Shown piece after piece: positions 1-64,000 of a DNA stretch of 64,000 bases (its first letter is position 1; every line of letters begins with the position of its first letter). The translations under genes and the position numbers were made by a program. Under the pieces are notes generated by a model, which saw nothing but the letters and a program-made list of their open reading frames with translations, was not told the origin of the DNA and did no database searches. The stretch is from Clostridia bacterium (GTDB lineage: Bacteria; Bacillota; Clostridia; Lutisporales; Lutisporaceae). The DNA is taken from assembly GCA_035628995.1 (NCBI GenBank), contig DASPIR010000010.1, positions 62,001 through 126,000 on the forward strand, read 5' to 3'.

Positions 1-271
1 TTGTTAAAAAATTACGCAGGAATTTTAATTTTTGTATAGAAAGATATTATATAGCCAAATTTTTTTATGTGCTATACTATTTTTTGAAGCTTTTGTTGCA
101 TAATTTACATTTTAGCCATAAAAATTATATAAAGCCTATTCTTTATTTGGCAACTTGTTATATAATATATATGGGCGCAACAGAAGTCAATATATTATAT
201 AATGAGCTAAAAAAGCTCAGAATTTTGACATCATTGTGAAGACAAAAAATAATATTTGGAGGGAGATACAT
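1..271. other. AT-rich leader upstream of gdhA
   Basis: This stretch has no gene that I can support. It is very AT-rich and presumably holds the gdhA promoter. TATAAT-like hexamers occur at 161-166 and 198-203, but neither has a convincing -35 box at normal spacing. TTGACA at 225-230 with AATAAT at 248-253 has 17-bp spacing, but it would start transcription inside the ribosome binding site, so I do not call it. Confidence 0.4.
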
Positions 272-1621
272 ATGAACGTAAAACAATACATTGAAGAACT
301 CTATGAAAGAGTCGTCAAAAGAAATCCTGGAGAACCAGAATTCCATCAGACTGTTAGAGAAATTCTCGATTCATTGGTACCAGTTCTCGAAAAGCGCCCA
401 GATTTTATCGAACTTGGTATAATGGAGAGAATAGTTGAACCAGAAAGACAATTCACTTTCAGAGTGCCGTGGGTTGATGACAACGGTAAAATACAGGTTA
501 ACAGAGGCTTCAGAGTACAATTCAACGGAGCTATAGGGCCATACAAGGGCGGCTTAAGATTCCATTCTTCAGTATACATTGGAATCATAAAATTCCTTGG
601 TTTTGAACAGATATTCAAAAACTCCTTGACAGGTCTGCCAATAGGCGGCGGCAAGGGTGGTTCTGACTTCGACCCAAGAGGAAAGTCAGATAACGAAGTA
701 ATGAGATTCTGCCAGAGCTTCATGACTGAGCTTTATAGATTCATCGGCCCAGACGTTGACGTACCTGCTGGGGACATCGGTGTTGGCGGAAGAGAAATCG
801 GATACCTCTTTGGACAGTACAGAAGAATCAAAGGCGTATTTGAAAACGGCGTACTCACTGGAAAAGGTCTGCCATACGGCGGCAGCTTGGTAAGACCAGA
901 AGCAACAGGCTATGGTGTTACATACTTCTGTAATGAAATGCTCAAGCATGAAGGCGACACAATCAAAGGTAAGACAGTTGCTATTTCCGGTTTCGGCAAT
1001 GTTGCTTGGGGTATATGCATAAAGGTTGCTGAATTAGGCGGCAAGGTTGTTACACTCTCCGGCCCGGATGGATACATCTATGATGAAAACGGTGTAACAG
1101 GCGAAAAGATTGATTACTTACTTGAAATGCGTAATTCCGGCAGAGACAAGGTTAAGGATTATGCTGATAAATATAACTGCAAGTTCTTCGCAGGCGAAAA
1201 GCCATGGAATGTTAAGGCTGATATCATAATACCTGCTGCTACTCAGAACGATATAGCAATAGAGCATGCAAAACAGATAGTAGCTAATGGCATAAAGTAT
1301 GTTTGTGAAGCTGCTAACATGCCATGTACAAACGAAGCAGTTGAATACTTCCAGCAGCATAAGGTTTTAGTAGGACCTTCAAAGGCAGCTAATGCCGGCG
1401 GTGTTGCTACTTCAGCCCTTGAAATGTCACAGAACAGCATGAGACTTTCATGGACAGCAGAAGAAGTTGACCAGAAGCTTCATCAGATAATGATCAACAT
1501 ACACAACAACTCAATGAAAGCTGCTGAAGAGTATGGCTTTGGATATAACCTCGTTGCAGGCGCTAACATCGCCGGCTTCCTGAAGGTTGCTGAAGCAATG
1601 AAGGCTCAAGGCTTAGTATAA
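272..1621 (+). CDS. gdhA: Glutamate dehydrogenase
   Basis: This is a hexameric-type glutamate dehydrogenase of 449 residues, the usual length. It interconverts glutamate and 2-oxoglutarate plus ammonia in the cytoplasm. The substrate-binding domain carries GPYKGGLRFH, the catalytic-lysine stretch PIGGGKGGSDFDP and the PAGDIGVGGREIGY motif. The dinucleotide domain has the Rossmann motif GFGNVAWG. I start at ATG 272 because it follows GGAGGG by seven bases; an in-frame GTG at 236 lacks such a site. In fermentative clostridia this enzyme is commonly abundant and NAD-linked, but coenzyme preference is inferred here. It converges on a D-glutamate-cyclase-like gene, with a terminator between them. 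Confidence 0.97.
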   Translation: MNVKQYIEELYERVVKRNPGEPEFHQTVREILDSLVPVLEKRPDFIELGIMERIVEPERQFTFRVPWVDDNGKIQVNRGFRVQFNGAIGPYKGGLRFHSSVYIGIIKFLGFEQIFKNSLTGLPIGGGKGGSDFDPRGKSDNEVMRFCQSFMTELYRFIGPDVDVPAGDIGVGGREIGYLFGQYRRIKGVFENGVLTGKGLPYGGSLVRPEATGYGVTYFCNEMLKHEGDTIKGKTVAISGFGNVAWGICIKVAELGGKVVTLSGPDGYIYDENGVTGEKIDYLLEMRNSGRDKVKDYADKYNCKFFAGEKPWNVKADIIIPAATQNDIAIEHAKQIVANGIKYVCEAANMPCTNEAVEYFQQHKVLVGPSKAANAGGVATSALEMSQNSMRLSWTAEEVDQKLHQIMINIHNNSMKAAEEYGFGYNLVAGANIAGFLKVAEAMKAQGLV

Positions 1622-1640
1622 TATAAGATTTGCAAATGCA

Positions 1641-1675
1641 AAAGGACCTGTGATTTATCACAGGTCCTTTCTTGT
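1641..1675 (+). terminator. gdhA terminator
   Basis: A 13-bp perfect stem (AAAGGACCTGTGA and its complement) with a four-base loop is followed by CTTGTTT. It begins 20 bases after the gdhA stop. A near-identical hairpin sits at 2016-2053 in the same orientation. Confidence 0.85.
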
Positions 1676-1696
1676 TTAGACAAACCACCCAAAATA

Positions 1697-1912
1697 AGAA
1701 CAGCCATATCATAGCCACATATGAGTATACAAAAATTGATGGCACTAACTCACTCCGCCTAAGAAAAGTCTAGCGCCTTCCAATATCCATCCGTGGACGT
1801 GGAAGGCTTGCTTCGGCGTCCTGCCTCGCATACGACTTTTCTAAGGCTCCGCTCCTAAGTGCCATTGACAATTTCTGTATAAGCACATTTAGGCTATTGA
1901 TATGGCTGTTCT
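1697..1912. repeat. 216-bp imperfect palindrome, MITE-like
   Basis: The arms begin AGAACAGCCATATCA at 1697 and end with its complement (TGATATGGCTGTTCT) at 1912. Pairing continues inward through GGCACT/AGTGCC and AGAAAAGTC/GACTTTTCT, with a few bulges. The centre (about 1770-1830) is GC-richer, with a small GGAAGGC/GCCTTCC pairing. It carries no ORF. The structure fits a miniature inverted-repeat element or a very stable RNA hairpin; origin is unknown. Confidence 0.7.
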
Positions 1913-2015
1913 ACCAATTAGCTACTCAGTAGAGGAAAGTTATGTATCGATATACAAAGCTAATGCGCTTATGTACCTATACATAGCTTCTGCTGCTATT
2001 ACAATTTGTCCGTAT

Positions 2016-2053
2016 CCAAAAAAGGACCTGTGATTTACCGCAGGTCCTTTCTT
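2016..2053 (-). terminator. Terminator of the DUF4392 gene
   Basis: Read on the minus strand, the stem AAAGGACCTG...CAGGTCCTTT ends in a run of six T. It lies just past the stop of the gene at 2059. Confidence 0.85.
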
Positions 2054-2058
2054 CTACT

Positions 2059-2934
2059 TTACTTTTGTATTAAGTCAGCCGTAAGTTTCCGTAAGCTTGA
2101 AAGCACTTCTACATTTTGTTCAAGGCTTAGTCCATCCACTGTAGGCTCATTCCTTTTGGTACAGCCGTCAACTGCACCGGCTTCAACCATTTTCATGATA
2201 AGAGCCCTCTCTGTCTCAGTCTCCTGAAGTAGTATCCGCCCCGCGAGCATTGACAGCATAGCTTCCAATCCATGAGCACCCCAGTTGGAAACCCCTGCTA
2301 CAATTGTATAATCAGCATTTATCACAGCAGCAATGGTTTCTCCCATATCAACGCATTTAACTACCAGCTCCCTGACCTTTCCCATCCCCAGTTCATTTCC
2401 GCCATCCCCCACCGCTATGGTCACTACTCCTCGCAGCTTTGCAGATTCGAACAGGCTGTCACTGTCCGGTATCAGGTGGGTCAAGTCAGCGCCTTTCATT
2501 GAGTAGAATCTTCCATCCTTCGCTTTCCCAGGTCTTTCCACCGAAACAACATGACTGGGCTTAAAGCTGTCCAAAAGTCCAGAGCAGAATTCCCCGGTAC
2601 CTTGATATGGCAATATCACTCGGCCTGCCTTAACTTTCATATGCCCGGTACATGCACTTAAAATATTTTCCGAATATCTATCAGTCACTATCATTACTGT
2701 TTTTCCAAGCTTCTCCAACGCGCACGCCAAAGTTGCTGCTCCAAGAGGCCCATCAGTCTCACCGCACAGGGTCTCCGCAATGCAGAACCCCGTAATTATA
2801 AGAATTTTATTGCCGCCATACAGCTCTTCAGCTGCCCTGACAATGTCTGATGCTTGGGTAATGTCTCCCAGACCCCTGCCGCCTGCATCGTTCTTTATTA
2901 GCTGCTCTATCAAAATGGCAGCATTATGATACAT
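2059..2934 (-). CDS. DUF4392 (D-glutamate cyclase-like) protein
   Basis: The 291-residue product matches my recollection of the DUF4392 family, which forms the C-terminal part of D-glutamate cyclase (D-glutamate to 5-oxoproline). Visible signatures are GFCIAET near the N-terminus, ETDGPLGA, and the central AVGDGGNELGMG loop. No signal peptide or membrane segment is seen. The ATG at 2934 follows AAGGGGG. It sits convergent to gdhA, so glutamate turnover is a plausible theme, but activity is inferred from family only. It could act on another amino acid derivative. Confidence 0.8.
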   Translation of the reverse strand: MYHNAAILIEQLIKNDAGGRGLGDITQASDIVRAAEELYGGNKILIITGFCIAETLCGETDGPLGAATLACALEKLGKTVMIVTDRYSENILSACTGHMKVKAGRVILPYQGTGEFCSGLLDSFKPSHVVSVERPGKAKDGRFYSMKGADLTHLIPDSDSLFESAKLRGVVTIAVGDGGNELGMGKVRELVVKCVDMGETIAAVINADYTIVAGVSNWGAHGLEAMLSMLAGRILLQETETERALIMKMVEAGAVDGCTKRNEPTVDGLSLEQNVEVLSSLRKLTADLIQK

Positions 2935-2997
2935 CTCAAAACCCCCTTAGCTGCAAGACCCCATGCATTCCTTCTCCTATTCACAGAGAGTCACAGC

Positions 2998-3936
2998 TTA
3001 CTTGAGTAAAACTACTTCCTTTGCCGCTTTTACTATATCCAATCCCGTCATTTTATACTTCTTTTTCAGGTAATCTATATTTCCTACTTCGCCGAAGTGA
3101 TCTTTGATTCCTATTGATCGCAAAGGCACAGGATACTCCTCAATCAGCACCTCTGCCACAGCACTCCTAAGGCCACCTATTACATTGTGATTCTCACAGG
3201 TCACTACAGCACCTGTTTTCTTTGCAGAATCAACTACCGCCCTATTATCAATCGGCTTTATTGTATGGATATTTATTATTTCGGCATCTATACCATCAGC
3301 CTTGAGCATTTCAGCTGCATCAAGGGCTTCCTTAACCATCATTCCCGATGCGAATATACTCACATCTTTACCTTCCTTAAGCATATCTGCTTTGAAAAGA
3401 TCAAACTCATAGTCTTCCTTGAATACTATCGGTGTAGTTTTTCTGAACATTCTTATATATACCGCACCATCGTATTCTATAACCTTTGGCAGTGCCTTTA
3501 CAAGCTGTATCGCATCCACAGGCTCAAAAATAACCATACCCGGTACGCTGCGAAGCACCCCGATGTCTTCCATGCTCATATGAGTGCCTCCGTTCAACTC
3601 TGCAGATATTCCCGGATCAGTACCTACAATCTTTACATTCCTTCCTGCATATCTTATGGATATGGTTACCTGGTCGCACATCCTTCTGGTGGCAAATGGC
3701 GTAAAAGTGCATATGAATGGTATGAAGCCATAGGACGCCATTCCGGCAGCGAAGCTTGCCATATTCTGTTCTGTTACACCGACATCCAAAGCTCTTTCCG
3801 GGTATTTATCCCTAAGGGAAAAAGTTCCATTTGCCTTTGCCAGGTCAGCATCTATCACAACAATTCTTTCGTCCTTTGCCATAAGCTCATCTAAGGCTTC
3901 TCCGAAAACTCGACGCATTTCAATATTCTCATACAT
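2998..3936 (-). CDS. Transketolase, C-terminal subunit
   Basis: This 312-residue chain is the pyrimidine-binding plus C-terminal half of a split transketolase, which works with the N-terminal subunit encoded just upstream. VTEQNMASFAAGMA contains the glutamate that activates the thiamine diphosphate cofactor, and a C-terminal transketolase domain follows (ENHNVIGGLRSAVAEVL). The pair moves two-carbon units between sugar phosphates in the non-oxidative pentose phosphate pathway. Three bases separate the two genes, so they are translated from one message. Confidence 0.93.
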   Translation of the reverse strand: MYENIEMRRVFGEALDELMAKDERIVVIDADLAKANGTFSLRDKYPERALDVGVTEQNMASFAAGMASYGFIPFICTFTPFATRRMCDQVTISIRYAGRNVKIVGTDPGISAELNGGTHMSMEDIGVLRSVPGMVIFEPVDAIQLVKALPKVIEYDGAVYIRMFRKTTPIVFKEDYEFDLFKADMLKEGKDVSIFASGMMVKEALDAAEMLKADGIDAEIINIHTIKPIDNRAVVDSAKKTGAVVTCENHNVIGGLRSAVAEVLIEEYPVPLRSIGIKDHFGEVGNIDYLKKKYKMTGLDIVKAAKEVVLLK

Positions 3937-3939
3937 GCT

Positions 3940-4770
3940 TCATACCTCCTGCCTCAATTCTTCCAAGGCTTTTATTCTTTGCTCCTCAGTCACAGGCATA
4001 CTGTGATTCTTTGCCCCCATAGCTTCAATAAAAGAAACCCCTTTTCCCTTGATTGTGTTTAATACAATCATAGTTGGCCTGCCCTGAGATTTCTTAGCTT
4101 CGATTATAGCATTATAAATTGCAGCCACATCATGACCATCAACAACATCCACATTCCAGCCAAAAGCCTTCCACTTGTCACCTATAGGTTCAACTCCAAC
4201 TATCTCCTTTGTATTCCCATCAATCTGCATCCTGTTGTTATCAGTAAAGGCTATGAGGTTGTCAAGCTTGAACTGAGCTGCCGTTAAAGCCGCCTCCCAA
4301 ACCTGTCCTTCTTGACTCTCTCCATCTCCAATAATTGAATATATATATGCATTATCCCTCTTAATATTTGATGCTTTGGCTATTCCCACAGCACAAGAAA
4401 TGCCCTGACCTAATGACCCCGCAGTCATATCGACTCCTCTTGTTTTCAGCATATCACAGTGGCTTGGCAGATTGGTTCCAGGCTTATTCAGAGTGTCAAG
4501 CTCGCTTACATCGAAGTATCCTTTATCAGCAAGCACTGCATAAAGGCCGGGACCAGCATGTCCCTTGGAAAGCACAAACCTGTCCCTTCCTTCCATATGA
4601 GGATTGTCCGGATTAATGTTCATAATCTTGTAATAGAGCACAACAAGTGCTTCTACTATTGAAAGACACCCTCCCACATGTCCGACTCCCAACTTTCCTA
4701 TTTCATTAATAATGAGCCTTCTAATGTGCCTGCACTTATCCTGAAGCAGCCTTATTTCGTTATTATTCAT
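3940..4770 (-). CDS. Transketolase, N-terminal subunit
   Basis: This 276-residue chain is the thiamine-diphosphate-binding half of a split transketolase. It shows GHVGGCLS, SKGHAGPGLYA and the cofactor/metal motif GDGESQEGQVWEAA, and ends after GKGVSFIEA. The split form is common in clostridia and archaea. It is the first gene of a two-gene operon divergent from the c-di-GMP enzyme gene at 5030. Confidence 0.93.
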   Translation of the reverse strand: MNNNEIRLLQDKCRHIRRLIINEIGKLGVGHVGGCLSIVEALVVLYYKIMNINPDNPHMEGRDRFVLSKGHAGPGLYAVLADKGYFDVSELDTLNKPGTNLPSHCDMLKTRGVDMTAGSLGQGISCAVGIAKASNIKRDNAYIYSIIGDGESQEGQVWEAALTAAQFKLDNLIAFTDNNRMQIDGNTKEIVGVEPIGDKWKAFGWNVDVVDGHDVAAIYNAIIEAKKSQGRPTMIVLNTIKGKGVSFIEAMGAKNHSMPVTEEQRIKALEELRQEV

Positions 4771-5029
4771 ATTTTCCTCCCCATCGGCGAATTTTCACTA
4801 CCATCTTCATACTAATAATTTACCAATATTTATACCTTTTATCAAGTTTTGGAGCTTTCTCTACATCGTTGTATATTTTGCCATTTTATGTAGTTTTCTG
4901 CCTAAAAATAAAGGATTATGCAGAATTATGCAGAATACGTATTAAGTAAAATTTTATAAAAGATACAGATTTCCTTTTTTATTATTGCACGTTGCAGAAA
5001 AATATATCGCGGAAGTGAGTGGGTAATCA

Positions 5030-7627
5030 ATGTTGAAAGTGATTTTTAGAAGTATTGTCTTAATTTTTGCAGCTGCTGCTTTACTAATTTCTTCCTTTGC
5101 TTCAAGCAGTGCATATTATGGAGAACCCACCTCTAAGATTATATATCAAGTAGACGGAAACCACCCACCATTTGAGTTTTCCTCCGGTAGTGAAGTATAC
5201 GGCTTTGGTCTTGATATCGGCAGAATGATATTCAGTGGCGGGAATTTTAACGTGCAATATTCCTCCGATACATGGGTCAATGTATATGATCGTATAAAAA
5301 AGGGAGAAATCGATATATGTGGTTTGCTTGCTGTAACGGAAAGCCGAAAAAAGGATGTGTTGTTTACTAAACCTTTAGTAAAAACCTCCAGAGCAGTTTA
5401 TGCTGCGAAGGATGTTAAAATAGAAAATATTGCTGATATTGCAGCATACAGAGTAGGTGTACAAAAGTCCGACTACTCCGAGACAATACTCCAGGATGAG
5501 CTTAACATAAAAGACTATTTCAGCTTCAACAATTTGGAGGAAAGCATCCAAGCTCTTGAGGTCGGCAAAATAGATGTTGTTTTTGGCAATCAGGAAGTAA
5601 TGAACTACTTGCTTGTAAAGCATCAATTGTCCAATAAGATAATTCCCCATATTATTAATATCTATCCGACAGATTTAGCTTTCGGTGTAAGTAAAGCCAG
5701 GCCTGAGCTGATAAGCTTTATGAATGAACAAATTGAGAGGCTTCAGAAAGCTGGTCTCTATGAACAAGCCTTCCTGAAATATTTCTACACGCATTCAGAG
5801 TATTATAAGTCAAATCAGCAAAGAAAATTAGTTTACTTAGGATTATTTCTTCTGCTTGTAATGGTAACAGGGATATTATTCGTTAATATACTTATAAAGC
5901 AGCTTCGCAGGGTGATAGACAAGGCTACCAGTAATCTAAAAAAAGAGCACGAACTTCTCCGAACCACACTATTAAGCATAAGAGATGGCGTTGTAGCAGT
6001 AAACGCAAAAGGTAAAGTAACGTTTATGAATCACGTTGCGGAACAGCTTACAGGTTTTCTTGAAAAGGAAGCTTTGGACAAGCCCTTGAATGAAATACTG
6101 AATATAATAGACACAGACAGTGGAATGAGATATGAGATCCCTACAACGGAAGTGCTGCAGAAGGGATATCCTGTAAATTTCAATAATTTAAATGTACTCA
6201 TATCTGAAGGAGGCTCCCATCATCTGATACTCGGCTCAGCATCGCCCATTAAGAATGATTTGGATGAGGTAATTGGTGCACTGATCGCCTTCCAGGATAT
6301 ATCTGAAAAGAAGCAGGCTGAGGAAACAATAAAGTATCATGAGTATTATGATAGCCTTACAGACCTCCCCAATAGAAAGCTTTTCCATGAATATCTTAAT
6401 AATGCCCTTGAAAGTGCTAATCTGAATAATAACAAGCTATCTGTTCTTATGATTGACCTTGACTACTTCAAGAATATTAACGACAACTTGGGTCATCATA
6501 TCGGAGATAAGCTGCTCCAGCAGGTAGCAAAGAGGCTTATAAAAGTTCTTGATAATAATGAAGTTCTTGCCCGAATGGGTGGAGATGAGTTCACAATACT
6601 TATACCTCAAATTGATGGATCTGAGCAGTCTTGCGACCTCGCCCGCAAAGCTACTGAGGAGCTGGCCTGCGTATATAATATAGATGAGCATGAGCTATAC
6701 ATAACCGCAAGCATAGGAATAGCAGTGTATCCAGATGATGGATCAGAATCCGCCGTTATAATGAAGCATGCTGATTCTGCCCTTTATAGTGCCAAGGAAA
6801 ATGGCCGAAATACATACAGAAGTTATGAAGTAATTGATGACGAAGAGATAATAAACCGTTTCTCCTTGACAACGGACCTGCGTACAGCCATTCTGCGCAA
6901 TGAAATGATTCTCTATTATCAACCTAAAATTGACAGCGTCACAGGGATGGTTATCGGAATAGAAGCGCTAATAAGATGGGATCATCCAGAGAGAGGAATC
7001 ATAAATCCGGGGGTGTTCATACCTCTTGCAGAAGAAACCGGCTTGATAAGCCAATTGGATACCTGGGTACTTAGGACTGCCTGTTCGCAGTTTAATAACC
7101 TGAAGGAAATATACGGTGGGTCTTTAAGGCTTTCGGTGAACCTCTCCGCTTACCAGTTCAGAAACCATAATCTTGTGGATACTGTCACCCAGGTGCTTAA
7201 GGAGACCGCTTTCAACCCCTCAGATCTGGAGCTGGAAATCACAGAGACAACAGCTATGGAGAACATTGATTTCACAATAAAAACCTTGAATAGACTTAAT
7301 GAGATGGGTGTCTGCATATCAATGGATGACTTCGGCACCGGCTATTCCTCCCTTAGCTATTTAAGATACTTCCCAATACATATACTGAAGATAGACAAAT
7401 CCTTCATAAAGGATATAACAAATGACCAGAACACCAAGGTCATTGTTAAGTCAATAATAGATGTTGCTCACAGCCTGAAACTAAAAGTGACAGCAGAAGG
7501 TGTCGAGACAGTGGAGCAGCTGTCTATGCTGAAGCAAATGAGCTGCGACGAGATTCAGGGTTTCCTGATAAGCAAGCCCTTACCCCTTCTGGAATTGAAA
7601 AAGAATATGCTGCCGGTTATGGCATAA
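5030..7627 (+). CDS. Periplasmic-binding-domain sensor with PAS, GGDEF and EAL domains
   Basis: The 865-residue product is a membrane sensor for cyclic di-GMP turnover. In order: signal peptide (about 1-29), an extracellular family-3 solute-binding domain (about 35-255), a transmembrane helix (about 268-290), a PAS domain (about 305-425), GGDEF (about 435-600) and EAL (about 620-860). The GGDEF motif is intact near residue 516. The usual RxxD inhibitory site before it reads DNNE, so product inhibition is probably absent. The EAL side has EALIRW, DDFGTGYSSL and AEGVET, all expected for an active phosphodiesterase. The ligand is unknown; the binding domain resembles those for polar amino acids. 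A CACTGAA-family repeat begins right after the stop. Confidence 0.9.
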   Translation: MLKVIFRSIVLIFAAAALLISSFASSSAYYGEPTSKIIYQVDGNHPPFEFSSGSEVYGFGLDIGRMIFSGGNFNVQYSSDTWVNVYDRIKKGEIDICGLLAVTESRKKDVLFTKPLVKTSRAVYAAKDVKIENIADIAAYRVGVQKSDYSETILQDELNIKDYFSFNNLEESIQALEVGKIDVVFGNQEVMNYLLVKHQLSNKIIPHIINIYPTDLAFGVSKARPELISFMNEQIERLQKAGLYEQAFLKYFYTHSEYYKSNQQRKLVYLGLFLLLVMVTGILFVNILIKQLRRVIDKATSNLKKEHELLRTTLLSIRDGVVAVNAKGKVTFMNHVAEQLTGFLEKEALDKPLNEILNIIDTDSGMRYEIPTTEVLQKGYPVNFNNLNVLISEGGSHHLILGSASPIKNDLDEVIGALIAFQDISEKKQAEETIKYHEYYDSLTDLPNRKLFHEYLNNALESANLNNNKLSVLMIDLDYFKNINDNLGHHIGDKLLQQVAKRLIKVLDNNEVLARMGGDEFTILIPQIDGSEQSCDLARKATEELACVYNIDEHELYITASIGIAVYPDDGSESAVIMKHADSALYSAKENGRNTYRSYEVIDDEEIINRFSLTTDLRTAILRNEMILYYQPKIDSVTGMVIGIEALIRWDHPERGIINPGVFIPLAEETGLISQLDTWVLRTACSQFNNLKEIYGGSLRLSVNLSAYQFRNHNLVDTVTQVLKETAFNPSDLELEITETTAMENIDFTIKTLNRLNEMGVCISMDDFGTGYSSLSYLRYFPIHILKIDKSFIKDITNDQNTKVIVKSIIDVAHSLKLKVTAEGVETVEQLSMLKQMSCDEIQGFLISKPLPLLELKKNMLPVMA

Positions 7628-7629
7628 AA

Positions 7630-7794
7630 GGATACGGATAACACTGAAAACACGGATGTTCCACGGAATTACACGGCATATTTTATTTATATTAGTAATT
7701 AATATGGTCATTGGTATATTAGAGTTTGCCAATGACCATTTTTTATCTAAATATTCTTTTCTTTTTCCGCCGTGTGTTCAGTGTTACACGTATC
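7630..7794. repeat. CACTGAA/ACACGG repeat, copy 1
   Basis: The left arm (from 7630: GGATACGGATAACACTGA, then AACACGG) pairs with a right arm ending CCGTGTGTTCAGTGTTACACG by 7790. A separate terminator hairpin sits between the arms. Related copies lie at 32466-32566 and 55781-55888. An 81-codon frame at 7656-7901 runs through it and is not credible. Confidence 0.75.
7704..7744 (+). terminator. Terminator of the GGDEF-EAL gene
   Basis: An 11-bp stem ATGGTCATTGG/CCAATGACCAT with a 14-base loop runs into TTTTTT. It is nested inside the repeat at 7630-7794. Confidence 0.85.
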
Positions 7795-7805
7795 TTTTTA
7801 TTCTA

Positions 7806-7861
7806 ATTGTCAACCCATATCATTATTCATGGTTGACAATTCATTTCCAACTATATATAAT
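7806..7861 (+). promoter_or_regulatory. bioY promoter with BirA-type operator
   Basis: TTGACA (7833-7838) and TATAAT (7856-7861) are both consensus hexamers, separated by 17 bases. A perfect inverted repeat ATTGTCAACC-N15-GGTTGACAAT (7806-7840) overlaps the -35 box. Its arms, spacing and target gene fit the biotin operator bound by BirA, whose known sites are TTGTTAACC-like arms about 15 bases apart. Repression by biotinyl-AMP-loaded BirA is therefore expected. Confidence 0.88.
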
Positions 7862-7902
7862 TAGTTCTGTAATTATCCAATTCAAATATCAGGGGGTTTA
7901 AT

Positions 7903-8448
7903 ATGCAGAAGAGATTTTCGATTAGAGACTTGAGTTACATATCATTATTTGCCACACTGATAGCAGTTTCAGGGTACATATCAATACCCCTTCCCTTTTC
8001 TACGGTGCCGGTAACTGCTCAGACTCTTGCAGTTATGCTGGCTGGTAGTTTATTGCCTGTTGAGCACACTGCTGCAAGCATTATTGTCTTTTTGTCCATG
8101 GGAGCAATCGGTATTCCTGTATTTTCCGGCGGCACTGCCGGCTTAGGCATAATTATAGGAAAGACCGGAGGCTATCTTATTGGCTTTCTTGCCGGAGCAG
8201 TTCTCATTTCAGCATTAAAGGGGAAAAAGGCTGGCTTTATGAGACTTCTCTTTGTCAATGCAATAGGCGGAATTCTCGCAGTATATGCCTTTGGTGTAAT
8301 ATGGCTGAACTATGTCACAGGAATAGGGATATCAAAAGCCATTATATTCGGCGCACTTCCATTTATACCCGGCGATATGGTAAAGATTGTAGTTGCAGCG
8401 CTTCTCTCCGGTCGGCTCAGCAAACACATCAATATAAATAATGACTGA
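7903..8448 (+). CDS. bioY: Biotin transporter substrate-binding subunit BioY
   Basis: This 181-residue membrane protein is the S component of an energy-coupling-factor biotin transporter. It has about six hydrophobic segments and the family signatures TVPVTAQTLAVML, FSGGTAGLG, KTGGYLIGF and PFIPGDMVK. Start ATG follows AGGGGG. No EcfA or EcfT genes are adjacent, so it would use a shared energizing module encoded elsewhere. The upstream BirA-type operator supports biotin as the substrate. Confidence 0.95.
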   Translation: MQKRFSIRDLSYISLFATLIAVSGYISIPLPFSTVPVTAQTLAVMLAGSLLPVEHTAASIIVFLSMGAIGIPVFSGGTAGLGIIIGKTGGYLIGFLAGAVLISALKGKKAGFMRLLFVNAIGGILAVYAFGVIWLNYVTGIGISKAIIFGALPFIPGDMVKIVVAALLSGRLSKHININND

Positions 8449-8449
8449 T

Positions 8450-8788
8450 TTATCCTAGAATCAGAATATCTCCTATTGTGATATTTTTTTTATCAACCGT
8501 GCCTTCTGGCAGCTCCAAAGCTATATATGCCTTACGGACAAAGCCGCTAAGCTGCCACGGTTTTATTTTTTCCTTTATCCCTATAACCCTATGATTTATA
8601 TCCATAAAGACAACATCAATCGCAAACCTCATGAAGCAGGTGTGTATTGCACTGCAGCCTAAAAGCATCAATCCTTCATGAGCAGGTAGCCTTCTTTTGA
8701 ACATAAGGCCCAGAAAGCGTTCCTTAAAGGTTTTAGCGATTTTCAAATTATCTACAATCATGATTTTCTTTGTTTCATTGTATAGCAT
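8450..8788 (-). CDS. DUF192 family protein
   Basis: This 112-residue protein carries DUF192 hallmarks: a FKERFLGLMF segment, then HTCFMRFAIDVVFMD and a C-terminal ALELPEG turn. Family function is not established. Its start lies 11 bases after the tadC stop and follows AAGGAGG, so it is probably cotranscribed as the last gene of the Tad pilus operon. Its stop is one base from the bioY stop on the other strand, so the two messages overlap at their ends. Confidence 0.85.
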   Translation of the reverse strand: MLYNETKKIMIVDNLKIAKTFKERFLGLMFKRRLPAHEGLMLLGCSAIHTCFMRFAIDVVFMDINHRVIGIKEKIKPWQLSGFVRKAYIALELPEGTVDKKNITIGDILILG

Positions 8789-8799
8789 AAGCTACCTCC

Positions 8800-9714
8800 T
8801 TATTTGGCAAAAGCTTTCATTGCTATTATCAGCACTGGTCCAATAAGCACTATAAATATTGTGGGCATAATGAATATTATCATCGGTATCAGCATTTTTA
8901 TCGGTGCTTTCATAGCATTCTCCTGTGTTTTCTGCCTCCTCTTCTGTCTTACCAAAGAGGACTGAATCCTAAGAACGTTTCCTATGCTTACCCCCAATTG
9001 ATCTGCCTGTAGTATGGAACCTACAAAAGTAACAAGGCTTGGCACCGGCACCCTTTCTATAAGAGACCTAAATGCGTCCCTTTTGGATACACCCACTCGC
9101 ATCTCCTTCAATACAATAGCGAATTCTTCCACAAGCACTCCAGACATTTTTTCCACCAGCTTTGCAACTGCACCGTCAAAGCTTAGCCCTGCTTCAATAG
9201 ATACTGTAAGAAGGTCAAGTGCATCAGGAAGACTCTTTTCTATTTCCTTTTGCCTCTCAACAATCTTATGCTTCAGATAGTATTTAGGCAAAATATTGAT
9301 TATGCCTAACAATGAGCCTAGAATGACCAACACCTTAAGCAAAGCTGCATCCATTACAATCCACAGTAAAGCAGCAGCTGCAGCAGAAGCACAAGTGAAG
9401 CATATTTGAAAAAAGACAATGCCCCCTACGGTTATTCCCTTTGGGTTTCCTGCCTCCTTTATTCTCCTTTCCATCTGATTATAATAGTTCTTTGGTGTAA
9501 TCCTGTCCAAGAAGCTATTAGCCTTACCCAGCGCAGGTGTTATTACCCTTTCTGAAAATGAGCCCTCCTGTGTACCCGGCACTTTCTCGTTGGCATGCAC
9601 AAAGTTTTTTATCCTACTCTGTATATTCAGCTTATTCCTGAAAAGCATGCTTAGCAGCAGCACCATAGAAAAGCTGACAGTTGCAAATGTACCTATGATT
9701 ATAGCCGTAAGCAT
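8800..9714 (-). CDS. tadC: Tad pilus inner-membrane protein TadC
   Basis: A type II secretion F-domain protein of about 304 residues with an N-terminal membrane segment, a cytoplasmic region holding LPDALDLLTVSIEAGLSFDGA, and two C-terminal membrane segments. TadC pairs with TadB to form the membrane platform for Flp pilus assembly. The open frame extends 28 codons further upstream, but the ATG at 9714 has a GAGGTG site and begins two bases after the tadB stop, so I use it. Confidence 0.92.
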   Translation of the reverse strand: MLTAIIIGTFATVSFSMVLLLSMLFRNKLNIQSRIKNFVHANEKVPGTQEGSFSERVITPALGKANSFLDRITPKNYYNQMERRIKEAGNPKGITVGGIVFFQICFTCASAAAAALLWIVMDAALLKVLVILGSLLGIINILPKYYLKHKIVERQKEIEKSLPDALDLLTVSIEAGLSFDGAVAKLVEKMSGVLVEEFAIVLKEMRVGVSKRDAFRSLIERVPVPSLVTFVGSILQADQLGVSIGNVLRIQSSLVRQKRRQKTQENAMKAPIKMLIPMIIFIMPTIFIVLIGPVLIIAMKAFAK

Positions 9715-9716
9715 AA

Positions 9717-10682
9717 TTACACCTCTATTCTTATGATTCGCCTGATTAGGAATATCCCTATACCCTGCATAAGTGCAGCCAATGCCAGCATTCCCCACCC
9801 TATCGGATCTCCAAATAACGTCAAAATATATGAAGGGTTGATTAAGTAAAGTAAAATACCAAGAGCTACAGGCAGCAGGGATATTATCATTCCTGAAACC
9901 CGGCCTTGTGCTGTAAGTATTTTGATCTCTCCTTTTATCTTTATCCTCGAACGAATTGTTTCGGAAATGCTGTCCAATATTTCTGAAAGATTGCCACCTA
10001 TTTGCCTTTGTATAAGCACTGCCATTATAATAAGCTCCAAGTCCTTACTTTGAACTCTCTTGCTTAAGCTTTCCAATGCCTTTTCTGTATTTACCCCCAA
10101 ATTTATTTCCTTTAATATCTGCTGGAATTCATGGGAAATAGGCGGAGGCAGCTCTCTTGCCGCAGCGTCAACTGCTTGTAAAAAGCTATATCCTGACTTT
10201 AGAGTATTTGATATCAGTGCTAACGTATCCGGAAGCTGTTGGTCAATCTTCTGTATGATATTCTTTTTCCTTGAATTTACATAAATTAGCGGAGCACAAG
10301 CGGCAAGTGACGCTAAAGCAATTGAACCCACAAGGTTTTCTGTAAATACGAGGAAAAATACAGCTGCTGCTAAAAAGATCATTATATTTATTGCTATATA
10401 CTCTTCCGATTTTAGCGGTAAATGCGCTTGAACTAGCTGGATTTCTATTTTCTCCTTATACCTGCTTCCCCATTTGCTTTTTCCGAGAGTTTTGCCAAAA
10501 GCAAGCATACCATCGCGCCAGAATATCTCCTTTTCTCTTTCAGGCTTTTCTTTATTCTTCTCCGGGTTAAGATAGTTCTTCAATCTGCTAGTTACATTTC
10601 TTCTCCCTGAAAAATATTCGCATAGCAAGTATATGACAAGTATCAAGCTCATAAAAAATATCAACAGTAAAAACTCCAGCAT
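9717..10682 (-). CDS. tadB: Tad pilus inner-membrane protein TadB
   Basis: A 321-residue F-domain protein with membrane segments near residues 1-20, 95-125 and two at the C-terminus. The conserved LPDTLALISNTLKSGYSFLQA segment precedes the domain core. It is expected to partner TadC. A short cytoplasmic linker rich in K and E follows the first helix. Confidence 0.92.
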   Translation of the reverse strand: MLEFLLLIFFMSLILVIYLLCEYFSGRRNVTSRLKNYLNPEKNKEKPEREKEIFWRDGMLAFGKTLGKSKWGSRYKEKIEIQLVQAHLPLKSEEYIAINIMIFLAAAVFFLVFTENLVGSIALASLAACAPLIYVNSRKKNIIQKIDQQLPDTLALISNTLKSGYSFLQAVDAAARELPPPISHEFQQILKEINLGVNTEKALESLSKRVQSKDLELIIMAVLIQRQIGGNLSEILDSISETIRSRIKIKGEIKILTAQGRVSGMIISLLPVALGILLYLINPSYILTLFGDPIGWGMLALAALMQGIGIFLIRRIIRIEV

Positions 10683-10700
10683 GTTGAAACCCCTCTTTTC

Positions 10701-12047
10701 TCATACCTGATTGAACAGGTCGTTTGGTAAAGGCACCCTGGTATTCGCAAGCTTTTCCATGAATTTAGGCCTGATGCCGGTAGCAGTAAAGTTGCCCGTG
10801 ATTCTTCCTTTTTCATCCGTTCCCTTTTCGTTGAATACAAATATGTCCTGAAGTATAATTGTATCCTTCTCCATACCCTGCACTTCTGTAATATGTGTTA
10901 TCTTTCTGCTGCCATCCTTCATCCTGCTCTGCTGTATTATAATATCTATTGCCGAAGATATCTGCTCTCTGATAGCTCTTACTGGTAGGTCCATTCCAGC
11001 CATAAGCACCATTGTTTCCAACCTGGCAAGCATATCTCTTGGTGAATTGGAGTGACCTGTAGTGAGAGAACCATCATGACCTGTATTCATTGCTTGCAGC
11101 ATGTCCAAGGCTTCTCCGCCTCTAACCTCGCCTATTACTATTCTGTCAGGCCGCATTCTAAGAGAATTTTTTACCAGGTCTCTTATATTTATGGCTCCCT
11201 TTCCTTCAATATTGGCAGGTCTGCTTTCAAGCCTTACTACGTGCTCCTGACGGAGCTGCAGCTCTGCTGCATCTTCTATGGTTAATATTCTTTCGTCATC
11301 AGGAATAAAGGAAGAAAGTATATTCAAGGTTGTAGTCTTACCACTGCCGGTGCCTCCTGATACTACAATATTAAGCCGTGCCTTAATGCACGCCTCAATA
11401 AAGACTGCCATATCCGAGGTCAAAGTGCCATAGGATATCAGGTTGCCCACTTGCAGAGGCTTCTTGGCAAACTTTCTGATAGTTATTGTCGGTCCATTAA
11501 GGGCCAGTGGCGGAATTATTGCATTTACTCTGGAACCATCAGGAAGTCGTGCGTCAACCATAGGAGAGCTCTCATCTATTCTTCTTCCCAAGGGTGATAC
11601 TATCTTTTCAATGATTCTCATCACATGCTGGTTATCTTCAAAGAATGTATCGACTATCTCAAGGCGCCCCTTTTTTTCCACGTATATTTGCTCTGGTCCA
11701 TTGACCATTATCTCTGATACTTCCTCATCCAGAAGATACTTGCTTATTGGACCGAAGCCTATTGATTCGTCTATAATATAGTTAATCATAGACTGACGCT
11801 CAGTGCGCGAGAAATGCAATTCCTTCTCTTTTAGGGTCTCCTCCACTATATCCGCTATTTCTGCATTTAGCTTTTGCTCGTCATCTTCCCTGCCCAGCAT
11901 CCCAGTGTCTATTCTTTCAATGATTTTCTTATGTATTGCGCTTTTGACATCACCAAGAGGATCCTCTTTCTTCGTCTCCCTGCTTGATTGTCTGCCTTCC
12001 AACAGCACTTCACTTTTTTCCTGTTCCATCCTCTTAAGTAAGCTCAT
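10701..12047 (-). CDS. cpaF: Tad pilus assembly ATPase CpaF/TadA
   Basis: This 448-residue secretion ATPase powers Flp pilus extension and perhaps retraction. The N-terminal domain (about 20-200) contains VSEIMVNGP. Walker A is GGTGSGKTTT near residue 232, with an Asp box ILTIEDAAEL, Walker B IVIGEVRGGEALDMLQAMNTGH and a GHDGSLTTGHSNS histidine box. All catalytic motifs appear intact. A heptad repeat array separates it from cpaE. Confidence 0.96.
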   Translation of the reverse strand: MSLLKRMEQEKSEVLLEGRQSSRETKKEDPLGDVKSAIHKKIIERIDTGMLGREDDEQKLNAEIADIVEETLKEKELHFSRTERQSMINYIIDESIGFGPISKYLLDEEVSEIMVNGPEQIYVEKKGRLEIVDTFFEDNQHVMRIIEKIVSPLGRRIDESSPMVDARLPDGSRVNAIIPPLALNGPTITIRKFAKKPLQVGNLISYGTLTSDMAVFIEACIKARLNIVVSGGTGSGKTTTLNILSSFIPDDERILTIEDAAELQLRQEHVVRLESRPANIEGKGAINIRDLVKNSLRMRPDRIVIGEVRGGEALDMLQAMNTGHDGSLTTGHSNSPRDMLARLETMVLMAGMDLPVRAIREQISSAIDIIIQQSRMKDGSRKITHITEVQGMEKDTIILQDIFVFNEKGTDEKGRITGNFTATGIRPKFMEKLANTRVPLPNDLFNQV

Positions 12048-12080
12048 ATGATCGCCTCCCGGGTATTCCTATATGGTCTG

Positions 12081-12172
12081 GTTTCGCGTTTCGAGTTTCG
12101 AGTTGCGAGATTTAGAAGAGTCTTCGAAGACTTGCCCCAATACGCGTAACCCGTAACGCGTATCTCGTGACC
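12081..12172. repeat. Heptad-array palindrome inside the Tad operon
   Basis: The left arm is GTTTCGC then two GTTTCGA and one GTTGCGA (12081-12108). The centre is AGTCTTCGAAGACTTG. The right arm is the complement of GTTACGS heptads (ACGCGTA, ACCCGTA, ACGCGTA). It lies between cpaE and cpaF, where the other gaps in this operon are far shorter, so it looks inserted. Related arrays are at 24537, 24721, 46105, 50057 and 59529. Confidence 0.75.
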
Positions 12173-12196
12173 TCCACAGAGCCCTTCCCATTATGC

Positions 12197-13387
12197 CTAG
12201 AACATCGCTGCAAATAAACTCTTTTTCACCTTTTCGTCACCTATTATGCTCTGGGCAAGCTTACAAATCTTTTTTGACACCGGCGATGATCTTCGATGTG
12301 ATACTAGAGGGTGTCCATTGTTTACCGATACAGTTACTGATGCTACGTCATCCGGTATCATTACCCAAATGCCCACTCCAAGAGCACTTTCAAAATCTGT
12401 GTGATTTATTCCAAAGCTTTCATTTGACTTATTTACTACAATTCTAACCTTCTCATTCGGGTAATTAAGTGATTTCATAACCTCAAGCCCGTTTTTAGTG
12501 TTTTTTATAGATGGTAGGTCAAGGGTTGATACATATATTATCAAGTCCGACATATCCAGAGCAGTTATTACAATATCATTAAAGCCATGGGAGGTATCAA
12601 TGATTATATAGTCATACCTGCCCTTTAGATGATCAATTATCTTATTTATATGATCTGCAGTAACATACTCGGCATTTTCAGGTCTAATAGGTGCAGCCAG
12701 CACCTTTATCCCCGAATAATGGGTAAGAAGGTATTCCTCCAATAAACCTGGGTCCTGCTCAATGTTGGCAAAATCTTTAACCAACTCTGTTATTGAGTTC
12801 TTGACATATAAGTTCAAGCATATTGCAACGTCCCCAAACTGCAAATCAAAATCCAGCAATGCAACCTTTTTACCCGTCAGGTTTGAAAGCGCTACAGCAA
12901 GATTAGTCGCTACAGTGGTCTTACCCACTCCCCCCTTAGTTGAAAAGATGCTTATTATCTTTGATTCTACTTTATTTGCAGAAACACTGCTTATCTTTCT
13001 CTTCTTGCTCATATCCAGCTCATATACACGTCTTACGGTATCCACCAGTTCTTTTATACCAAAGGGCTTCACAACATAGTCACGAGCTCCCGCAGACATT
13101 GCCCTCTTTATATATTCACCTTCACCTTGGATAGACATCATTATTATAGAAGATTCCACACCTTCTTCAGTTAAGGTCTGTGTGGCTTTTATCCCATCCA
13201 TTTCAGGCATGTTAATGTCCATAAGCACAACATTAGGTTTCTTATCCTTTACAACTGCTATAGCTTCCATTCCATTTTTAGCTTCCCCAACTATAACTAT
13301 ATCCTTATCAAAGTTCATTATAGCTGCAATGTTATCTCTCGTCTGCTCAGAATCATCGACTATAACAACCTTTATTTTATTTTCCAT
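12197..13387 (-). CDS. cpaE: CpaE/TadZ: receiver domain fused to ParA-like ATPase
   Basis: The 396-residue protein has a complete response-regulator receiver domain (1-120) with acidic pocket DD at 11-12, phospho-acceptor D57 in VLMDINMP, and a conserved lysine in YVVKPFG. A MinD/ParA-type ATPase follows, with the deviant Walker A FSTKGGVGKTTVATNL near residue 150. TadZ proteins localize Tad pilus assembly. An intact receiver suggests control by phosphorylation, but no histidine kinase is nearby. Confidence 0.93.
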   Translation of the reverse strand: MENKIKVVIVDDSEQTRDNIAAIMNFDKDIVIVGEAKNGMEAIAVVKDKKPNVVLMDINMPEMDGIKATQTLTEEGVESSIIMMSIQGEGEYIKRAMSAGARDYVVKPFGIKELVDTVRRVYELDMSKKRKISSVSANKVESKIISIFSTKGGVGKTTVATNLAVALSNLTGKKVALLDFDLQFGDVAICLNLYVKNSITELVKDFANIEQDPGLLEEYLLTHYSGIKVLAAPIRPENAEYVTADHINKIIDHLKGRYDYIIIDTSHGFNDIVITALDMSDLIIYVSTLDLPSIKNTKNGLEVMKSLNYPNEKVRIVVNKSNESFGINHTDFESALGVGIWVMIPDDVASVTVSVNNGHPLVSHRRSSPVSKKICKLAQSIIGDEKVKKSLFAAMF

Positions 13388-13414
13388 AATATCACCCTCT
13401 TGCTCCCTGACTTA

Positions 13415-14173
13415 TTAATTTTCAATTTTACCTTTAGGTACTACCATATCATCCTTTATCACTCCATTAGTCTGTATGCTGTTACTATCTGCCGCCGGCT
13501 TCAAGGCAAGCCTCAATACACCGCTTTCATCAGCAAGTACAAGCCTTTCGGCTTCCTCCAAGGTCACGGCAAGCGTCACACTGGCAGGAAGCTTCTTGTC
13601 TTCTTCCTTCATAACCTGCATGCTCTGACCTACCCCCAAGACCTGCACATTCTGCAATATAGCCTTTGTATATTTAGGATAATATATCTTCCTTCCTCCA
13701 ATATCCAAATTTGATTCTTCAAAGGTTGCAAGTACATCCACATAATCACCCGGTATTATAAAATCTCCTACTTCTGTAACTTCATTTACTCCTATAGTTA
13801 CAGCACGCTTTCCCTTGGGAACCAAAAACGCCATATTGGTTTTCTCTCCTGTATAAAGCCTGTCCAGCAATATTGCCTCACCTTTTATAATTCTTTCCTT
13901 TGTTAGCTTCCCTACTATCTGGCTCTTGTCCGACAAACCCATTGTTATTTCAGAGTTCTTGGTTAACTGCACCTTTATCAGCATTTCATCCTTAACTACC
14001 GTCCTTGCAGGAATCTCCAATCTTGCAGCATATACTTCTATATATTCAATATCTGTCTTTCCATCTTCCAGCCTTGAAATATAGAAGTACAGCAATAAGC
14101 TTGTAACAATTGCCATTATAACTGCCAGTAGAAGTATCTTCTTATTAAGTCTTTCCATTTGCATCACTCCCAT
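13415..14173 (-). CDS. cpaB: Flp pilus assembly protein CpaB
   Basis: This 252-residue protein has one N-terminal membrane segment (about 10-30), then an SAF domain (about 40-105) and the CpaB/RcpC domain with KRAVTIGVNEVTEVGDFIIPGDYVDV. In Gram-negative bacteria CpaB works with the secretin; here no secretin exists, so it probably acts on the outer face of the membrane. The ATG at 14173 overlaps the tadG stop (TAATG). A second ATG five codons in has a better ribosome site and may be the real start. Confidence 0.88.
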   Translation of the reverse strand: MGVMQMERLNKKILLLAVIMAIVTSLLLYFYISRLEDGKTDIEYIEVYAARLEIPARTVVKDEMLIKVQLTKNSEITMGLSDKSQIVGKLTKERIIKGEAILLDRLYTGEKTNMAFLVPKGKRAVTIGVNEVTEVGDFIIPGDYVDVLATFEESNLDIGGRKIYYPKYTKAILQNVQVLGVGQSMQVMKEEDKKLPASVTLAVTLEEAERLVLADESGVLRLALKPAADSNSIQTNGVIKDDMVVPKGKIEN

Positions 14174-15105
14174 TACTCGACCAATTTTGTACCGAACAAG
14201 CCATACCCCACTCCAGTTTCATCAATTACTCCCTCACCAATAATCTTTATAAATCGCCCTGTTATCTCTGTTTTTCCATTTTCTTTCACAACATTATCCA
14301 AAAAGAAAGCTGCAAATCCAACAATCTTCACAGTACTTCTACCGGAAATACTAAAAGAATCAATTACCGGTATCTTTATTAACCTCGGGCAGTCCACTTC
14401 AAGCTGTGAAAGATCCTCTCCATGCTCGTGGAAATCAGAACCCAATAATTCACTTATGCCATCAAAGGTAGAGCCATCCATATTCCCAGTCTCTGTCTCT
14501 ATCTCATCTCCTACTTTTAGCGCGTGAACATTGTACCCATTTATTAAGTTGTTTCTATATGTAGAAGATCCAGTTCCCCCTAGAGCTATCGCGCCATAGT
14601 TGCCTGTGGTTCCCCCGCCTCCGCCATTTTTCAGAGTATAGGTTTCACCATATATGAACTCCTGATCTTCAACTCCGAAGGGGCGAATACCCTTCATAGC
14701 AGCAACAGGTCCTGTTACCGCTGTGGCTTTAGCTCCAACATCAGCACTAGATATGCTGAAGATTTTTGCAAAATATAATGAAACTGACTTATTGCTATTT
14801 ACTGTAACCTTTCGGTTGCTCTCCTGAATATCAATAGTAAGCTCCTCAGGAGGTACGCCATTGAAATTGGAGTACTTGTATGCCTCTTCGAGCATCTTTT
14901 CCTGCCCTTCCTCATATACAGATACAGCTGCCAATGCAACAGAGTCTACTGTATTCTGCAGCTTGCTCTTTTCCAGATAGAGCAGTCCTGCATCCACAGT
15001 TAGCGTCATCAAGCCTATGATAACAGTAATCATAAATAAAAGAATTATTGAACTGCTGCCTTTTTTATCTTTTACATATTTAATAGGTAGTAAAATATTC
15101 TTCAT
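14173..15105 (-). CDS. TadG-like pilus protein
   Basis: The 310-residue protein starts with a pilin-like membrane segment (about 15-38, SSIILLFMITVIIGLMTLTV) preceded by KDKKGSS, then an extracellular region with KLQNTVDSVALAAV typical of TadE/G-like proteins. The middle contains a Gly-rich stretch GGGGGTTGNYGAIALGG. It is likely a surface-exposed minor component or tip of the Flp pilus; that role is inferred. Confidence 0.82.
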   Translation of the reverse strand: MKNILLPIKYVKDKKGSSSIILLFMITVIIGLMTLTVDAGLLYLEKSKLQNTVDSVALAAVSVYEEGQEKMLEEAYKYSNFNGVPPEELTIDIQESNRKVTVNSNKSVSLYFAKIFSISSADVGAKATAVTGPVAAMKGIRPFGVEDQEFIYGETYTLKNGGGGGTTGNYGAIALGGTGSSTYRNNLINGYNVHALKVGDEIETETGNMDGSTFDGISELLGSDFHEHGEDLSQLEVDCPRLIKIPVIDSFSISGRSTVKIVGFAAFFLDNVVKENGKTEITGRFIKIIGEGVIDETGVGYGLFGTKLVE

Positions 15106-15106
15106 A

Positions 15107-15490
15107 TTACTCCACCCTCATATAAGTATTCGCTTCCATATCAAATGGATTTGAAACAATGCTGCTTATAACTGGAGCATATATCACCAGCTTATACTTC
15201 ACGCATACCCTGACATCCTCTCCAGTTACCCTTGCTCCGTCTCCAGGTGTCATTATTATCTGCAAATCGCTTACATTCAATATATTGACCTTGCTGGTTA
15301 CATTTGCCTGTATCTCAGCATCTGTTTTACCTATGGATGCCAGCCTTGCCCCCTCCATTGATGCGTGTGTTACAAGAAGGTAGGAGCCAAATATCCTTGA
15401 GAATTCAACCATGCCCATAAAAAGCATTATAATAATAGGTAAAATCAGTGCCATCTCAACCATAGACTGGCCCTTTTTATTCAGTTTCAT
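15107..15490 (-). CDS. TadE-like pseudopilin
   Basis: This 127-residue protein has the prepilin-like start KLNKKGQSMVEMALILPI: the Gly-Gln-Ser-Met-Val-Glu stretch is the expected cleavage site, followed by one membrane helix. The remainder is a small extracellular domain ending NTYMRVE. TadE-type pseudopilins are minor components of the Tad system. A good GGAGAT ribosome site precedes ATG. Confidence 0.9.
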   Translation of the reverse strand: MKLNKKGQSMVEMALILPIIIMLFMGMVEFSRIFGSYLLVTHASMEGARLASIGKTDAEIQANVTSKVNILNVSDLQIIMTPGDGARVTGEDVRVCVKYKLVIYAPVISSIVSNPFDMEANTYMRVE

Positions 15491-15531
15491 GGCTTATCTC
15501 CTCTCATAAGTCCTGTCCCTTTAGATAAAAT

Positions 15532-15560
15532 GACCCTACCTGTTTTAACCAAGTAGGGTC
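15532..15560 (-). promoter_or_regulatory. Hairpin between flp and tadE
   Basis: On the minus strand GACCCTAC and GTAGGGTC form an 8-bp stem with a 13-base loop, followed by ATTTTATCT. It lies in the 121-base gap after the pilin gene. It could be a leaky terminator or a 3' stabilizer that leaves flp expressed above the downstream genes; I infer this from position. Confidence 0.6.
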
Positions 15561-15611
15561 GGGTTGCTGGTCATATATCAGCCTGATGGTAAGCTACCGG
15601 CACTGATGCTG

Positions 15612-15794
15612 TTATATTGCGCCTGTGATTTGTGTGAATACTGCTTCTATATCATCTTGTAAGAACCCAAGCGCGCCAATAAGAAGTACGGCAACCAAGC
15701 CTATGATTAGTGCATACTCTACCATGCCCTGTCCTTTTTTGTCCTTTAAAGTTTCCTTTATGTTGTACCAATAATTATACAACTTTGTAATCAT
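15612..15794 (-). CDS. flp: Flp pilin
   Basis: The 60-residue product is a major Flp-type pilin. A charged N-terminus ends in DKKGQG, then MVEYALIIGLVAVLLIGALG forms the hydrophobic helix with the invariant Glu and Tyr of the family. Cleavage is expected after the glycine before QG/MVEY. It is the first gene of the Tad operon, with a GGAGG site seven bases before ATG. The cluster lacks a TadV/CpaA peptidase, so processing must rely on an enzyme encoded elsewhere. Confidence 0.95.
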   Translation of the reverse strand: MITKLYNYWYNIKETLKDKKGQGMVEYALIIGLVAVLLIGALGFLQDDIEAVFTQITGAI

Positions 15795-15953
15795 CTAAAT
15801 CGCCTCCTATATTTTTCTGTTTATGACTATATTTTACTCATAATTATGCATGACTACTATCCAGCAAAGTACTCATTTTTTATGCAGTACAAGTACCCAC
15901 GTCATGAGGACAACTACCCACCCGTATATATATGCAGGTCCTATGAATAAAAT

Positions 15954-15985
15954 AAAAAGTACTATGAGTTTTCATAGTACTTTTT
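15954..15985. terminator. Strong hairpin terminator below the DUF2935 gene
   Basis: AAAAAGTACTATGA and its perfect complement form a 14-bp stem with a four-base loop. Read on the minus strand it ends TTTTTATTTTATT, so it ends the message from the gene at 16071. The flp promoter must then lie in 15795-15953, where I see no consensus pair. Confidence 0.85.
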
Positions 15986-16070
15986 ACAGGTATACTATAG
16001 GTAATTTGACACATGTCTAGGCCATTATACATATGTTTGCTATATTCTTTATAAAGTCTGCCGATGCGGC

Positions 16071-16997
16071 TTAGACCAATCTTTCAAAGGTTTTTAGCAG
16101 CCTTAGAAAATGATTTGCCTCTCTTGTCACATGATCTGACAGCAGAGGAGGTATCAAGGACTTAATCCTGCACTTCAGTATTCCCTCTGTACCCTGCACT
16201 TTAAAGTTTCTAAGAGCTGTTACATCTTTGAGGCTTTCCTTTGTAACCTCCGGGACCAGGTCTGAATGATCTTCAACATGCTCTGTCTTTTCCTGGAGTC
16301 TGTCAAACTCCTTTGCAAAGGCATTAGCAGTGTTGAATAGCTTTTCCTCTTCCGGATCCAGATATCCCCTGATGAACTTGCTATGCTCACCCATTATATG
16401 GTTCCAGAAGATTTCCTCTTCAATAACTTCCTTTACGCTGTCAATAGCGTCTCTTCTCTCCAGCTTTTCAAGCAGCTTGACATAATACTGACTCTCTTCA
16501 ATGACATGCTCAAGCATGCTTGGGTAGGTGTAGCTGAAAGCCTTACACTCCAAAACGTTTTTCAAAAGCTTGGTCTTAAAAGCAATAGCAGCCTTAGTCA
16601 TACCCATAGCCTTTATGTTGAGTTCTTTTACCTCTTCCAGAAGCCCATTAACGTTTTCATTCCTTTTATCCGCTTTGAGTTCAAGCTCCCTTCTAGTCAG
16701 ATCCGTGTTTATCGGAATACCAGTCAAGAACTGAGTTTTCAGCTCAGCAGCTAAAGTAAAGTCAGTAATCAGCTCATCTGAAGCAAGCACTTCGTGGCTT
16801 ACAGCTCTATCTGCCAGTTCAATCGCTTCAGACAGCAGTTCCTCAAAGCTGTTTTTCATAGCAACTAATTTGTTTGCAATTGCGCGGTCTCTGGGAGGCA
16901 GAGAAGCTGCCGCAAAAATTGCATGTTCTTTTACTATCCTGAGAAAAAACAGATTTGTCTCTAGTGAATGCCTGATATATTCCTTATCAGATAACAC
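16071..16997 (-). CDS. DUF2935 (hemerythrin-like) protein
   Basis: The 308-residue protein is almost wholly helical and matches the DUF2935 family, which forms tandem four-helix bundles thought to bind a di-metal centre. Visible candidate ligands are KEHAIF near residue 24, EEEIFWNHIMGEHSKF in the second repeat, and SDHVTREANHF near the end. No signal peptide is present. Translation begins at GTG, six bases after AAGGGGG. Cellular role is unknown; an oxygen- or iron-related role is only an inference from the fold. Confidence 0.85.
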   Translation of the reverse strand: MLSDKEYIRHSLETNLFFLRIVKEHAIFAAASLPPRDRAIANKLVAMKNSFEELLSEAIELADRAVSHEVLASDELITDFTLAAELKTQFLTGIPINTDLTRRELELKADKRNENVNGLLEEVKELNIKAMGMTKAAIAFKTKLLKNVLECKAFSYTYPSMLEHVIEESQYYVKLLEKLERRDAIDSVKEVIEEEIFWNHIMGEHSKFIRGYLDPEEEKLFNTANAFAKEFDRLQEKTEHVEDHSDLVPEVTKESLKDVTALRNFKVQGTEGILKCRIKSLIPPLLSDHVTREANHFLRLLKTFERLV

Positions 16998-17275
16998 AGT
17001 ATCCCCCTTTTCTTTGCATATTTCTGCGATACAATATCATTACCATAATATTCCTAAGAACTATATATATTACAGTTTATTAATATTCAGACTAATTTTA
17101 GGGCAGTATAATCCTACAAGCTGTAAAGCTGTTTAATATTATTCAATTAAGTTTTAAAAAAACGGTGTTTTGAAATAAGATGTTCTATAGGTTCTGCTAC
17201 ACTGCACGTGGATTCCCACGAGCAGCCCGCAGAAAAGAAAATCTAATTTCAAACTCACCTCTGGGAGGGCTTATA

Positions 17276-17809
17276 ATGCTTGATGGAAAACTGGTGAGAT
17301 TGAGAGAATACAGGAAAGAGGATATAAGCCTTAAGCTTAGCTACGGCAATGACCCTGAGGTACTGAGATATATGGAATCCGGTATCCCCTATCCAACGAC
17401 ACTTAATGAAGAACTCAGATGGTTTGATTCGATTTCTGCTTTTAAGGATTCTTACAGGTTTGCGATTGAAACTATAGAAGGCAGCCATTATATCGGCGAC
17501 TGCGGCTTTAACAGTATTGATTGGAAAAACAGTGTAGCCAATGTTGTGATTTTGATAGGCAATAAAGAATACTGGGGCAGGGGTTACGGCACAGAAGCCA
17601 TGCAAATCCTGCTTTTCTTTGCTTTCAATCAGATTAATGTAAATAAAGTCCGGCTAAATGTTTACTCCTTTAATGAAAGAGCGATAAAAAGCTATGAAAA
17701 GTGTGGGTTTAAAAGGGAAGGGGTATTAAGGAATGAAATCTTCAGAGACGGCAAATACTACGATACTATCGCACTAGGCATAATGAGAGATGAGTACATA
17801 GGTAAATAA
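17276..17809 (+). CDS. GNAT family N-acetyltransferase
   Basis: The 177-residue protein is a RimJ/RimL-type acetyltransferase. The acetyl-CoA pyrophosphate loop is NKEYWGRGYGTEAM, followed by VRLNVYSFNERAIKSYEKCGF, the usual closing motif. I start at ATG 17276 because it follows GGGAGGG; the open frame begins 32 codons earlier without a ribosome site. The substrate cannot be read from sequence; ribosomal protein N-termini, antibiotics and small amines are possible. Confidence 0.9.
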   Translation: MLDGKLVRLREYRKEDISLKLSYGNDPEVLRYMESGIPYPTTLNEELRWFDSISAFKDSYRFAIETIEGSHYIGDCGFNSIDWKNSVANVVILIGNKEYWGRGYGTEAMQILLFFAFNQINVNKVRLNVYSFNERAIKSYEKCGFKREGVLRNEIFRDGKYYDTIALGIMRDEYIGK

Positions 17810-17816
17810 CAGCACA

Positions 17817-17844
17817 ATGCCAGGCACCTCAAAATGCCTGGCAT
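17817..17844. terminator. Shared terminator of GNAT and nrdG
   Basis: ATGCCAGGCA and TGCCTGGCAT form a perfect 10-bp stem with an eight-base loop between convergent genes. There is only a weak T run, so strength is uncertain. Confidence 0.65.
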
Positions 17845-17848
17845 ATGT

Positions 17849-18361
17849 TTAGCTTGCTTCTCTATATAATCTTTCAAGTATAACTTTTTGTTCTTCAATG
17901 CTTCTTTTCACATCAATTATCCTTTGATTCTTGGAGCCCCTGTAGGTAAGACCCAAATCCTTGAGTTCTTCCATGTAAGGTCCGTCAATAAGCATGTCAG
18001 TGAGTCTCAATAGCTTTATATGGCTTTCGTATTTGCTTTGCATTATCTCCTCAAAGGTAAATCCTGTATAGCATACTATATTCATATTTAATTCCTTAAG
18101 TTTTTCTGCAATATGTATGAAGGCTTCCGCCTGCAGAAGGGGTTCCCCTCCAGAGAAGGTCACTCCATCTATGTATCTGCTCTGCTTAATATCTTCAATA
18201 AGACTATCTGTGTCTACCGCATAGCCTCCATCCAAAGCATGGGTGTCGGGGTTGTGGCAGCCCTTACAGCCATGGGTACAGCCCTGAGCGAAAATCACAT
18301 ATCTAAAGCCGGGGCCGTCCACTACGCTTTCTTTTACAATACCGGCTACTCTCAATTCCAT
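17849..18361 (-). CDS. nrdG: Anaerobic ribonucleotide reductase activating protein
   Basis: This 170-residue radical SAM enzyme generates the glycyl radical on NrdD. The cluster-binding cysteines are C28, C32 and C35 in QGCTHGCKGCHNPDTH, followed by the SAM-contact segment TFSGGEPL. It lies 133 bases downstream of nrdD in the same direction and is likely part of an nrdR-nrdD-nrdG transcript. Confidence 0.96.
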   Translation of the reverse strand: MELRVAGIVKESVVDGPGFRYVIFAQGCTHGCKGCHNPDTHALDGGYAVDTDSLIEDIKQSRYIDGVTFSGGEPLLQAEAFIHIAEKLKELNMNIVCYTGFTFEEIMQSKYESHIKLLRLTDMLIDGPYMEELKDLGLTYRGSKNQRIIDVKRSIEEQKVILERLYREAS

Positions 18362-18494
18362 AATGATGCCCCCAATATGTTTAGCACTAAATCCTTAAAA
18401 TAATAGTTCAATAGTGCGAAACGTTTTCATTAATTTAGTCCATTCGTGCAGCAAAGCTGCATCGCTGAGAGGCAATACCTTGCCTTGAAGGGAC

Positions 18495-20516
18495 CTAATA
18501 TGTATGCTTTATTCTATCTGCAAGTTCAGCCTGTTTGGCATCATTAAACCTATCAATTGTAGACAGGTAGCCTGTAATCCTCCTGATTCTTCTTATGTCG
18601 TCACTTCCGCAGCTCACACAGTTATTGTCTATTATTCCAGACACACCGCAGTTTCTGCATTCATCTATAGGGAAGTTGATCCCCGCATAACCAATATCGC
18701 ATTTTGCCATATGCTTTAATATCTTCTCAAAAGCCTGCAGGTTGCTTTTCGGTGAAGAAGGCAGCTCTACATAAGAAATATGTCCCGCTCCACATAGCTT
18801 ATGGAAGGGAGCTTCCTTTTCTATCTTATCAAATATACTTATCTGATAGTTGACGGGGATGTGGAAAGAGTTGGTGTAGTATGCTTTATCAGTAACTCCC
18901 TTTATTACTCCGAATTCTTTCCTATCCTTCTCAATAAATCTTCCGCTGGTTCCTTCAGCAGGAGTAGCATAGGCCACAAAATTCAGGTCATATTTCTCGG
19001 AATAGTTGTCAGTAGCTTTTTTAATACCCTCAATTATTTGGTAACCAAGCTTCCATGACTCCCCGTCCTCTCCGTGATGCTTGCCTGTAAGCACAATAAG
19101 GGTCTCTGCAAGTCCTATGAAGCCTATCGCCAAGGATCCGTTCTTTATTGATTCCCTTATCTCATCCTGATCCTTAAGGTTTTCAGAGCCCATGTAAAGC
19201 TTCTGTCCCATTAAGAAGGGAAGGTCTTTCACCTTTAGAGCAGCTATGACGTTGAATCTATGTACCAGCTGTCTGCTGCACAAATCCAATAATTTATCCA
19301 ATTCAACAAAAAACGCATCTATATCCTTTGTTCTCAAAGCCAGCTTGGGAAGATTGATAGTTACCGGTGTAATGTTTCCCCTGGTTGAAGATTTTTCAGC
19401 TCCATGCCTGTTTGCAATAACTCTTGAACGGCAGCCCATATATGCAACCTCGTCCCCGTATGCCTTATTGAAGCTGGCATCCATAAAGCTGAAGGTTGGG
19501 TTCATTCTTCTGGACGCAACATTTATAGCTAGCTGGAACAAATCATAATTGGGATCTTCAGGGTCCATATTTACCCCTTCCTTCAACCTGAATACCAGAT
19601 TGGGGAATATAGGGCTTTCACCTTTTCCCAGACCTTTATCAAAGGCTTTGAGCATTGCCTCGCTCACTTTTCTTCCTTCAGGAGTAGTGTCAGTACCTAT
19701 GTTTATGCTGCTGAAAGGCACCTGTGCACCAGCCCTGCTGTGCATTGTATTGAGATTATATACCAAGCCTTCCATCGCCTGAAATATCTCATTATTAGTA
19801 GTATCCGGGCATTGTTTTCTTATCACCTCAGCCATGCTCTTATCAAAATGAGGAAAACTCTGTCCTCCGAACATATCGTTCTGATTGCTCTGCAGGATTA
19901 TAGCAGCCTGAGCTGTTGCAGAGCCTATCCTTTTCGGTGGTCTTATAAAACCATAACCCGTATTGAAGCCCTTTTCCAAAAGTGTAGTAAGATCTATCTG
20001 AAGGCAGTTTAATGTCTTGCCATAATAATCTAAATCATGTATGTGAATATCTCCTGCAAGGTGAGCCTTGCTCATTTCCTCTGGAATCACATTATTAAGA
20101 TAATAATGCTTGCTGGCTGCCGAAGCAATCTGCAGCATCTTTGCGGATGGTGAATTCCCGACATTGGCATTATCCCTGCTAGTTTCTACCAATATGTCCT
20201 TTACTACATCCATCAACTCGCTTTTTGTATCTCTTATCCTTGTCCTTTTGGACCTATATAATATGTATGTTTTAGCAGTCTTTGCATGGCCTGTCTCAAT
20301 CAACACTTTTTCAACAGCATCCTGGACTGTTTCCACATCAGGTATTTCTTCCTTGTTTGTTTTGAAAAGATAGGAAATTACTCTTTCAGTGAGATTTTCC
20401 GCGGTTTCGTAGTCCTCCCCTCCTACCTGCCTTGCTGCTTTGAATATTGCACTGGTAATTTTCTCTTTAGTAAAGTCTACTACTCTGCCATCCCTTTTGC
20501 GTATCTTTGTGAACAT
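18495..20516 (-). CDS. nrdD: Anaerobic ribonucleoside-triphosphate reductase
   Basis: The 673-residue class III reductase makes deoxynucleotides without oxygen. An ATP-cone regulatory domain occupies about residues 1-95 (KRDGRVVDFTKEKI). The catalytic core has IHDLDYYGKTLNCLQID and RAGAQVPFSSINIGTD. The C-terminal zinc ribbon has four cysteines (CRNCGVSG and CVSCGSDD), and RITGYLSTID holds the glycyl-radical residue. Length and motifs are complete. It starts 11 bases after nrdR ends. Confidence 0.97.
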   Translation of the reverse strand: MFTKIRKRDGRVVDFTKEKITSAIFKAARQVGGEDYETAENLTERVISYLFKTNKEEIPDVETVQDAVEKVLIETGHAKTAKTYILYRSKRTRIRDTKSELMDVVKDILVETSRDNANVGNSPSAKMLQIASAASKHYYLNNVIPEEMSKAHLAGDIHIHDLDYYGKTLNCLQIDLTTLLEKGFNTGYGFIRPPKRIGSATAQAAIILQSNQNDMFGGQSFPHFDKSMAEVIRKQCPDTTNNEIFQAMEGLVYNLNTMHSRAGAQVPFSSINIGTDTTPEGRKVSEAMLKAFDKGLGKGESPIFPNLVFRLKEGVNMDPEDPNYDLFQLAINVASRRMNPTFSFMDASFNKAYGDEVAYMGCRSRVIANRHGAEKSSTRGNITPVTINLPKLALRTKDIDAFFVELDKLLDLCSRQLVHRFNVIAALKVKDLPFLMGQKLYMGSENLKDQDEIRESIKNGSLAIGFIGLAETLIVLTGKHHGEDGESWKLGYQIIEGIKKATDNYSEKYDLNFVAYATPAEGTSGRFIEKDRKEFGVIKGVTDKAYYTNSFHIPVNYQISIFDKIEKEAPFHKLCGAGHISYVELPSSPKSNLQAFEKILKHMAKCDIGYAGINFPIDECRNCGVSGIIDNNCVSCGSDDIRRIRRITGYLSTIDRFNDAKQAELADRIKHTY

Positions 20517-20527
20517 TCAATTTCCCC

Positions 20528-20983
20528 CTATCTTTCGTTTATTAGTTTGTTGAGCTCCTCCAAAAAAGTATTAATATCCTTGAACTGTCTATAAACCGAA
20601 GCAAATCGCACATATGCGACATCATCTATTTTTTTGAGCCGGTTCATCACCATTTCACCAATTTTCTTGCTGTCTATTTCCTTCTCCATTGAATTGTAAA
20701 GCTCTTTTTCAATATCATCCGCAATTGCTTCAATCTGGGAGATTGATATGGGCCGCTTTTCACAGGCTCTCAGAAGTCCGTTCATCATTTTGCTTCTCTG
20801 ATAGACTTCTCTGCTTCCGTCTTTCTTGACAATAATAAGAGGCATTTCTTCAATTTTTTCGTAGGTAGTAAATCTCTTTGCACATTTTTCGCATTCTCGC
20901 CTTCTTCTTATTGCCGCTTCTTCATCAGTTGGCCTTGAATCTACGACCTTGCTTTCACTGTAACCACAGTAAGGACATTTCAA
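20528..20983 (-). CDS. nrdR: Transcriptional repressor NrdR
   Basis: The roughly 151-residue regulator senses nucleotide pools and represses ribonucleotide reductase genes. It has an N-terminal zinc ribbon (CPYCG and CEKCAKRF) and an ATP cone beginning [17 protein letters not shown] prefer the TTG at 20983, giving the family-typical start MKCPYCG, because GAGGGGGG lies six bases before it; an ATG two codons upstream overlaps that site. It leads the nrd operon and may repress itself. Confidence 0.94.
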
Positions 20984-21075
20984 ATGCATCCCCCCCTCTT
21001 CTAAGTATATGGAAGATTCTGTCGTAATAATAGGGTTTATACTACTATTTGTATGAGTCTCTGTTCCTATTTTTG

Positions 21076-21091
21076 CATCAATATATTGTGC
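21076..21091 (-). promoter_or_regulatory. Possible NrdR box
   Basis: CATCAATATATTGTGC matches about 12 of 16 positions of the palindromic NrdR consensus ACACAATATATTGTGT, 93 bases before the nrdR start. A second box at the usual phased distance is not clear, so the call is tentative. Confidence 0.35.
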
Positions 21092-21225
21092 TATCTAATA
21101 TTATATTATACATAATGTAGTAAAATCACTCTTCTGATTGTACCAAAATAATGAAATACTATATGCTACCTCTGCTATCCTTTACCAATCTCATTTTGTC
21201 ATAATAATGAAAATTTTGGAGGTAC

Positions 21226-21310
21226 GCATAACGCACAAAATTTGTGCGCTTATGCTTCCTTAGTGTGTTTCGCAGAAGTTAAATCAGTTTCATATTAATT
21301 AGTTCTGCGA
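21226..21310 (+). repeat. Two-hairpin element, copy A
   Basis: Hairpin 1 spans GCATAA...TTATGC (21226-21255, with a GCACAAA/TTTGTGC inner stem). A linker TTCCTTAGTGTGT (21256-21268) follows. Hairpin 2 pairs TCGCAGAA (21270-21277) with TTCTGCGA (21303-21310). Copy B on the minus strand at 47617-47708 keeps the linker exactly and hairpin 2 with compensating changes. Confidence 0.65.
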
Positions 21311-21320
21311 TTTAATTACA

Positions 21321-21560
21321 TTAGTAACCTCCACCATCAATAAGTATCACATCTGTACCTATCTTTTTGATATTCTCCCAGTTGACAACAATATCACTTT
21401 CCTTGCTGAACAACCCAAGCACTCTTCCCGTGCCTGGTACTACAATCGCATCTATCCGGCCCTTCTCCATATCTATTTCCACATCATATACAATGCCAAG
21501 CCTTCTGCCGTCGTTTATATTTATTACTTCCCTCTGCTTCAGCTCTGATATCTTAACCAT
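21321..21560 (-). CDS. YlmC/YmxH family PRC-barrel protein
   Basis: This 79-residue protein is a single PRC-barrel domain of the YlmC/YmxH sporulation-associated family: MVKISELKQREVININDGRRLG at the start (seen here in parts), DVEIDMEKGRIDAIVVPG in the middle. The ATG at 21560 follows GGAGGGG; an upstream ATG would place that site inside the gene. It lies directly downstream of sigG, as in many clostridia. Molecular function is unknown. Confidence 0.87.
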   Translation of the reverse strand: MVKISELKQREVININDGRRLGIVYDVEIDMEKGRIDAIVVPGTGRVLGLFSKESDIVVNWENIKKIGTDVILIDGGGY

Positions 21561-21608
21561 ATATACCCCTCCCATACTTGTTCATCTATATAATATATAA
21601 ATAGGCAC

Positions 21609-21661
21609 AAAAAATAGAACAGAAACCTCAATTGGAATATAACCACCCAATTAAGGTTTCT
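21609..21661 (-). terminator. sigG terminator
   Basis: AGAAACCTCAATTGG (21621-21635) pairs with CCAATTAAGGTTTCT (21647-21661) with one mismatch. On the minus strand it runs into a T-rich tract (21609-21614). Confidence 0.8.
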
Positions 21662-21681
21662 ATGAATTCAATCTCATATTC

Positions 21682-21777
21682 TATAACGAGTAGGAGCATA
21701 TATACAATGCGACCTAAACGAGCTTCAACGAAAGCTTCCTTGGTCGTTAAGATGCTTCAATGGAAGCCTTCGTTATA
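21682..21777. repeat. TATAACGA-bounded element, copy A
   Basis: A 96-bp element has terminal inverted repeats TATAACGA (21682-21689) and TCGTTATA (21770-21777). The inner segment CTAAACGAGCTTCA, then GCTTCCTTG, CGTTAA and GATGCTTCAAT also occurs at 28499-28604. The right terminal repeat overlaps the sigG 3' end and supplies its TAA stop. Confidence 0.75.
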
Positions 21778-22543
21778 TGTATTTTCTCATATGTCCCAAA
21801 GCCGTCTTTTCAAGACGTGAAACCTGGGCTTGTGAAATCCCGATTTCTTCTGCCACTTCCATCTGCGTTCTTCCCTCAAAGAATCTGAGGTTCAATATCA
21901 ATTTTTCCCTGTCGTTCAACTTTTTCATAGCCTCTTTGAGAGCAATGCTTTCCAGCCAGTTGTCATCTATATTCTTATCGTCCGACACCTGGTCCATTAC
22001 ATATATTGCATCACCGCTGTCATGATAAATGGGTTCGAAAAGTGATACCGGGTCTTGAATTGCATCCAGTGCAAATACCACCTCTTCCACAGGAAGCTTC
22101 AGCTCATTCGCTATTTCTGACACCGTGGGCTCTTTTGAATTCCTGCTAATGAGCAAATCCCTCACCTGCAAGGCTTTGTATGCGATATCCCTCAAGGACC
22201 TGCTGACTCTTATGGAGTTGTTGTCCCTCAGATATCTTCTTATCTCTCCTATAATCATTGGTACAGCATAGGTTGAAAACTTGACATTCTGGCTAAGATC
22301 AAAATTATCTATTGCCTTAATAAGCCCTATACAACCTACTTGAAAAAGGTCATCAACATATTCCCCTCTGTTGTTAAACCTTTGAATAACGCTTAATACA
22401 AGCCTAAGGTTTCCTTTTATGAATTCTTCCCTTGAAGACTGGTCTCCACTCTGCATTTGCTTCAGCAGCATAACCATTTTATCATTAGAGAGAACGGGTA
22501 GTTTTGAAGTATTAACTCCGCAGATTTCCACTTTATTAAGCAT
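21773..22543 (-). CDS. sigG: Sporulation sigma factor SigG
   Basis: The forespore late sigma factor, about 256 residues. The N-terminal NKVEICGVNTSKLPVLSN is the hallmark of SigG. Region 2 has DDLFQVGCIGLIKAIDNFD and KFSTYAVPMIIGEIRRYLRD; region 4 has RTQMEVAEEIGISQAQVSRLEK. I start at ATG 22543 (site AAGGGTG); two ATGs further upstream lack ribosome sites. The stop codon falls within the terminal repeat of an inserted element, so the last codons may be altered. Confidence 0.97.
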   Translation of the reverse strand: MLNKVEICGVNTSKLPVLSNDKMVMLLKQMQSGDQSSREEFIKGNLRLVLSVIQRFNNRGEYVDDLFQVGCIGLIKAIDNFDLSQNVKFSTYAVPMIIGEIRRYLRDNNSIRVSRSLRDIAYKALQVRDLLISRNSKEPTVSEIANELKLPVEEVVFALDAIQDPVSLFEPIYHDSGDAIYVMDQVSDDKNIDDNWLESIALKEAMKKLNDREKLILNLRFFEGRTQMEVAEEIGISQAQVSRLEKTALGHMRKYI

Positions 22544-22678
22544 AGCACAAGCACACCCTTTTCTTAATGTTGACATTTTAATTATTACCATACGCCAACT
22601 TTATTATTCACATTGTGGCTTGTACCAATTTGTTTTCATTGATTTATTACATAATTGTAGAAAAATGTGCAGCAATCT

Positions 22679-23413
22679 TTATACCATGCGGTTTATCTCC
22701 TTCTTCAATCGTTTTATTATCCTCTTCTCCAGCCTTGATATGTATGACTGCGATATTCCAAGCATATCCGCAACTTCCTTCTGAGTTTTCTCGACACCAT
22801 CATTGAGTCCAAAACGAAGCTCCATTATGCGTTTCTCCCTCTCAGACAGCTTCCTAAGGGCAATCTCCAAAAGCTGCTTGTCGATCTCATCTTCAAGATA
22901 CCTATAGATTATATCATTTTCAGTACCCAGGATATCCGAAAGCAGCAGTTCATTCCCATCCCAATCAATGTTCAAAGGCTCGTCAAAGGATATTTCTGTC
23001 TTGGTTCTATTATTCCTTCTGAGGTACATTAGTATCTCATTCTCTATGCATCTGGAGGCATAAGTGGCAAGTTTTATCTTTTTATCAGGATCAAAGGTGT
23101 TTACAGCTTTTATCAGTCCTATTGTGCCTATGGATACCAGGTCCTCAACTCCGACTCCTGTGTTCTCGAATTTTCGTGCTATATAAACCACAAGTCTGAG
23201 GTTTCTTTCAATCAGTATCGCTCTCACAACTTCTTCGTCACTCTTCAGGCGGGAAAGCAGGAAACTTTCTTCATCATTTTCCAGTGGAGGGGGCAGAGCT
23301 TCACTTCCACCTATATAATGAACCCATGTATCTCTATAAGTATTAAAAAACTGAAGTATTCTGATTATCAACATGCGTTTTATTAAACTTAGTCTTCTAG
23401 CTACCTTTCTCAT
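22679..23413 (-). CDS. sigE: Sporulation sigma factor SigE (pro-form)
   Basis: The mother-cell early sigma factor, 244 residues. Residues 1-30 form a membrane-associated pro-sequence ahead of [15 protein letters not shown], where SpoIIGA is known to cleave in Bacillus. Region 2 shows [20 protein letters not shown], and region 4 shows [22 protein letters not shown]. It follows spoIIGA by 79 bases and precedes sigG, the canonical order. Confidence 0.97.
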
Positions 23414-23492
23414 ATCCCTACCTCCATTTTGTATTGATGCAGCTGCAAGTTTTTAGAGCATAGAAGTGCTTATATTATGAAGCATTTCAACC

Positions 23493-24398
23493 TTAGTTTT
23501 CCTTCAGCATCTCAGGGTGTATCAGCGCATTGTATTCCCCGTCCTTGGAGAGGTTTTTTCTATATATTGCGATTATAATATTATTCAACTGTATTCTTCT
23601 GCCACTGTCGAATATTGTTAGCATATCCGGTTTAAATCCCACAAGCATGCCATTCTCTCTGCCTAATGACTTAAAAGGAATGATTCTGAACCTTGTAGCC
23701 CATTTTGAAATGGACATTATTTCGGCTATGGCATTTAAATCATTTTCCCCGCTTTGCTCAAAGATTTTTTGTATGTCCTCAGGCAGCAGCTCTCTTATCA
23801 TGCTGTAATCCGTAATCATAACCGGCACATTTGTAATAGGGTCCTTCAGGGAATTTCCTGTATCAACCAATGCATCAAGGCTCAACTGCTTTTTATCAAA
23901 GCTCATCTCCACCCTGACAATCAGCCTCTCGCGTTTTATCCTGTGCTGTACATAGTCCCAGCTATACTTAATTGTAATGTAAGCAATAATTATTGCAGCA
24001 ACCAATATTTTTATTGGAAAATCCTTTATAAAGGAAATTCCATTACTGGTGAGGTTAAGCCCATTTATAAAATAAAACAATCCGAAGGCGGCTCCTCCAA
24101 ACACAAACGAAACAATGTAAAATATACCTGTGAGCTTTAGAAGCAGGTGAAAATATGCAGGTGTGTATGCAACAATTACTATTAGTATCGAAAAAAGTAT
24201 TTTCATGAAAAAGCTGAATAGATAGCTGTATTCCGGAAAGTAAGACAGCACAGCATAGACCGCCCCCAATAAAGAAGCAATCCCAAGCTTTACTTTGGAG
24301 TAGTTATAGCGTGTAAGCCGTGCCGTACTCCATAAAATCAAATAATTCATTATTAAGTTCTCTACTAAAATCACATCCGCATAAATATATGTATCCAC
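23493..24398 (-). CDS. spoIIGA: Sigma-E processing protease SpoIIGA
   Basis: The 301-residue membrane aspartic protease has five hydrophobic helices in residues 5-150 (YADVILVENLIMNYLIL first) and a cytoplasmic protease domain. DALVDTGNSLKDPITNVPV carries the catalytic aspartate. It converts pro-SigE to active SigE in the mother cell. Translation starts at GTG. Possible Spo0A boxes lie 80-130 bases upstream. Confidence 0.96.
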   Translation of the reverse strand: MDTYIYADVILVENLIMNYLILWSTARLTRYNYSKVKLGIASLLGAVYAVLSYFPEYSYLFSFFMKILFSILIVIVAYTPAYFHLLLKLTGIFYIVSFVFGGAAFGLFYFINGLNLTSNGISFIKDFPIKILVAAIIIAYITIKYSWDYVQHRIKRERLIVRVEMSFDKKQLSLDALVDTGNSLKDPITNVPVMITDYSMIRELLPEDIQKIFEQSGENDLNAIAEIMSISKWATRFRIIPFKSLGRENGMLVGFKPDMLTIFDSGRRIQLNNIIIAIYRKNLSKDGEYNALIHPEMLKEN

Positions 24399-24478
24399 CT
24401 TTTCATTTCCTTGTCTTTCATTTGCTGTATTGCAATAAACCGCTTATGATAATTATATATAAAATTCCATAAAATACC

Positions 24479-24527
24479 TGTCGCTTTTGGTAGTCGAAAT
24501 AAATTATATTGGCAGATTAATCGACAA
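24479..24527 (-). promoter_or_regulatory. Possible Spo0A boxes before spoIIGA
   Basis: Three sequences resemble the 0A box TGTCGAA: TTGTCGA (complement of 24521-24527), AGTCGAAA (24492-24499) and the weaker TGTCGCTT (24479-24486). A TATAAT -10 on the minus strand lies at 24452-24457, about 22 bases below the last box. The extended spacing recalls the Spo0A-activated spoIIG promoter of Bacillus. Confidence 0.45.
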
Positions 24528-24536
24528 GAAATCTCT

Positions 24537-24567
24537 GGTACGGGGTGCGAGGTTCGAGGTTCGGGGA
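24537..24567. repeat. Heptad array (GGTNCGR), left arm
   Basis: Four tandem heptads GGTACGG, GGTGCGA, GGTTCGA, GGTTCGG. The inverted counterpart is at 24721-24750 across the ftsZ terminator. Confidence 0.75.
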
Positions 24568-24642
24568 TTTTAGCTGGTCTTTGAAGAGATGCTTAAAACA
24601 ATCTCTTATTACCTATAAATAAAATATATATTCCTATTGCAA

Positions 24643-24671
24643 CAAAAAAAGAACCAAAATTAATTGGTTCT
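24643..24671 (-). terminator. ftsZ terminator
   Basis: On the minus strand AGAACCAA and TTGGTTCT form an 8-bp stem followed by seven T. It lies between two opposing heptad arrays. Confidence 0.88.
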
Positions 24672-24720
24672 CTTAAATATTCTAAATTCAAATCTTACTT
24701 TGAAGCTTTGCTTGATACTC

Positions 24721-24750
24721 CTCGTACCCCGCACCTCGAACCTCATACCA
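24721..24750. repeat. Heptad array, right arm beside ftsZ stop
   Basis: The complement reads GGTATGA, GGTTCGA, GGTGCGG, GGTACGA and begins three bases after the ftsZ stop codon region. The array behind the gerM-like gene (50057-50090) also begins GGTATGAGGTT. Confidence 0.75.
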
Positions 24751-24753
24751 GTT

Positions 24754-25839
24754 CTACTTAAACCTATTCCTTAAGAAAGTAGGTATGTCAATATCTTCAT
24801 TGCCATAGCCTGACGTTCTATGTCCGTCCTTCTTTTCCTCAGGGAGACCTGTAGCTTCAATTTTTCTTTCAAATATTCGCCCTGTGCTTTCTTCAAAGCC
24901 TGTTGCAATAACTGTAATTCTGATTTCATCCTGCATGCTCTCATCAATAACTGCACCGAAGATAATGTTTGCATCCGGGTCTGCAGACTGGAATACAAGA
25001 TCCGCAGCCTCATTAACCTCAAAAATACCCAGATTCACACCGCCGGTAATATTTAGGAGTACGCTCTTAGCACCTTCTATGCAAGTTTCAAGAAGTGGAC
25101 TTTGTATAGCCTGTCTTACAGCTTCTGCACTTCTGTTTTCACCACTAGCTTTTCCAATTCCCATATGAGCATAACCCTTGTCAAGCATTATTGTCTTAAC
25201 ATCTGCAAAATCCAGATTTACAAGTCCTGGAACGGCAATAAGATCCGAGATGCCCTGAACACCTTGTCTCAAAACATCATCAGCTATCTTAAAAGCTTCC
25301 ATTATGGACGCTTTTTTGTCCACAATCTGAAGCAGCCTGTCATTAGGAATCGTTACTAGAGTATCAACCTTTTCCTTCATTTCTCCCAGGCCCTTTTCAG
25401 CCTGCATCTTTCTTACCTTTCCTTCAAAGCCGAAAGGTTTGGTTACTACGCCTACTGTAAGTATTCCCAGCTCCTTGGCAATCTGTGCTACTATAGGTGC
25501 AGCTCCAGTTCCGGTGCCACCGCCCATACCAGCAGTTACAAATACCATGTCAGCTCCTTCAAGCATCTTCTTTATTTCTTCATAATTTTCTTCAGCAGCT
25601 CTTTTGCCAACTTCCGGATTCGCTCCGGCTCCCAAGCCTTTTGTGAGCTTTTCACCAATTTGCATTTTATTAGGAGCCAGTGACATATATAAAGCCTGCT
25701 TGTCGGTATTAATAGCGTAGAATTCTACACCCTTAAGACCTGCACTGATCATTCTATTTATCGCATTATTTCCTGCCCCACCGACTCCAACAACCTTAAT
25801 TTGCGCAACAGAATTCATATCTACATCAAATTCAAGCAC
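24754..25839 (-). CDS. ftsZ: Cell division protein FtsZ
   Basis: The 361-residue tubulin homologue forms the cytokinetic ring. The GTP-binding motif GGGTGTGA spans about residues 106-113; [11 protein letters not shown] and NTDKQAL mark the N-terminal fold. The C-terminal peptide DIPTFLRNR, which binds membrane anchors, is present after a short linker. Translation starts at GTG with a GGGAGG site. It ends the division cluster; no ftsA is adjacent. Confidence 0.98.
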
Positions 25840-25945
25840 AATATACCCTCCCTACTTTACAACTATCATATATGATTTAAATAGTGTACTAAAATTAATT
25901 CATCTTAATAAGTTCAACACGTCTCTTGATTTTCCTTTATTTTTT

Positions 25946-26296
25946 TTAATTTTTGTTATTTTTTTTATTTCCCATAAGAATATATCTGCGTATTATTGCA
26001 AAGTTCTGGAACAATCGCACACCGAATGCAAAAATTGCTGCATAATATATTGGCACTCCCAGCTGGTCTCCTATATAGGTAAGTATTGCAGCAAGTACCG
26101 CGTTGCCAAAGAAACCGGAAATGAAAATCTCTATATTGAAAGTTTTTTCTATGCTAGACCTTATTCCACCAAAAACAGAATCCAGAGCCGCAAGAATTGC
26201 AACTGACATATAGCTTGAATATTGGATGGGTATGGTTATCGGGGACAACAATCCAATAATTATACCCAACAACACTCCAATAATAGGTATGATCAT
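25946..26296 (-). CDS. sbp: Small basic protein Sbp (DUF1290)
   Basis: A 116-residue membrane protein with three to four hydrophobic segments and a basic tail (NKKNNKN). It matches the small basic protein family found upstream of ftsZ in many Firmicutes. Its ATG overlaps the previous stop (ATGA), so it is translationally coupled to the DUF881 gene. Function is unestablished; the conserved location suggests a link to division. Confidence 0.9.
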   Translation of the reverse strand: MIIPIIGVLLGIIIGLLSPITIPIQYSSYMSVAILAALDSVFGGIRSSIEKTFNIEIFISGFFGNAVLAAILTYIGDQLGVPIYYAAIFAFGVRLFQNFAIIRRYILMGNKKNNKN

Positions 26297-27024
26297 TTAG
26301 CTTCACCACCTTCTGCCTTTCTCTGATATCTTTGCTTATCCCGACCTTCATAGCCTTTTATAATAAGCTTCTCTACTTTTTGAATTTCTACTTGTATGCC
26401 GCTGTACGACATATATAGCTCTATGTAGCTCTCAGGTGCCAGTGCCGAGGCCTCCAGGGTCTTTGGATCCCCTATGGCCTTTATCACAAATGGTACTGCG
26501 TGTCTCTTTCCGTCAATATTGATTGTTGGTCCGCCGCATCTGATACTGGTGCTGGCGGTTACTCTTTCGTCATTTATGGCAATCGCTTCTGCTCCTGCCA
26601 TTCTGAGCTCATTGACTACTTCGAGGATGTCTATATCATGTATCAGGTACCATGCTATATCCTCACCCTCAGCAATTTCTTGCTGGCTATCATTTAAGGT
26701 TATAATAATCCCGGTTCCTTCTACTTTTTCATAATCAGAATAATTGCGGATTTTCTCCAGTTCATCCTGCATTATACCGAATGCGCTGCCTGTGCTCTCC
26801 ACCCCTGCTTTATAATCGGCAAGCCTTTTAGCCTGTTCACTGATAGATTCGTTAAACAGCTTATTCTCCGCTTCCACGCTCTTTATCTCGTTTTGCAGAT
26901 CTAAGAGTTTAGGTATAGTGACTATGCCCTGGTAGGTAGTATCTGATTTAAACTGCACTGTGGTAATAAACCCTATAATGACAGCCAGTGCAAACAAGTA
27001 ATATTTAAATACTCTCCTATTCAT
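26293..27024 (-). CDS. DUF881 family protein (second copy)
   Basis: About 243 residues: an N-terminal membrane helix (YLFALAVIIGFITTV), a coiled-coil-like stretch (about 40-95), then the DUF881 domain with GTGIIITLNDS and NDERVTASTSIRCGGPTINIDG. The ATG at 27024 is one base from the preceding stop; a longer frame would overlap the neighbour. Tandem DUF881 genes before sbp and ftsZ are common in clostridia. Role unknown. Confidence 0.87.
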   Translation of the reverse strand: MNRRVFKYYLFALAVIIGFITTVQFKSDTTYQGIVTIPKLLDLQNEIKSVEAENKLFNESISEQAKRLADYKAGVESTGSAFGIMQDELEKIRNYSDYEKVEGTGIIITLNDSQQEIAEGEDIAWYLIHDIDILEVVNELRMAGAEAIAINDERVTASTSIRCGGPTINIDGKRHAVPFVIKAIGDPKTLEASALAPESYIELYMSYSGIQVEIQKVEKLIIKGYEGRDKQRYQRKAEGGEAK

Positions 27025-27025
27025 T

Positions 27026-27745
27026 TTACTGGGCTTCTCCCTTTTTAACAACTTTTGCATACTTTTTCTCTATAACCCCATTGTATTTTGGTATTTTAAC
27101 AAGCTGCTCCTGCGTAATCGTAATAGCAACTCCACTGGTCTCAATCCTCTCCACTATTCCTTCCCTCATCCTGAGTGCGGCTTCAAGGGTTTTGGAGTCT
27201 CCAATGGCTTTAAATACAAAAGGCGGTGCATAAGAAACAGTATTGATATTTATATGAATTCCGCCTACCTGTCTTATTTCAGAAGTGGAAATCATCCTCT
27301 GGTCATTTATGGAAACAGCTTCAGCCCCCGCTGCATTGAGCTCGTTCAAAAGCTCAAGAAGCATTGAATATGATATAAGCGGATAATTTACCTTCTCACT
27401 GAATTTCAAATCATCCACAATGACTGTAATCCCCTGTCCCTCCACATCCTCAATGCCAGCCAGTATCCTGGTCTGGTCAAGCTCTTGCTTCAATAGCTTT
27501 GCTGACACGCTTCCTTGTGATGCACTATCTTCAAACTCTTTAATCTTTGCCTCATACTCATTTTTTGCATTCAGAAGCTTAACATTCTCTTCCTTTGCTT
27601 TCTTAAGCTGAGTTGCAAGCTCCCTTGCTCTATATTCAGACACAGGACCTACACCCTGTTTTATGGTTCTGAATTGAATAGAAACCATGAGACCTAGTAC
27701 CAAACATACTAAAGCAATTGCAATTTGAAACTTTATATTCTTCAC
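27026..27745 (-). CDS. DUF881 family protein (first copy)
   Basis: About 239 residues: membrane helix (IAIALVCLVLGLMVSI), coiled coil rich in K/E (about 30-85), then the DUF881 domain with GQGITVIVDDL and NDQRMISTSEIRQVGGIHINI. I prefer GTG 27745 because AGGAGG lies seven bases before it; the longer frame starts at TTG and contains that site. It is paralogous to the next gene. Confidence 0.87.
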   Translation of the reverse strand: MKNIKFQIAIALVCLVLGLMVSIQFRTIKQGVGPVSEYRARELATQLKKAKEENVKLLNAKNEYEAKIKEFEDSASQGSVSAKLLKQELDQTRILAGIEDVEGQGITVIVDDLKFSEKVNYPLISYSMLLELLNELNAAGAEAVSINDQRMISTSEIRQVGGIHININTVSYAPPFVFKAIGDSKTLEAALRMREGIVERIETSGVAITITQEQLVKIPKYNGVIEKKYAKVVKKGEAQ

Positions 27746-27773
27746 TATTTGTCCTCCTACCTGCCCCAACTAT

Positions 27774-28487
27774 TTATTCCGGTTTAAAAACAGGATTTCC
27801 CGTATGACTCATTTCTATGGTACCCTTAAGACCTTGTTTTTTTACATCTTCTACTATTGATTTTGCAAAATTAACCTTATAATTCATGTTGTCCGCTCCA
27901 CCCAGGTTCGCTTTTATACCTTCCTTAATCTTCAGCCTTATGTTGGTCAAATCTGATACATCAATCTCCGAAATCAGATTAATCATTCCTGCATTCTTTA
28001 TTTCTTTAATAAGCATAGTGATGGTGGAAAACTGATCCTTATTCTCAATGCTCAGACACTCTCCAACCTTAAAGGTCTCAAACTTCAATCCTTTTACTAC
28101 TGGTAAATCAGGGCGCTTTATAGCCGGATTTATCTCCAGTATCATACCCTCCTCATCAATGTTCAGATAAGAGCCTACATAGGGTACATATGCCATGATT
28201 TCCCTCTCTATGATGTCAATTGCCACCCTGTTCGGTATGCCTCTCTTAATCTTTATCATTCTGACGTAAGGATTCTGAAAGATGCTCTTCATTGAGTTTT
28301 TCTTATTTATCCGGAATATATTTTCTCCATAATATATTGATGATAGCTTTATTATTTCTTCTCTCGTTACGCTATTGACCCCATTTACAGCTATGAACTT
28401 TATCTGAAAAAAGCTGGAAGATAGGAAAAATGCTGTAAAGATGCAGATTATGAATAGCAGAACTACATACTTGAATCTTCCCCTCAT
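27774..28487 (-). CDS. ftsQ: Cell division protein FtsQ/DivIB
   Basis: About 237 residues: short basic N-terminus (MRGRFKYVV), one membrane helix, then a POTRA domain (IKFIAVNGVNSVTREEIIKLS) and the FtsQ domain (RGIPNRVAIDIIEREIMAYV). It scaffolds the divisome outside the membrane. The ATG at 28487 follows AGGAGTG by five bases. A longer frame would start inside an inserted repeat at 28499, so I reject that start. Confidence 0.9.
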   Translation of the reverse strand: MRGRFKYVVLLFIICIFTAFFLSSSFFQIKFIAVNGVNSVTREEIIKLSSIYYGENIFRINKKNSMKSIFQNPYVRMIKIKRGIPNRVAIDIIEREIMAYVPYVGSYLNIDEEGMILEINPAIKRPDLPVVKGLKFETFKVGECLSIENKDQFSTITMLIKEIKNAGMINLISEIDVSDLTNIRLKIKEGIKANLGGADNMNYKVNFAKSIVEDVKKQGLKGTIEMSHTGNPVFKPE

Positions 28488-28498
28488 ATTTTCACTCC

Positions 28499-28604
28499 TA
28501 TAACGAGCAGGCATATATTATACCTTAATTTGTCATGCTTACTAAACGAGTTTCATGCGAAGCTTCCTTGACCGTTGAAATGCTTCAATAAAAGCCCTTT
28601 ATAT
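28499..28604. repeat. TATAACGA element, copy B
   Basis: It starts TATAACGAG at 28499 and shares CTAAACGAG, TTCA, GAAGCTTCCTTG, CCGTT and ATGCTTCAAT with the copy at 21682-21777, with indels between. It lies immediately upstream of the ftsQ ribosome site. The right terminal repeat is degraded. Confidence 0.65.
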
Positions 28605-28754
28605 AATATAACACAAGTATTCTCTCATTAACATCGTGTGCTTGTCCTTTTTTCTGTTAAAAATTAACACTGCATACAATTCCGGAAGATTAGCAAACGC
28701 ATGTAATCCGCAAAAATGCAGGTTAATAAAAAGCTGTACAAGTATATATAATAG

Positions 28755-30008
28755 TTAAACTCTGTGTATGTCAGCACCTAATCTTGCCAGTTTATTTTCT
28801 AGTTTATCATATCCTCTATCTATATGCAATTTTACGTTATCTACCATCGTAGTCCCTTCTGCCACAAGCCCTGCAAGAACCAACGCAGCGCCACCCCTCA
28901 GGTCACCGGCTTTAACCTCTGCACCGGTAAGCTTTTTGACACCCCGCACAATAGCAGTTCTTCCGTCTACCTTTATGCTGGCGCCCATTTTCATAAGCTC
29001 CTCTACATGCTTGTATCTGCTCTCAAATACAGTCTCAATAAAGATGCTTGTGCCTTTAGCTACAGTCATTACCGCCATCATCTGCGCCTGCATATCTGTT
29101 GCGAAACCAGGATAAGGAAGAGTCTTTATGACCTCCACAGCTTTGAGCTTTCTATTGCATTGTATATGGAGACTGTTCTGGTATTCAGCAATAATGCAGC
29201 CACTTTCAGAAAGCTTTGATGATACAGATTTCAAGTGTTCAATAATAATGTTGTTCAATACAATATTCCCACCAGTTATTGCAGCTGCTGCCATGAGCGT
29301 TCCTGCAACAATCCTGTCCGGAATTACAGTATGCTCTACATCATGGAATTCATTTACTCCTTCAATCTTCACAGTACTAGACCCTGCCCCGGATATCTTA
29401 GCTCCCATCCCATTTAAAAAGTTCTGAAGGTCAATAATCTCCGGTTCCTTAGCTGCGTTTTGTATTATGGTTACTCCCTCGGCTGTAGTGGCAGCAAGCA
29501 TTATATTCTCAGTAGCACCCACGCTGGGATAGTCCAGATTAATTTCCACACCTTTAAGCTTATCACACTCGCAGTTTATATACCCATGGGCCTCGGTGAT
29601 TTTAGCTCCCATCCTTCTTAACCCTGACAAATGAATATCAATAGGCCTGGGTCCAATTTCACATCCGCCAGGATAGCTTATTTTTACTTGACCATGCCTA
29701 GCAAGCATAGACCCCATTAATATTATTGAGGATCTCATTTCTCTTACCGGTTTTTCCGGTATATACGTCTCTAGTTGACTATTGGACTTTACTATCAGTG
29801 TATTATTCTCAAAAAAACACTTGCAGCCTATCGTTCGGAGCAGTCCTATAAGCAAATCAACATCTTTAAGCTCCGGAACATTATGAATAACCGATTCTTT
29901 CCCACTTATTATGGTAGCGGCAAGTACGGGCAAAACAGAATTCTTGGAGCCATCAACCTTTATTTCCCCTTCCAATCTATGCCCGCCGTTTATCACGTAC
30001 CTATCCAT
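28755..30008 (-). CDS. murA: UDP-N-acetylglucosamine 1-carboxyvinyltransferase
   Basis: The roughly 417-residue enzyme performs the first committed step of peptidoglycan synthesis, adding enolpyruvate to UDP-GlcNAc. It has DGSKNSVLPVLAA at the N-terminus and the catalytic cysteine in SYPGGCEIGPRPID, so it should be fosfomycin-sensitive in principle. DLRGGAALVLAGL lies near the C-terminus. ATG 30008 gives the family-typical MDRYVINGG start. It sits where murC or murB lies in other Firmicutes. Confidence 0.95.
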   Translation of the reverse strand: MDRYVINGGHRLEGEIKVDGSKNSVLPVLAATIISGKESVIHNVPELKDVDLLIGLLRTIGCKCFFENNTLIVKSNSQLETYIPEKPVREMRSSIILMGSMLARHGQVKISYPGGCEIGPRPIDIHLSGLRRMGAKITEAHGYINCECDKLKGVEINLDYPSVGATENIMLAATTAEGVTIIQNAAKEPEIIDLQNFLNGMGAKISGAGSSTVKIEGVNEFHDVEHTVIPDRIVAGTLMAAAAITGGNIVLNNIIIEHLKSVSSKLSESGCIIAEYQNSLHIQCNRKLKAVEVIKTLPYPGFATDMQAQMMAVMTVAKGTSIFIETVFESRYKHVEELMKMGASIKVDGRTAIVRGVKKLTGAEVKAGDLRGGAALVLAGLVAEGTTMVDNVKLHIDRGYDKLENKLARLGADIHRV

Positions 30009-30125
30009 CAACGATTTACACCCCCAGGAAGCCATTATTATTCAATCATATTAATATACTATGCATTACTTCCTAAGGTGTTACATGAATTGTCAGTGGT
30101 CATGCAGCATCAAGCACTGCAAATG

Positions 30126-31244
30126 CTAGACTTCCATCTTTTTAACAAGCTTTTCAGCTGCTTTGACTATCACATAAGCTGCATCAGTTCTGCCCAGCTC
30201 TTTGCTTTTTATTTTCATCTGATTTGCTTTTGCTGGTTTATTCAACATATCTAAAACTTCATTATATAGCAGCTCCGCATTTAAATCCCTTTCCAAAATG
30301 ACTACGGCTGCCCCATTCTTTTCAAGTGCTCGTGCATTATACTCCTGATGATTGTCAGTAGCATAGGGATAGGGGATCAATATGGATGGCTTGCCTAGCG
30401 CTGTTATTTCCGATAGCGTGCTGGCTCCGCACCTGCTTATGATAATATCACATGCAGCTAACGCATGAGGCATATTATGCAGATACGGCACTACTTTAAG
30501 ATATGCTGTGTCCAAAGCTATCCCTTCACTGCTGAATTGCTGCACAATATCTTCATACTGTGTTTCCCCTGTCATATGAAGCATCTGGAAGTTTTTCCTG
30601 CCGGCGGCTTCCTTTGCAAGCAGCACTACGCTTTCATTCAACCTTTTGGCTCCTCTGCTTCCACCCACGACGAAAACAACTGGCAGCTCCTTGGAGAAGC
30701 CGAACTCCTTCAGTCCATCCTCCCTGCTGATGCTTAACATATCGCTCCGAATTGGATTTCCTGTCACAATAACCTTGTCGTTTTGCGGAAAGTACTTTTT
30801 AGCCTCGGAAAAGTTTACCGCAATAATATCAACAAGCCTTGCCAGGATTTTGTTTGTAACTCCCGGAAAGGCATTCTGTTCATGAATCAGAGTTGGCACA
30901 TTCATTAATGCGGCTGCGAGCAGAACCGAGCCGCAGACATATCCTCCAGTGCCAATTACAATATCAGGTTTAAACTCTCTTATTATCTTAGATACCCTAA
31001 AGAGGCTGGTAAAAGATTCCGCCACAGCTGCAACATTCCCAAGGCTCAACTTGCGTTCGAAGCCTCTCACCTTAATCTTGAACAGGTTAAAGCCTTCCTT
31101 TGGAACAATACTGCTCTCCAATCCCCTTTCAGTACCTATGAATAATATTTCAGCGTTCTTGTATTGTTTTATTATTTCTTTCGCGATGGATACTGCAGGA
31201 TAGATATGTCCACCTGTACCACCTCCAGAAAGTATGACCCTCAT
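30126..31244 (-). CDS. murG: Lipid II synthase MurG
   Basis: The 372-residue glycosyltransferase adds GlcNAc to lipid I on the inner membrane face. SGGGTGGHIYPAVSIA is the first diphosphate-binding loop. VVGGSRGAKRLNE is the second, and CGASTLSEITALGKPSILIPYP is the UDP-GlcNAc site. ATG 31244 has GGGAG nine bases upstream and follows the ftsW stop by five bases. Confidence 0.96.
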   Translation of the reverse strand: MRVILSGGGTGGHIYPAVSIAKEIIKQYKNAEILFIGTERGLESSIVPKEGFNLFKIKVRGFERKLSLGNVAAVAESFTSLFRVSKIIREFKPDIVIGTGGYVCGSVLLAAALMNVPTLIHEQNAFPGVTNKILARLVDIIAVNFSEAKKYFPQNDKVIVTGNPIRSDMLSISREDGLKEFGFSKELPVVFVVGGSRGAKRLNESVVLLAKEAAGRKNFQMLHMTGETQYEDIVQQFSSEGIALDTAYLKVVPYLHNMPHALAACDIIISRCGASTLSEITALGKPSILIPYPYATDNHQEYNARALEKNGAAVVILERDLNAELLYNEVLDMLNKPAKANQMKIKSKELGRTDAAYVIVKAAEKLVKKMEV

Positions 31245-31249
31245 TACAA

Positions 31250-32362
31250 TCAACTCCCACCCGTTTTAACACTTTTAGATATATTTAAGAGAATTCCCAT
31301 ATTTGCCATTACAAAAAGCAGCGACGAGCCCCCCGAGCTTATGAAGGGAAGCGAGATTCCCGTAGTTGGTATGGAAACCGTAGCCACAGCTATATTAAGA
31401 GTAGCCTGTATTGCGACCATACATGTAATGCCTGTAGCAAGAAGACACCCGAAGGTATCGGGGCAGAACAGGGCTATTCTTAGTCCTCTCCATATCAGAA
31501 GAAGGAACAGTATCACAATAGTAGCAGTTCCTATAAATCCAAGCTCTTCCCCAATTATAGAGAATATGAAGTCGTTCTGGGGCTCTGGTATATAGAAGAA
31601 CTTCTGGCGGCTGTTTCCAAGTCCCAGGCCAAAAATCCCTCCAGAGCCCAGAGCATACAAGGACTGTATTGCTTGATAGCCTGTATTCAGCGGATCTGCC
31701 CAGGGATTCAAATAGGAGGTTACACGTTCAAGCATATAAGCTTTTTTCATTATGATATACGCTACTGCAGGCAGCAGTGGCACAACCCATCCTATAAGAT
31801 AGATTATCTTCGTTCCTGCGGCAAACAGCATTGCAAAGGTAATCATTACTATGCTTCCTGCCATGCTTAAATTTGGTTCAAGAATAATAAGCACAAAATA
31901 TATGCCCATTAGAAGTATGTAAGGCATGACTCCATTTTTGAAGCTCCTTATTTTCTCCCTTTTGTTGCTTATGCTTTTCGCCATGAATATTATCAGTGCA
32001 AATTTTGCAAATTCAGAGGGCTGCATTGTCGATGGTCCAATCTTTATCCACCTGACCGCACCCTTGGCCCCATGACCAATACCCGGTATGAATACCGCAA
32101 TCAGCAGTACAAAACTCAAAAGTACAAGAGGCCCCGCAAATTTCCCCAGTACCCTATAATCAAACCGGCTTAGAAGCAGCATTGCCACAATACCGATAAT
32201 TGCAAAAAAACCTTGAGATTTCAGGTAGTAAAACCTATCATTAAACTTCATAAAAGAGGAAATGGAACTGGCGGAAAAAACCATAGCAACACCAATAGCT
32301 AGCAATACTAGTACTGTTATCAGCAATGTGAAGTCGATGTTGTTTTTATTTCTTACAGGCAT
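31250..32362 (-). CDS. ftsW: FtsW/SpoVE-type SEDS glycosyltransferase
   Basis: A 370-residue polytopic SEDS protein that polymerizes lipid II. It shows about ten membrane segments, GAVRWIKIGPSTMQPSEFAK, EPNLSMAGS and SIIGEELGFIGT, and a C-terminal TGISLPFISSGGSSLL. Its location between murD and murG is the normal place for ftsW/spoVE. Whether it serves division, cortex synthesis or both cannot be told from sequence. Confidence 0.94.
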   Translation of the reverse strand: MPVRNKNNIDFTLLITVLVLLAIGVAMVFSASSISSFMKFNDRFYYLKSQGFFAIIGIVAMLLLSRFDYRVLGKFAGPLVLLSFVLLIAVFIPGIGHGAKGAVRWIKIGPSTMQPSEFAKFALIIFMAKSISNKREKIRSFKNGVMPYILLMGIYFVLIILEPNLSMAGSIVMITFAMLFAAGTKIIYLIGWVVPLLPAVAYIIMKKAYMLERVTSYLNPWADPLNTGYQAIQSLYALGSGGIFGLGLGNSRQKFFYIPEPQNDFIFSIIGEELGFIGTATIVILFLLLIWRGLRIALFCPDTFGCLLATGITCMVAIQATLNIAVATVSIPTTGISLPFISSGGSSLLFVMANMGILLNISKSVKTGGS

Positions 32363-32465
32363 TTTATAGCCCCCTCAACATATATACTCTAATTTAATAT
32401 TGATTTATACATTCAAAATATCCCTCGTACCTCATGTAGTGCCTTGACATTCCTAATTAGTTTCG

Positions 32466-32566
32466 GGTAACACCGAACACACGGATGTTCCACTGTACAC
32501 ACGGCGGACTTTATTAAAATTTCAGTGTCTTCAGTGGATTTCAGTGTCTTCAGTGGTTTTCGTTCC
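32466..32566. repeat. CACTGAA/ACACGG repeat, copy 2, entering murD
   Basis: It contains ACACCGAACACACGG and ends with two copies of TTTCAGTGTCTTCAGTGG followed by TTTTCGTTCC, the same end as copy 3 (55888). The right 36 bases lie inside the murD frame and encode its last residues and stop. Confidence 0.8.
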
Positions 32567-33931
32567 TATTTCTTTTGCCTTAAGCTCCCTTACATATTCC
32601 TTAAAAAGCCTGCCTCTTTCCTCATAGTTACTAAACATATCATAGCTTGCACAGGCTGGTGAAAGTAAAACACAGTCACCCTGCTCAGCCAGTTCTTGAG
32701 ACTTTTTCACAGCTTCTCTCAGGCCTTTTACTTTATGTGTCTTCATAAACCCATGCTTGTGGGCAGTTTCTTCCAGCTTATCAGCGGTCTTTCCTATTAA
32801 CACCATATGCTTGATGATGTTTCCAAAGGCCTCTATGAAATCGTCAAATTCGCTTCCCTTGTCATAACCTCCGGCTATTATAACTGTAGGCCGCTTCATT
32901 GCTTCAATAGCCTTGATGGAAGCATCGGTGTTGGTACCCTTGGAATCGTTATAGTATATTACTCCATTAAGCTCGGAAACAAACTCGATCCTATGTTCCA
33001 CACCCCTGAAGCTTTCAAGTGCCTCAGCAATTACAGAAGCCTCCACGCCCAAGCAGTACGCCATAAGAGCTGCTGCCAGAGAATTTTCGAGATTGTGATT
33101 GCCCGGTATATATATTTTATCTTTATGTATTATGGTTTCTTTTTTATTACCTATTTTGATTACTAAATGGTCGTTCTCAATATATGCTCCCTCATCTACC
33201 GGTTTCTTTCTGCTGAAAAGCAGCACTTTACTTCTGGGTCTGTCTGTGAGTTTTGAAGTCTCGGAGTCATCCCCATTCAATATCGTATAATCCTCAGCCT
33301 CCTGATTTATAAATACCTTGCACTTTGTATCGATATAATTCTCCATGGTTTTATGCCTGTTCAGGTGGTCAGGTGTAATATTCAGTATTGCTGAAACCTT
33401 CGGTTTGAAGTTTGCTGTTGACTCCAATTGAAAGCTGCTCACTTCAAGGACAAAAACATCCTCGGGTTTTGAGTTCTCTACCTCAAGTATCATTGCATGG
33501 CCGATATTACCGGTAATGAAGGTCTTTCTCTTGCTGGCCTTCATTATTTCTCCCAGGAGAGCTGTAGTAGTTGTCTTCCCATTTGTCCCCGTAATTGCCA
33601 CTATTGGAGTGGAAGTAAGACGAAAAGCCAGCTCAATCTCGCTTACCACCTCTTTGCCCAAGGCTTTGGCGTATTGTACCAGGGGTATATCCAAAGGCAC
33701 TCCTGGACTAACTACTACAAAGTCGCAATCAGAAGCCAGCTCTACGGGGTGCCCCCCCGCGACCAGCCTTATAGGAAGATGCTCAATTTCAGCTATTACT
33801 TCCTTCAGGTCCTCAACCTTCTTAGAATCATTCAATATGATGGAAGCCCCTAAGCGGCTCAATTCCTTAACTACAGGTACGCCTGTAACAGCCGCTCCAA
33901 TAACCAGCACTTTTTTATCCTTTAACTGCAT
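32531..33931 (-). CDS. murD: UDP-N-acetylmuramoylalanine-D-glutamate ligase
   Basis: The 466-residue ATP-dependent ligase adds D-glutamate to UDP-MurNAc-L-Ala. GTNGKTTTTALLGEI is the P-loop. ITPDHLNRHKTMENYIDTK and YNDSKGTNTDAS are family motifs, and LLSPACASYDMFSNYEERG is the C-terminal signature. The normal end is near YVRELKAKE. The last 11 residues (GTKTTEDTEIH) and the stop are read from an intergenic repeat that has entered the 3' end. The enzyme core is intact. Confidence 0.95.
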   Translation of the reverse strand: MQLKDKKVLVIGAAVTGVPVVKELSRLGASIILNDSKKVEDLKEVIAEIEHLPIRLVAGGHPVELASDCDFVVVSPGVPLDIPLVQYAKALGKEVVSEIELAFRLTSTPIVAITGTNGKTTTTALLGEIMKASKRKTFITGNIGHAMILEVENSKPEDVFVLEVSSFQLESTANFKPKVSAILNITPDHLNRHKTMENYIDTKCKVFINQEAEDYTILNGDDSETSKLTDRPRSKVLLFSRKKPVDEGAYIENDHLVIKIGNKKETIIHKDKIYIPGNHNLENSLAAALMAYCLGVEASVIAEALESFRGVEHRIEFVSELNGVIYYNDSKGTNTDASIKAIEAMKRPTVIIAGGYDKGSEFDDFIEAFGNIIKHMVLIGKTADKLEETAHKHGFMKTHKVKGLREAVKKSQELAEQGDCVLLSPACASYDMFSNYEERGRLFKEYVRELKAKEIGTKTTEDTEIH

Positions 33932-33954
33932 TACACTATCCTCCGAAAACTATT

Positions 33955-34932
33955 TTATGACAGCCCTAATATCCCGACCAGACACAATATTATTGAGACA
34001 ATGATGAACACTGATACTACTTTTGACTCAGCCCAGCCGCTAAGCTCAAAATGATGGTGCAGAGGAGACATTTTGAAAAATCTCTTTCCCCCCGTAAGCT
34101 TAAAGTAGGTTACCTGTATTATTACCGATAAGGTTTCCAATACATATACCGCACCGATTATGAGGATGAAGAAGGGAAGCTTGGTTATAACAGCCAAGGC
34201 TGCTATAGCTCCTCCCAATGCCAGTGAACCTGTATCACCCATAAATACCTGTGCAGGATGTGAATTGAACCTTAAGAATCCAAGCAGTGCACCTATCATA
34301 GCACCTGAAAACACCAGCAATCCTACGTGAGCAGCAGCAAGAGCTATTACCGAGAAGAATCCGAGCACTACGACTGTGATTCCTCCTGCCAAGCCATCAA
34401 GCCCATCTGTGAGATTGACGCTGTTTACAGTAGCTACGAATACCAGAACTACAAAAGGTATGTACATCGCTCCCAGGTCAATGAACCTCCCTGTAAATGG
34501 AATCAAAACCTCTGTTCCGACCTGGGATATGCCAGAAGCTACAAAAGCCATGAAAATAGCCACAAAAAGCTGTGCAGCCATTTTCTGATATGCTCTTAAC
34601 CCAAGAGATCGCTTATTCTTTATTTTTAGATAATCATCTATAAAACCTATGAGTCCGAATAATATAGTTGTAATAAGTATCAGGAGCATATCTTTATCTT
34701 TCGAGAAAGCCAATGCTACAATAGCTGCAGGTATAACTATTATTATACCCCCCATGGTCGGGGTTCCTGTCTTTATTAAGTGACTTTGGGGTCCGTCATC
34801 TCTAACCGTCTGCCCAAATTTCATTCTAGTAAGCAACGGTATAAAAACCGGTCCTGCAACTAAAGCCAATACAAAAGCAGAAATGATGCATATAATATAG
34901 ACATTGTATTCACTGGACATCAAATTGTACAT
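33955..34932 (-). CDS. mraY: Phospho-MurNAc-pentapeptide transferase MraY
   Basis: A 325-residue membrane enzyme that makes lipid I from UDP-MurNAc-pentapeptide and undecaprenyl phosphate. GTPTMGGII, FIDDYLKIKNKRS, NLTDGLDGLAGG and the MSPLHHHFEL loop carry the catalytic aspartates and histidines. Ten hydrophobic segments fit the family. A GAGGGG site precedes the ATG. Confidence 0.97.
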   Translation of the reverse strand: MYNLMSSEYNVYIICIISAFVLALVAGPVFIPLLTRMKFGQTVRDDGPQSHLIKTGTPTMGGIIIVIPAAIVALAFSKDKDMLLILITTILFGLIGFIDDYLKIKNKRSLGLRAYQKMAAQLFVAIFMAFVASGISQVGTEVLIPFTGRFIDLGAMYIPFVVLVFVATVNSVNLTDGLDGLAGGITVVVLGFFSVIALAAAHVGLLVFSGAMIGALLGFLRFNSHPAQVFMGDTGSLALGGAIAALAVITKLPFFILIIGAVYVLETLSVIIQVTYFKLTGGKRFFKMSPLHHHFELSGWAESKVVSVFIIVSIILCLVGILGLS

Positions 34933-34938
34933 TAAAGA

Positions 34939-36315
34939 TTATCCCCTCTCACGTAATAAATCAACTATATTCTCCATCTTCATAACTCTTGAACCCTTTA
35001 CCAGAACCACGTCTCCCGGTCTTATGATTTTGTCCAAGGTTGAAGCTGCCTCGTCTTTTACCAGGAAGGCATATAAGTTGTTTTTACTCATTCCGGAATC
35101 TTCCGCTCCCTTTTTTACTGCATCGGAGAAATTGCCTATCGCAACTATTATATCAACTCCAATTTCAGCTGCATATGCTCCAATGTTATAATGCTCTCCT
35201 TCAGATGCATCCCCCAGTTCAAGCATGTCACCAGTTATGCATACGCTTTTTCCCCCAGCCTTCAAGCTCTGAAGCACATTTATTGCTGCTTTCATGGATT
35301 CAGGATTTGCATTGTAAGCATCATTAATAATTTTAACTCCGTTGCTGGTATTAATGATATCCATCCGCATCTTTGATGGTTTAAAACTCAAAAGTCCCTT
35401 CCGTATATCCGACCCTTTCATGTCAAAAAGCCTTGCAACAGCTATGGCAGACAAGGCATTATAAACATTGTGCATTCCCGGAAGCAGTACTGTGAAGCTT
35501 TCGGAGGCGCCTCCCTTGTTAACCTCAAAGTCTATTCCATCTTCGCCCTTTTCTTTTATCCCGAAAGCGTATAAATCATTGCTCTTTTCCAAACCGTATC
35601 TGATTACCCTGTACTTCTCGGAGCTGAAGTCCGACAGCATGTCATTATCTCCATTTATAACTGCTGTGCTGGAGCTATCAAAATAATCAAATACTTCAAG
35701 CTTTGCTTTTAATATATTTTCTCTGGAGCCCAGCTTCTCTATATGTGCATTGCCCACATTTGATATTACCGCAATATCCTGCCTCACTATATCCGAAAGC
35801 AGGCTTATTTCCCCGGGGCTGTTCATACCCATCTCCAATATTGCTATCTCATGATCATATTGAAGCTTCAAAAGCGTCAAGGGCAGTCCGATAGCATTAT
35901 TGAAATTTCCTTCAGTCTTAAGTACATTGAACTTCTGAGAAAGTACTGAAGCAATCATATCCTTCGTGGTTGTTTTCCCTGAGCTGCCTGTCACTGCTAC
36001 AAAAGGTATCTGAAATTTGCCCCTGTAGTATCTGGCAATGTCCTGTAACGCCTTCAGAGTATCACCTACCAATATGTATGGTATGCTGCACTCATTTAGC
36101 GGCTTCTGAGTCACTACCACAGCAGCTCCGTTTTCAATAGCCGTGCTTATGAAATCATGCCCATCGAAGCTCTCACCCTTAAGTGCTATAAACATGTTCC
36201 CAGGGTTTATCCTCCTGCTGTCAATACTCACTCCATTTACCAAGAAGTCTCTGTCAGAATTCACAAGTGTACCTTGAGCGGAAGCAGTAATTTCCCCTAT
36301 ACTCAAGTCTTCCAT
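34939..36315 (-). CDS. murF: UDP-MurNAc-tripeptide-D-Ala-D-Ala ligase MurF
   Basis: The 458-residue ligase adds D-Ala-D-Ala to the cytoplasmic precursor. It has the Mur N-terminal domain (DSRRINPGNMFIALKG), P-loop TGSSGKTTTKDMIASVL, EMGMNSPGEISLLS, and NDAYNANPESMKAAI. Its ATG overlaps the murE stop (TAATG), so the pair is coupled. Six bases separate it from mraY. Confidence 0.96.
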   Translation of the reverse strand: MEDLSIGEITASAQGTLVNSDRDFLVNGVSIDSRRINPGNMFIALKGESFDGHDFISTAIENGAAVVVTQKPLNECSIPYILVGDTLKALQDIARYYRGKFQIPFVAVTGSSGKTTTKDMIASVLSQKFNVLKTEGNFNNAIGLPLTLLKLQYDHEIAILEMGMNSPGEISLLSDIVRQDIAVISNVGNAHIEKLGSRENILKAKLEVFDYFDSSSTAVINGDNDMLSDFSSEKYRVIRYGLEKSNDLYAFGIKEKGEDGIDFEVNKGGASESFTVLLPGMHNVYNALSAIAVARLFDMKGSDIRKGLLSFKPSKMRMDIINTSNGVKIINDAYNANPESMKAAINVLQSLKAGGKSVCITGDMLELGDASEGEHYNIGAYAAEIGVDIIVAIGNFSDAVKKGAEDSGMSKNNLYAFLVKDEAASTLDKIIRPGDVVLVKGSRVMKMENIVDLLRERG

Positions 36316-37772
36316 TATATTTCCTCCCTTAGAAGCTCTTCTACAATATCTCTTTCATCAAAGGGAATTGTTCTATCCTTCAAAACCTGGTATGTCTCAT
36401 GGCCTTTTCCTGCCAATAAGACTATATCATCCGGTTTTGCCATTGTCAGTGCATACTTTATCGCGTCTCTTCTGTTTTCAATACAAATATAGTCGCAACC
36501 TGTGGATTTTATACCGGCTTCTGCCTGTCTTATTATGTCCATTGGTTCTTCCGACCTTGGATTGTCAGAGGTTACAATGCAGAAATCCGACATCCTCCCG
36601 GCTATTTCACCCATTATCGGCCTCTTTTCCCTGTCCCTGTCCCCGCCGCAGCCGAATAATGTTAGGACTCTTCCCTTTGCATACTGCTTCACCGAAGCCA
36701 ATATATTCCGAAGTCCGTCAGGGGTGTGTGCGTAATCCACAATAACTGTATAAGGAGTATTTGTCTTTACTATCTCTGATCTTCCAGGGACATTATCCAC
36801 ATTATTCAGTCCCTCTTTTATCGCATCTCTGCCAATCCCCTCCGCATAAGCAACGGTTGCTGCAGCCAATGCATTATACACACTGAACTTTCCAGGTATC
36901 TTTATACTTAACTCCGTTTCGTATTCAGGCGTTACAAGGGTAAAGGCAACACCTTTTGCTGTAATATCAATATTCTTCGCCATTATGTCGGCTTTATTGT
37001 CTATACCGTAAGTGATAATCTGTATCCCCAGCGTCCTTACCTCGTCAGCAATTATTCGCCCATGCTCATCGTCAATATTAATAATATTTGCACCTTTTGT
37101 CATATAAAAAAGCTTCTTCTTCGTATTCCTGTAATTCTCAATAGTCTTGTGAAAATCCAAATGATCCTGTGTAAGATTAGTGAAAACTCCGATTCTAAAA
37201 TTGCAGCCATCCACTCTTCCAAGCTCGAGAGAATGGGAGGACACCTCCATTACCGCATAATCAATATCACTATCTGCCATTTCTCTAAATAAGCTCTGAA
37301 GATCTAGAGATTCCGGAGTGGTCCTGGAGGACACAAAAATCTTATCCCCAATCTGTGTTGAAATGGTTCCGAGAAGTCCGGTCTTTTGCTTATTGGCCTC
37401 CATTATAGATTTTATCAGATATGTAGTTGTAGTCTTCCCGTTAGTCCCGGTGATACCCACAAGCCGTAGTCTTTGTGTCGGGTTATTATAGAAGGTGGAG
37501 GCCAATAAAGGCATAGCAGTTCTTGAACTCTGGACCTTAACCACCGATGCGCCCTTCACATCCACATCCTTCTCTACTATAAAGGCAGCTGCACCCTTCT
37601 GCAGAGCATCACTTATATATTTGTGTCCGTCCTGGGTATAGCCGCTTACACAGATAAACAGGTTACCCTTCTTTGTCTTTCTGGAGTCATATACTATTCC
37701 ATTTATTTCTACATCCAAATCCCCTTTGGAAGATATAATATCAATGTCTTTTAACAACTCTCGAAGCTTCAT
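36315..37772 (-). CDS. murE: UDP-MurNAc-L-Ala-D-Glu:meso-DAP ligase MurE
   Basis: The roughly 485-residue ligase adds the third stem-peptide residue. P-loop is GITGTNGKTTTTY. DNPRSEEP is the motif associated with meso-diaminopimelate rather than lysine selection. SHSLELGRVDG and DYAHTPDGL are also present. ATG 37772 follows AAGGGGG; the frame is open 21 codons further without a ribosome site. It is the first gene after the terminator below the PBP gene. Confidence 0.95.
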   Translation of the reverse strand: MKLRELLKDIDIISSKGDLDVEINGIVYDSRKTKKGNLFICVSGYTQDGHKYISDALQKGAAAFIVEKDVDVKGASVVKVQSSRTAMPLLASTFYNNPTQRLRLVGITGTNGKTTTTYLIKSIMEANKQKTGLLGTISTQIGDKIFVSSRTTPESLDLQSLFREMADSDIDYAVMEVSSHSLELGRVDGCNFRIGVFTNLTQDHLDFHKTIENYRNTKKKLFYMTKGANIINIDDEHGRIIADEVRTLGIQIITYGIDNKADIMAKNIDITAKGVAFTLVTPEYETELSIKIPGKFSVYNALAAATVAYAEGIGRDAIKEGLNNVDNVPGRSEIVKTNTPYTVIVDYAHTPDGLRNILASVKQYAKGRVLTLFGCGGDRDREKRPIMGEIAGRMSDFCIVTSDNPRSEEPMDIIRQAEAGIKSTGCDYICIENRRDAIKYALTMAKPDDIVLLAGKGHETYQVLKDRTIPFDERDIVEELLREEI

Positions 37773-37869
37773 TCCAATCCCCCTTCTCAGCGTTATGCAA
37801 AAAACAGCTTTCATAGTCATCTGGTTTTCGCACAAACGTTTCCTTTGACTTCAATAACTATTGTTGACA

Positions 37870-37895
37870 TGTTTTGGCAACTGTATGCCAAAACA
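37870..37895. promoter_or_regulatory. Perfect 9-bp inverted repeat upstream of murE
   Basis: TGTTTTGGC-N8-GCCAAAACA lies about 100 bases before murE in the gap after the PBP terminator. Symmetry and position suit an operator or leader hairpin. No known regulator is assigned. Confidence 0.5.
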
Positions 37896-37965
37896 GCTTT
37901 TTACCTATTGTAAATTTGTATTCATAAACACTATAAATTACCTTATCATTATCCACCACCTTTTA

Positions 37966-38011
37966 TAAAAAGGCAACCAAAATTAAAGGGTTTCCTTAAT
38001 TTCGTTGCCTT
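37966..38011 (-). terminator. Terminator between pbp and murE
   Basis: AAGGCAAC...GTTGCCTT pairs with an AAATTAAGG/CCTTTAATTT inner stem, and ends TTTTT on the minus strand. It separates the mraZ-rsmH-ftsL-pbp transcript from the murE transcript. Confidence 0.85.
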
Positions 38012-38027
38012 GGCAATTCATGTTAAA

Positions 38028-40001
38028 TTATTCTGAAGGTTTAGCATTCAAAATTATGATAGACCCTTCGTTTATATCCGCTCCAGGTTTTGGAGTCTGA
38101 TCCAGAATTGCGGATTCCATGCTATGCTCATACTCTGTATCCACACTATATTTGAGCTTGCTCTTAGCTAATTCCTTTATAGCATCCCGAAGTGGCATGT
38201 TCCTTACTTCAGGCACCTTTACAAGCGGTTTCTGCATAAGCTTCTGCTCTTCCTCTGTATATTGCGGCTTGACATCCAAATATCTCAAGGTGTCATATAT
38301 AATGCTCTTTGCCACCGGTGCTGCAATTACGCCGCCAAAGTGCTGCGCCCCGCCGGGTTCGTCTATTACTACCAGGACTGCAATCTTAGGGTCATTGGCG
38401 GGTGCGAAACCGCAGAAGGATGAAACAAATTTGCCCTGTACATATATGCCGCCTTCAGCTTTTTGTGCTGTGCCAGTCTTTCCTGCCACTTTGTAACCCG
38501 GTATGTAGGAGGCTGCTGTCGGTGCAACAGCAAATTCAAGAATCTGCCTCATTGTAGCCGCGGTCTCCCCGGAAATTACCTGTCTGACAGTACGAGACTG
38601 AAACTCATGCACAGTTTTCCCTTCATCATCAATTACCTTTTTTGCAATTCTAGGCTCCATAAGATAGCCATTGTTCGCAACAGCAGAGAAAGCTGTTATC
38701 AACTGAATAGGTGTTACCGATATTCCCTGGCCAAAGGCGTTATTTGCAAGCTCCACCGGTCCTATCCCGCTTAAGGTTCTTACAATACCGCCGGCCTCTC
38801 CAGGCAGCTTAACACCTGTAGGAGTGCCAAATCCAAAGGCTCTGATATATTTGTAAAGCTTTTCTTTTCCGAGCCTTTGACCAACTTCCACAAATACGGG
38901 GTTACAGGAGTTTTTTACAGCCTCTGCGAAAGTCTGATTTCCATGAGGATTATGACTTCTCCAGCATTTGATTCTCTTTCCTGCTACCATAATATAACCC
39001 GGATCATAAAAATGATCATCAGGTTTTACCACATTTTCTTCAAGACCTGCTGAAGAGGTTATTACCTTGAAGGTGGAACCCGGCTCATAGGAGTCGGATA
39101 TCGCGGGATTTCTCCATATCTTGTAAAGCGCATCATACTGCTCTTTCTGACTCATAGTATCCCATGTGGCTAAAAATTCCTCAGGGATTTTTCGAGGGTC
39201 ATTGTTGTCAAAGTCAGGCTTGGAAGTCATGGCAAGTATATCCCCGGTCTTTGGATCCATAACTATCGCAGTAACTCGCTTTGCTTTATTCTCAATAACC
39301 GCATTCTCAACAGCCTTCTCGGCAAAATGCTGTATAACCTCATCAAGGGTCAAAACCAAGTTTAGCCCATCCTCAGGCTCATAGTATTTTGTATCACTTC
39401 CAGGAAGCATCTGCCCATGGGCATCTGTCATCATTATATTTCTTCCCGGAAAGCCGTTCAGATACTTTTCATAGGTAAGTTCAACACCGTCCTGCCCCTG
39501 GTTGTCGTTGTTCGTAAAGCCCAATACATAGGATGCAAAATTGCTCTGTGGGTAAAATCTCTTACTATCATCATTAAATATGATTCCTGCAAGCTCCTTT
39601 TCTCTTAAAAGCTTAACCTTGTCAGCATCAACCTTTTTCTTGATAAGCACAGTGTCCTTTTTAGCGATTATTTTTTCCGCCAATGCTTTCTTATCCATGG
39701 AAAGAATTTCAGAGAGGGCATTGGCAACCGCATCCTTGTCCTTGACCATAGCTGGTCTTACATATATCTCATAAGCTGTTGCGCTGATTGCAAGCTTCTT
39801 TGAATTTCTGTCGAATATTACTCCTCTTTTGGACTGAATGGGAATATCCCTGGTCCACTGTTCTACTGCCTTTTGCAGATACTCGGTACTATTTATTATC
39901 TGAATAAAAGCAAGCCGTCCTATAAGCCCTAAGTATATTGCAAAAAAAGCAAAGAAGATAAATACCACTCTTCTTTTTATCGTAACCTTTATGCTGGACA
40001 A
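38028..40001 (-). CDS. Class B penicillin-binding protein with PASTA domain (FtsI/SpoVD type)
   Basis: The 657-residue transpeptidase has an N-terminal membrane helix (about 10-30), a dimerization domain (about 50-230) and a transpeptidase domain with STFK (active serine), SCN and KTGTAQ. One PASTA domain ends the chain (about 590-655). It cross-links peptidoglycan outside the membrane. In clostridia both the division PBP and SpoVD have this architecture; with only one such gene here I cannot choose. Start codon is TTG. Confidence 0.93.
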   Translation of the reverse strand: MSSIKVTIKRRVVFIFFAFFAIYLGLIGRLAFIQIINSTEYLQKAVEQWTRDIPIQSKRGVIFDRNSKKLAISATAYEIYVRPAMVKDKDAVANALSEILSMDKKALAEKIIAKKDTVLIKKKVDADKVKLLREKELAGIIFNDDSKRFYPQSNFASYVLGFTNNDNQGQDGVELTYEKYLNGFPGRNIMMTDAHGQMLPGSDTKYYEPEDGLNLVLTLDEVIQHFAEKAVENAVIENKAKRVTAIVMDPKTGDILAMTSKPDFDNNDPRKIPEEFLATWDTMSQKEQYDALYKIWRNPAISDSYEPGSTFKVITSSAGLEENVVKPDDHFYDPGYIMVAGKRIKCWRSHNPHGNQTFAEAVKNSCNPVFVEVGQRLGKEKLYKYIRAFGFGTPTGVKLPGEAGGIVRTLSGIGPVELANNAFGQGISVTPIQLITAFSAVANNGYLMEPRIAKKVIDDEGKTVHEFQSRTVRQVISGETAATMRQILEFAVAPTAASYIPGYKVAGKTGTAQKAEGGIYVQGKFVSSFCGFAPANDPKIAVLVVIDEPGGAQHFGGVIAAPVAKSIIYDTLRYLDVKPQYTEEEQKLMQKPLVKVPEVRNMPLRDAIKELAKSKLKYSVDTEYEHSMESAILDQTPKPGADINEGSIIILNAKPSE

Positions 40002-40032
40002 ATCAATACACCACCTTCGGAAACTACCTTAA

Positions 40033-40530
40033 CTAATCTAGTACATTGAGGATATTATTTATCGCAGCTTTTGTATATGCTATATATTTATTCTCTTGTA
40101 CATCACTTATATTGTAAAAATCATGCTCTGCATTGTCAGCTGCTTGTACTGTATTGTTCACATTCACATAAGCTATCTGGTTCTGAACATCAGGATACTG
40201 CATGTTTAACTTTTCAAGAGCAGCCTTTTCCAAAGCCTCAAGATTGACCGACTTCATTAGCTGTACGTTGAGATCGGTGTTCTCCTTAACGACCTTTGTA
40301 TATTCCTTTTCCAGGTTAGTGGTGTTAAAGTTAATCTCTGCCATATATGCATAGCGGGATATAATAAAAATGCTCAACCCAAAAACAAACAATATACTCA
40401 TTAGATGAGTCTTGGGTTTTGCTTTCTTCTTAACTTTTTTAAGGGGTTTTGCGCTTGGCTCTGAATCTTGCTGCAACTCTAGCTGCTCATATCTGCTATA
40501 ATCATATGCTCTATTATCTGCTCTTATCAT
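40033..40530 (-). CDS. ftsL: FtsL-like septum formation protein
   Basis: A 165-residue single-pass protein: a basic cytoplasmic part rich in K and P (about 20-42, LKKVKKKAKPKTH), a membrane helix (about 45-65), a coiled coil (about 72-115) and a polar tail. Sequence is poorly conserved in the family; the call rests on architecture and position between rsmH and the PBP gene. It should pair with FtsQ/DivIB in the divisome. Confidence 0.82.
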   Translation of the reverse strand: MIRADNRAYDYSRYEQLELQQDSEPSAKPLKKVKKKAKPKTHLMSILFVFGLSIFIISRYAYMAEINFNTTNLEKEYTKVVKENTDLNVQLMKSVNLEALEKAALEKLNMQYPDVQNQIAYVNVNNTVQAADNAEHDFYNISDVQENKYIAYTKAAINNILNVLD

Positions 40531-40542
40531 TCTTATTCCCCC

Positions 40543-41502
40543 CTAACCCCTTTTAGAACTTACTCTTTCAGCCGCCCTAAGCTTGGCGCTTTTAGACCTT
40601 GTGTTGGACTCCAACTCCTCTTCCCCTGCAATCACTGGTTTTCTTGTAACAACCTTAAGAAGAGGCACTTTCCCGCACATGCATATAGGCAGCTGAGGCG
40701 GGCATGTACATGGTCTTTCAATATTGTTAAAAACTGTTTTTACTATTCTGTCCTCAAGGGAATGAAAGGTTATTACCACTAACCTTCCTCCCGGCTTTAA
40801 AATATCCACCGCATCCTTGACTGCTTGTTCCAGAACCTCAAGCTCGTCATTTACAGCTATTCTCAAAGCTTGGAAAGTCCTTTTGGCCGGATGACCGCCT
40901 TCCCTTCTTGCTGCTGCCGGAATTGCCCTTTTTATAATATCCACCAGCTTGAAGGTTGTTTCTATCCTACCATTTTTTCTTTCCTCTATTATGAATTTGA
41001 CAATTCTCACTGCCCATTTTTCTTCGCCATAATCGCTTATTATACGGATAAGCTCCTGCTCTGAGGCATTGTTCACGATATCCGAGGCAGTGTAATCACG
41101 GTTGGTATCCATCCTCATATCCAAAGGACCGTCATGCATATAGCTGAAGCCTCGTTCCTCCTCGTCCAACTGATGAGAGGATACCCCTATATCAAGTAAT
41201 ACTCCATCAACTTCCTTAAACCCGTTTTCCTGGGCAATGGCCTTAATATTTCTGAAATTGTCTCGGACTATTATTACATTGTCCTTGTAGGCTTCAAGAC
41301 GCTCTCTTGCTGCGCTTATCGCATTGCTGTCCTGATCTATGCCCAGGAGTATTCCTCCCGGTATTATCCTTTTGATTATTTCTGAAGAATGACCGGCCCC
41401 CCCAAGGGTTCCGTCAATATAAACCCCTCCCTGCTTAAGGTCGAGATATTTCAAGGTTTCTTCTAAAAGCACAGGTTTATGTTCAAAATTCAATATTTTC
41501 AC
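40543..41502 (-). CDS. rsmH: 16S rRNA (cytosine-1402-N4) methyltransferase
   Basis: The 319-residue methyltransferase modifies C1402 of 16S rRNA. It has [11 protein letters not shown], the SAM site [16 protein letters not shown] and [31 protein letters not shown] and [11 protein letters not shown] follow. A TTG three codons into the frame has AGGTG six bases before it and could be the true start instead of GTG 41502. Confidence 0.96.
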
Positions 41503-41522
41503 CTACTCCATATGTCTTATTG

Positions 41523-41954
41523 CTATATCCCAAGCTGTGACATTTTTTCAGCCACATCTTCATAACTAATATTTGCATCGCTATTGAATTTATTCCATTC
41601 TTCCTTGCTCCATATTTCTATTCGTGTTGAAACACCTATTATGACAAGCTCTTTGTCAATATTGGCATAGTCCTTAAGATGGTTGGGCATCACTATCCTG
41701 CCCTGCTTGTCCAGCTCGCACTCGCAGGCTCCCGCGAAAAAAAACCTCACGAAGGCTCTTGCATCTTTATTTGTCATAGGCAAGCTCTTGAGCTTGTTCT
41801 CCACAATGCTCCATTCTTCTGATGAGTATATGAATAGGCAGTTATCCAGGCCCTTGGTCATAACGAAGCTGTCTCCAAGCTTTTCCCTGAACTTCGAAGG
41901 CATTATAACCCTGTTTTTAGGGTCCAGGGTATGCTGGTATTCACCTATGAACAT
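41523..41954 (-). CDS. mraZ: Transcriptional regulator MraZ
   Basis: A 143-residue protein of two AbrB/SpoVT-like half-domains, [17 protein letters not shown] and [16 protein letters not shown]. It is known to form a ring-shaped oligomer that binds repeats in its own promoter and represses the division cluster. Four phased AAGTGG repeats lie just upstream, matching this. GGAGGTGAG precedes ATG. Confidence 0.97.
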
Positions 41955-41981
41955 ATACTCACCTCCTTTATGTATATTTTA

Positions 41982-42018
41982 TCACTTTATACCACTTTGC
42001 TCCACTTCAATCCACTTC
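41982..42018 (-). promoter_or_regulatory. Four MraZ boxes
   Basis: On the minus strand GAAGTGG, GAAGTGG, AAAGTGG and AAAGTGA occur with exact 10-base periodicity, ending about 28 bases before the mraZ start. MraZ of mollicutes is known to bind AAAGTG[T/G]N3 repeats, so these are very likely its autoregulatory sites. Confidence 0.88.
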
Positions 42019-42070
42019 ATGACATATTCTATATTAAAATAAAAACTCCTTCCTATTTTTTGAAAAATGG

Positions 42071-42115
42071 ACAAAAAAAATAAAAATAGTACAAAAGGCC
42101 TATTCCCTTTGTACC
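42071..42115 (-). terminator. lgt terminator
   Basis: Minus-strand stem GTACAAAGGG/CCTTTTGTAC with a six-base loop is followed by a long T-rich tract (complement of 42071-42088). It also insulates lgt from the division cluster. Confidence 0.82.
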
Positions 42116-42139
42116 ATTTACCCTACTCTTTTGAAAAAC

Positions 42140-42877
42140 TTATATAATTTTTTTATGCTTTTTCCTACGGTAAACCATCAAAGCAGCAAAAGCTGCTATT
42201 ATTATCAGACTAATGATCTGAGCTGTCCTCATACCCATAAACATAAGGCTGTCTGTTCGCAAGCCCTCAATCCAAAATCTCCCGATTGAATAGAGTATCC
42301 CGTACAGCAGGAACACCTCTCCATCCACCTTCTTTTTTCTTCTGTACATGATAAGGATAATAAAAACGCCGATATTCCATAATGATTCATACAGGAATGT
42401 AGGATGTACCCTTACACCTTCCACCATTATTCCCCAGGGCAGATTTGTTGGTCCACCATGGGCTTCTGCGTTTACAAAGTTTCCCCACCGCCCTATGGCC
42501 TGACCGATAATTATACCAGGGGCTGCTATATCCGCAGTTTCCCAGAAGGAGATTTTCCTTATCCTTGTAAAAACATATCCACTCAGCACAGCTGCTATAA
42601 GGGCTCCATGGATTGCCAAGCCCCCCTCACGGATATTTATGATTTTCATTATGTCGCCTCTGTAATAATCCCACTCAAAAATGACATAGTATAGTCTTGC
42701 ACCTATTACAGCCACCGGAATGCACCATAATGCCATATCGATTATATACTCGGGGTCATACCCCAATCTCTTAGCTTCATTGTATGCCAGCAGTAATCCT
42801 GCCAGTATTCCTGCTGAAAGCAGTATACCATACCACCTTACTGATATCCCGAATATTTCAAAAGCCACAGGATTCAT
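42140..42877 (-). CDS. lgt: Prolipoprotein diacylglyceryl transferase
   Basis: The 245-residue membrane enzyme transfers diacylglyceryl to lipobox cysteines. It has seven hydrophobic segments, REGGLAIHGALIAA with the catalytic histidine, and the signature GQAIGRWGNFVNAEAHG. Substrates in this window include the GerM lipoprotein and the Gly-rich lipoprotein. Confidence 0.96.
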   Translation of the reverse strand: MNPVAFEIFGISVRWYGILLSAGILAGLLLAYNEAKRLGYDPEYIIDMALWCIPVAVIGARLYYVIFEWDYYRGDIMKIINIREGGLAIHGALIAAVLSGYVFTRIRKISFWETADIAAPGIIIGQAIGRWGNFVNAEAHGGPTNLPWGIMVEGVRVHPTFLYESLWNIGVFIILIMYRRKKKVDGEVFLLYGILYSIGRFWIEGLRTDSLMFMGMRTAQIISLIIIAAFAALMVYRRKKHKKII

Positions 42878-43052
42878 AGCCTTTCCTCCAATCTTGCTTC
42901 ATGCAGCACATTCTTTTCATATAACTTTACTGTTTGATTATAAGTACTTTTCACCTTAGCTGTCAAGCTTGTTATATATCATCCCCAAATTATGGATATT
43001 TATTCCATCAAGCTTGTTTGTGCCAGGCCCGACAGTTACTCACTGCACTTAC

Positions 43053-43880
43053 TTAGTCTGAATTGGCTAGATCCAGCACTCCACTGACCGTTTCCATTAC
43101 CGACGAATAATTCTTACCCTGCATATAATCATCATAGGCCAGGTACAAAGCCCAGATCAAATCCCACATATCCCCATCGGCATAAACTATATTGAGCCCC
43201 AAGTCATTAGAAGCTTCCTTCCTGTTAATACAGTAACCGTGGGAGAAGTATTTCTCAGTCATCATCTTAGTTACCGATTTCGCCCTTTCCTTGCTTTGCT
43301 TGAACATATTATTTTCAAGCAAAGCCTCAGCATACTGATAGGATGCCTTAATTGATTTTTCATAATCTCCTAGAATCCATGGGTCAAGCTTGTTGGATAT
43401 TGGGTACAAGACTGATGCTGTAATCTTTGAATCCTTGCTTTGCGCAAGCTTCTCCTCCATAAAATCTATGCACAATCTTATCGACTGGACGGGAACCCAC
43501 AAATCGGTATACATCGGGTGCTTCACAAGGGGATCGATGGGTCCCAATTCCGAAATCGGCCCCATCACTATCTCATCTGCACCAATAGCCACCATGGTTG
43601 CGGCACTTTTCGCGACAAAAGGTATTATAACACTGAAGTTATCGCAAAATTCCCTGATCAAATTCACTATTTTGTAAGGGGTATCTACAGCACCACCATA
43701 ACTATTTAAAAAAAGGTCAATCCTTTCCGTTTTTCCAATACTGCAAAGCTGTTTATACAAAGGAACCAACACATAATCATCCATTGGGGTGTAGGATATA
43801 TACGAAATCAATCTGGAATTGCGCATCTTCTCAATGCTTTTAAGCAAGCTCAACCTCTTTTTATTTGTTATTTTCAACAC
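43053..43880 (-). CDS. ClpP/S49-fold serine protease (SDH_sah family)
   Basis: The roughly 275-residue protein has a ClpP-like core: LFLNSYGGAVDTPYKIVNLI, then PFVAKSAATMVAIGADEIVMG with the presumed nucleophile serine, and GPISELGPIDP. This pattern is that of the SDH_sah family of cytoplasmic or membrane-associated serine proteinases. No signal peptide is obvious. I prefer GTG 43880, eight bases after GAGGGG, over an ATG 18 codons upstream that has no ribosome site. Substrate unknown. Confidence 0.82.
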   Translation of the reverse strand: MLKITNKKRLSLLKSIEKMRNSRLISYISYTPMDDYVLVPLYKQLCSIGKTERIDLFLNSYGGAVDTPYKIVNLIREFCDNFSVIIPFVAKSAATMVAIGADEIVMGPISELGPIDPLVKHPMYTDLWVPVQSIRLCIDFMEEKLAQSKDSKITASVLYPISNKLDPWILGDYEKSIKASYQYAEALLENNMFKQSKERAKSVTKMMTEKYFSHGYCINRKEASNDLGLNIVYADGDMWDLIWALYLAYDDYMQGKNYSSVMETVSGVLDLANSD

Positions 43881-43901
43881 GCTAAAACCCCTCTCGCTCG
43901 C

Positions 43902-43923
43902 GAAAAACTGCAAGCAGTTTTTT
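43902..43923. promoter_or_regulatory. Leader hairpin before the SDH_sah gene
   Basis: GAAAAACTGC and GCAGTTTTTTC form a tight stem just upstream of the ribosome site of the gene starting at 43880. It could be an attenuator or an incidental palindrome. Confidence 0.4.
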
Positions 43924-44099
43924 CTACTACACATAATATGTGCATGAAGTTGTTTTAGTGAGGAATAAAAGCTACATCATGTTAATTTCGAGAACTAAAG
44001 AGGCACTACTTCTTCAAAAAGCATAAATAGAACCAATATTGTAATAATATAATTATATGTTTAGGAGAGAAAAAGATGCAGCTAATGGAGGTGAGTCTT

Positions 44100-44723
44100 A
44101 TGCCGCTGCTTAATATCGAGGAATTGACTTTTATGAAGCTCATGATAATAAAAGATTTGGAAAAGACATTGAAGATAGGCTACGAACATCAATACCGGAA
44201 TATATTATCCAAAATAGTGAGTAATCAGAAAAGGTTTGTAAAAAAGAGCCTTCCCAAGGATGTCTCAGAGGATCTCTATAGATATGACGCGCTGGCAGCA
44301 GGACTTGCCAACTATTTGATAAATCTTTTTGAAGTATTTGGAGAAAGTGCTGTGTTGAATGCCAAGAAAATTTTTGAGGAGAATGGATCCAAATGGGGAA
44401 AGAAGCTGAAGAAAAGGCTTTTCATTCAAGACGATATCGTTGATATTAACTATGTGATTAAGAACCTGTATATTAATATTCCTGAACTGGACTACATGGA
44501 CATTACAAATGACGATTTAGTGTGGCATTTCAGCAAGCAGGGCAATAGCAGCGTCAATGAAGGCTTTGGGAAATTTAATTCCAGGTTCTATGCCATAAAG
44601 ACCGCATGGCTGCATTCCTTCACAAAGTCCTTCACCTCCCAGTATGCAAGCATTTTCGAAAAGAAAAGCGAGGATGATAACGAGATAATCACGAGTATAG
44701 CACTTAAAGAGAATATAGAATAA
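44100..44723 (+). CDS. Hypothetical helical protein
   Basis: I do not recognise this 207-residue protein. It is lysine-rich, predicted mostly helical, without signal peptide, membrane segment or cysteines. Notable segments are NGSKWGKKLKKRLF in the middle and DLVWHFSKQGNSSVNEGFGKF, which could be a binding pocket. ATG 44100 has GGAGGTGAG five bases upstream; an ATG eight codons earlier would place that site inside the gene. It is a single-gene unit between divergent and convergent neighbours and ends at a strong terminator. Confidence 0.75.
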   Translation: MPLLNIEELTFMKLMIIKDLEKTLKIGYEHQYRNILSKIVSNQKRFVKKSLPKDVSEDLYRYDALAAGLANYLINLFEVFGESAVLNAKKIFEENGSKWGKKLKKRLFIQDDIVDINYVIKNLYINIPELDYMDITNDDLVWHFSKQGNSSVNEGFGKFNSRFYAIKTAWLHSFTKSFTSQYASIFEKKSEDDNEIITSIALKENIE

Positions 44724-44724
44724 A

Positions 44725-44758
44725 AAAACCGTTTTAACTACAGTGTTAAAACGGTTTT
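44725..44758. terminator. Bidirectional terminator
   Basis: AAAACCGTTTTAAC and its perfect 14-bp complement enclose a six-base loop, between the gene at 44100 and deoC. T runs occur on both strands. Confidence 0.9.
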
Positions 44759-44761
44759 ATA

Positions 44762-45418
44762 TTAAAGCTCATTCAATATACTTATCGAAGCACTTGCACC
44801 TATTCTTGTCGCACCCGCCTCTATCATCTTTAATGAGGTCTCAAGGTTTCTTATTCCGCCTGCAGCTTTAACGCCCATTTCGGGACCAACTGTCCTTCTC
44901 ATCAAGACTATGTCTTCAACTGTCGCACCGCTTGCAGAAAAACCAGTGGAGGTCTTTACATAATCAGCTCCAGCCTTCTTGGAAAGCTCACATGCGGTTA
45001 CCTTCTCCTCATCTGAGAGAAGGCAGGCCTCGATAATAACCTTGAGCAATGCCTTTCCCTTGCAGGCATCAGCTACTGCCTTGATATCCGCTTCCACTTC
45101 ATCCATCTTTCCAGACTTTAGAGCTCCAATATTAATGACCATGTCCACTTCAGTTGCCCCATTATCAATAGCCTGGGCTGCTTCAAATGCTTTGGTCTCC
45201 TTAGTAGTGGCTCCCAGAGGGAAACCTACGACTGTGCAGACCTTTACTTCTGTTCCATGGAGAAAGGAGTCTGCAAGCTTCACATTAGAAGCATTTATGC
45301 ATACAGATGCAAATTTGTACTCCAAGGCTTCCCTGCAGAGCTTTATTACATCCCCTTCCTTAGCATCAGGCTTTAAAATTGTGTGGTCTATATAACGGGC
45401 CAGTTCCAACTTGTTCAT
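44762..45418 (-). CDS. deoC: Deoxyribose-phosphate aldolase
   Basis: The 218-residue class I aldolase splits deoxyribose 5-phosphate into acetaldehyde and glyceraldehyde 3-phosphate. The Schiff-base lysine is in [10 protein letters not shown], with a second conserved lysine in [10 protein letters not shown] and DHTILKPDA near the N-terminus. It lies 26 bases downstream of pduL, so acetaldehyde and acyl-phosphate metabolism may be linked. Confidence 0.96.
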
Positions 45419-45444
45419 GATTTTTCCCCCAATTTTATTCTTAA

Positions 45445-46017
45445 TTATCGGATAATTTCTCCCATAGTGCCATTTTGTATTCCGGCTGCATTTCCCTCTT
45501 CTATGTCAATATGCATATCTAAAGCAAAATCAGGGTGAACTCTGCACATAACATTGTCAAATACAACTGCCCTTTCATCCCCAACTCTTACCTTTACTAT
45601 ATCCCTGTCTTTAAGACCAAACTTTTCTCCATCGCTTGTATGAAAATGAATGTGTCTTGCTGCTACTATAACACCTTCTTTTAATTCAACCTGCCCCTTG
45701 GGTCCAATAATTGTACAACCTGGTGTGCCCTGTATTTTTCCTGAGGGTCTTACCATAGCCTCAACTCCCATAGTCCTTGCATCAAACATAGAAATCTCCA
45801 ATTGAGTCTCCGGTCTTACAGGCCCAAGTATTCTTACCCCTTTTAGAGTTGATTTGGGACCAACTACATCAACCTTCTCATCACAAGCAAACTGCCCAGG
45901 CTGTGAAAGATCCTTCATTTTAGTAAGTTCGTGCCCTTTACCGAAAAGTATTTCTAAGTGCTCCTTTGAAACGTGGATATGTCTGTTTGATAAGCTTACT
46001 GGTACTAATTTCTCCAT
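45445..46017 (-). CDS. pduL: Phosphate propanoyl/acetyltransferase PduL
   Basis: The 190-residue phosphotransacylase exchanges CoA and phosphate on acyl groups. Two similar half-barrels carry the zinc ligands: SNRHIHVS in the first and ARHIHFH in the second. It lacks the N-terminal encapsulation peptide typical of microcompartment PduL, and no shell genes are near, so it is probably a soluble enzyme feeding acetate or propionate production. Confidence 0.92.
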
Positions 46018-46104
46018 TTTATTTCCTCCAATCGAATTTATATTTATACTTAATTTGAACTATTACACAATTTATTACTTAAGATTCTTTTTGGCTTTCT
46101 ATCT

Positions 46105-46185
46105 TGTTTCGCGTTTCGGGTTTCGCGTTACGCGATTCACGTATGTTCTTCGAAGCTCTTGCTTGCATACTCGTAACTCGCAACC
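46105..46185. repeat. Heptad-array palindrome between scfB and pduL
   Basis: The left arm is GTTTCGC, GTTTCGG, GTTTCGC, GTTACGC. The centre is TTCTTCGAAGCTCTTGC. The right arm is the complement of GGTTGCGA and GTTACGA. It is the same type as 12081-12172 and 59529-59614. Confidence 0.75.
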
Positions 46186-46209
46186 ATTCCCTATAGGAAT
46201 ACCTGCCTG

Positions 46210-47562
46210 TTATCCCTTCAGGGATTCATACGCCTTTATCATTATTGCACACTCGATTCTCTTTTTCTGCAGCTTGCATTCAAGGTCATATGGGCTCTTG
46301 AGGTCATTATTGAAAGCCGCCGCATTTGCCTGACAACCTCCGCTGCAGTAAAATCTCGCCCAGCATTCCCGGCATTTCTCCTTATGATAAACAGTATTTT
46401 CAGAGAACTCTTTTTGAAGTTCCCCATTGGTTACGCCCTTCCAGACATCTCCCATGAGGTATTCCTGCCTTCCCACAAACTGATGGCAGGGATAGAGCTC
46501 TCCATCCGGAGTGACAGCAAAATATTCAACTCCAGACCCGCAGGAGGATACTCTCTTGTAGATGCAAGGACCTCCATCCAAATCCATAAGGAAATGATAA
46601 TATCTGAAGCCCTTTCCACTCTCGTTGTACTCAATGTACTTACTGGCAAGCTTATCGTATTCTTGATATATAACCGGCAGATGCTCCTCGCGAAGAGCAT
46701 AGCCTTTTTCTTTTTCCGCAACCACAGGCTCAATGGAAATCTCCTTAAAGCCTTCATCGGCAAGATGCAGTACATCGCTGCAAAAATCCAGATTGTTCGC
46801 TGTAAAGGTTCCCCTTATGTAATAGCTCTTATCGCCTCTTGATGCTACAAAGCTTTTCATTTTTGGCATAATGCTCTCATATGTGCCGGAACCGTCAACG
46901 AACTTTCTCATGCGGTCATTTACTCGTTTTCTTCCATCTATGCTCAACACTATATTATCCATGTTTCCATTTATAAATTCTTCTATATCCTTGTCCAAGA
47001 GCGTTCCGTTAGTAGTGATGGTGAAACCGATCCTCTTGCCATACTCCTTCTCCCGCTCCCTTGCATAAAGCACCGTTTCCTTTACCACGTCAAAGTTCAT
47101 AAGCGGCTCTCCGCCGAAGAAATCAACCTCCAAGCGCTTCCTTGCTCCAGAAGTGCTCAGAAGGAAGTCAATAGCCTTGGAAGCCACTGTGAAAGGCATC
47201 AGTTTGCGCCCCCCGTGATAGTCTCCGGTTGATGCAAAACAGTAGCCGCATCTTATATTGCAGTCATGGGCTATATTCAGGCATAAGGCTTTAGTATGCG
47301 TTTCCCTTTTCTCGTTTTGTACCTTATCCATATATGTATCTTCAGAATGCAGCAGTCCCTGCTTTTCAAGCTGGCCTATTTCACCCCATGCTTCCCTGAT
47401 ACTTGTCTCAGAATACTTATCATTAAGTTTTTCAATTATATCCTCAACACTGTCTGTGTAGTGGTCTAATATGTCCCAAGTGAGCTGGTCAACCACATGT
47501 ACAGTGCCGCTGTTGACGTCTATAACAATTTTCAAACTGTTTTGTTCGTATTTATGCAGCAT
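46210..47562 (-). CDS. scfB: Radical SAM peptide maturase, SCIFF type
   Basis: The roughly 450-residue radical SAM/SPASM enzyme resembles the maturases of SCIFF peptides, which install thioether bonds at cysteines. The leader-binding N-terminus has IVIDVNSGTVHVVD. The SAM cluster cysteines lie in AHDCNIRCGYCFAS, and DFFGGEPLMNF follows. The SPASM region has cysteines in SSCGSGVEYF, ELYPCHQF, CRECWARFYCSGGCQANA and DLEC. ATG 47562 has GGGGG upstream. The precursor gene normally just upstream is missing here. Confidence 0.88.
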   Translation of the reverse strand: MLHKYEQNSLKIVIDVNSGTVHVVDQLTWDILDHYTDSVEDIIEKLNDKYSETSIREAWGEIGQLEKQGLLHSEDTYMDKVQNEKRETHTKALCLNIAHDCNIRCGYCFASTGDYHGGRKLMPFTVASKAIDFLLSTSGARKRLEVDFFGGEPLMNFDVVKETVLYAREREKEYGKRIGFTITTNGTLLDKDIEEFINGNMDNIVLSIDGRKRVNDRMRKFVDGSGTYESIMPKMKSFVASRGDKSYYIRGTFTANNLDFCSDVLHLADEGFKEISIEPVVAEKEKGYALREEHLPVIYQEYDKLASKYIEYNESGKGFRYYHFLMDLDGGPCIYKRVSSCGSGVEYFAVTPDGELYPCHQFVGRQEYLMGDVWKGVTNGELQKEFSENTVYHKEKCRECWARFYCSGGCQANAAAFNNDLKSPYDLECKLQKKRIECAIMIKAYESLKG

Positions 47563-47616
47563 AACTGACCCCCGAAAAAATTTAATTGCACTACAGAAAG
47601 TAATGGTTGCATATAG

Positions 47617-47708
47617 ATTGCGGATATATTTTAAAGGACTATTTTGTTTTCCGCAATACACACTAAGGAAGCAGAAATGTAAAAAAGATACTCTTTTTTA
47701 CATTTTGC
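47617..47708 (-). repeat. Two-hairpin element, copy B
   Basis: Read on the minus strand: hairpin 1 has a 14-bp perfect stem (AAATGTAAAAAAGA and complement, three-base loop) closed by GCA/TGC. The linker TTCCTTAGTGTGT follows, and hairpin 2 pairs ATTGCGGA with TCCGCAAT. Compared with copy A (21226-21310), hairpin 2 differs by paired substitutions that preserve base pairing. Confidence 0.65.
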
Positions 47709-47774
47709 ATTGTTTATCACTGACTATTTTATATTAATTTGCCAGACGTGTCAATTCAACACAACAGCAGCAGT

Positions 47775-47800
47775 AAAAAAATACCGCCCATGGGGCGGCA
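47775..47800 (-). terminator. Terminator of the selenoprotein gene
   Basis: On the minus strand TGCCGCCC-CAT-GGGCGGTA forms a stable stem followed by seven T, six bases after the stop codon. Confidence 0.9.
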
Positions 47801-47805
47801 TTCTG

Positions 47806-47997
47806 CTACTGGACAGCTTTATTCAAATCGTCCATAAGTTCGTCTGTGTTCATCCTATACCTGAGAGCAGCCTGCTCTACAGTCATATACATTGCGCCGC
47901 CTCAGCCAAAGCACTTTATTCCGTGGTTTTTGAATATCTCCTCAAGCTGAGGATATTTATATAGTATATCATCTATTACCATACTTTTATTAAGCAT
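47806..47997 (-). CDS. DUF1858 selenoprotein with in-frame UGA (CxxU)
   Basis: A 63-codon gene with one in-frame TGA at 47902-47904 (codon 32). Reading TGA as selenocysteine (U) gives VIDDILYKYPQLEEIF, then GIKCFGUGGAMYM, then TVEQAALRYRMNTDELMDDL. This is the full DUF1858 pattern, in which the motif is normally CxGC; the second cysteine is exactly the TGA position. ATG follows GGGGGTG by six bases, and a terminator follows the TAG stop. A hairpin starting 19 bases after TGA resembles a bacterial SECIS. It lies 109 bases downstream of a flavin reductase gene. The alternative is a nonsense mutation; intact flanking sequence on both sides argues against decay. Confidence 0.82.
47861..47882 (-). 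promoter_or_regulatory. Putative bacterial SECIS element
   Basis: Downstream of the in-frame UGA the minus strand reads CTG, bulged T, AGAGCA, loop GGC, TGCTCT, CAG: nine pairs with one 5' bulged U and a G-first loop. The loop starts 29 bases after the UGA. Known bacterial SECIS features are a loop 16-37 bases from UGA, a G in the first two loop positions and, in E. coli fdhF, a bulged U. Confidence 0.75.
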
Positions 47998-48106
47998 TTT
48001 TTCACCCCCATTTATTATATGTAATTTTTGATTATTTATATACCTATACGGGGTACGTGTTATCTTAATATCATTATATGATGACAGCCTTTTATTGTCA
48101 ATAATC

Positions 48107-48964
48107 TTATTTATTTTTTTCTTCTAAATACTTCACTGCGCTCAGCGATGCCATGCTGCCTTCCCCTACCGCCTTTGCTATCTGATAGGGCTTTCCTACA
48201 CAGTCTCCGCAGGCAAAAACTCCTTTAATGCTGGTAGCCATTTCTCTGTTTACCTTTATAGAACCCTCATCAAGCTCAAGTCCTTCTATCAGCTGGTTTG
48301 CCGGAATTACGTTCCTAATAATGAATACTGCGTCCACTTTAAGCTCCCTTTGGTCAGTTGTCAGGCTACGAACCTTGTTGCCGTCACCTTGAATTTTGGT
48401 TACTTTTTCTTTGAGCAGCTTAATATTTTCCTTAAGCTTGGGATCTGTGCGATAGGTAGGTATATAGTAAACCTCAGAACAGATCTCAGAAAGAAAATTG
48501 GCTTCCTCTTCCCCTTCCTCGTTCTCTGCTATTATAGCAATAGCCTTGTTCCTGTAAAGGGGACCATCGCAGGTGGCACAGTAGCCTATTCCCTTACCCA
48601 GGTATTCCTTCTCACCTTCAAAATAATTTGCTTTTCCATGTCCTATAGCAATAATAATTGCCTGAGCCTCATAAAACTCATTCCCTGCGTTTATTGAGAA
48701 ATACCCGCCCATATCCAAAATATTAAATGCCTTCTCTTTTTTTATATCTATGCCCATAGAAACCGCATGTTCCTTGAAGCTTGCTATGAGCTCACTGCCG
48801 CTTATTCCCTTCAAACCCAGGTAATTGTCAATCTGAGGAGCTTTCATGAGGCCGGTGACCTTCTCATTGCCGCCAAGCAGTATAAAGCTTTTGTTTCTTA
48901 TTTTAAGATTCAAGGATGCGGAAATGGCCGCAGGGCCTCCGCCTATTATAGCAACATCCATCAT
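48107..48964 (-). CDS. Thioredoxin-reductase-like FAD oxidoreductase
   Basis: The 285-residue flavoprotein has the FAD motif IIGGGPAAISASLNL at the N-terminus, the redox-active CATC in GIGYCATCDGPLYR, and the second FAD motif GVFACGDCVGKPYQIAKAVGEG. The NAD(P)H-binding GxGxxG loop is poor (AIIAENEEGEEEA), so the reductant may be unusual, such as reduced ferredoxin, or may bind differently. It lies directly upstream of the DUF1858 selenoprotein gene, a plausible electron acceptor. Confidence 0.88.
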   Translation of the reverse strand: MMDVAIIGGGPAAISASLNLKIRNKSFILLGGNEKVTGLMKAPQIDNYLGLKGISGSELIASFKEHAVSMGIDIKKEKAFNILDMGGYFSINAGNEFYEAQAIIIAIGHGKANYFEGEKEYLGKGIGYCATCDGPLYRNKAIAIIAENEEGEEEANFLSEICSEVYYIPTYRTDPKLKENIKLLKEKVTKIQGDGNKVRSLTTDQRELKVDAVFIIRNVIPANQLIEGLELDEGSIKVNREMATSIKGVFACGDCVGKPYQIAKAVGEGSMASLSAVKYLEEKNK

Positions 48965-48982
48965 TTGTTCATCATTCCTTTA

Positions 48983-49954
48983 TTATAAATTGAAAAGCGA
49001 TTTTCCGCTTACTATAAGTACTATTTCCAAAGTCATCATTCCTATAAATATCAGAAGGCTTACCAACAGAGGCCAAGATAGCTTGATACTTCCCAACATG
49101 CCGAAAACCCCGGTATCCGGCCTCTTGGCAGCTGTCTCAGGGTGCCGGTCGCTTATAGCCTTCAGGCATATAATCATTATAGTACCCGCAAAGGGCAGAA
49201 TAATTCCAAAAAGAATTGCTGCTCCTATTAGGGATTGCGTTGTCATACCCTCTTGGACTTGTGCAATATCAATGTTTTTATAAAAGGGCAGGCTCATTAT
49301 CACATAGCCCCAGGTAACTGATATGGCGTTATTTATAAAATGTCCAATAATCCCTGCAAATATTGAGTTGGTCTTGTAAACCACAAAGCCAAGTACAATG
49401 CCAAGGAAGAAAGGTGCCAATATGTTCTGAATGTTAAGATGCAATATTGAAAAAAGTAGTGCCGTCACTATTATATTAGGCCACATCCCAAGCTTCTCAT
49501 AGGCTCTAAGTATAAACCCACGGAACAATAGCTCCTCACAAATGCCCGCCGAGCCCGCTATTACGAAAAGCAGCACCAGGTATTCCGCGGGATCTGTTGC
49601 AAAGGGGATATCCGGCACAATTAAATTTCCAAGCATGCTTATGAGTATTTCACCCAGCAGATTGATGAAAACCGCTACAAAATACGCTGCAATAAAAGTA
49701 ACTACAACCAGCAGTACATCAACAAGACTCAACCTATTGAACCTAAGCTCGGTTTTCAGCGACGCTCCCTTGACTTTTACATATATGACTGTAGGCAGCG
49801 CAATCAACAGGAACTCTGTAATGAGTATTCCATAATGGAAGTCCCAATTCTGCGCCACATATCCTATAGTCACGAACAAAATCATTATAGTCATGTATAA
49901 GAAATTGGCTCCGAAAAAGGATATTTTTCCTGAGTTTTCTAATTCCAAATTCAA
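48983..49954 (-). CDS. CPBP family intramembrane metalloprotease
   Basis: The 323-residue polytopic protein has the CPBP (Abi) motifs: EELLFRGFIL with the glutamate pair and arginine, then FSILHLNIQN and GHFINNAIS with the histidines. About eight hydrophobic segments are present. Family members act as CAAX-type or bacteriocin-immunity-like proteases; the substrate here is unknown. It starts at TTG. Confidence 0.9.
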   Translation of the reverse strand: MNLELENSGKISFFGANFLYMTIMILFVTIGYVAQNWDFHYGILITEFLLIALPTVIYVKVKGASLKTELRFNRLSLVDVLLVVVTFIAAYFVAVFINLLGEILISMLGNLIVPDIPFATDPAEYLVLLFVIAGSAGICEELLFRGFILRAYEKLGMWPNIIVTALLFSILHLNIQNILAPFFLGIVLGFVVYKTNSIFAGIIGHFINNAISVTWGYVIMSLPFYKNIDIAQVQEGMTTQSLIGAAILFGIILPFAGTIMIICLKAISDRHPETAAKRPDTGVFGMLGSIKLSWPLLVSLLIFIGMMTLEIVLIVSGKSLFNL

Positions 49955-49996
49955 ATCCCCTTCACATATCTTGGATTATTTACTATGGCTCTAGGC

Positions 49997-50091
49997 CTGT
50001 ACGGGCGATTCATGAATCGCCCCTACCACGGAACGGTGAGGGCACCGTTCCCTACACCTCGAAACCCCGTAACCCCGAAACCTCATACCTA
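49997..50091. repeat. Composite repeat: two palindromes plus octad array
   Basis: Three parts sit side by side: GGGCGATTCATGAATCGCCC (50003-50022, a perfect 20-bp palindrome); GGAACGGT/ACCGTTCC (50030-50051); and octads whose complement is GGTATGAGG, TTTCGGGG, TTACGGGG, TTTCGAGG (50057-50090). The array abuts the TAG stop of the GerM gene. Confidence 0.75.
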
Positions 50092-50997
50092 CTGCCTATA
50101 TATTATACTTTCATTTCTTGTCAAAGGTTCCTCAACCACCATATGCTCTATGCTCAGCGGCCCTCCGTCGACCGTAGGCATAACTCCCTTGATCGCCTCA
50201 AATTCAGTCATTGTATCAGCTATGGAATTAATGGTCATAGATTCTCCTGCAGCCCCGCCCCAGTGTTTTGTGTGCATTTCTTCAGAAAAATCAACCTTCA
50301 GAAGGTCACCTTCCAGCTTTACATATTCAACCTTAACTTCTTCCGGTATAGTTCTATACAAATTTTCAGAGCTAGGTCCCTTTATAAGCTCCTCAAGTGC
50401 TATTTTGTATAACTCGTCATCTTTAATATCCTTCTTTAGAAAAACAGTTCTTTTCTCAGGTACCATATACATAGCCTGGGAATCTGCAAAATAGAGAGTT
50501 ATTTCCTTTTCAGACATATCCCCAGTGTTGAAATCTATAAACTCCATGAAGCCATAGGGCTCTCCGCTAGGAGCAATAAGCTCCTGACCTTCAACAAGTA
50601 TCCTCACTTTCTTCAGCTCACTAAACTGAAGCATAGTATCTACCACCGAAGACACCACAGCTGCGACCTGAAGACTGCCGGAAAACACATTGAACTCCTT
50701 TGAAAAATCAACAGTCAAATTCTCGTTCTCGACCCTTGCATCCAATATCTTTGTATCCTTATTGATACTTGTTTCGAATTTGCTGCTGTCAGAAGGACCC
50801 TTCAGCAGCTCCTTCAGGGTATTCACATATTTGCTTTTAACATCCTCGAACTTTATTTCCCTGTTCTCTATCCCAAGGCCAGTATTACCTTTGGCAGCAA
50901 AATAAAGCTTAAAGTTTCCGGATTTCACTGGATCCTTTGTAAAACATCCTGAGGTAAATAGCATGATAAAAGCAAGCAACAGGCATAACCTTTTCAT
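50089..50997 (-). CDS. Lipoprotein with two GerM domains
   Basis: The 302-residue protein has a lipoprotein signal (LLLAFIMLFTSGCFTKD, cysteine at residue 18) and two GerM (SpoIIIA-like ring-fold) domains of about 130 residues each: FAAKGNTGLGIENREI...LRILVEG and LYFADSQAMYMVPEKR...VMPTVDG. In Bacillus GerM is a sporulation lipoprotein with this duplicated structure, so a role at the forespore membrane is likely but not proven. GAGGAGG precedes ATG. Confidence 0.88.
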   Translation of the reverse strand: MKRLCLLLAFIMLFTSGCFTKDPVKSGNFKLYFAAKGNTGLGIENREIKFEDVKSKYVNTLKELLKGPSDSSKFETSINKDTKILDARVENENLTVDFSKEFNVFSGSLQVAAVVSSVVDTMLQFSELKKVRILVEGQELIAPSGEPYGFMEFIDFNTGDMSEKEITLYFADSQAMYMVPEKRTVFLKKDIKDDELYKIALEELIKGPSSENLYRTIPEEVKVEYVKLEGDLLKVDFSEEMHTKHWGGAAGESMTINSIADTMTEFEAIKGVMPTVDGGPLSIEHMVVEEPLTRNESIIYRQ

Positions 50998-51021
50998 TGT
51001 AAAACCTCCTCGTGCTTTTTA

Positions 51022-51077
51022 GCACAGCAAACTTTTAACTATTAAAGTGCCAAAAACGCACTTCTTTAATGCTGTGC
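51022..51077. terminator. Extended hairpin below the TIGR01906 gene
   Basis: Outer pairing GCACAGC/GCTGTGC encloses ATTAAAGTGC pairing with GCAC and TTTAAT around a bulge. There is no T run, so a terminator role is uncertain. Confidence 0.5.
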
Positions 51078-51122
51078 CTCTACAGGGTTAGAATCTCTAA
51101 CTGTTAAGAGGCACCTGATAAT

Positions 51123-51818
51123 TTAATTGGCTTTGGCTTTGGCAAATCTCAGTATCAGCAGGCTGCCAACCAATATTGCCGCCATCTCTGCCATATACAG
51201 ATAGGATATGCTGAAAGCCATATCGGTAAAAAACGCCTCTGGAAAAATATTAATCAGCCTGTCCGCAGCCGGATCCAGCAGCCATAAGTCATTGGTAAAG
51301 AAAATCTCGTGAAAAATCGTGAAATACTTATAAAAATCAATATTCATCAATGCAACAAGTATAAGCACCGGTGCAGTTCCTGCTATAGCCACGGCAATAC
51401 CATATTTAGCAAGCCTTCGCAGCTGACCTGCATGGTTCCTCCTCCAGAACAAAAACAACATAAAGCCTACTATATAGAAAAATGAAAGATTTCGAAGAAA
51501 TTGCCCTTTCACAAAAAGCCCCTTAACATCCACCATATGCTGCTTATCCCTCTCACTGAAAAATTCTTCAGCGCCCTTAGTGAACTCAGCCTTAAATTCC
51601 AAGTCAGCCCTTTTATCCTCAAGGTACAGCAGCAGCTGCTCTGTTGAAAGCATAAGGTTCTCAATACTCATGCCTATTTGCTCAGGAACATTATACTTAA
51701 TGTACTCCGTTCTGTAGTAATCCCTGTCATATGCAACCACCTGCACATCTGTTAGAACTAGCATAATCGGCATCAATACAATGAACAATGCTACAAAAAT
51801 CACACTTATTTTTTTCAT
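51123..51818 (-). CDS. TIGR01906-type integral membrane protein
   Basis: The roughly 231-residue protein has an N-terminal membrane helix, an extracellular loop with YVRTEYIKY-like sequence (YYRTEYIKYNVPE) and HMVDVKGLF, and three further membrane helices. It matches the clostridial TIGR01906 family; function unknown. ATG 51818 has GGGGGAT seven bases before it; the longer frame begins at TTG inside that site. Confidence 0.82.
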   Translation of the reverse strand: MKKISVIFVALFIVLMPIMLVLTDVQVVAYDRDYYRTEYIKYNVPEQIGMSIENLMLSTEQLLLYLEDKRADLEFKAEFTKGAEEFFSERDKQHMVDVKGLFVKGQFLRNLSFFYIVGFMLFLFWRRNHAGQLRRLAKYGIAVAIAGTAPVLILVALMNIDFYKYFTIFHEIFFTNDLWLLDPAADRLINIFPEAFFTDMAFSISYLYMAEMAAILVGSLLILRFAKAKAN

Positions 51819-51874
51819 TAGCTTATCCCCCAATAAAGTACTATCATCTATATTACCAGAAAATCGCTAAAAAA

Positions 51875-52597
51875 TCACTGCATGCTGCTATCCTTTTTTT
51901 CATATAGTATGTCCTTCCCTGCATAAGCTATTGCACTCATTGCCAGAACCTCGGAAGAATCCACATAGCTGCTGCATATGCCGAATCTGCTGACTGCCAG
52001 TGGAAGCTCGGTGCAGCCCAGCACTATCACTTCAGCTCCACGGTGCTTCAAAGCCGATACAACATCTATTACATTAGCAGGATCAATATCCCCTCTACCC
52101 TTTTTGATGTCATATATCAGTGCTGTAATATGTTCCTGCTCCGACCGCTCCGGTATGACAATCTCCATTCCTGACTTTTCAAATACCTTTGTATATATTC
52201 CTGATTTGCAAGTGCCTTCAGTGGCTAGCAAGCCTATACGTCTTGCGGATGGACAACTGCTTTTTATATATTTAGCCGTCTCCTCCACCATATTTATCAT
52301 GGGAATCCTGACAAACTTAATAATTTCATCATAATAATAGTGGGCAGTATTGCATGCCATTATTAGCACATCTGCCCCCATCATTTCAAGCTTTAACGCA
52401 GACCTTACAAGCTCAAAGATGGGATTAGCCCCATTGTTCAATATGGATTCCGTCCGGTCCGGTATATTTGTATTATTATCAATTATCATTGGAATATGTT
52501 CATTATCACTGTTAGCTTTTGTAAGTACAACAATTCGCTCAAACAGTCTGGCGGCAGCCAAAGGACCCATTCCGCCAACTATTCCAATGGTCCTCAT
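51875..52597 (-). CDS. Aspartate/glutamate racemase family protein
   Basis: The 240-residue protein has the two-cysteine catalytic pattern of cofactor-independent racemases: MACNTAHYYYDEI and VLGCTELPLAV, and the N-terminal GIVGGMGPLAAARLFERI typical of aspartate racemases (YgeA/RacX type). It could provide D-aspartate or D-glutamate for the wall. It is 18 bases downstream of the P1 peptidase gene. Confidence 0.9.
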   Translation of the reverse strand: MRTIGIVGGMGPLAAARLFERIVVLTKANSDNEHIPMIIDNNTNIPDRTESILNNGANPIFELVRSALKLEMMGADVLIMACNTAHYYYDEIIKFVRIPMINMVEETAKYIKSSCPSARRIGLLATEGTCKSGIYTKVFEKSGMEIVIPERSEQEHITALIYDIKKGRGDIDPANVIDVVSALKHRGAEVIVLGCTELPLAVSRFGICSSYVDSSEVLAMSAIAYAGKDILYEKKDSSMQ

Positions 52598-52614
52598 ATA
52601 TCCACTCTCCGTTA

Positions 52615-53658
52615 TTATTTAATTATCTCAATATACTTCTTAAGCGTATCTCTCCCATTTCCATCTCTTCCTTCCGCAGCATCACATGCAACCATGGAAT
52701 TAAGCACAGCCTCTTCAGTAGCTTCTGCGGCGGCTCTGAACAACAGATTTATTTTCTCTTCATTTATCAGCTTAATATCAATAATATCCCGCTCTTCGTA
52801 GTGATTTATTCTGTTTGCAGTACTGAAGGATACTACAACATCGCCACTTCCGTTGCCTAAAAACGAGCCCAGTCTGGACAAACCCACTGCCGCTCTTTTT
52901 GATACTCTTTTAAGCTGCCTGTCAGACAAGGGTACATCAGTTGCAATAATTACAATTACCGAGCCTTTGTCCTCTTCCTTTGCCAACCCCTTTCTCCAAA
53001 TAGTATTCCCTGCCTTCACGCCGTCCAGCATCAGGTCTTCCTTTACACCAAAATTTGATAGCACCAGAACTCCTATAGTATAACCCTTATCATCCAGCTT
53101 AATCATTCTGGAGGATGAGCCTATGCCGCCTTTAAGTCCAAAGCAGGACATTCCTGTGCCGGCACCCACTGCGCCTTCCTCAAAGTATTGACTTGCACTT
53201 CTAAGGCTTTCAAATACGTGTCTCTTCTTAACGTGCAGTCCTCTTATGTCATTCAGGTAACCGTCATTGCATTCACACACTATTGGGTTTACCGTTCCTG
53301 TGCTTATCCCTATATCTTCATTCTGCTCCAACATGTATTCCACAAGTGCTTCATAAGCCGTTCCGACGCTAAGTGTATTTGTTAGCACAATAGGGGTCTC
53401 GATATTACCGAGCTCCTCAATCTGAAGTGTTCCAGCAGTTTTTCCAAAACCGTTTATCACGTGACATGCGGCAACTACCTTCTCCTTGAACAGGTTTCCA
53501 CTGTGAGGCAGTATTGCAGTGACTCCTGTCCTTATACCCTCTTCAATTATTGTGGAATGCCCCACCAGTACTCCATCCACATCAGTGATGGTATTGTTTT
53601 TCCCCGGTGCCAGCTGACCAATGCTGATGCCGTATTCTCTTATACTGTTCTTCTTCAT
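52615..53658 (-). CDS. P1 family peptidase (DmpA/BapA type)
   Basis: The 347-residue N-terminal-nucleophile hydrolase has GAVGAGTGMSCFGLKGGIGSSSR and a Gly-Ser followed by VIVIIATDVPLSDRQLKR, which corresponds to the autoproteolytic Gly-Ser pair of DmpA. Family members release N-terminal residues, often D- or beta-amino acids, from peptides and amides. Pairing with a racemase hints at D-amino acid recycling. Confidence 0.88.
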   Translation of the reverse strand: MKKNSIREYGISIGQLAPGKNNTITDVDGVLVGHSTIIEEGIRTGVTAILPHSGNLFKEKVVAACHVINGFGKTAGTLQIEELGNIETPIVLTNTLSVGTAYEALVEYMLEQNEDIGISTGTVNPIVCECNDGYLNDIRGLHVKKRHVFESLRSASQYFEEGAVGAGTGMSCFGLKGGIGSSSRMIKLDDKGYTIGVLVLSNFGVKEDLMLDGVKAGNTIWRKGLAKEEDKGSVIVIIATDVPLSDRQLKRVSKRAAVGLSRLGSFLGNGSGDVVVSFSTANRINHYEERDIIDIKLINEEKINLLFRAAAEATEEAVLNSMVACDAAEGRDGNGRDTLKKYIEIIK

Positions 53659-53945
53659 ACGCTACCTTCCTTTTTGCCAGTTTCCCATTTATTACAATAA
53701 TTATATCAAATTGGGTCATTACCTAACAGTGCTTCTGTATTCCAACCTTCAGACGGTGTTTTCAAAATTTGTCCTATTTGCCATAACATTGTTCAATTTA
53801 GCTTATTTTTTATTTGTTTCAAATATGCATTGCAGTTGTATTCCAAAATTGGAAAGATGTTTAGGTTCCATATGCGAGACAAAGCCGTTTCTTAAATAAT
53901 ATTAAAGACAATTAAGGAAATAATAAAGCTAAAGAGGTGATTTTT

Positions 53946-54911
53946 TTGAATATTTTAAAGCATTTATATAGATTTTTTGTTCCAGCGCTTATTATATTAT
54001 CTCTATTGAACTTTACAGCATGCTCCCCGCAAAAGAAACCTGAAGTTGCGCAGACGAAGGCTGAAGAAGAAAAGCCTCCCGGAGAATTGGATAAGTTGAA
54101 GGGCAGCATTGAAAAAGTGGAAAAAGCTCTTGAAACAATACATGAAGAGAGTAAAAAACCAATGTTCATTCAGCAGGAAAAAATCGAAAAGCAAGCCTCC
54201 GGAGGAGGTAAGCAGAAGGAGGGTGGACAGTCGGGTGGCCAAGGTGGTGGCGGCAGCAGTGGCGGCGGCAGCAGTAGCGGAGGCAGTGGCGGAGGCGGCG
54301 GCGGGCAAGGACAGCAGCAACAGGCACAAGCTACAAAGCTCCCCCCCGAACAGATAAAGCTAAAACTGGAACAGGAAAAATACAAGAAATTCGAAAAAAT
54401 CAAGAAAGATGTATTGGGGTTGCATAGTGCTTGGAACAGCTATGAAGCGAAGGCCATTTCTGATTTTGCAATGCAAACTGCAATTAATGATTTTGAATCC
54501 GCACTAAATAATCTCACAAAAACAGTGGATACCCAGGATGTATACCTGAGCTTATTGGAAGTTAACCAACTGTATAAATATCTTCCTGATTTCTACATGC
54601 TATACGAGTCCAAGGTTCCTCCCGATCTTGACAGACTTCGGTTTGCAGTAAAAAAAATCCAGCTGTTAAGCGAAAAAAAGGACTTTACTGGTGCGAATGA
54701 TGTACTCCAGTACTTTGAGAACATTTGGATGGCTGCAAGGCCAAAGCTGAAAAGTGACAATGCAGAAATCGTCAGCAAATTTGAGTTCGCATTTGCAGAT
54801 CTGAAAAATGCTGTGATCGTAAAAAATGGAATGATTGTTGAAGCTAAATCAGAAGTTCTATTGAAGCTTGTTGATGAGATCGAAAAAAAAGCTGAGAAAT
54901 CCGGCAAATAG
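53946..54911 (+). CDS. Gly-rich-linker lipoprotein of unknown function
   Basis: About 321 residues. A lipoprotein signal ends FTAC near residue 26. A charged helical stretch (about 30-85) is followed by a Gly/Ser/Gln linker (about 88-130) and a helical C-terminal domain (about 135-320) with no family I recognise. TTG 53946 follows GAGGTG by six bases; the GTG at 53937 overlaps that site. The linker is a low-complexity GGN/AGC run, so its length may vary between strains. It is probably anchored outside the membrane. Confidence 0.8.
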   Translation: MNILKHLYRFFVPALIILSLLNFTACSPQKKPEVAQTKAEEEKPPGELDKLKGSIEKVEKALETIHEESKKPMFIQQEKIEKQASGGGKQKEGGQSGGQGGGGSSGGGSSSGGSGGGGGGQGQQQQAQATKLPPEQIKLKLEQEKYKKFEKIKKDVLGLHSAWNSYEAKAISDFAMQTAINDFESALNNLTKTVDTQDVYLSLLEVNQLYKYLPDFYMLYESKVPPDLDRLRFAVKKIQLLSEKKDFTGANDVLQYFENIWMAARPKLKSDNAEIVSKFEFAFADLKNAVIVKNGMIVEAKSEVLLKLVDEIEKKAEKSGK

Positions 54912-54920
54912 CAGGGTATA

Positions 54921-54973
54921 GCATCAAATTATAAGAACCCCATTGGAATCTTGGGGTTCTTATAATTTGATGC
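54921..54973. terminator. 22-bp perfect palindrome below the lipoprotein gene
   Basis: The arms (54921-54942 and 54952-54973) are perfectly complementary over 22 bases, starting GCATCAAATTATAAG, with a nine-base loop. It lies 10 bases after the stop. It lacks a T run after the full stem, though the inner CCCCA/TGGGG core is followed by TTCTTATAATTT. Confidence 0.75.
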
Positions 54974-55041
54974 ATAATGTGATATAATTCAAAGAGTCAT
55001 TTATACGTTATATATATAAAATTTTGTATGCGAGGTAATTT

Positions 55042-55746
55042 ATGAAAGCACTCAAAAGTATACTTCCTCTGATAAATTTGATGCCGGAGAGCTTTATACG
55101 TCTTTTGGGCAGGGCTGCTGCCAATTATGTGCTGTCTAAATATGTGGATCTGGAGATCCATGGGAAGAAAACTTTGATTGAAAGGGAAAACAAACCTACA
55201 ATATTTATCTCAAATCATCTAAGCAATGTAGATGGTGTTGTGCTGAACAGCCTGCTGAAGAACAACTCTGCAGCTTTTATGGCGGGAGTTAAGCTTGAAG
55301 ATAATCCTTTTACATCATTTTTCCTTAAGACTATAAACCACATACCAATAACTCCCGGAAGTCCTGACAAAAGTGCAATCAAATCCGCCATTAATTACCT
55401 GAAAACAGGCGGCTCGATAGTCATATTCCCCGAAGGCACACGCAGTAGGACAGGCTCACTTATAAATGTCAAAAAGGGGTTCATTCTATTGGTAAAGCTG
55501 GCAAATGTACCTGTAGTGCCCATAGCTCTTGAAGGCACGGAAATAGTTCTTCCTATTAATGATAATGACATGGGAGGCGAGAAGCTTCATAAGTCAAAGG
55601 TAAACGTAAGGATCGGCGAACCTTTTACACTACCTCCAAAGGAAGAATGCCCGGCTGACACGGACTGGGAAAAAATGTGCGCTGACTTCGCAATGAGAAA
55701 GATAGCAGAAATGCTTGAGCCGAAGTACCAAGGGATATACAGCTAG
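55042..55746 (+). CDS. plsC: 1-acylglycerol-3-phosphate acyltransferase
   Basis: The 234-residue membrane-associated enzyme makes phosphatidic acid. The catalytic NHLSNVDG (HX4D) and substrate motif FPEGTRSR are intact; PVVPIALEG is the third block. It is transcribed alone and followed by two intergenic repeats. Confidence 0.94.
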   Translation: MKALKSILPLINLMPESFIRLLGRAAANYVLSKYVDLEIHGKKTLIERENKPTIFISNHLSNVDGVVLNSLLKNNSAAFMAGVKLEDNPFTSFFLKTINHIPITPGSPDKSAIKSAINYLKTGGSIVIFPEGTRSRTGSLINVKKGFILLVKLANVPVVPIALEGTEIVLPINDNDMGGEKLHKSKVNVRIGEPFTLPPKEECPADTDWEKMCADFAMRKIAEMLEPKYQGIYS

Positions 55747-55780
55747 GTTTAAGAATCTGGGTCGGGCTTTTAAGCCATTA

Positions 55781-55888
55781 GGTACGGATACCACTGAACA
55801 CACGGGAACCCACGGAATCACACGGAAGGTAATATGTCAACCCGCCGTGGCTTCAGTGAAATTCAGTGTCTTCAGTGGTTTTCGTTCC
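55781..55888. repeat. CACTGAA/ACACGG repeat, copy 3
   Basis: It starts GGTACGGATACCACTGAA, contains ACACGGGAACCCACGGAA and CCGTGGCTTCAGTGAA, and ends TTCAGTGTCTTCAGTGG then TTTTCGTTCC. The two ends are roughly complementary (CCACTGAA/TTCAGTGG). Confidence 0.8.
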
Positions 55889-55903
55889 TGACCTTCGACA
55901 TAC

Positions 55904-55935
55904 GAAGGGGCGACCATTGGTCGCCCCTTCATTTT
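55904..55935 (+). terminator. Palindromic repeat acting as terminator
   Basis: GAAGGGGCGACC-ATT-GGTCGCCCCTTC is a perfect 12-bp stem followed by ATTTTT, 160 bases below plsC. Its GGGGCGA core resembles the palindrome at 50003-50022. Confidence 0.7.
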
Positions 55936-56405
55936 TAAATAAATAAATTTACGTTTGCCCCGTCTGCTTCTCCTAGATATGTAGCCACTCCTGCGTATTC
56001 CACTCCATCTATTATCTCTTCCGGCTTAATACCCATCACATCCATTGACATTGTACAAGCGATGAACTTCACGCCCATATCCTGTGCGCTTCTTATGAGA
56101 TCAGGCAGGCTGCTGACTCTCTTCTTTTTCATAATGTCCTTCATCATAGCTGTGCCCATCCCGCCCATATTCATTTTAGAGAGACTAAGCTTTTCAGCCC
56201 CCCTGGGCATCATCCATCCGAACATTGATTCCATAAAGGATTTTCTTACATTGATTTTCTGCGCCCTTCTCAGTATATTAAGACCCCAAAAGGTAAAAAA
56301 CATTGTAACCTCGTCCCCCATAGCGGCAGCCCCATTAGCTATAATAAGGCCTGCCATGGCTTTGTCCAAATCTCCGCTGAACATTATCATCGTCTTACTG
56401 CTCAT
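55935..56405 (-). CDS. DsrE2-like sulfur carrier protein
   Basis: The 156-residue protein is of the DsrE/F-like family 2 (DrsE2): MIMFSGDLDKAMAGLIIANGAAAMG, a methionine-rich loop FGWMMPRGAEKLSLSKMNMGGMG, and the conserved cysteine in IACTMSMDVMG. Such proteins carry persulfide sulfur together with TusA and rhodanese. It is the last gene of a three- or four-gene sulfur operon. Confidence 0.9.
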   Translation of the reverse strand: MSSKTMIMFSGDLDKAMAGLIIANGAAAMGDEVTMFFTFWGLNILRRAQKINVRKSFMESMFGWMMPRGAEKLSLSKMNMGGMGTAMMKDIMKKKRVSSLPDLIRSAQDMGVKFIACTMSMDVMGIKPEEIIDGVEYAGVATYLGEADGANVNLFI

Positions 56406-56414
56406 AACAACACC

Positions 56415-56639
56415 TTATCCTTTCCTAATTACTGCTTTGGTTGTTCCATCTTCTTCGACCAGGCTTACCAATTCATTGCCGGTCTTTCTGCACCAGGCTT
56501 CGATGTCTTTCTTGAAACCGTTGTCTGTTACCTCTATAGTTATCATATCCCCACTGTCAGATGCCTTAGCTACCTTGAAAAGCTCCACTACAGGTCCAGG
56601 ACATTGAAGTCCCCTTGCGTTAATATACTTATCTGCCAT
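56415..56639 (-). CDS. TusA-family sulfurtransferase
   Basis: A 74-residue protein with the active cysteine in ARGLQCPGPVVEL. A second cysteine in WCRKTG lies near residue 48. TusA-like proteins pass persulfide sulfur between donors and acceptors. Nine bases separate it from the DsrE2 gene and 14 from the upstream reductase. Confidence 0.93.
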   Translation of the reverse strand: MADKYINARGLQCPGPVVELFKVAKASDSGDMITIEVTDNGFKKDIEAWCRKTGNELVSLVEEDGTTKAVIRKG

Positions 56640-56653
56640 TTTATCTTTCCCCC

Positions 56654-58333
56654 CTATTCCAACTTGTATGGATAAGCACAGGTTCCGCCTTCCAATACCT
56701 TCATATTTGTAAAACCCAGTTTTTTAAGCTTGAGATATGCCAGGAAAGCTCTCTTGCCAACCTTGCATACCAGTATTATTGTCTCTTTGCTTTTATCCAG
56801 CTCATCCGCTCTCGCTTCAAGCTCATTCATAGGTATATTTTTTGTACCTGGTATTGCGGATATGAAAAATTCCGCCTCTTCTCTCACATCAATGACGTTG
56901 ATGCTTCCATCTTCCAGCTTGCCCGACAGTTCTTCAGCCTTCACTACTTCTATTTTGCCTTCCAGCTTGTTTAACATGACATTAGCCGCGAGAATTGTTG
57001 AACTCATTGCCATTGAAAAAGGCGGTGCATAGGCAAGGTCCAACTTAGCCAGATCCTCAACCCTTGCTCCAAGAGTTATTGCAGTTGCAATTATATCTAT
57101 AGGTTTGTCAGCCGCGCCTTCTCCTACTACCTGTGCCCCAAGCACCTTATGGGTCCTCTTTTCTACAATAAGCTTTGTAATTATCTGTTTATACCCCGGG
57201 AAATAATGCGCTCTGTCATTTGCAGGAACCAATATGGTTTCAATCTCGTAGCCTTCCTTTATAGCATCTCTTTCAGAAAGTCCAGTCTTTGCCGCATTCA
57301 CCTCAAAAAGCCTTACTATTGTAGTTCCAAGTACTCCCTCCAGGCTTTCCTTCAGTACATTCTCCTGATTTTCCAGCACAGCATTGTGTCCGGCGATTCT
57401 TCCTGTTTTGTTTGCTGTAGATCCCATAGGATACCATGCGGGCTTCCTGGTAATCAGGTTCATATTCTCAGCACAGTCTCCTGCCGCATATATGTCCTTT
57501 ATATTTGTTTCCATATACTCATTCACTTTGATAGCCTTGGTCACACCCATTTCAATGCCTGCTTCGGCAGCAATACCTGTATTGGGTCTCACTCCGATAG
57601 ATAGTATTACAAGGTCAGCTTCAATATCCGCTGCTGAGGTTTTTACAATAGTCACCCTTCCATCAGCACCTTCAAAGCCGGTGACCTTTTGACCGGTCAA
57701 TATTTTAACTCCCTTGCTTACCATATGGTTTTGGGCATATAGTGCAATTTCCTCATCAAAGGGTGGAAGTATATGCGGCACAAGCTCCACTATAGTGACG
57801 TCCAGTCCCCTATGCTTAAGATTTTCAGCCGCCTCCAGCCCTATAAAGCCTCCACCTACCACTACTGCCTTTTTTGCTGCACCGGAATCCAGCAGCTCCC
57901 TTATCGCAAATGCATCTGCTACGCTTCTAAGTGTAAATATATTCCTTAGGTTAACGTTTTCAAGTGGTGGGACAATTGGTGAGGCCCCTGTAGCTATAAT
58001 CAGCTTATCATAAGGAAATTCGCTTATCTTTCCGCTTCTCAAATCCTCGACTATTACTTTCTTTTCAGAAGCATTTATCTTCTTTACTTCATGCTCTATG
58101 AATATGTCAATATCCTGCTCCTTTTTGAAGTCCTCCACTGTCCTTACCAGAAGCTCCTGCTTTTCCTTGATAATCCCGCCTATGTAATAAGGCAGACCGC
58201 AACCGGCATATGATATATATCTTTCCTTGGTAAAAACCTTCACATCATAGTCCGGATTATCCCTTTGAGCTTTTGAAGCAGCCTTTGTCCCTGCTGCAAC
58301 TGCACCTATAACAACCAGTTTTTGTTTTTCCAT
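56654..58333 (-). CDS. CoA-disulfide-reductase-like flavoprotein with rhodanese domain
   Basis: The 559-residue protein joins a pyridine-nucleotide-disulfide oxidoreductase (1-445) to a rhodanese domain (about 460-555). The single redox cysteine is in SYAGCGLPYYIGG, as in CoA disulfide reductases and persulfide reductases. FAD motif AAGDCAENMN and NAD motif VVGGGFIGLEAAENL are clear. The rhodanese cysteine lies in VCKVGKRAF. The fusion is known in enzymes that reduce CoA persulfide or polysulfide to sulfide. Context with TusA and DsrE2 supports that. Confidence 0.93.
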   Translation of the reverse strand: MEKQKLVVIGAVAAGTKAASKAQRDNPDYDVKVFTKERYISYAGCGLPYYIGGIIKEKQELLVRTVEDFKKEQDIDIFIEHEVKKINASEKKVIVEDLRSGKISEFPYDKLIIATGASPIVPPLENVNLRNIFTLRSVADAFAIRELLDSGAAKKAVVVGGGFIGLEAAENLKHRGLDVTIVELVPHILPPFDEEIALYAQNHMVSKGVKILTGQKVTGFEGADGRVTIVKTSAADIEADLVILSIGVRPNTGIAAEAGIEMGVTKAIKVNEYMETNIKDIYAAGDCAENMNLITRKPAWYPMGSTANKTGRIAGHNAVLENQENVLKESLEGVLGTTIVRLFEVNAAKTGLSERDAIKEGYEIETILVPANDRAHYFPGYKQIITKLIVEKRTHKVLGAQVVGEGAADKPIDIIATAITLGARVEDLAKLDLAYAPPFSMAMSSTILAANVMLNKLEGKIEVVKAEELSGKLEDGSINVIDVREEAEFFISAIPGTKNIPMNELEARADELDKSKETIILVCKVGKRAFLAYLKLKKLGFTNMKVLEGGTCAYPYKLE

Positions 58334-58351
58334 AAATGACCTCCAAAAAAA

Positions 58352-58624
58352 TTAATCAAATAATGCGTTAATGATCTTCTTCACATCTTCATTTACTACG
58401 CTGTACGTTACCTCCAGCCCGTTTCTCTCACCTTTTATAATGCCCTTTGCCCTCAATATGCTCAGATGCTGCGATACTGTTGACTGCGGAAGCTCCAGGC
58501 ATTCCTGCATGTGCGATACGTTGCACTCTTTATTGAGAAGTCCCTTTATAATGCAAAGCCTCACGGGATGGGCAATAGCCTTTAATATTTCTGCCGTACC
58601 CTCATATTTTTTTGTATCTTCCAT
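58352..58624 (-). CDS. ArsR-family transcriptional regulator
   Basis: The 90-residue winged-helix protein has IAHPVRLCIIKGLL and CLELPQSTVSQHLSILRAKGII. Cysteines occur at positions 28, 34 and 42 (LC, EC and EC), which could sense persulfide or metal. It leads the sulfur operon and probably represses it from an operator overlapping its own -10 box. Confidence 0.92.
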   Translation of the reverse strand: MEDTKKYEGTAEILKAIAHPVRLCIIKGLLNKECNVSHMQECLELPQSTVSQHLSILRAKGIIKGERNGLEVTYSVVNEDVKKIINALFD

Positions 58625-58646
58625 TGAACATGTCTCACTCCTTATA

Positions 58647-58688
58647 TTAATATATTCTAATATTAAGATATTGTGATATAGTTGTCAA
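58647..58688 (-). promoter_or_regulatory. arsR operon promoter and operator
   Basis: On the minus strand TTGACA (58683-58688) and TAATAT (58660-58665) are 17 bases apart. A perfect inverted repeat TTAATAT-N6-ATATTAA (58647-58666) covers the -10 box, as expected for autoregulation. Confidence 0.78.
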
Positions 58689-58699
58689 GGAGGTAAAAG

Positions 58700-58727
58700 A
58701 AAAAACGCTGGTCACCCAGCGTTTTTT
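58700..58727 (-). terminator. TSUP gene terminator
   Basis: AAAAAACGCTGG and CCAGCGTTTTTT form a 12-bp stem with a four-base loop that touches the stop codon of the TSUP gene. It separates that gene from the arsR promoter. Confidence 0.9.
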
Positions 58728-59499
58728 ATGCGAATAACGAACTATATAACAGCTTCAGCGTGAGTACCAGTGCTATTGCCACAAATATTGGCTTAATTAC
58801 CTTTGCACCGTTCTTTATAGCTATTTTACTTCCTAACCTAGCTCCCACTATCATTGAAAGAGCCATTGGTATTCCTACCATGTAGAGTATCTTTCCATTT
58901 AACGCAAACATCACAAGTGATGTGATGTTGCTCACAGAATTCAACACTTTGCTGTTACCGGCAGCTATTGTGAAATCAAAGCCGTAAACACTTATAAAAA
59001 GGAATATCAGGAAAGAGCCTGTCCCAGGTCCAAAGAAGCCATCATAAAACCCAAGGCCAAACGCAAATATGCAACCCTGTATGATGTTTTTCCTTGTGAG
59101 TTCAATAAATTTATACTCACTTCCAAAGTCCTTCTTAACAATTGTGTATATTGCAGTCGCAAAAATAAGTACTAATATTATTATCTGAAGAAACTTCTGG
59201 TCAATTTTCAGTGCAGTGAGCACTCCCATCACCGAGCCCACCAGAGTACATGGCACTGTATATTTCATAAGTGGAACAAATACCTTTTTTAAGCGTGTAA
59301 AAGTAAATGCGCTTGTGAAGGCTCCAAAGGAGCTTGCAAATTTGTTGGTGCCTAGAGCAAAATGAGGCGGCACTCCAGCTGCAAGTATAGCTGGAAGGCT
59401 TATAAGACCTCCCCCTCCGGCAATAGCATCTACTGTAGCTGCTGCAAAGCCTGCAATGCATATAAATATAACGTTGGCTAGATTTATTTCAAAATTCAT
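58726..59499 (-). CDS. TSUP (TauE/SafE) family sulfite/sulfonate permease
   Basis: The 257-residue protein has eight hydrophobic segments and the TSUP signatures GGGLISLPAILAAGVPPHFALGTNK and GFYDGFFGPGTGSFL (each seen in parts). Family members export or import sulfite, sulfoacetate or other small sulfur compounds. It lies just upstream of the sulfur operon in the same direction but with its own terminator, so a functional link is inferred from adjacency. Confidence 0.88.
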   Translation of the reverse strand: MNFEINLANVIFICIAGFAAATVDAIAGGGGLISLPAILAAGVPPHFALGTNKFASSFGAFTSAFTFTRLKKVFVPLMKYTVPCTLVGSVMGVLTALKIDQKFLQIIILVLIFATAIYTIVKKDFGSEYKFIELTRKNIIQGCIFAFGLGFYDGFFGPGTGSFLIFLFISVYGFDFTIAAGNSKVLNSVSNITSLVMFALNGKILYMVGIPMALSMIVGARLGSKIAIKNGAKVIKPIFVAIALVLTLKLLYSSLFA

Positions 59500-59528
59500 A
59501 TATATCTCCTGTGTTTCTTATAAGTCTT

Positions 59529-59614
59529 GGCTCGTGCTTCGTGCCACGTGCCTTCAGAAAAGTCTTCGTAGACTTATCCCAAGTACGCGCAACTCGAAAC
59601 GCGTAACGCGTAAC
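59529..59614. repeat. Heptad-array palindrome between ppaC and the TSUP gene
   Basis: The left arm has GGCTCGT, GCTTCGT, GCCACGT. The centre is AGTCTTCGTAGACTTATCCC, nearly the centre of the array at 12081-12172. The right arm has AACTCGA, AACGCGT, AACGCGT. Confidence 0.75.
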
Positions 59615-59644
59615 TATACCCGAAAGGAATACCCCAGGCAGCCC

Positions 59645-61285
59645 CTACTGGCTTGCGCCGCTGAAAAGAGGCGGTATAACCTGCATCTTCCTGGATACGA
59701 CTCCCGGAAGCATTATGGAATTCTTACCGTGCTTTCCTTCAAAGGCCTTTGATATAAGCTCAGTATTGTTACCCGTAAATAACAGCTCTGTCCTTTCATT
59801 GGTAATGTCCGTAAGCATGAATAACACCATATCCAAGTCCTTATCCTTGTAGACCTTGTTCATGAATTCCAGTATCCTGTCCTTAACCTCCAGCAGCTCA
59901 TTGCTGTCCATGGAATTCACCTGCCCGACTCCTATCTCAAATTCTCCCATCTTAAACTGCTTGAAATCTTGATAAAAAAGCTCTTCGGCGCTTTTCTCAA
60001 CAAGGTTGGAGCCTGCTCTAAACATTGCAATTGCGAACTCCTCCATGTCCAGTCCTGCTATTGAAGCAAGGCTTTCCGCTGCCGCTTTGTCCATATCTGT
60101 GCAGGTAGGGGATTTAAAGGCAAGAGTATCTGACAATATTGCAGCGCAAAGTATTCCTGCTATCTGCCTGCTTATTTCTATATTGTTCTCCCTGTATATA
60201 TTGCGAATTATTGTCGCAGTACAGCCCAAGGGCTGGTTTCTGAAATATACCGGTCCAATGGTCTCTATATCCCCAATTCTGTGGTGGTCGATTATCTCAA
60301 GTATTTCAGCTTCTTCAAGGCCCTCCACGGCTTGGGAACGCTCATTGTGATCCACGAGAATAACCTGCTTGCGCTGTGAATTAATAAGTGATGCTCTAGA
60401 AAGCATTCCAACCATATTGTTCTCATCATCTACCACAGGGAAATTTCTAAATCTCTTCTTTACCATGATTTCTCTTATATCATCCACATAATCATTTATA
60501 TTAAATGTCACTAGTTCTTCCGATTTCATGAACTGCCTTATAGGTATGCTTTGGTTTATCAGCCTCGCAACTGCATAAGTGTCATGGGGTGAAATCACTA
60601 TTGCACAATTATTGGACTCGGCAAGCTTCTTTATAGAGCTTGCCACAGGTATGCCCCCCGTGACCACAATGCACTGTGCCCCCATCTCAATAGCACAGAG
60701 CTGAGTCTCATATCTATTTCCTACAATTACAATATCCTTGGGGTGTATATAGCCTTCCATTACATCCGGATTCATCGCACCAATGAGCACATGCCCGTTA
60801 TATATCGAGTCATTTATGTCCCCGACCAATATTTCACCCTCCAGCACTTCGATTATATTTCTATATGGCGTCCTGGCTTGGGATAAAATATCATTGTCAT
60901 ATATATCCATGAAGGAATGCGCTATATCATCAACCGCAATAATACCATCCAACGTACTGTTGTTATGGGAAATTGGCAAAGTTGTTATACCCCAGTTTTT
61001 CATTATTTCCCACGCTTTTTTCAGGGATATTTCCGGTTCTACAAGCTTTACTCCCCTAATATTTATATCCTTCACCTGTGTCCTTACATCATTTATCAGT
61101 TTCGGCTCCTCAACCTTGAAATAGTTCAGGACAAAAAGCGTTTCGCTGTTTATCTCCCCTATCCTCTTGGAAAAGTATGCATTGCTGGAAGTCATTAAGT
61201 TTTTAAGGGTGGCATAGGCTATGGATGAACATATTGAATCGGTGTCGGGATTCTTGTGTCCTATTACTGATATCTCTTTATTCAC
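59645..61285 (-). CDS. Manganese-dependent inorganic pyrophosphatase with CBS and DRTGG domains
   Basis: The 546-residue family II pyrophosphatase has the DHH catalytic site in two parts: GHKNPDTDSICSS at the N-terminus, and VDHNERSQ plus IIDHHRIGD. A CBS-DRTGG-CBS regulatory block (about 65-305) is inserted, as in clostridial enzymes regulated by adenine nucleotides and diadenosine polyphosphates. It removes pyrophosphate. GTG start overlaps the upstream gene by four bases (GTGA). Confidence 0.94.
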   Translation of the reverse strand: MNKEISVIGHKNPDTDSICSSIAYATLKNLMTSSNAYFSKRIGEINSETLFVLNYFKVEEPKLINDVRTQVKDINIRGVKLVEPEISLKKAWEIMKNWGITTLPISHNNSTLDGIIAVDDIAHSFMDIYDNDILSQARTPYRNIIEVLEGEILVGDINDSIYNGHVLIGAMNPDVMEGYIHPKDIVIVGNRYETQLCAIEMGAQCIVVTGGIPVASSIKKLAESNNCAIVISPHDTYAVARLINQSIPIRQFMKSEELVTFNINDYVDDIREIMVKKRFRNFPVVDDENNMVGMLSRASLINSQRKQVILVDHNERSQAVEGLEEAEILEIIDHHRIGDIETIGPVYFRNQPLGCTATIIRNIYRENNIEISRQIAGILCAAILSDTLAFKSPTCTDMDKAAAESLASIAGLDMEEFAIAMFRAGSNLVEKSAEELFYQDFKQFKMGEFEIGVGQVNSMDSNELLEVKDRILEFMNKVYKDKDLDMVLFMLTDITNERTELLFTGNNTELISKAFEGKHGKNSIMLPGVVSRKMQVIPPLFSGASQ

Positions 61286-62022
61286 GCATGTTCCTCCTTA
61301 AGCATGGTCTCTACCTTTTCTGTACAGTAGTCAATAAAGCTTTCAAAGTCCTCCCGTACGATAGTCCTGCTTTTTTCTATTATATCGCTGCATCTTGATA
61401 TATCAATCTTTATACCATGTTTAACCTGCATTTGAGCATTATATCTGTTTGCAAGGGCAAGACTGCTTAATTCCTGAAGCTCCATAAATTCGGTAAACTT
61501 GCTGAAGCAATCAGCAGCAGATCTTTCTTTTAAGCCAAAGTATTTGTCTATCCTGGTTGAGAGTTCATTTATCAAATAGTTATCGGTCAAACCCTTATGT
61601 AATATACTCACCAGTTCATTTTCCGAGTCTGCAATATTCATCTCAATGCCCATTTCTATGAAATTATGTGCTTTCCAGAGTCCGAACTTATCAGGGATAT
61701 TGCAGGCAGAAATAACTTCCTTCTCTATTTCCACTGCTTTTTGGAAGCAGTAGCCCTTATATCCGCTGCCATACTCCTCATCTCCATAGAAATCAAGACC
61801 CTTGGGGTTTACGGTATGAGTAACCGCAGCCCTTGCGAAATCAAGGTACTCTTCTGAGTGATCTCTGAAACGCTCATACAGTCCCCACCCTGCATTATGG
61901 GTTTGGTCATATGTAAGACTGCACTTTATCACAGTATCCGGAAAAACAGATCCCAGAACAGTAAGATTGTTCACATAACCCAATACTCTTCTGCTGAACC
62001 AAATGTGTGTTATTGGAAACAT
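61282..62022 (-). CDS. Hypothetical zinc-phospholipase-C-like protein
   Basis: The 246-residue helical protein begins FPITHIWFSRRVLG and continues LGSVFPDTV, then AVTHTVNP. This spacing resembles the metal ligands of the zinc-dependent phospholipase C fold (His, Asp, His), but I cannot assign a reaction. It has no signal peptide. It is coupled to the pyrophosphatase gene by a GTGA overlap. A strong inverted repeat lies just upstream of its start. Confidence 0.75.
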   Translation of the reverse strand: MFPITHIWFSRRVLGYVNNLTVLGSVFPDTVIKCSLTYDQTHNAGWGLYERFRDHSEEYLDFARAAVTHTVNPKGLDFYGDEEYGSGYKGYCFQKAVEIEKEVISACNIPDKFGLWKAHNFIEMGIEMNIADSENELVSILHKGLTDNYLINELSTRIDKYFGLKERSAADCFSKFTEFMELQELSSLALANRYNAQMQVKHGIKIDISRCSDIIEKSRTIVREDFESFIDYCTEKVETMLKEEHA

Positions 62023-62038
62023 GGTATCACATCTCTCA

Positions 62039-62099
62039 TTTCTTTATTAAATAGCAATATATCTATATATTAATATATTCTTGCTATTTAATAAAGAAA
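62039..62099. repeat. 19-bp inverted repeat in the leader of the gene at 62022
   Basis: TTTCTTTATTAAATAGCAA (62039-62057) is perfectly complementary to 62081-62099, with partial pairing in the AT-rich loop. It begins 17 bases upstream of the ATG. Confidence 0.8.
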
Positions 62100-62125
62100 A
62101 ACATCCAATTTGCATTGGATGTTTT
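62098..62125 (-). terminator. P-type ATPase gene terminator
   Basis: AAAACATCCAA and TTGGATGTTTT form an 11-bp stem with a six-base loop, followed on the minus strand by TTTTCTTTATT. Confidence 0.88.
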
Positions 62126-62141
62126 GCCTCTATGTAAATTT

Positions 62142-64000
62142 TTATGCAGACTTAGTCATTTTGTTGGCAACCATTTTGTATATTTCACCTGTCACTATCG
62201 GTATAAGGCTTAGCAGCAATATTATTATCCAATCCTTCATACCCAGAGGATAGGTCTTAAAAATGGGCTGCAGGAACGGAATATACAGAACCACCAACAT
62301 AAGCACAAGAGATGTCAAGGTAGCCCATACCAGCGACCTATTGGTGAATATCCCGAGTTTAATCAGCGGGTATCGCTCAGACCTGCATGCATAGGCCATT
62401 ACCAGCTCAACTATTACAAGTGTGGTAAACGCTACGGTTCTTGCCATTCCTAAATCCTGATTGTAATTACTTAAAGCCCACCGAAACGCTATAAGAACAG
62501 CTGCTGTCTGTGCTATACTAAGCACTGCTATTAATGATGCCAGGCTCTTGTTCAAAATGGGTTCCTTTGCGGCTCTAGGCTTTCTGCTCATTATATCAGG
62601 CTCTCCTTTTTCTGTACCGAGGGCAAGAGCCGGGAAGCTGTCTGAAACAAGGTTAAGCCATAAGAGCTGTATTGGTATCAGAGGTATTGGCATATTCATC
62701 AGTATACTGATGAATATAATGAGTATCTCTGCTATATTGCAGGAGAGCAGGAAAAATACGAACTTTCTTATATTGCTGTAGATTATTCTGCCTTCCTCGA
62801 CTGCTGACACTATTGATGCAAAATTATCATCCACTAGTATTATATCTGCCGTACCCTTTGCGACGTCAGTACCGGTTATACCCATTGACACACCAATATC
62901 TGCTTTCTTTAAAGCCATTGCATCGTTGACTCCGTCACCGGTCATTGCAGCTATATGACCTTTTCTTTTGAGCATCTCTACAATCCTTACCTTATGATCA
63001 GGTGAAACCCTTGCATAGACGCTGGTAGTCTCAACTCTGCCATAAAGCTCCTCATCGGACAGCTTATCCAATTCTGAGCCTGTAAGTACGCCGGAATTCT
63101 CAACCATAAGCCCCAGGTCCCTGGCAATTGCCACAGCAGTATCCCTGTGGTCTCCAGTAATCATAACCGGCTTTATTCCCGCTGCCTTGCAGGTCTTTAT
63201 TGCCTCAAAGGCTTCTCCCCTGGCCGGGTCTATCATTCCCATAAGGCCAACAAATATCAGGTCGTTTTCTATACTTTCAGAGTTTATTGCTTGTGGAAGC
63301 TTATCATATTCCCTATATGTAAAAGCCAGTACTCGGAGCGCTTCTCCGGCAAACTCACTGTTTACCTTGGCTATTTCCTGTCTCAGAGCTTCAGTAAGGG
63401 TCACAATACTGCCGTTCTGGTATATCTTTGTGCACTTGTTCAATATTATGTCGGGAGCACCCTTTGTAAAGGATACTATCTTATCAGCAATAAAATTCTT
63501 GTGGAAGGTAGTCATCATTTTTCTCTCGGAATCAAAAGGAATCTCTTCAACCCTATCGAAATCCTCGTTCATCTTAACCTTTTCATATCCTGACTTTGCA
63601 CCCGCTACAACAAGGGCGCCCTCAGTAGGATCACCGATTATTCCCCAGAGGTTTTCCTCCACATTCTTCTTTTCAAGTGTGGAGTCATTGCACAACACCC
63701 CTGCCGAAAGCAGGAGCTTAAGTCCAGGCTCCTTCTCAATATCTGCCTTTGAATCTCCAATTGTATACTCTCCCGTTGGGTTATATCCCTGTCCTGAGAC
63801 CTTGTAAACTTTTCCACCGGTAAAAGTTCTTACAACTGTCATCTCATTCTGAGTGAGAGTGCCGGTTTTGTCTGAGCATATTACTGTTACGCAGCCGAGG
63901 GTTTCAACTGCAAGCAGCTTTCTTACAATGGCATTTCTCTGCACCATTCTTTTCATTCCCAGTGCCAACACAATAGTAACAACAGCCGGAAGTCCTTCCG
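62142..64000 (-). CDS. Calcium-type cation-transporting P-ATPase, 3' part
   Basis: About 619 residues are visible; the N-terminus lies beyond the window edge. The fragment begins EGLPAVVTIVLALGMKRM in membrane helix 4, whose EGLP is typical of P2-type calcium pumps. CSDKTGTLTQNE has the phosphorylated aspartate. FTKGAPDIIL binds nucleotide, and TGDGVNDAMALKKADIGVSMG is the hinge. Helix 6 has WLNLVSDSFPALALG, close to the calcium site of SERCA/PMCA-like pumps. It likely exports calcium or manganese. Confidence 0.92.
   Translation of the reverse strand, partial: EGLPAVVTIVLALGMKRMVQRNAIVRKLLAVETLGCVTVICSDKTGTLTQNEMTVVRTFTGGKVYKVSGQGYNPTGEYTIGDSKADIEKEPGLKLLLSAGVLCNDSTLEKKNVEENLWGIIGDPTEGALVVAGAKSGYEKVKMNEDFDRVEEIPFDSERKMMTTFHKNFIADKIVSFTKGAPDIILNKCTKIYQNGSIVTLTEALRQEIAKVNSEFAGEALRVLAFTYREYDKLPQAINSESIENDLIFVGLMGMIDPARGEAFEAIKTCKAAGIKPVMITGDHRDTAVAIARDLGLMVENSGVLTGSELDKLSDEELYGRVETTSVYARVSPDHKVRIVEMLKRKGHIAAMTGDGVNDAMALKKADIGVSMGITGTDVAKGTADIILVDDNFASIVSAVEEGRIIYSNIRKFVFFLLSCNIAEILIIFISILMNMPIPLIPIQLLWLNLVSDSFPALALGTEKGEPDIMSRKPRAAKEPILNKSLASLIAVLSIAQTAAVLIAFRWALSNYNQDLGMARTVAFTTLVIVELVMAYACRSERYPLIKLGIFTNRSLVWATLTSLVLMLVVLYIPFLQPIFKTYPLGMKDWIIILLLSLIPIVTGEIYKMVANKMTKSA

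Follow-up and report, generated by a model that had tools for sequence, protein, structure and literature searches.

A short frame on the minus strand of the window, a 64,000-nucleotide stretch of a Clostridia bacterium genome (Lutisporaceae; contig DASPIR010000010.1, positions 62,001 to 126,000), encodes a DUF1858 protein if a single in-frame TGA is read through. The locus raises two questions, namely whether this codon marks a broken gene or specifies selenocysteine (Sec), and, in the second case, what a selenoprotein of this kind would do. The gene and its flanking signals are as follows.

47806..47997, minus strand: predicted gene of a 63-aa DUF1858 (PF08984 / TIGR03980) selenoprotein with residue 32 as Sec, including the TAG stop codon
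47902..47904, minus strand: in-frame TGA at the second redox position of CFGU, read as a Sec codon
48002..48009, minus strand: ribosome-binding site GGGGGTGA, seen in the sequence
48073..48101, minus strand: promoter-like TTGACA-17-TATAAT, sigma-70-type, 12/12 consensus match
47774..47798, minus strand: intrinsic-terminator-like hairpin CCGCCC-CAT-GGGCGG with a T-run, 3′ of the TAG, read directly in the sequence

With the TGA translated as U the product is MLNKSMVIDDILYKYPQLEEIFKNHGIKCFGUGGAMYMTVEQAALRYRMNTDELMDDLNKAVQ*, and the TGA at 47904-47902 is the sole interruption of the 63-residue frame (47997-47806). Under translation table 11 the frame stops at codon 31, and gene callers without a Sec model would therefore miss or truncate the gene. 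The read-through protein matches the full domain of both the Pfam DUF1858 profile (53.5 bits against a cut-off of 32.2, E 2.6e-14) and NCBIfam TIGR03980 (59.6 bits against a cut-off of 44.95, E 2.2e-16), an entry named ‘hybrid cluster protein-associated redox disulfide domain’, which confirms the proposal of the initial annotation that read-through restores a whole DUF1858 protein. Its further proposal, that the TGA replaces the second Cys of the family CxxC motif, is borne out by alignment to 2K53 (A3DK08, Clostridium thermocellum) and 2K5E, which share about 30% identity with the selenoprotein and carry CLGC and CIGC, respectively, in place of CFGU. An AlphaFold2 model built with Cys in place of Sec has four helices (pLDDT 94), CFGU falls in the loop that links helix 2 to helix 3, and its best PDB match is 2K53 (TMq 0.88; 2K5E, TMq 0.83), consistent with a shared fold. 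The ribosome site and terminator first noted at this locus are both present, the latter (47798-47774) not being among the matches of a pattern scan for signals. A G-rich ribosome site precedes the gene in 18/18 orthologues, and a -35/-10 pair comparable to that in the window lies 69-75 nt 5′ of the ATG in nine of the 18.

Conservation of the TGA bears directly on whether the gene is intact. One contig-level scan for relatives gave 1 relative only; among the 22 genomes of the same family an orthologue is present in 18, the window copy included, and every one has exactly one TGA and no further stop, with the TGA always at CFGU. The other 17 are 60-83% identical to the window copy. The codon is also TGA in more distant orthologues from two other families (f22, in which the protein reads CFGUGGALYKSI..., and f48), and a homologue in a distant genome (G088) carries TGA within CYGU. 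Values of pN/pS are 0.18 upstream and 0.26 downstream of the TGA, indicating purifying selection on both sides, and the two flanking halves are intact, as originally described. A pseudogene or a sequencing error, in which a Cys codon (TGC or TGT) was mutated to or misread as TGA, would take a single base change, and closely related paralogues of group A1, described below, do swap TGA and TGC among species of one genus; yet the same-codon TGA in 18 family assemblies and two other families, the selection on both halves and the covarying hairpin in effect refute this explanation and leave it a negligible probability.

Decoding of UGA as Sec in bacteria would be aided by a hairpin just downstream, and the conserved core of such an element lies within the coding sequence.

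47864..47878, minus strand: conserved bSECIS core AGAGCA-GGC-UGCUCU, with a 5-nt loop (A-GGC-U) that begins 28 nt past the UGA

In the host genome the hairpin reaches about 47882-47861 and has nine pairs and a bulged U (C-U-G-(U)-AGAGCA-GGC-UGCUCU-C-A-G). A strict contiguous-stem SECIS scan missed it because of the bulge, and a constrained fold was used instead, giving a loop of 5, a stem of 5+3 pairs with one bulge, a spacing of 28 and -11.2 kcal/mol. The published bSECIS model specifies a loop of 3-9 nt, a stem of 4-16 bp and G in loop position 1 or 2, with a spacing of 16-37 nt and MFE <= -7.5 (PMC13188914), and the hairpin fits it, including the SECIS-like spacing that was first reported for it. 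A search with Rfam SECIS_1 gave no match in the genome, but none in any control genome either, and is therefore uninformative. Among the 2,423 TGA triplets in the window, 6.5% pass a similar hairpin test at -7.5, and 1.4% come with a hairpin at least as good as this one; folding alone is therefore weak to moderate evidence.

Comparison among relatives, by contrast, gives strong evidence. Paired cells make up 97.7% of an alignment of 22 Sec sequences and 96.3% of one of 27; both-sided changes occur at three pairs in 17-23 cells, which are non-independent events among kindred sequences, and at least two separate compensatory switches are visible (TTGAGC..GCTCAA and TTCGGC..GCCGAA). The covariation score was reached by 0/500 shuffles, and it falls from 0.37-0.39 to at most 0.09 when the partner columns are slid by 1-3. 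Pairing is kept even where the encoded residues change: GAG CAG GCT GCT CTC (E Q A A L) corresponds in paralogue group C to CGG CAG GCT GCC GAA (R Q A A E), in which Glu becomes Arg and Leu becomes Glu with the stem intact. Gln is encoded by CAG in 22/22 sequences of Sec groups B and C, and CAG:CAA is 10:7 in Cys copies of A1. Taken together, conservation of the TGA and covariation of the stem exclude chance. The nine-pair hairpin with a bulged U in the initial annotation thus stands for the window, GGC loop included, but what the relatives share is confined to the six pairs of the inner stem and a GG-containing loop; neither the bulged U nor the three pairs at the base of the stem are conserved. 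The bulged U was considered as a defining part of the hairpin and dropped, the base being paired in sister groups.

The genome also encodes the factors required for Sec insertion. A selD-selA-selB cluster is found on contig 21, with a selA match of 1.4e-189 and selB over its cut-off; selD has an in-frame UGA of its own (SGUAAKIGPDTL), at the usual Sec site of SelD, and tRNA-Sec (anticodon TCA) lies on the same contig about 15 kb from the cluster, so that selA, selB, selC and selD are all accounted for. Genome-wide reassignment of TGA, or Trp/Cys readthrough without SelB, would likewise yield the full protein, but with the complete Sec machinery in the genome, neighbour genes that are complete under table 11 and a covarying hairpin 3′ of these particular UGA codons it is scarcely credible. 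In sum, the sequence data make SelB-dependent decoding of this UGA as selenocysteine very probable, with codon 32 specifying Sec by means of the downstream hairpin. The selenol would then take the place of the second Cys in the relatives’ CxxC, within the loop that joins helix 2 to helix 3 of a small helical domain, and the Cys29/Sec32 pair would most likely cycle between the thiol/selenol and selenenylsulfide forms.

A Cys-Sec pair that cycles would need a source of electrons, and the adjoining upstream gene offers a candidate.

48107..48964, minus strand: FFTR-like flavoprotein, 285 aa, with CATC and without both NADPH motifs

This gene is the same-strand upstream neighbour in 17/18 family loci; in the remaining genome (G013) no FFTR gene adjoins the DUF1858 selenoprotein gene. 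The best solved relatives of the flavoprotein are 6GNA-6GND (264-280 bits versus 138 for the next reductase), which we take to be the clostridial FFTR structures although their PDB files name them thioredoxin reductase. The flavoprotein orthologues examined keep CATC and lack both HRRxxxR and the second GxGxxA, which reads AENEEG; the host’s canonical NADPH-type reductase has GGGDAA and HRREEFR. These two motifs distinguish FFTR from NAD(P)H-type enzymes in Clostridia (PMC10880999), and the flavoprotein sides with FFTR, being nearest to the 6GNA group and without either motif. The canonical reductase adjoins a thioredoxin gene on contig 29. No thioredoxin gene stands beside the FFTR-like gene; the DUF1858 gene occupies that place. 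The arrangement resembles the Clostridia thioredoxin/FFTR system (6GNA-6GND; PMC10880999) in pairing a CATC flavoprotein lacking NADPH motifs with an adjoining small CxxC/U protein, and differs in that the small protein there has the thioredoxin fold, whereas here it is a helical DUF1858 selenoprotein and a putative FFTR substrate.

Judged from sequence and gene order, the FFTR-like flavoprotein may be the redox partner that reduces the selenoprotein, a proposal to which we would give roughly, but somewhat less than, an even chance. It would pass electrons from ferredoxin to the Cys-Sec bond, and the selenoprotein would act as a small thioredoxin in a thioredoxin-like selenol relay. Slightly more tentative is the extension in which the always-Sec DUF1858 group is the dedicated electron acceptor of the flavoprotein, giving a ferredoxin-to-selenol relay without thioredoxin. 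Another thioredoxin gene, elsewhere in the genome on contig 23, could equally be the partner of the flavoprotein. Co-transcription of the two genes is uncertain because a promoter of the selenoprotein gene’s own, 3′ of the FFTR gene, appears in 9/18 loci. The FFTR linkage is confined to the host’s own family, and orthologues in f22 have no FFTR within stretches covering up to 6 kb on each side. In G088 the CYGU gene overlaps by ATGA the gene of a flavoprotein that resembles CoA-disulfide reductase and includes a rhodanese domain (L148:6001-7847), which is a second, different disulfide-reductase neighbour of a DUF1858 selenoprotein. The G088 gene has the hairpin AAGCAUC-GGC-GAUGCUU, in a different register.

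The protein, while containing Sec, might instead have a role unlike that of thioredoxin, either in iron-sulphur or metal repair, to which its ScdA_N/YtfE-like fold points, or as a redox accessory for the neighbouring SCIFF maturase or PduL. Downstream lie genes for a SCIFF peptide radical-SAM maturase (TIGR03974), pduL and deoC, and the maturase and pduL are downstream in nearly all family loci. In f22 (L142-L147) the CFGU orthologue has pduL within about 2 kb, without the maturase; since FFTR is absent there, the pduL linkage may predate the FFTR linkage. A terminator-like hairpin, however, stands between the selenoprotein gene and the SCIFF maturase, the maturase does not adjoin the gene in G013 or f22, and conserved gene order alone may be passive synteny. 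Metal repair is suggested by a weak sequence match to ScdA_N/ScdA and a weak fold match of the model to the YtfE N-terminal domain, but the ScdA matches fall under curated cut-offs (30.4 versus 259 bits for the ScdA / RIC profile). They involve only the N-terminal-like part of ScdA over 63 aa, and the C-terminal hemerythrin-like di-iron domain of ScdA / RIC is absent from the 63-aa protein. On balance we consider a non-thioredoxin role of this kind rather unlikely. The SCIFF peptide maturase gene itself occupies 46210-47562 of the window, minus strand, and no Cys-rich SCIFF peptide gene is evident beside it in the window.

The initial annotation had suggested that this might be a new or little-known selenoprotein family, and in this it was mistaken. 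A ‘DUF1858 domain-containing protein, pfam08984, CxxU’ is entered in selenoprotein catalogues of 2022 and 2026 (PMC9312934 and PMC13188914), the example WP_012065717.1 belonging to the same Pfam family with Sec at the same second position, and the window gene adds a member to this known family. Neither catalogue assigns the family a function or a partner, or divides it into subgroups. A link between DUF1858 and FFTR was not found in the titles and abstract openings of eight papers that name DUF1858. The proposed reductase offers a testable partner for a selenoprotein family so far catalogued without a function, and the SECIS element of the family is now backed by covariation.

The advance beyond the catalogue entries is modest, and includes the distribution of Sec among DUF1858 subgroups, several of which use it within one genome. 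The host has four DUF1858 genes, three with exactly one TGA, and the orthologue group of the window gene appears, from the sequences at hand, always to use Sec. In groups A1 (MHCL[GS]-C/U-PGA) and A2 (MGCVG-C/U) Cys and Sec alternate, and in A1 the exchange of TGA and TGC separates species of one genus (L001, L026 and L049 versus L023, L022 and L041). The A1 proteins of G002 and G004 are identical except for Cys/Sec. Paralogue group C, with GCGU instead of CxxU, has TGA in every copy read. It is divergent (L004, L033-L037), its hairpin register is the same, and with scores that lie close to the family cut-off or under it, the group may escape annotation. A tree of the DUF1858 groups over 63 columns has few well-supported forks, and no weight is placed on it. 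The fourth host gene (L002:219-1686) is without the Cys/Sec motif and precedes a gene for a DUF438-hemerythrin-PAS protein.
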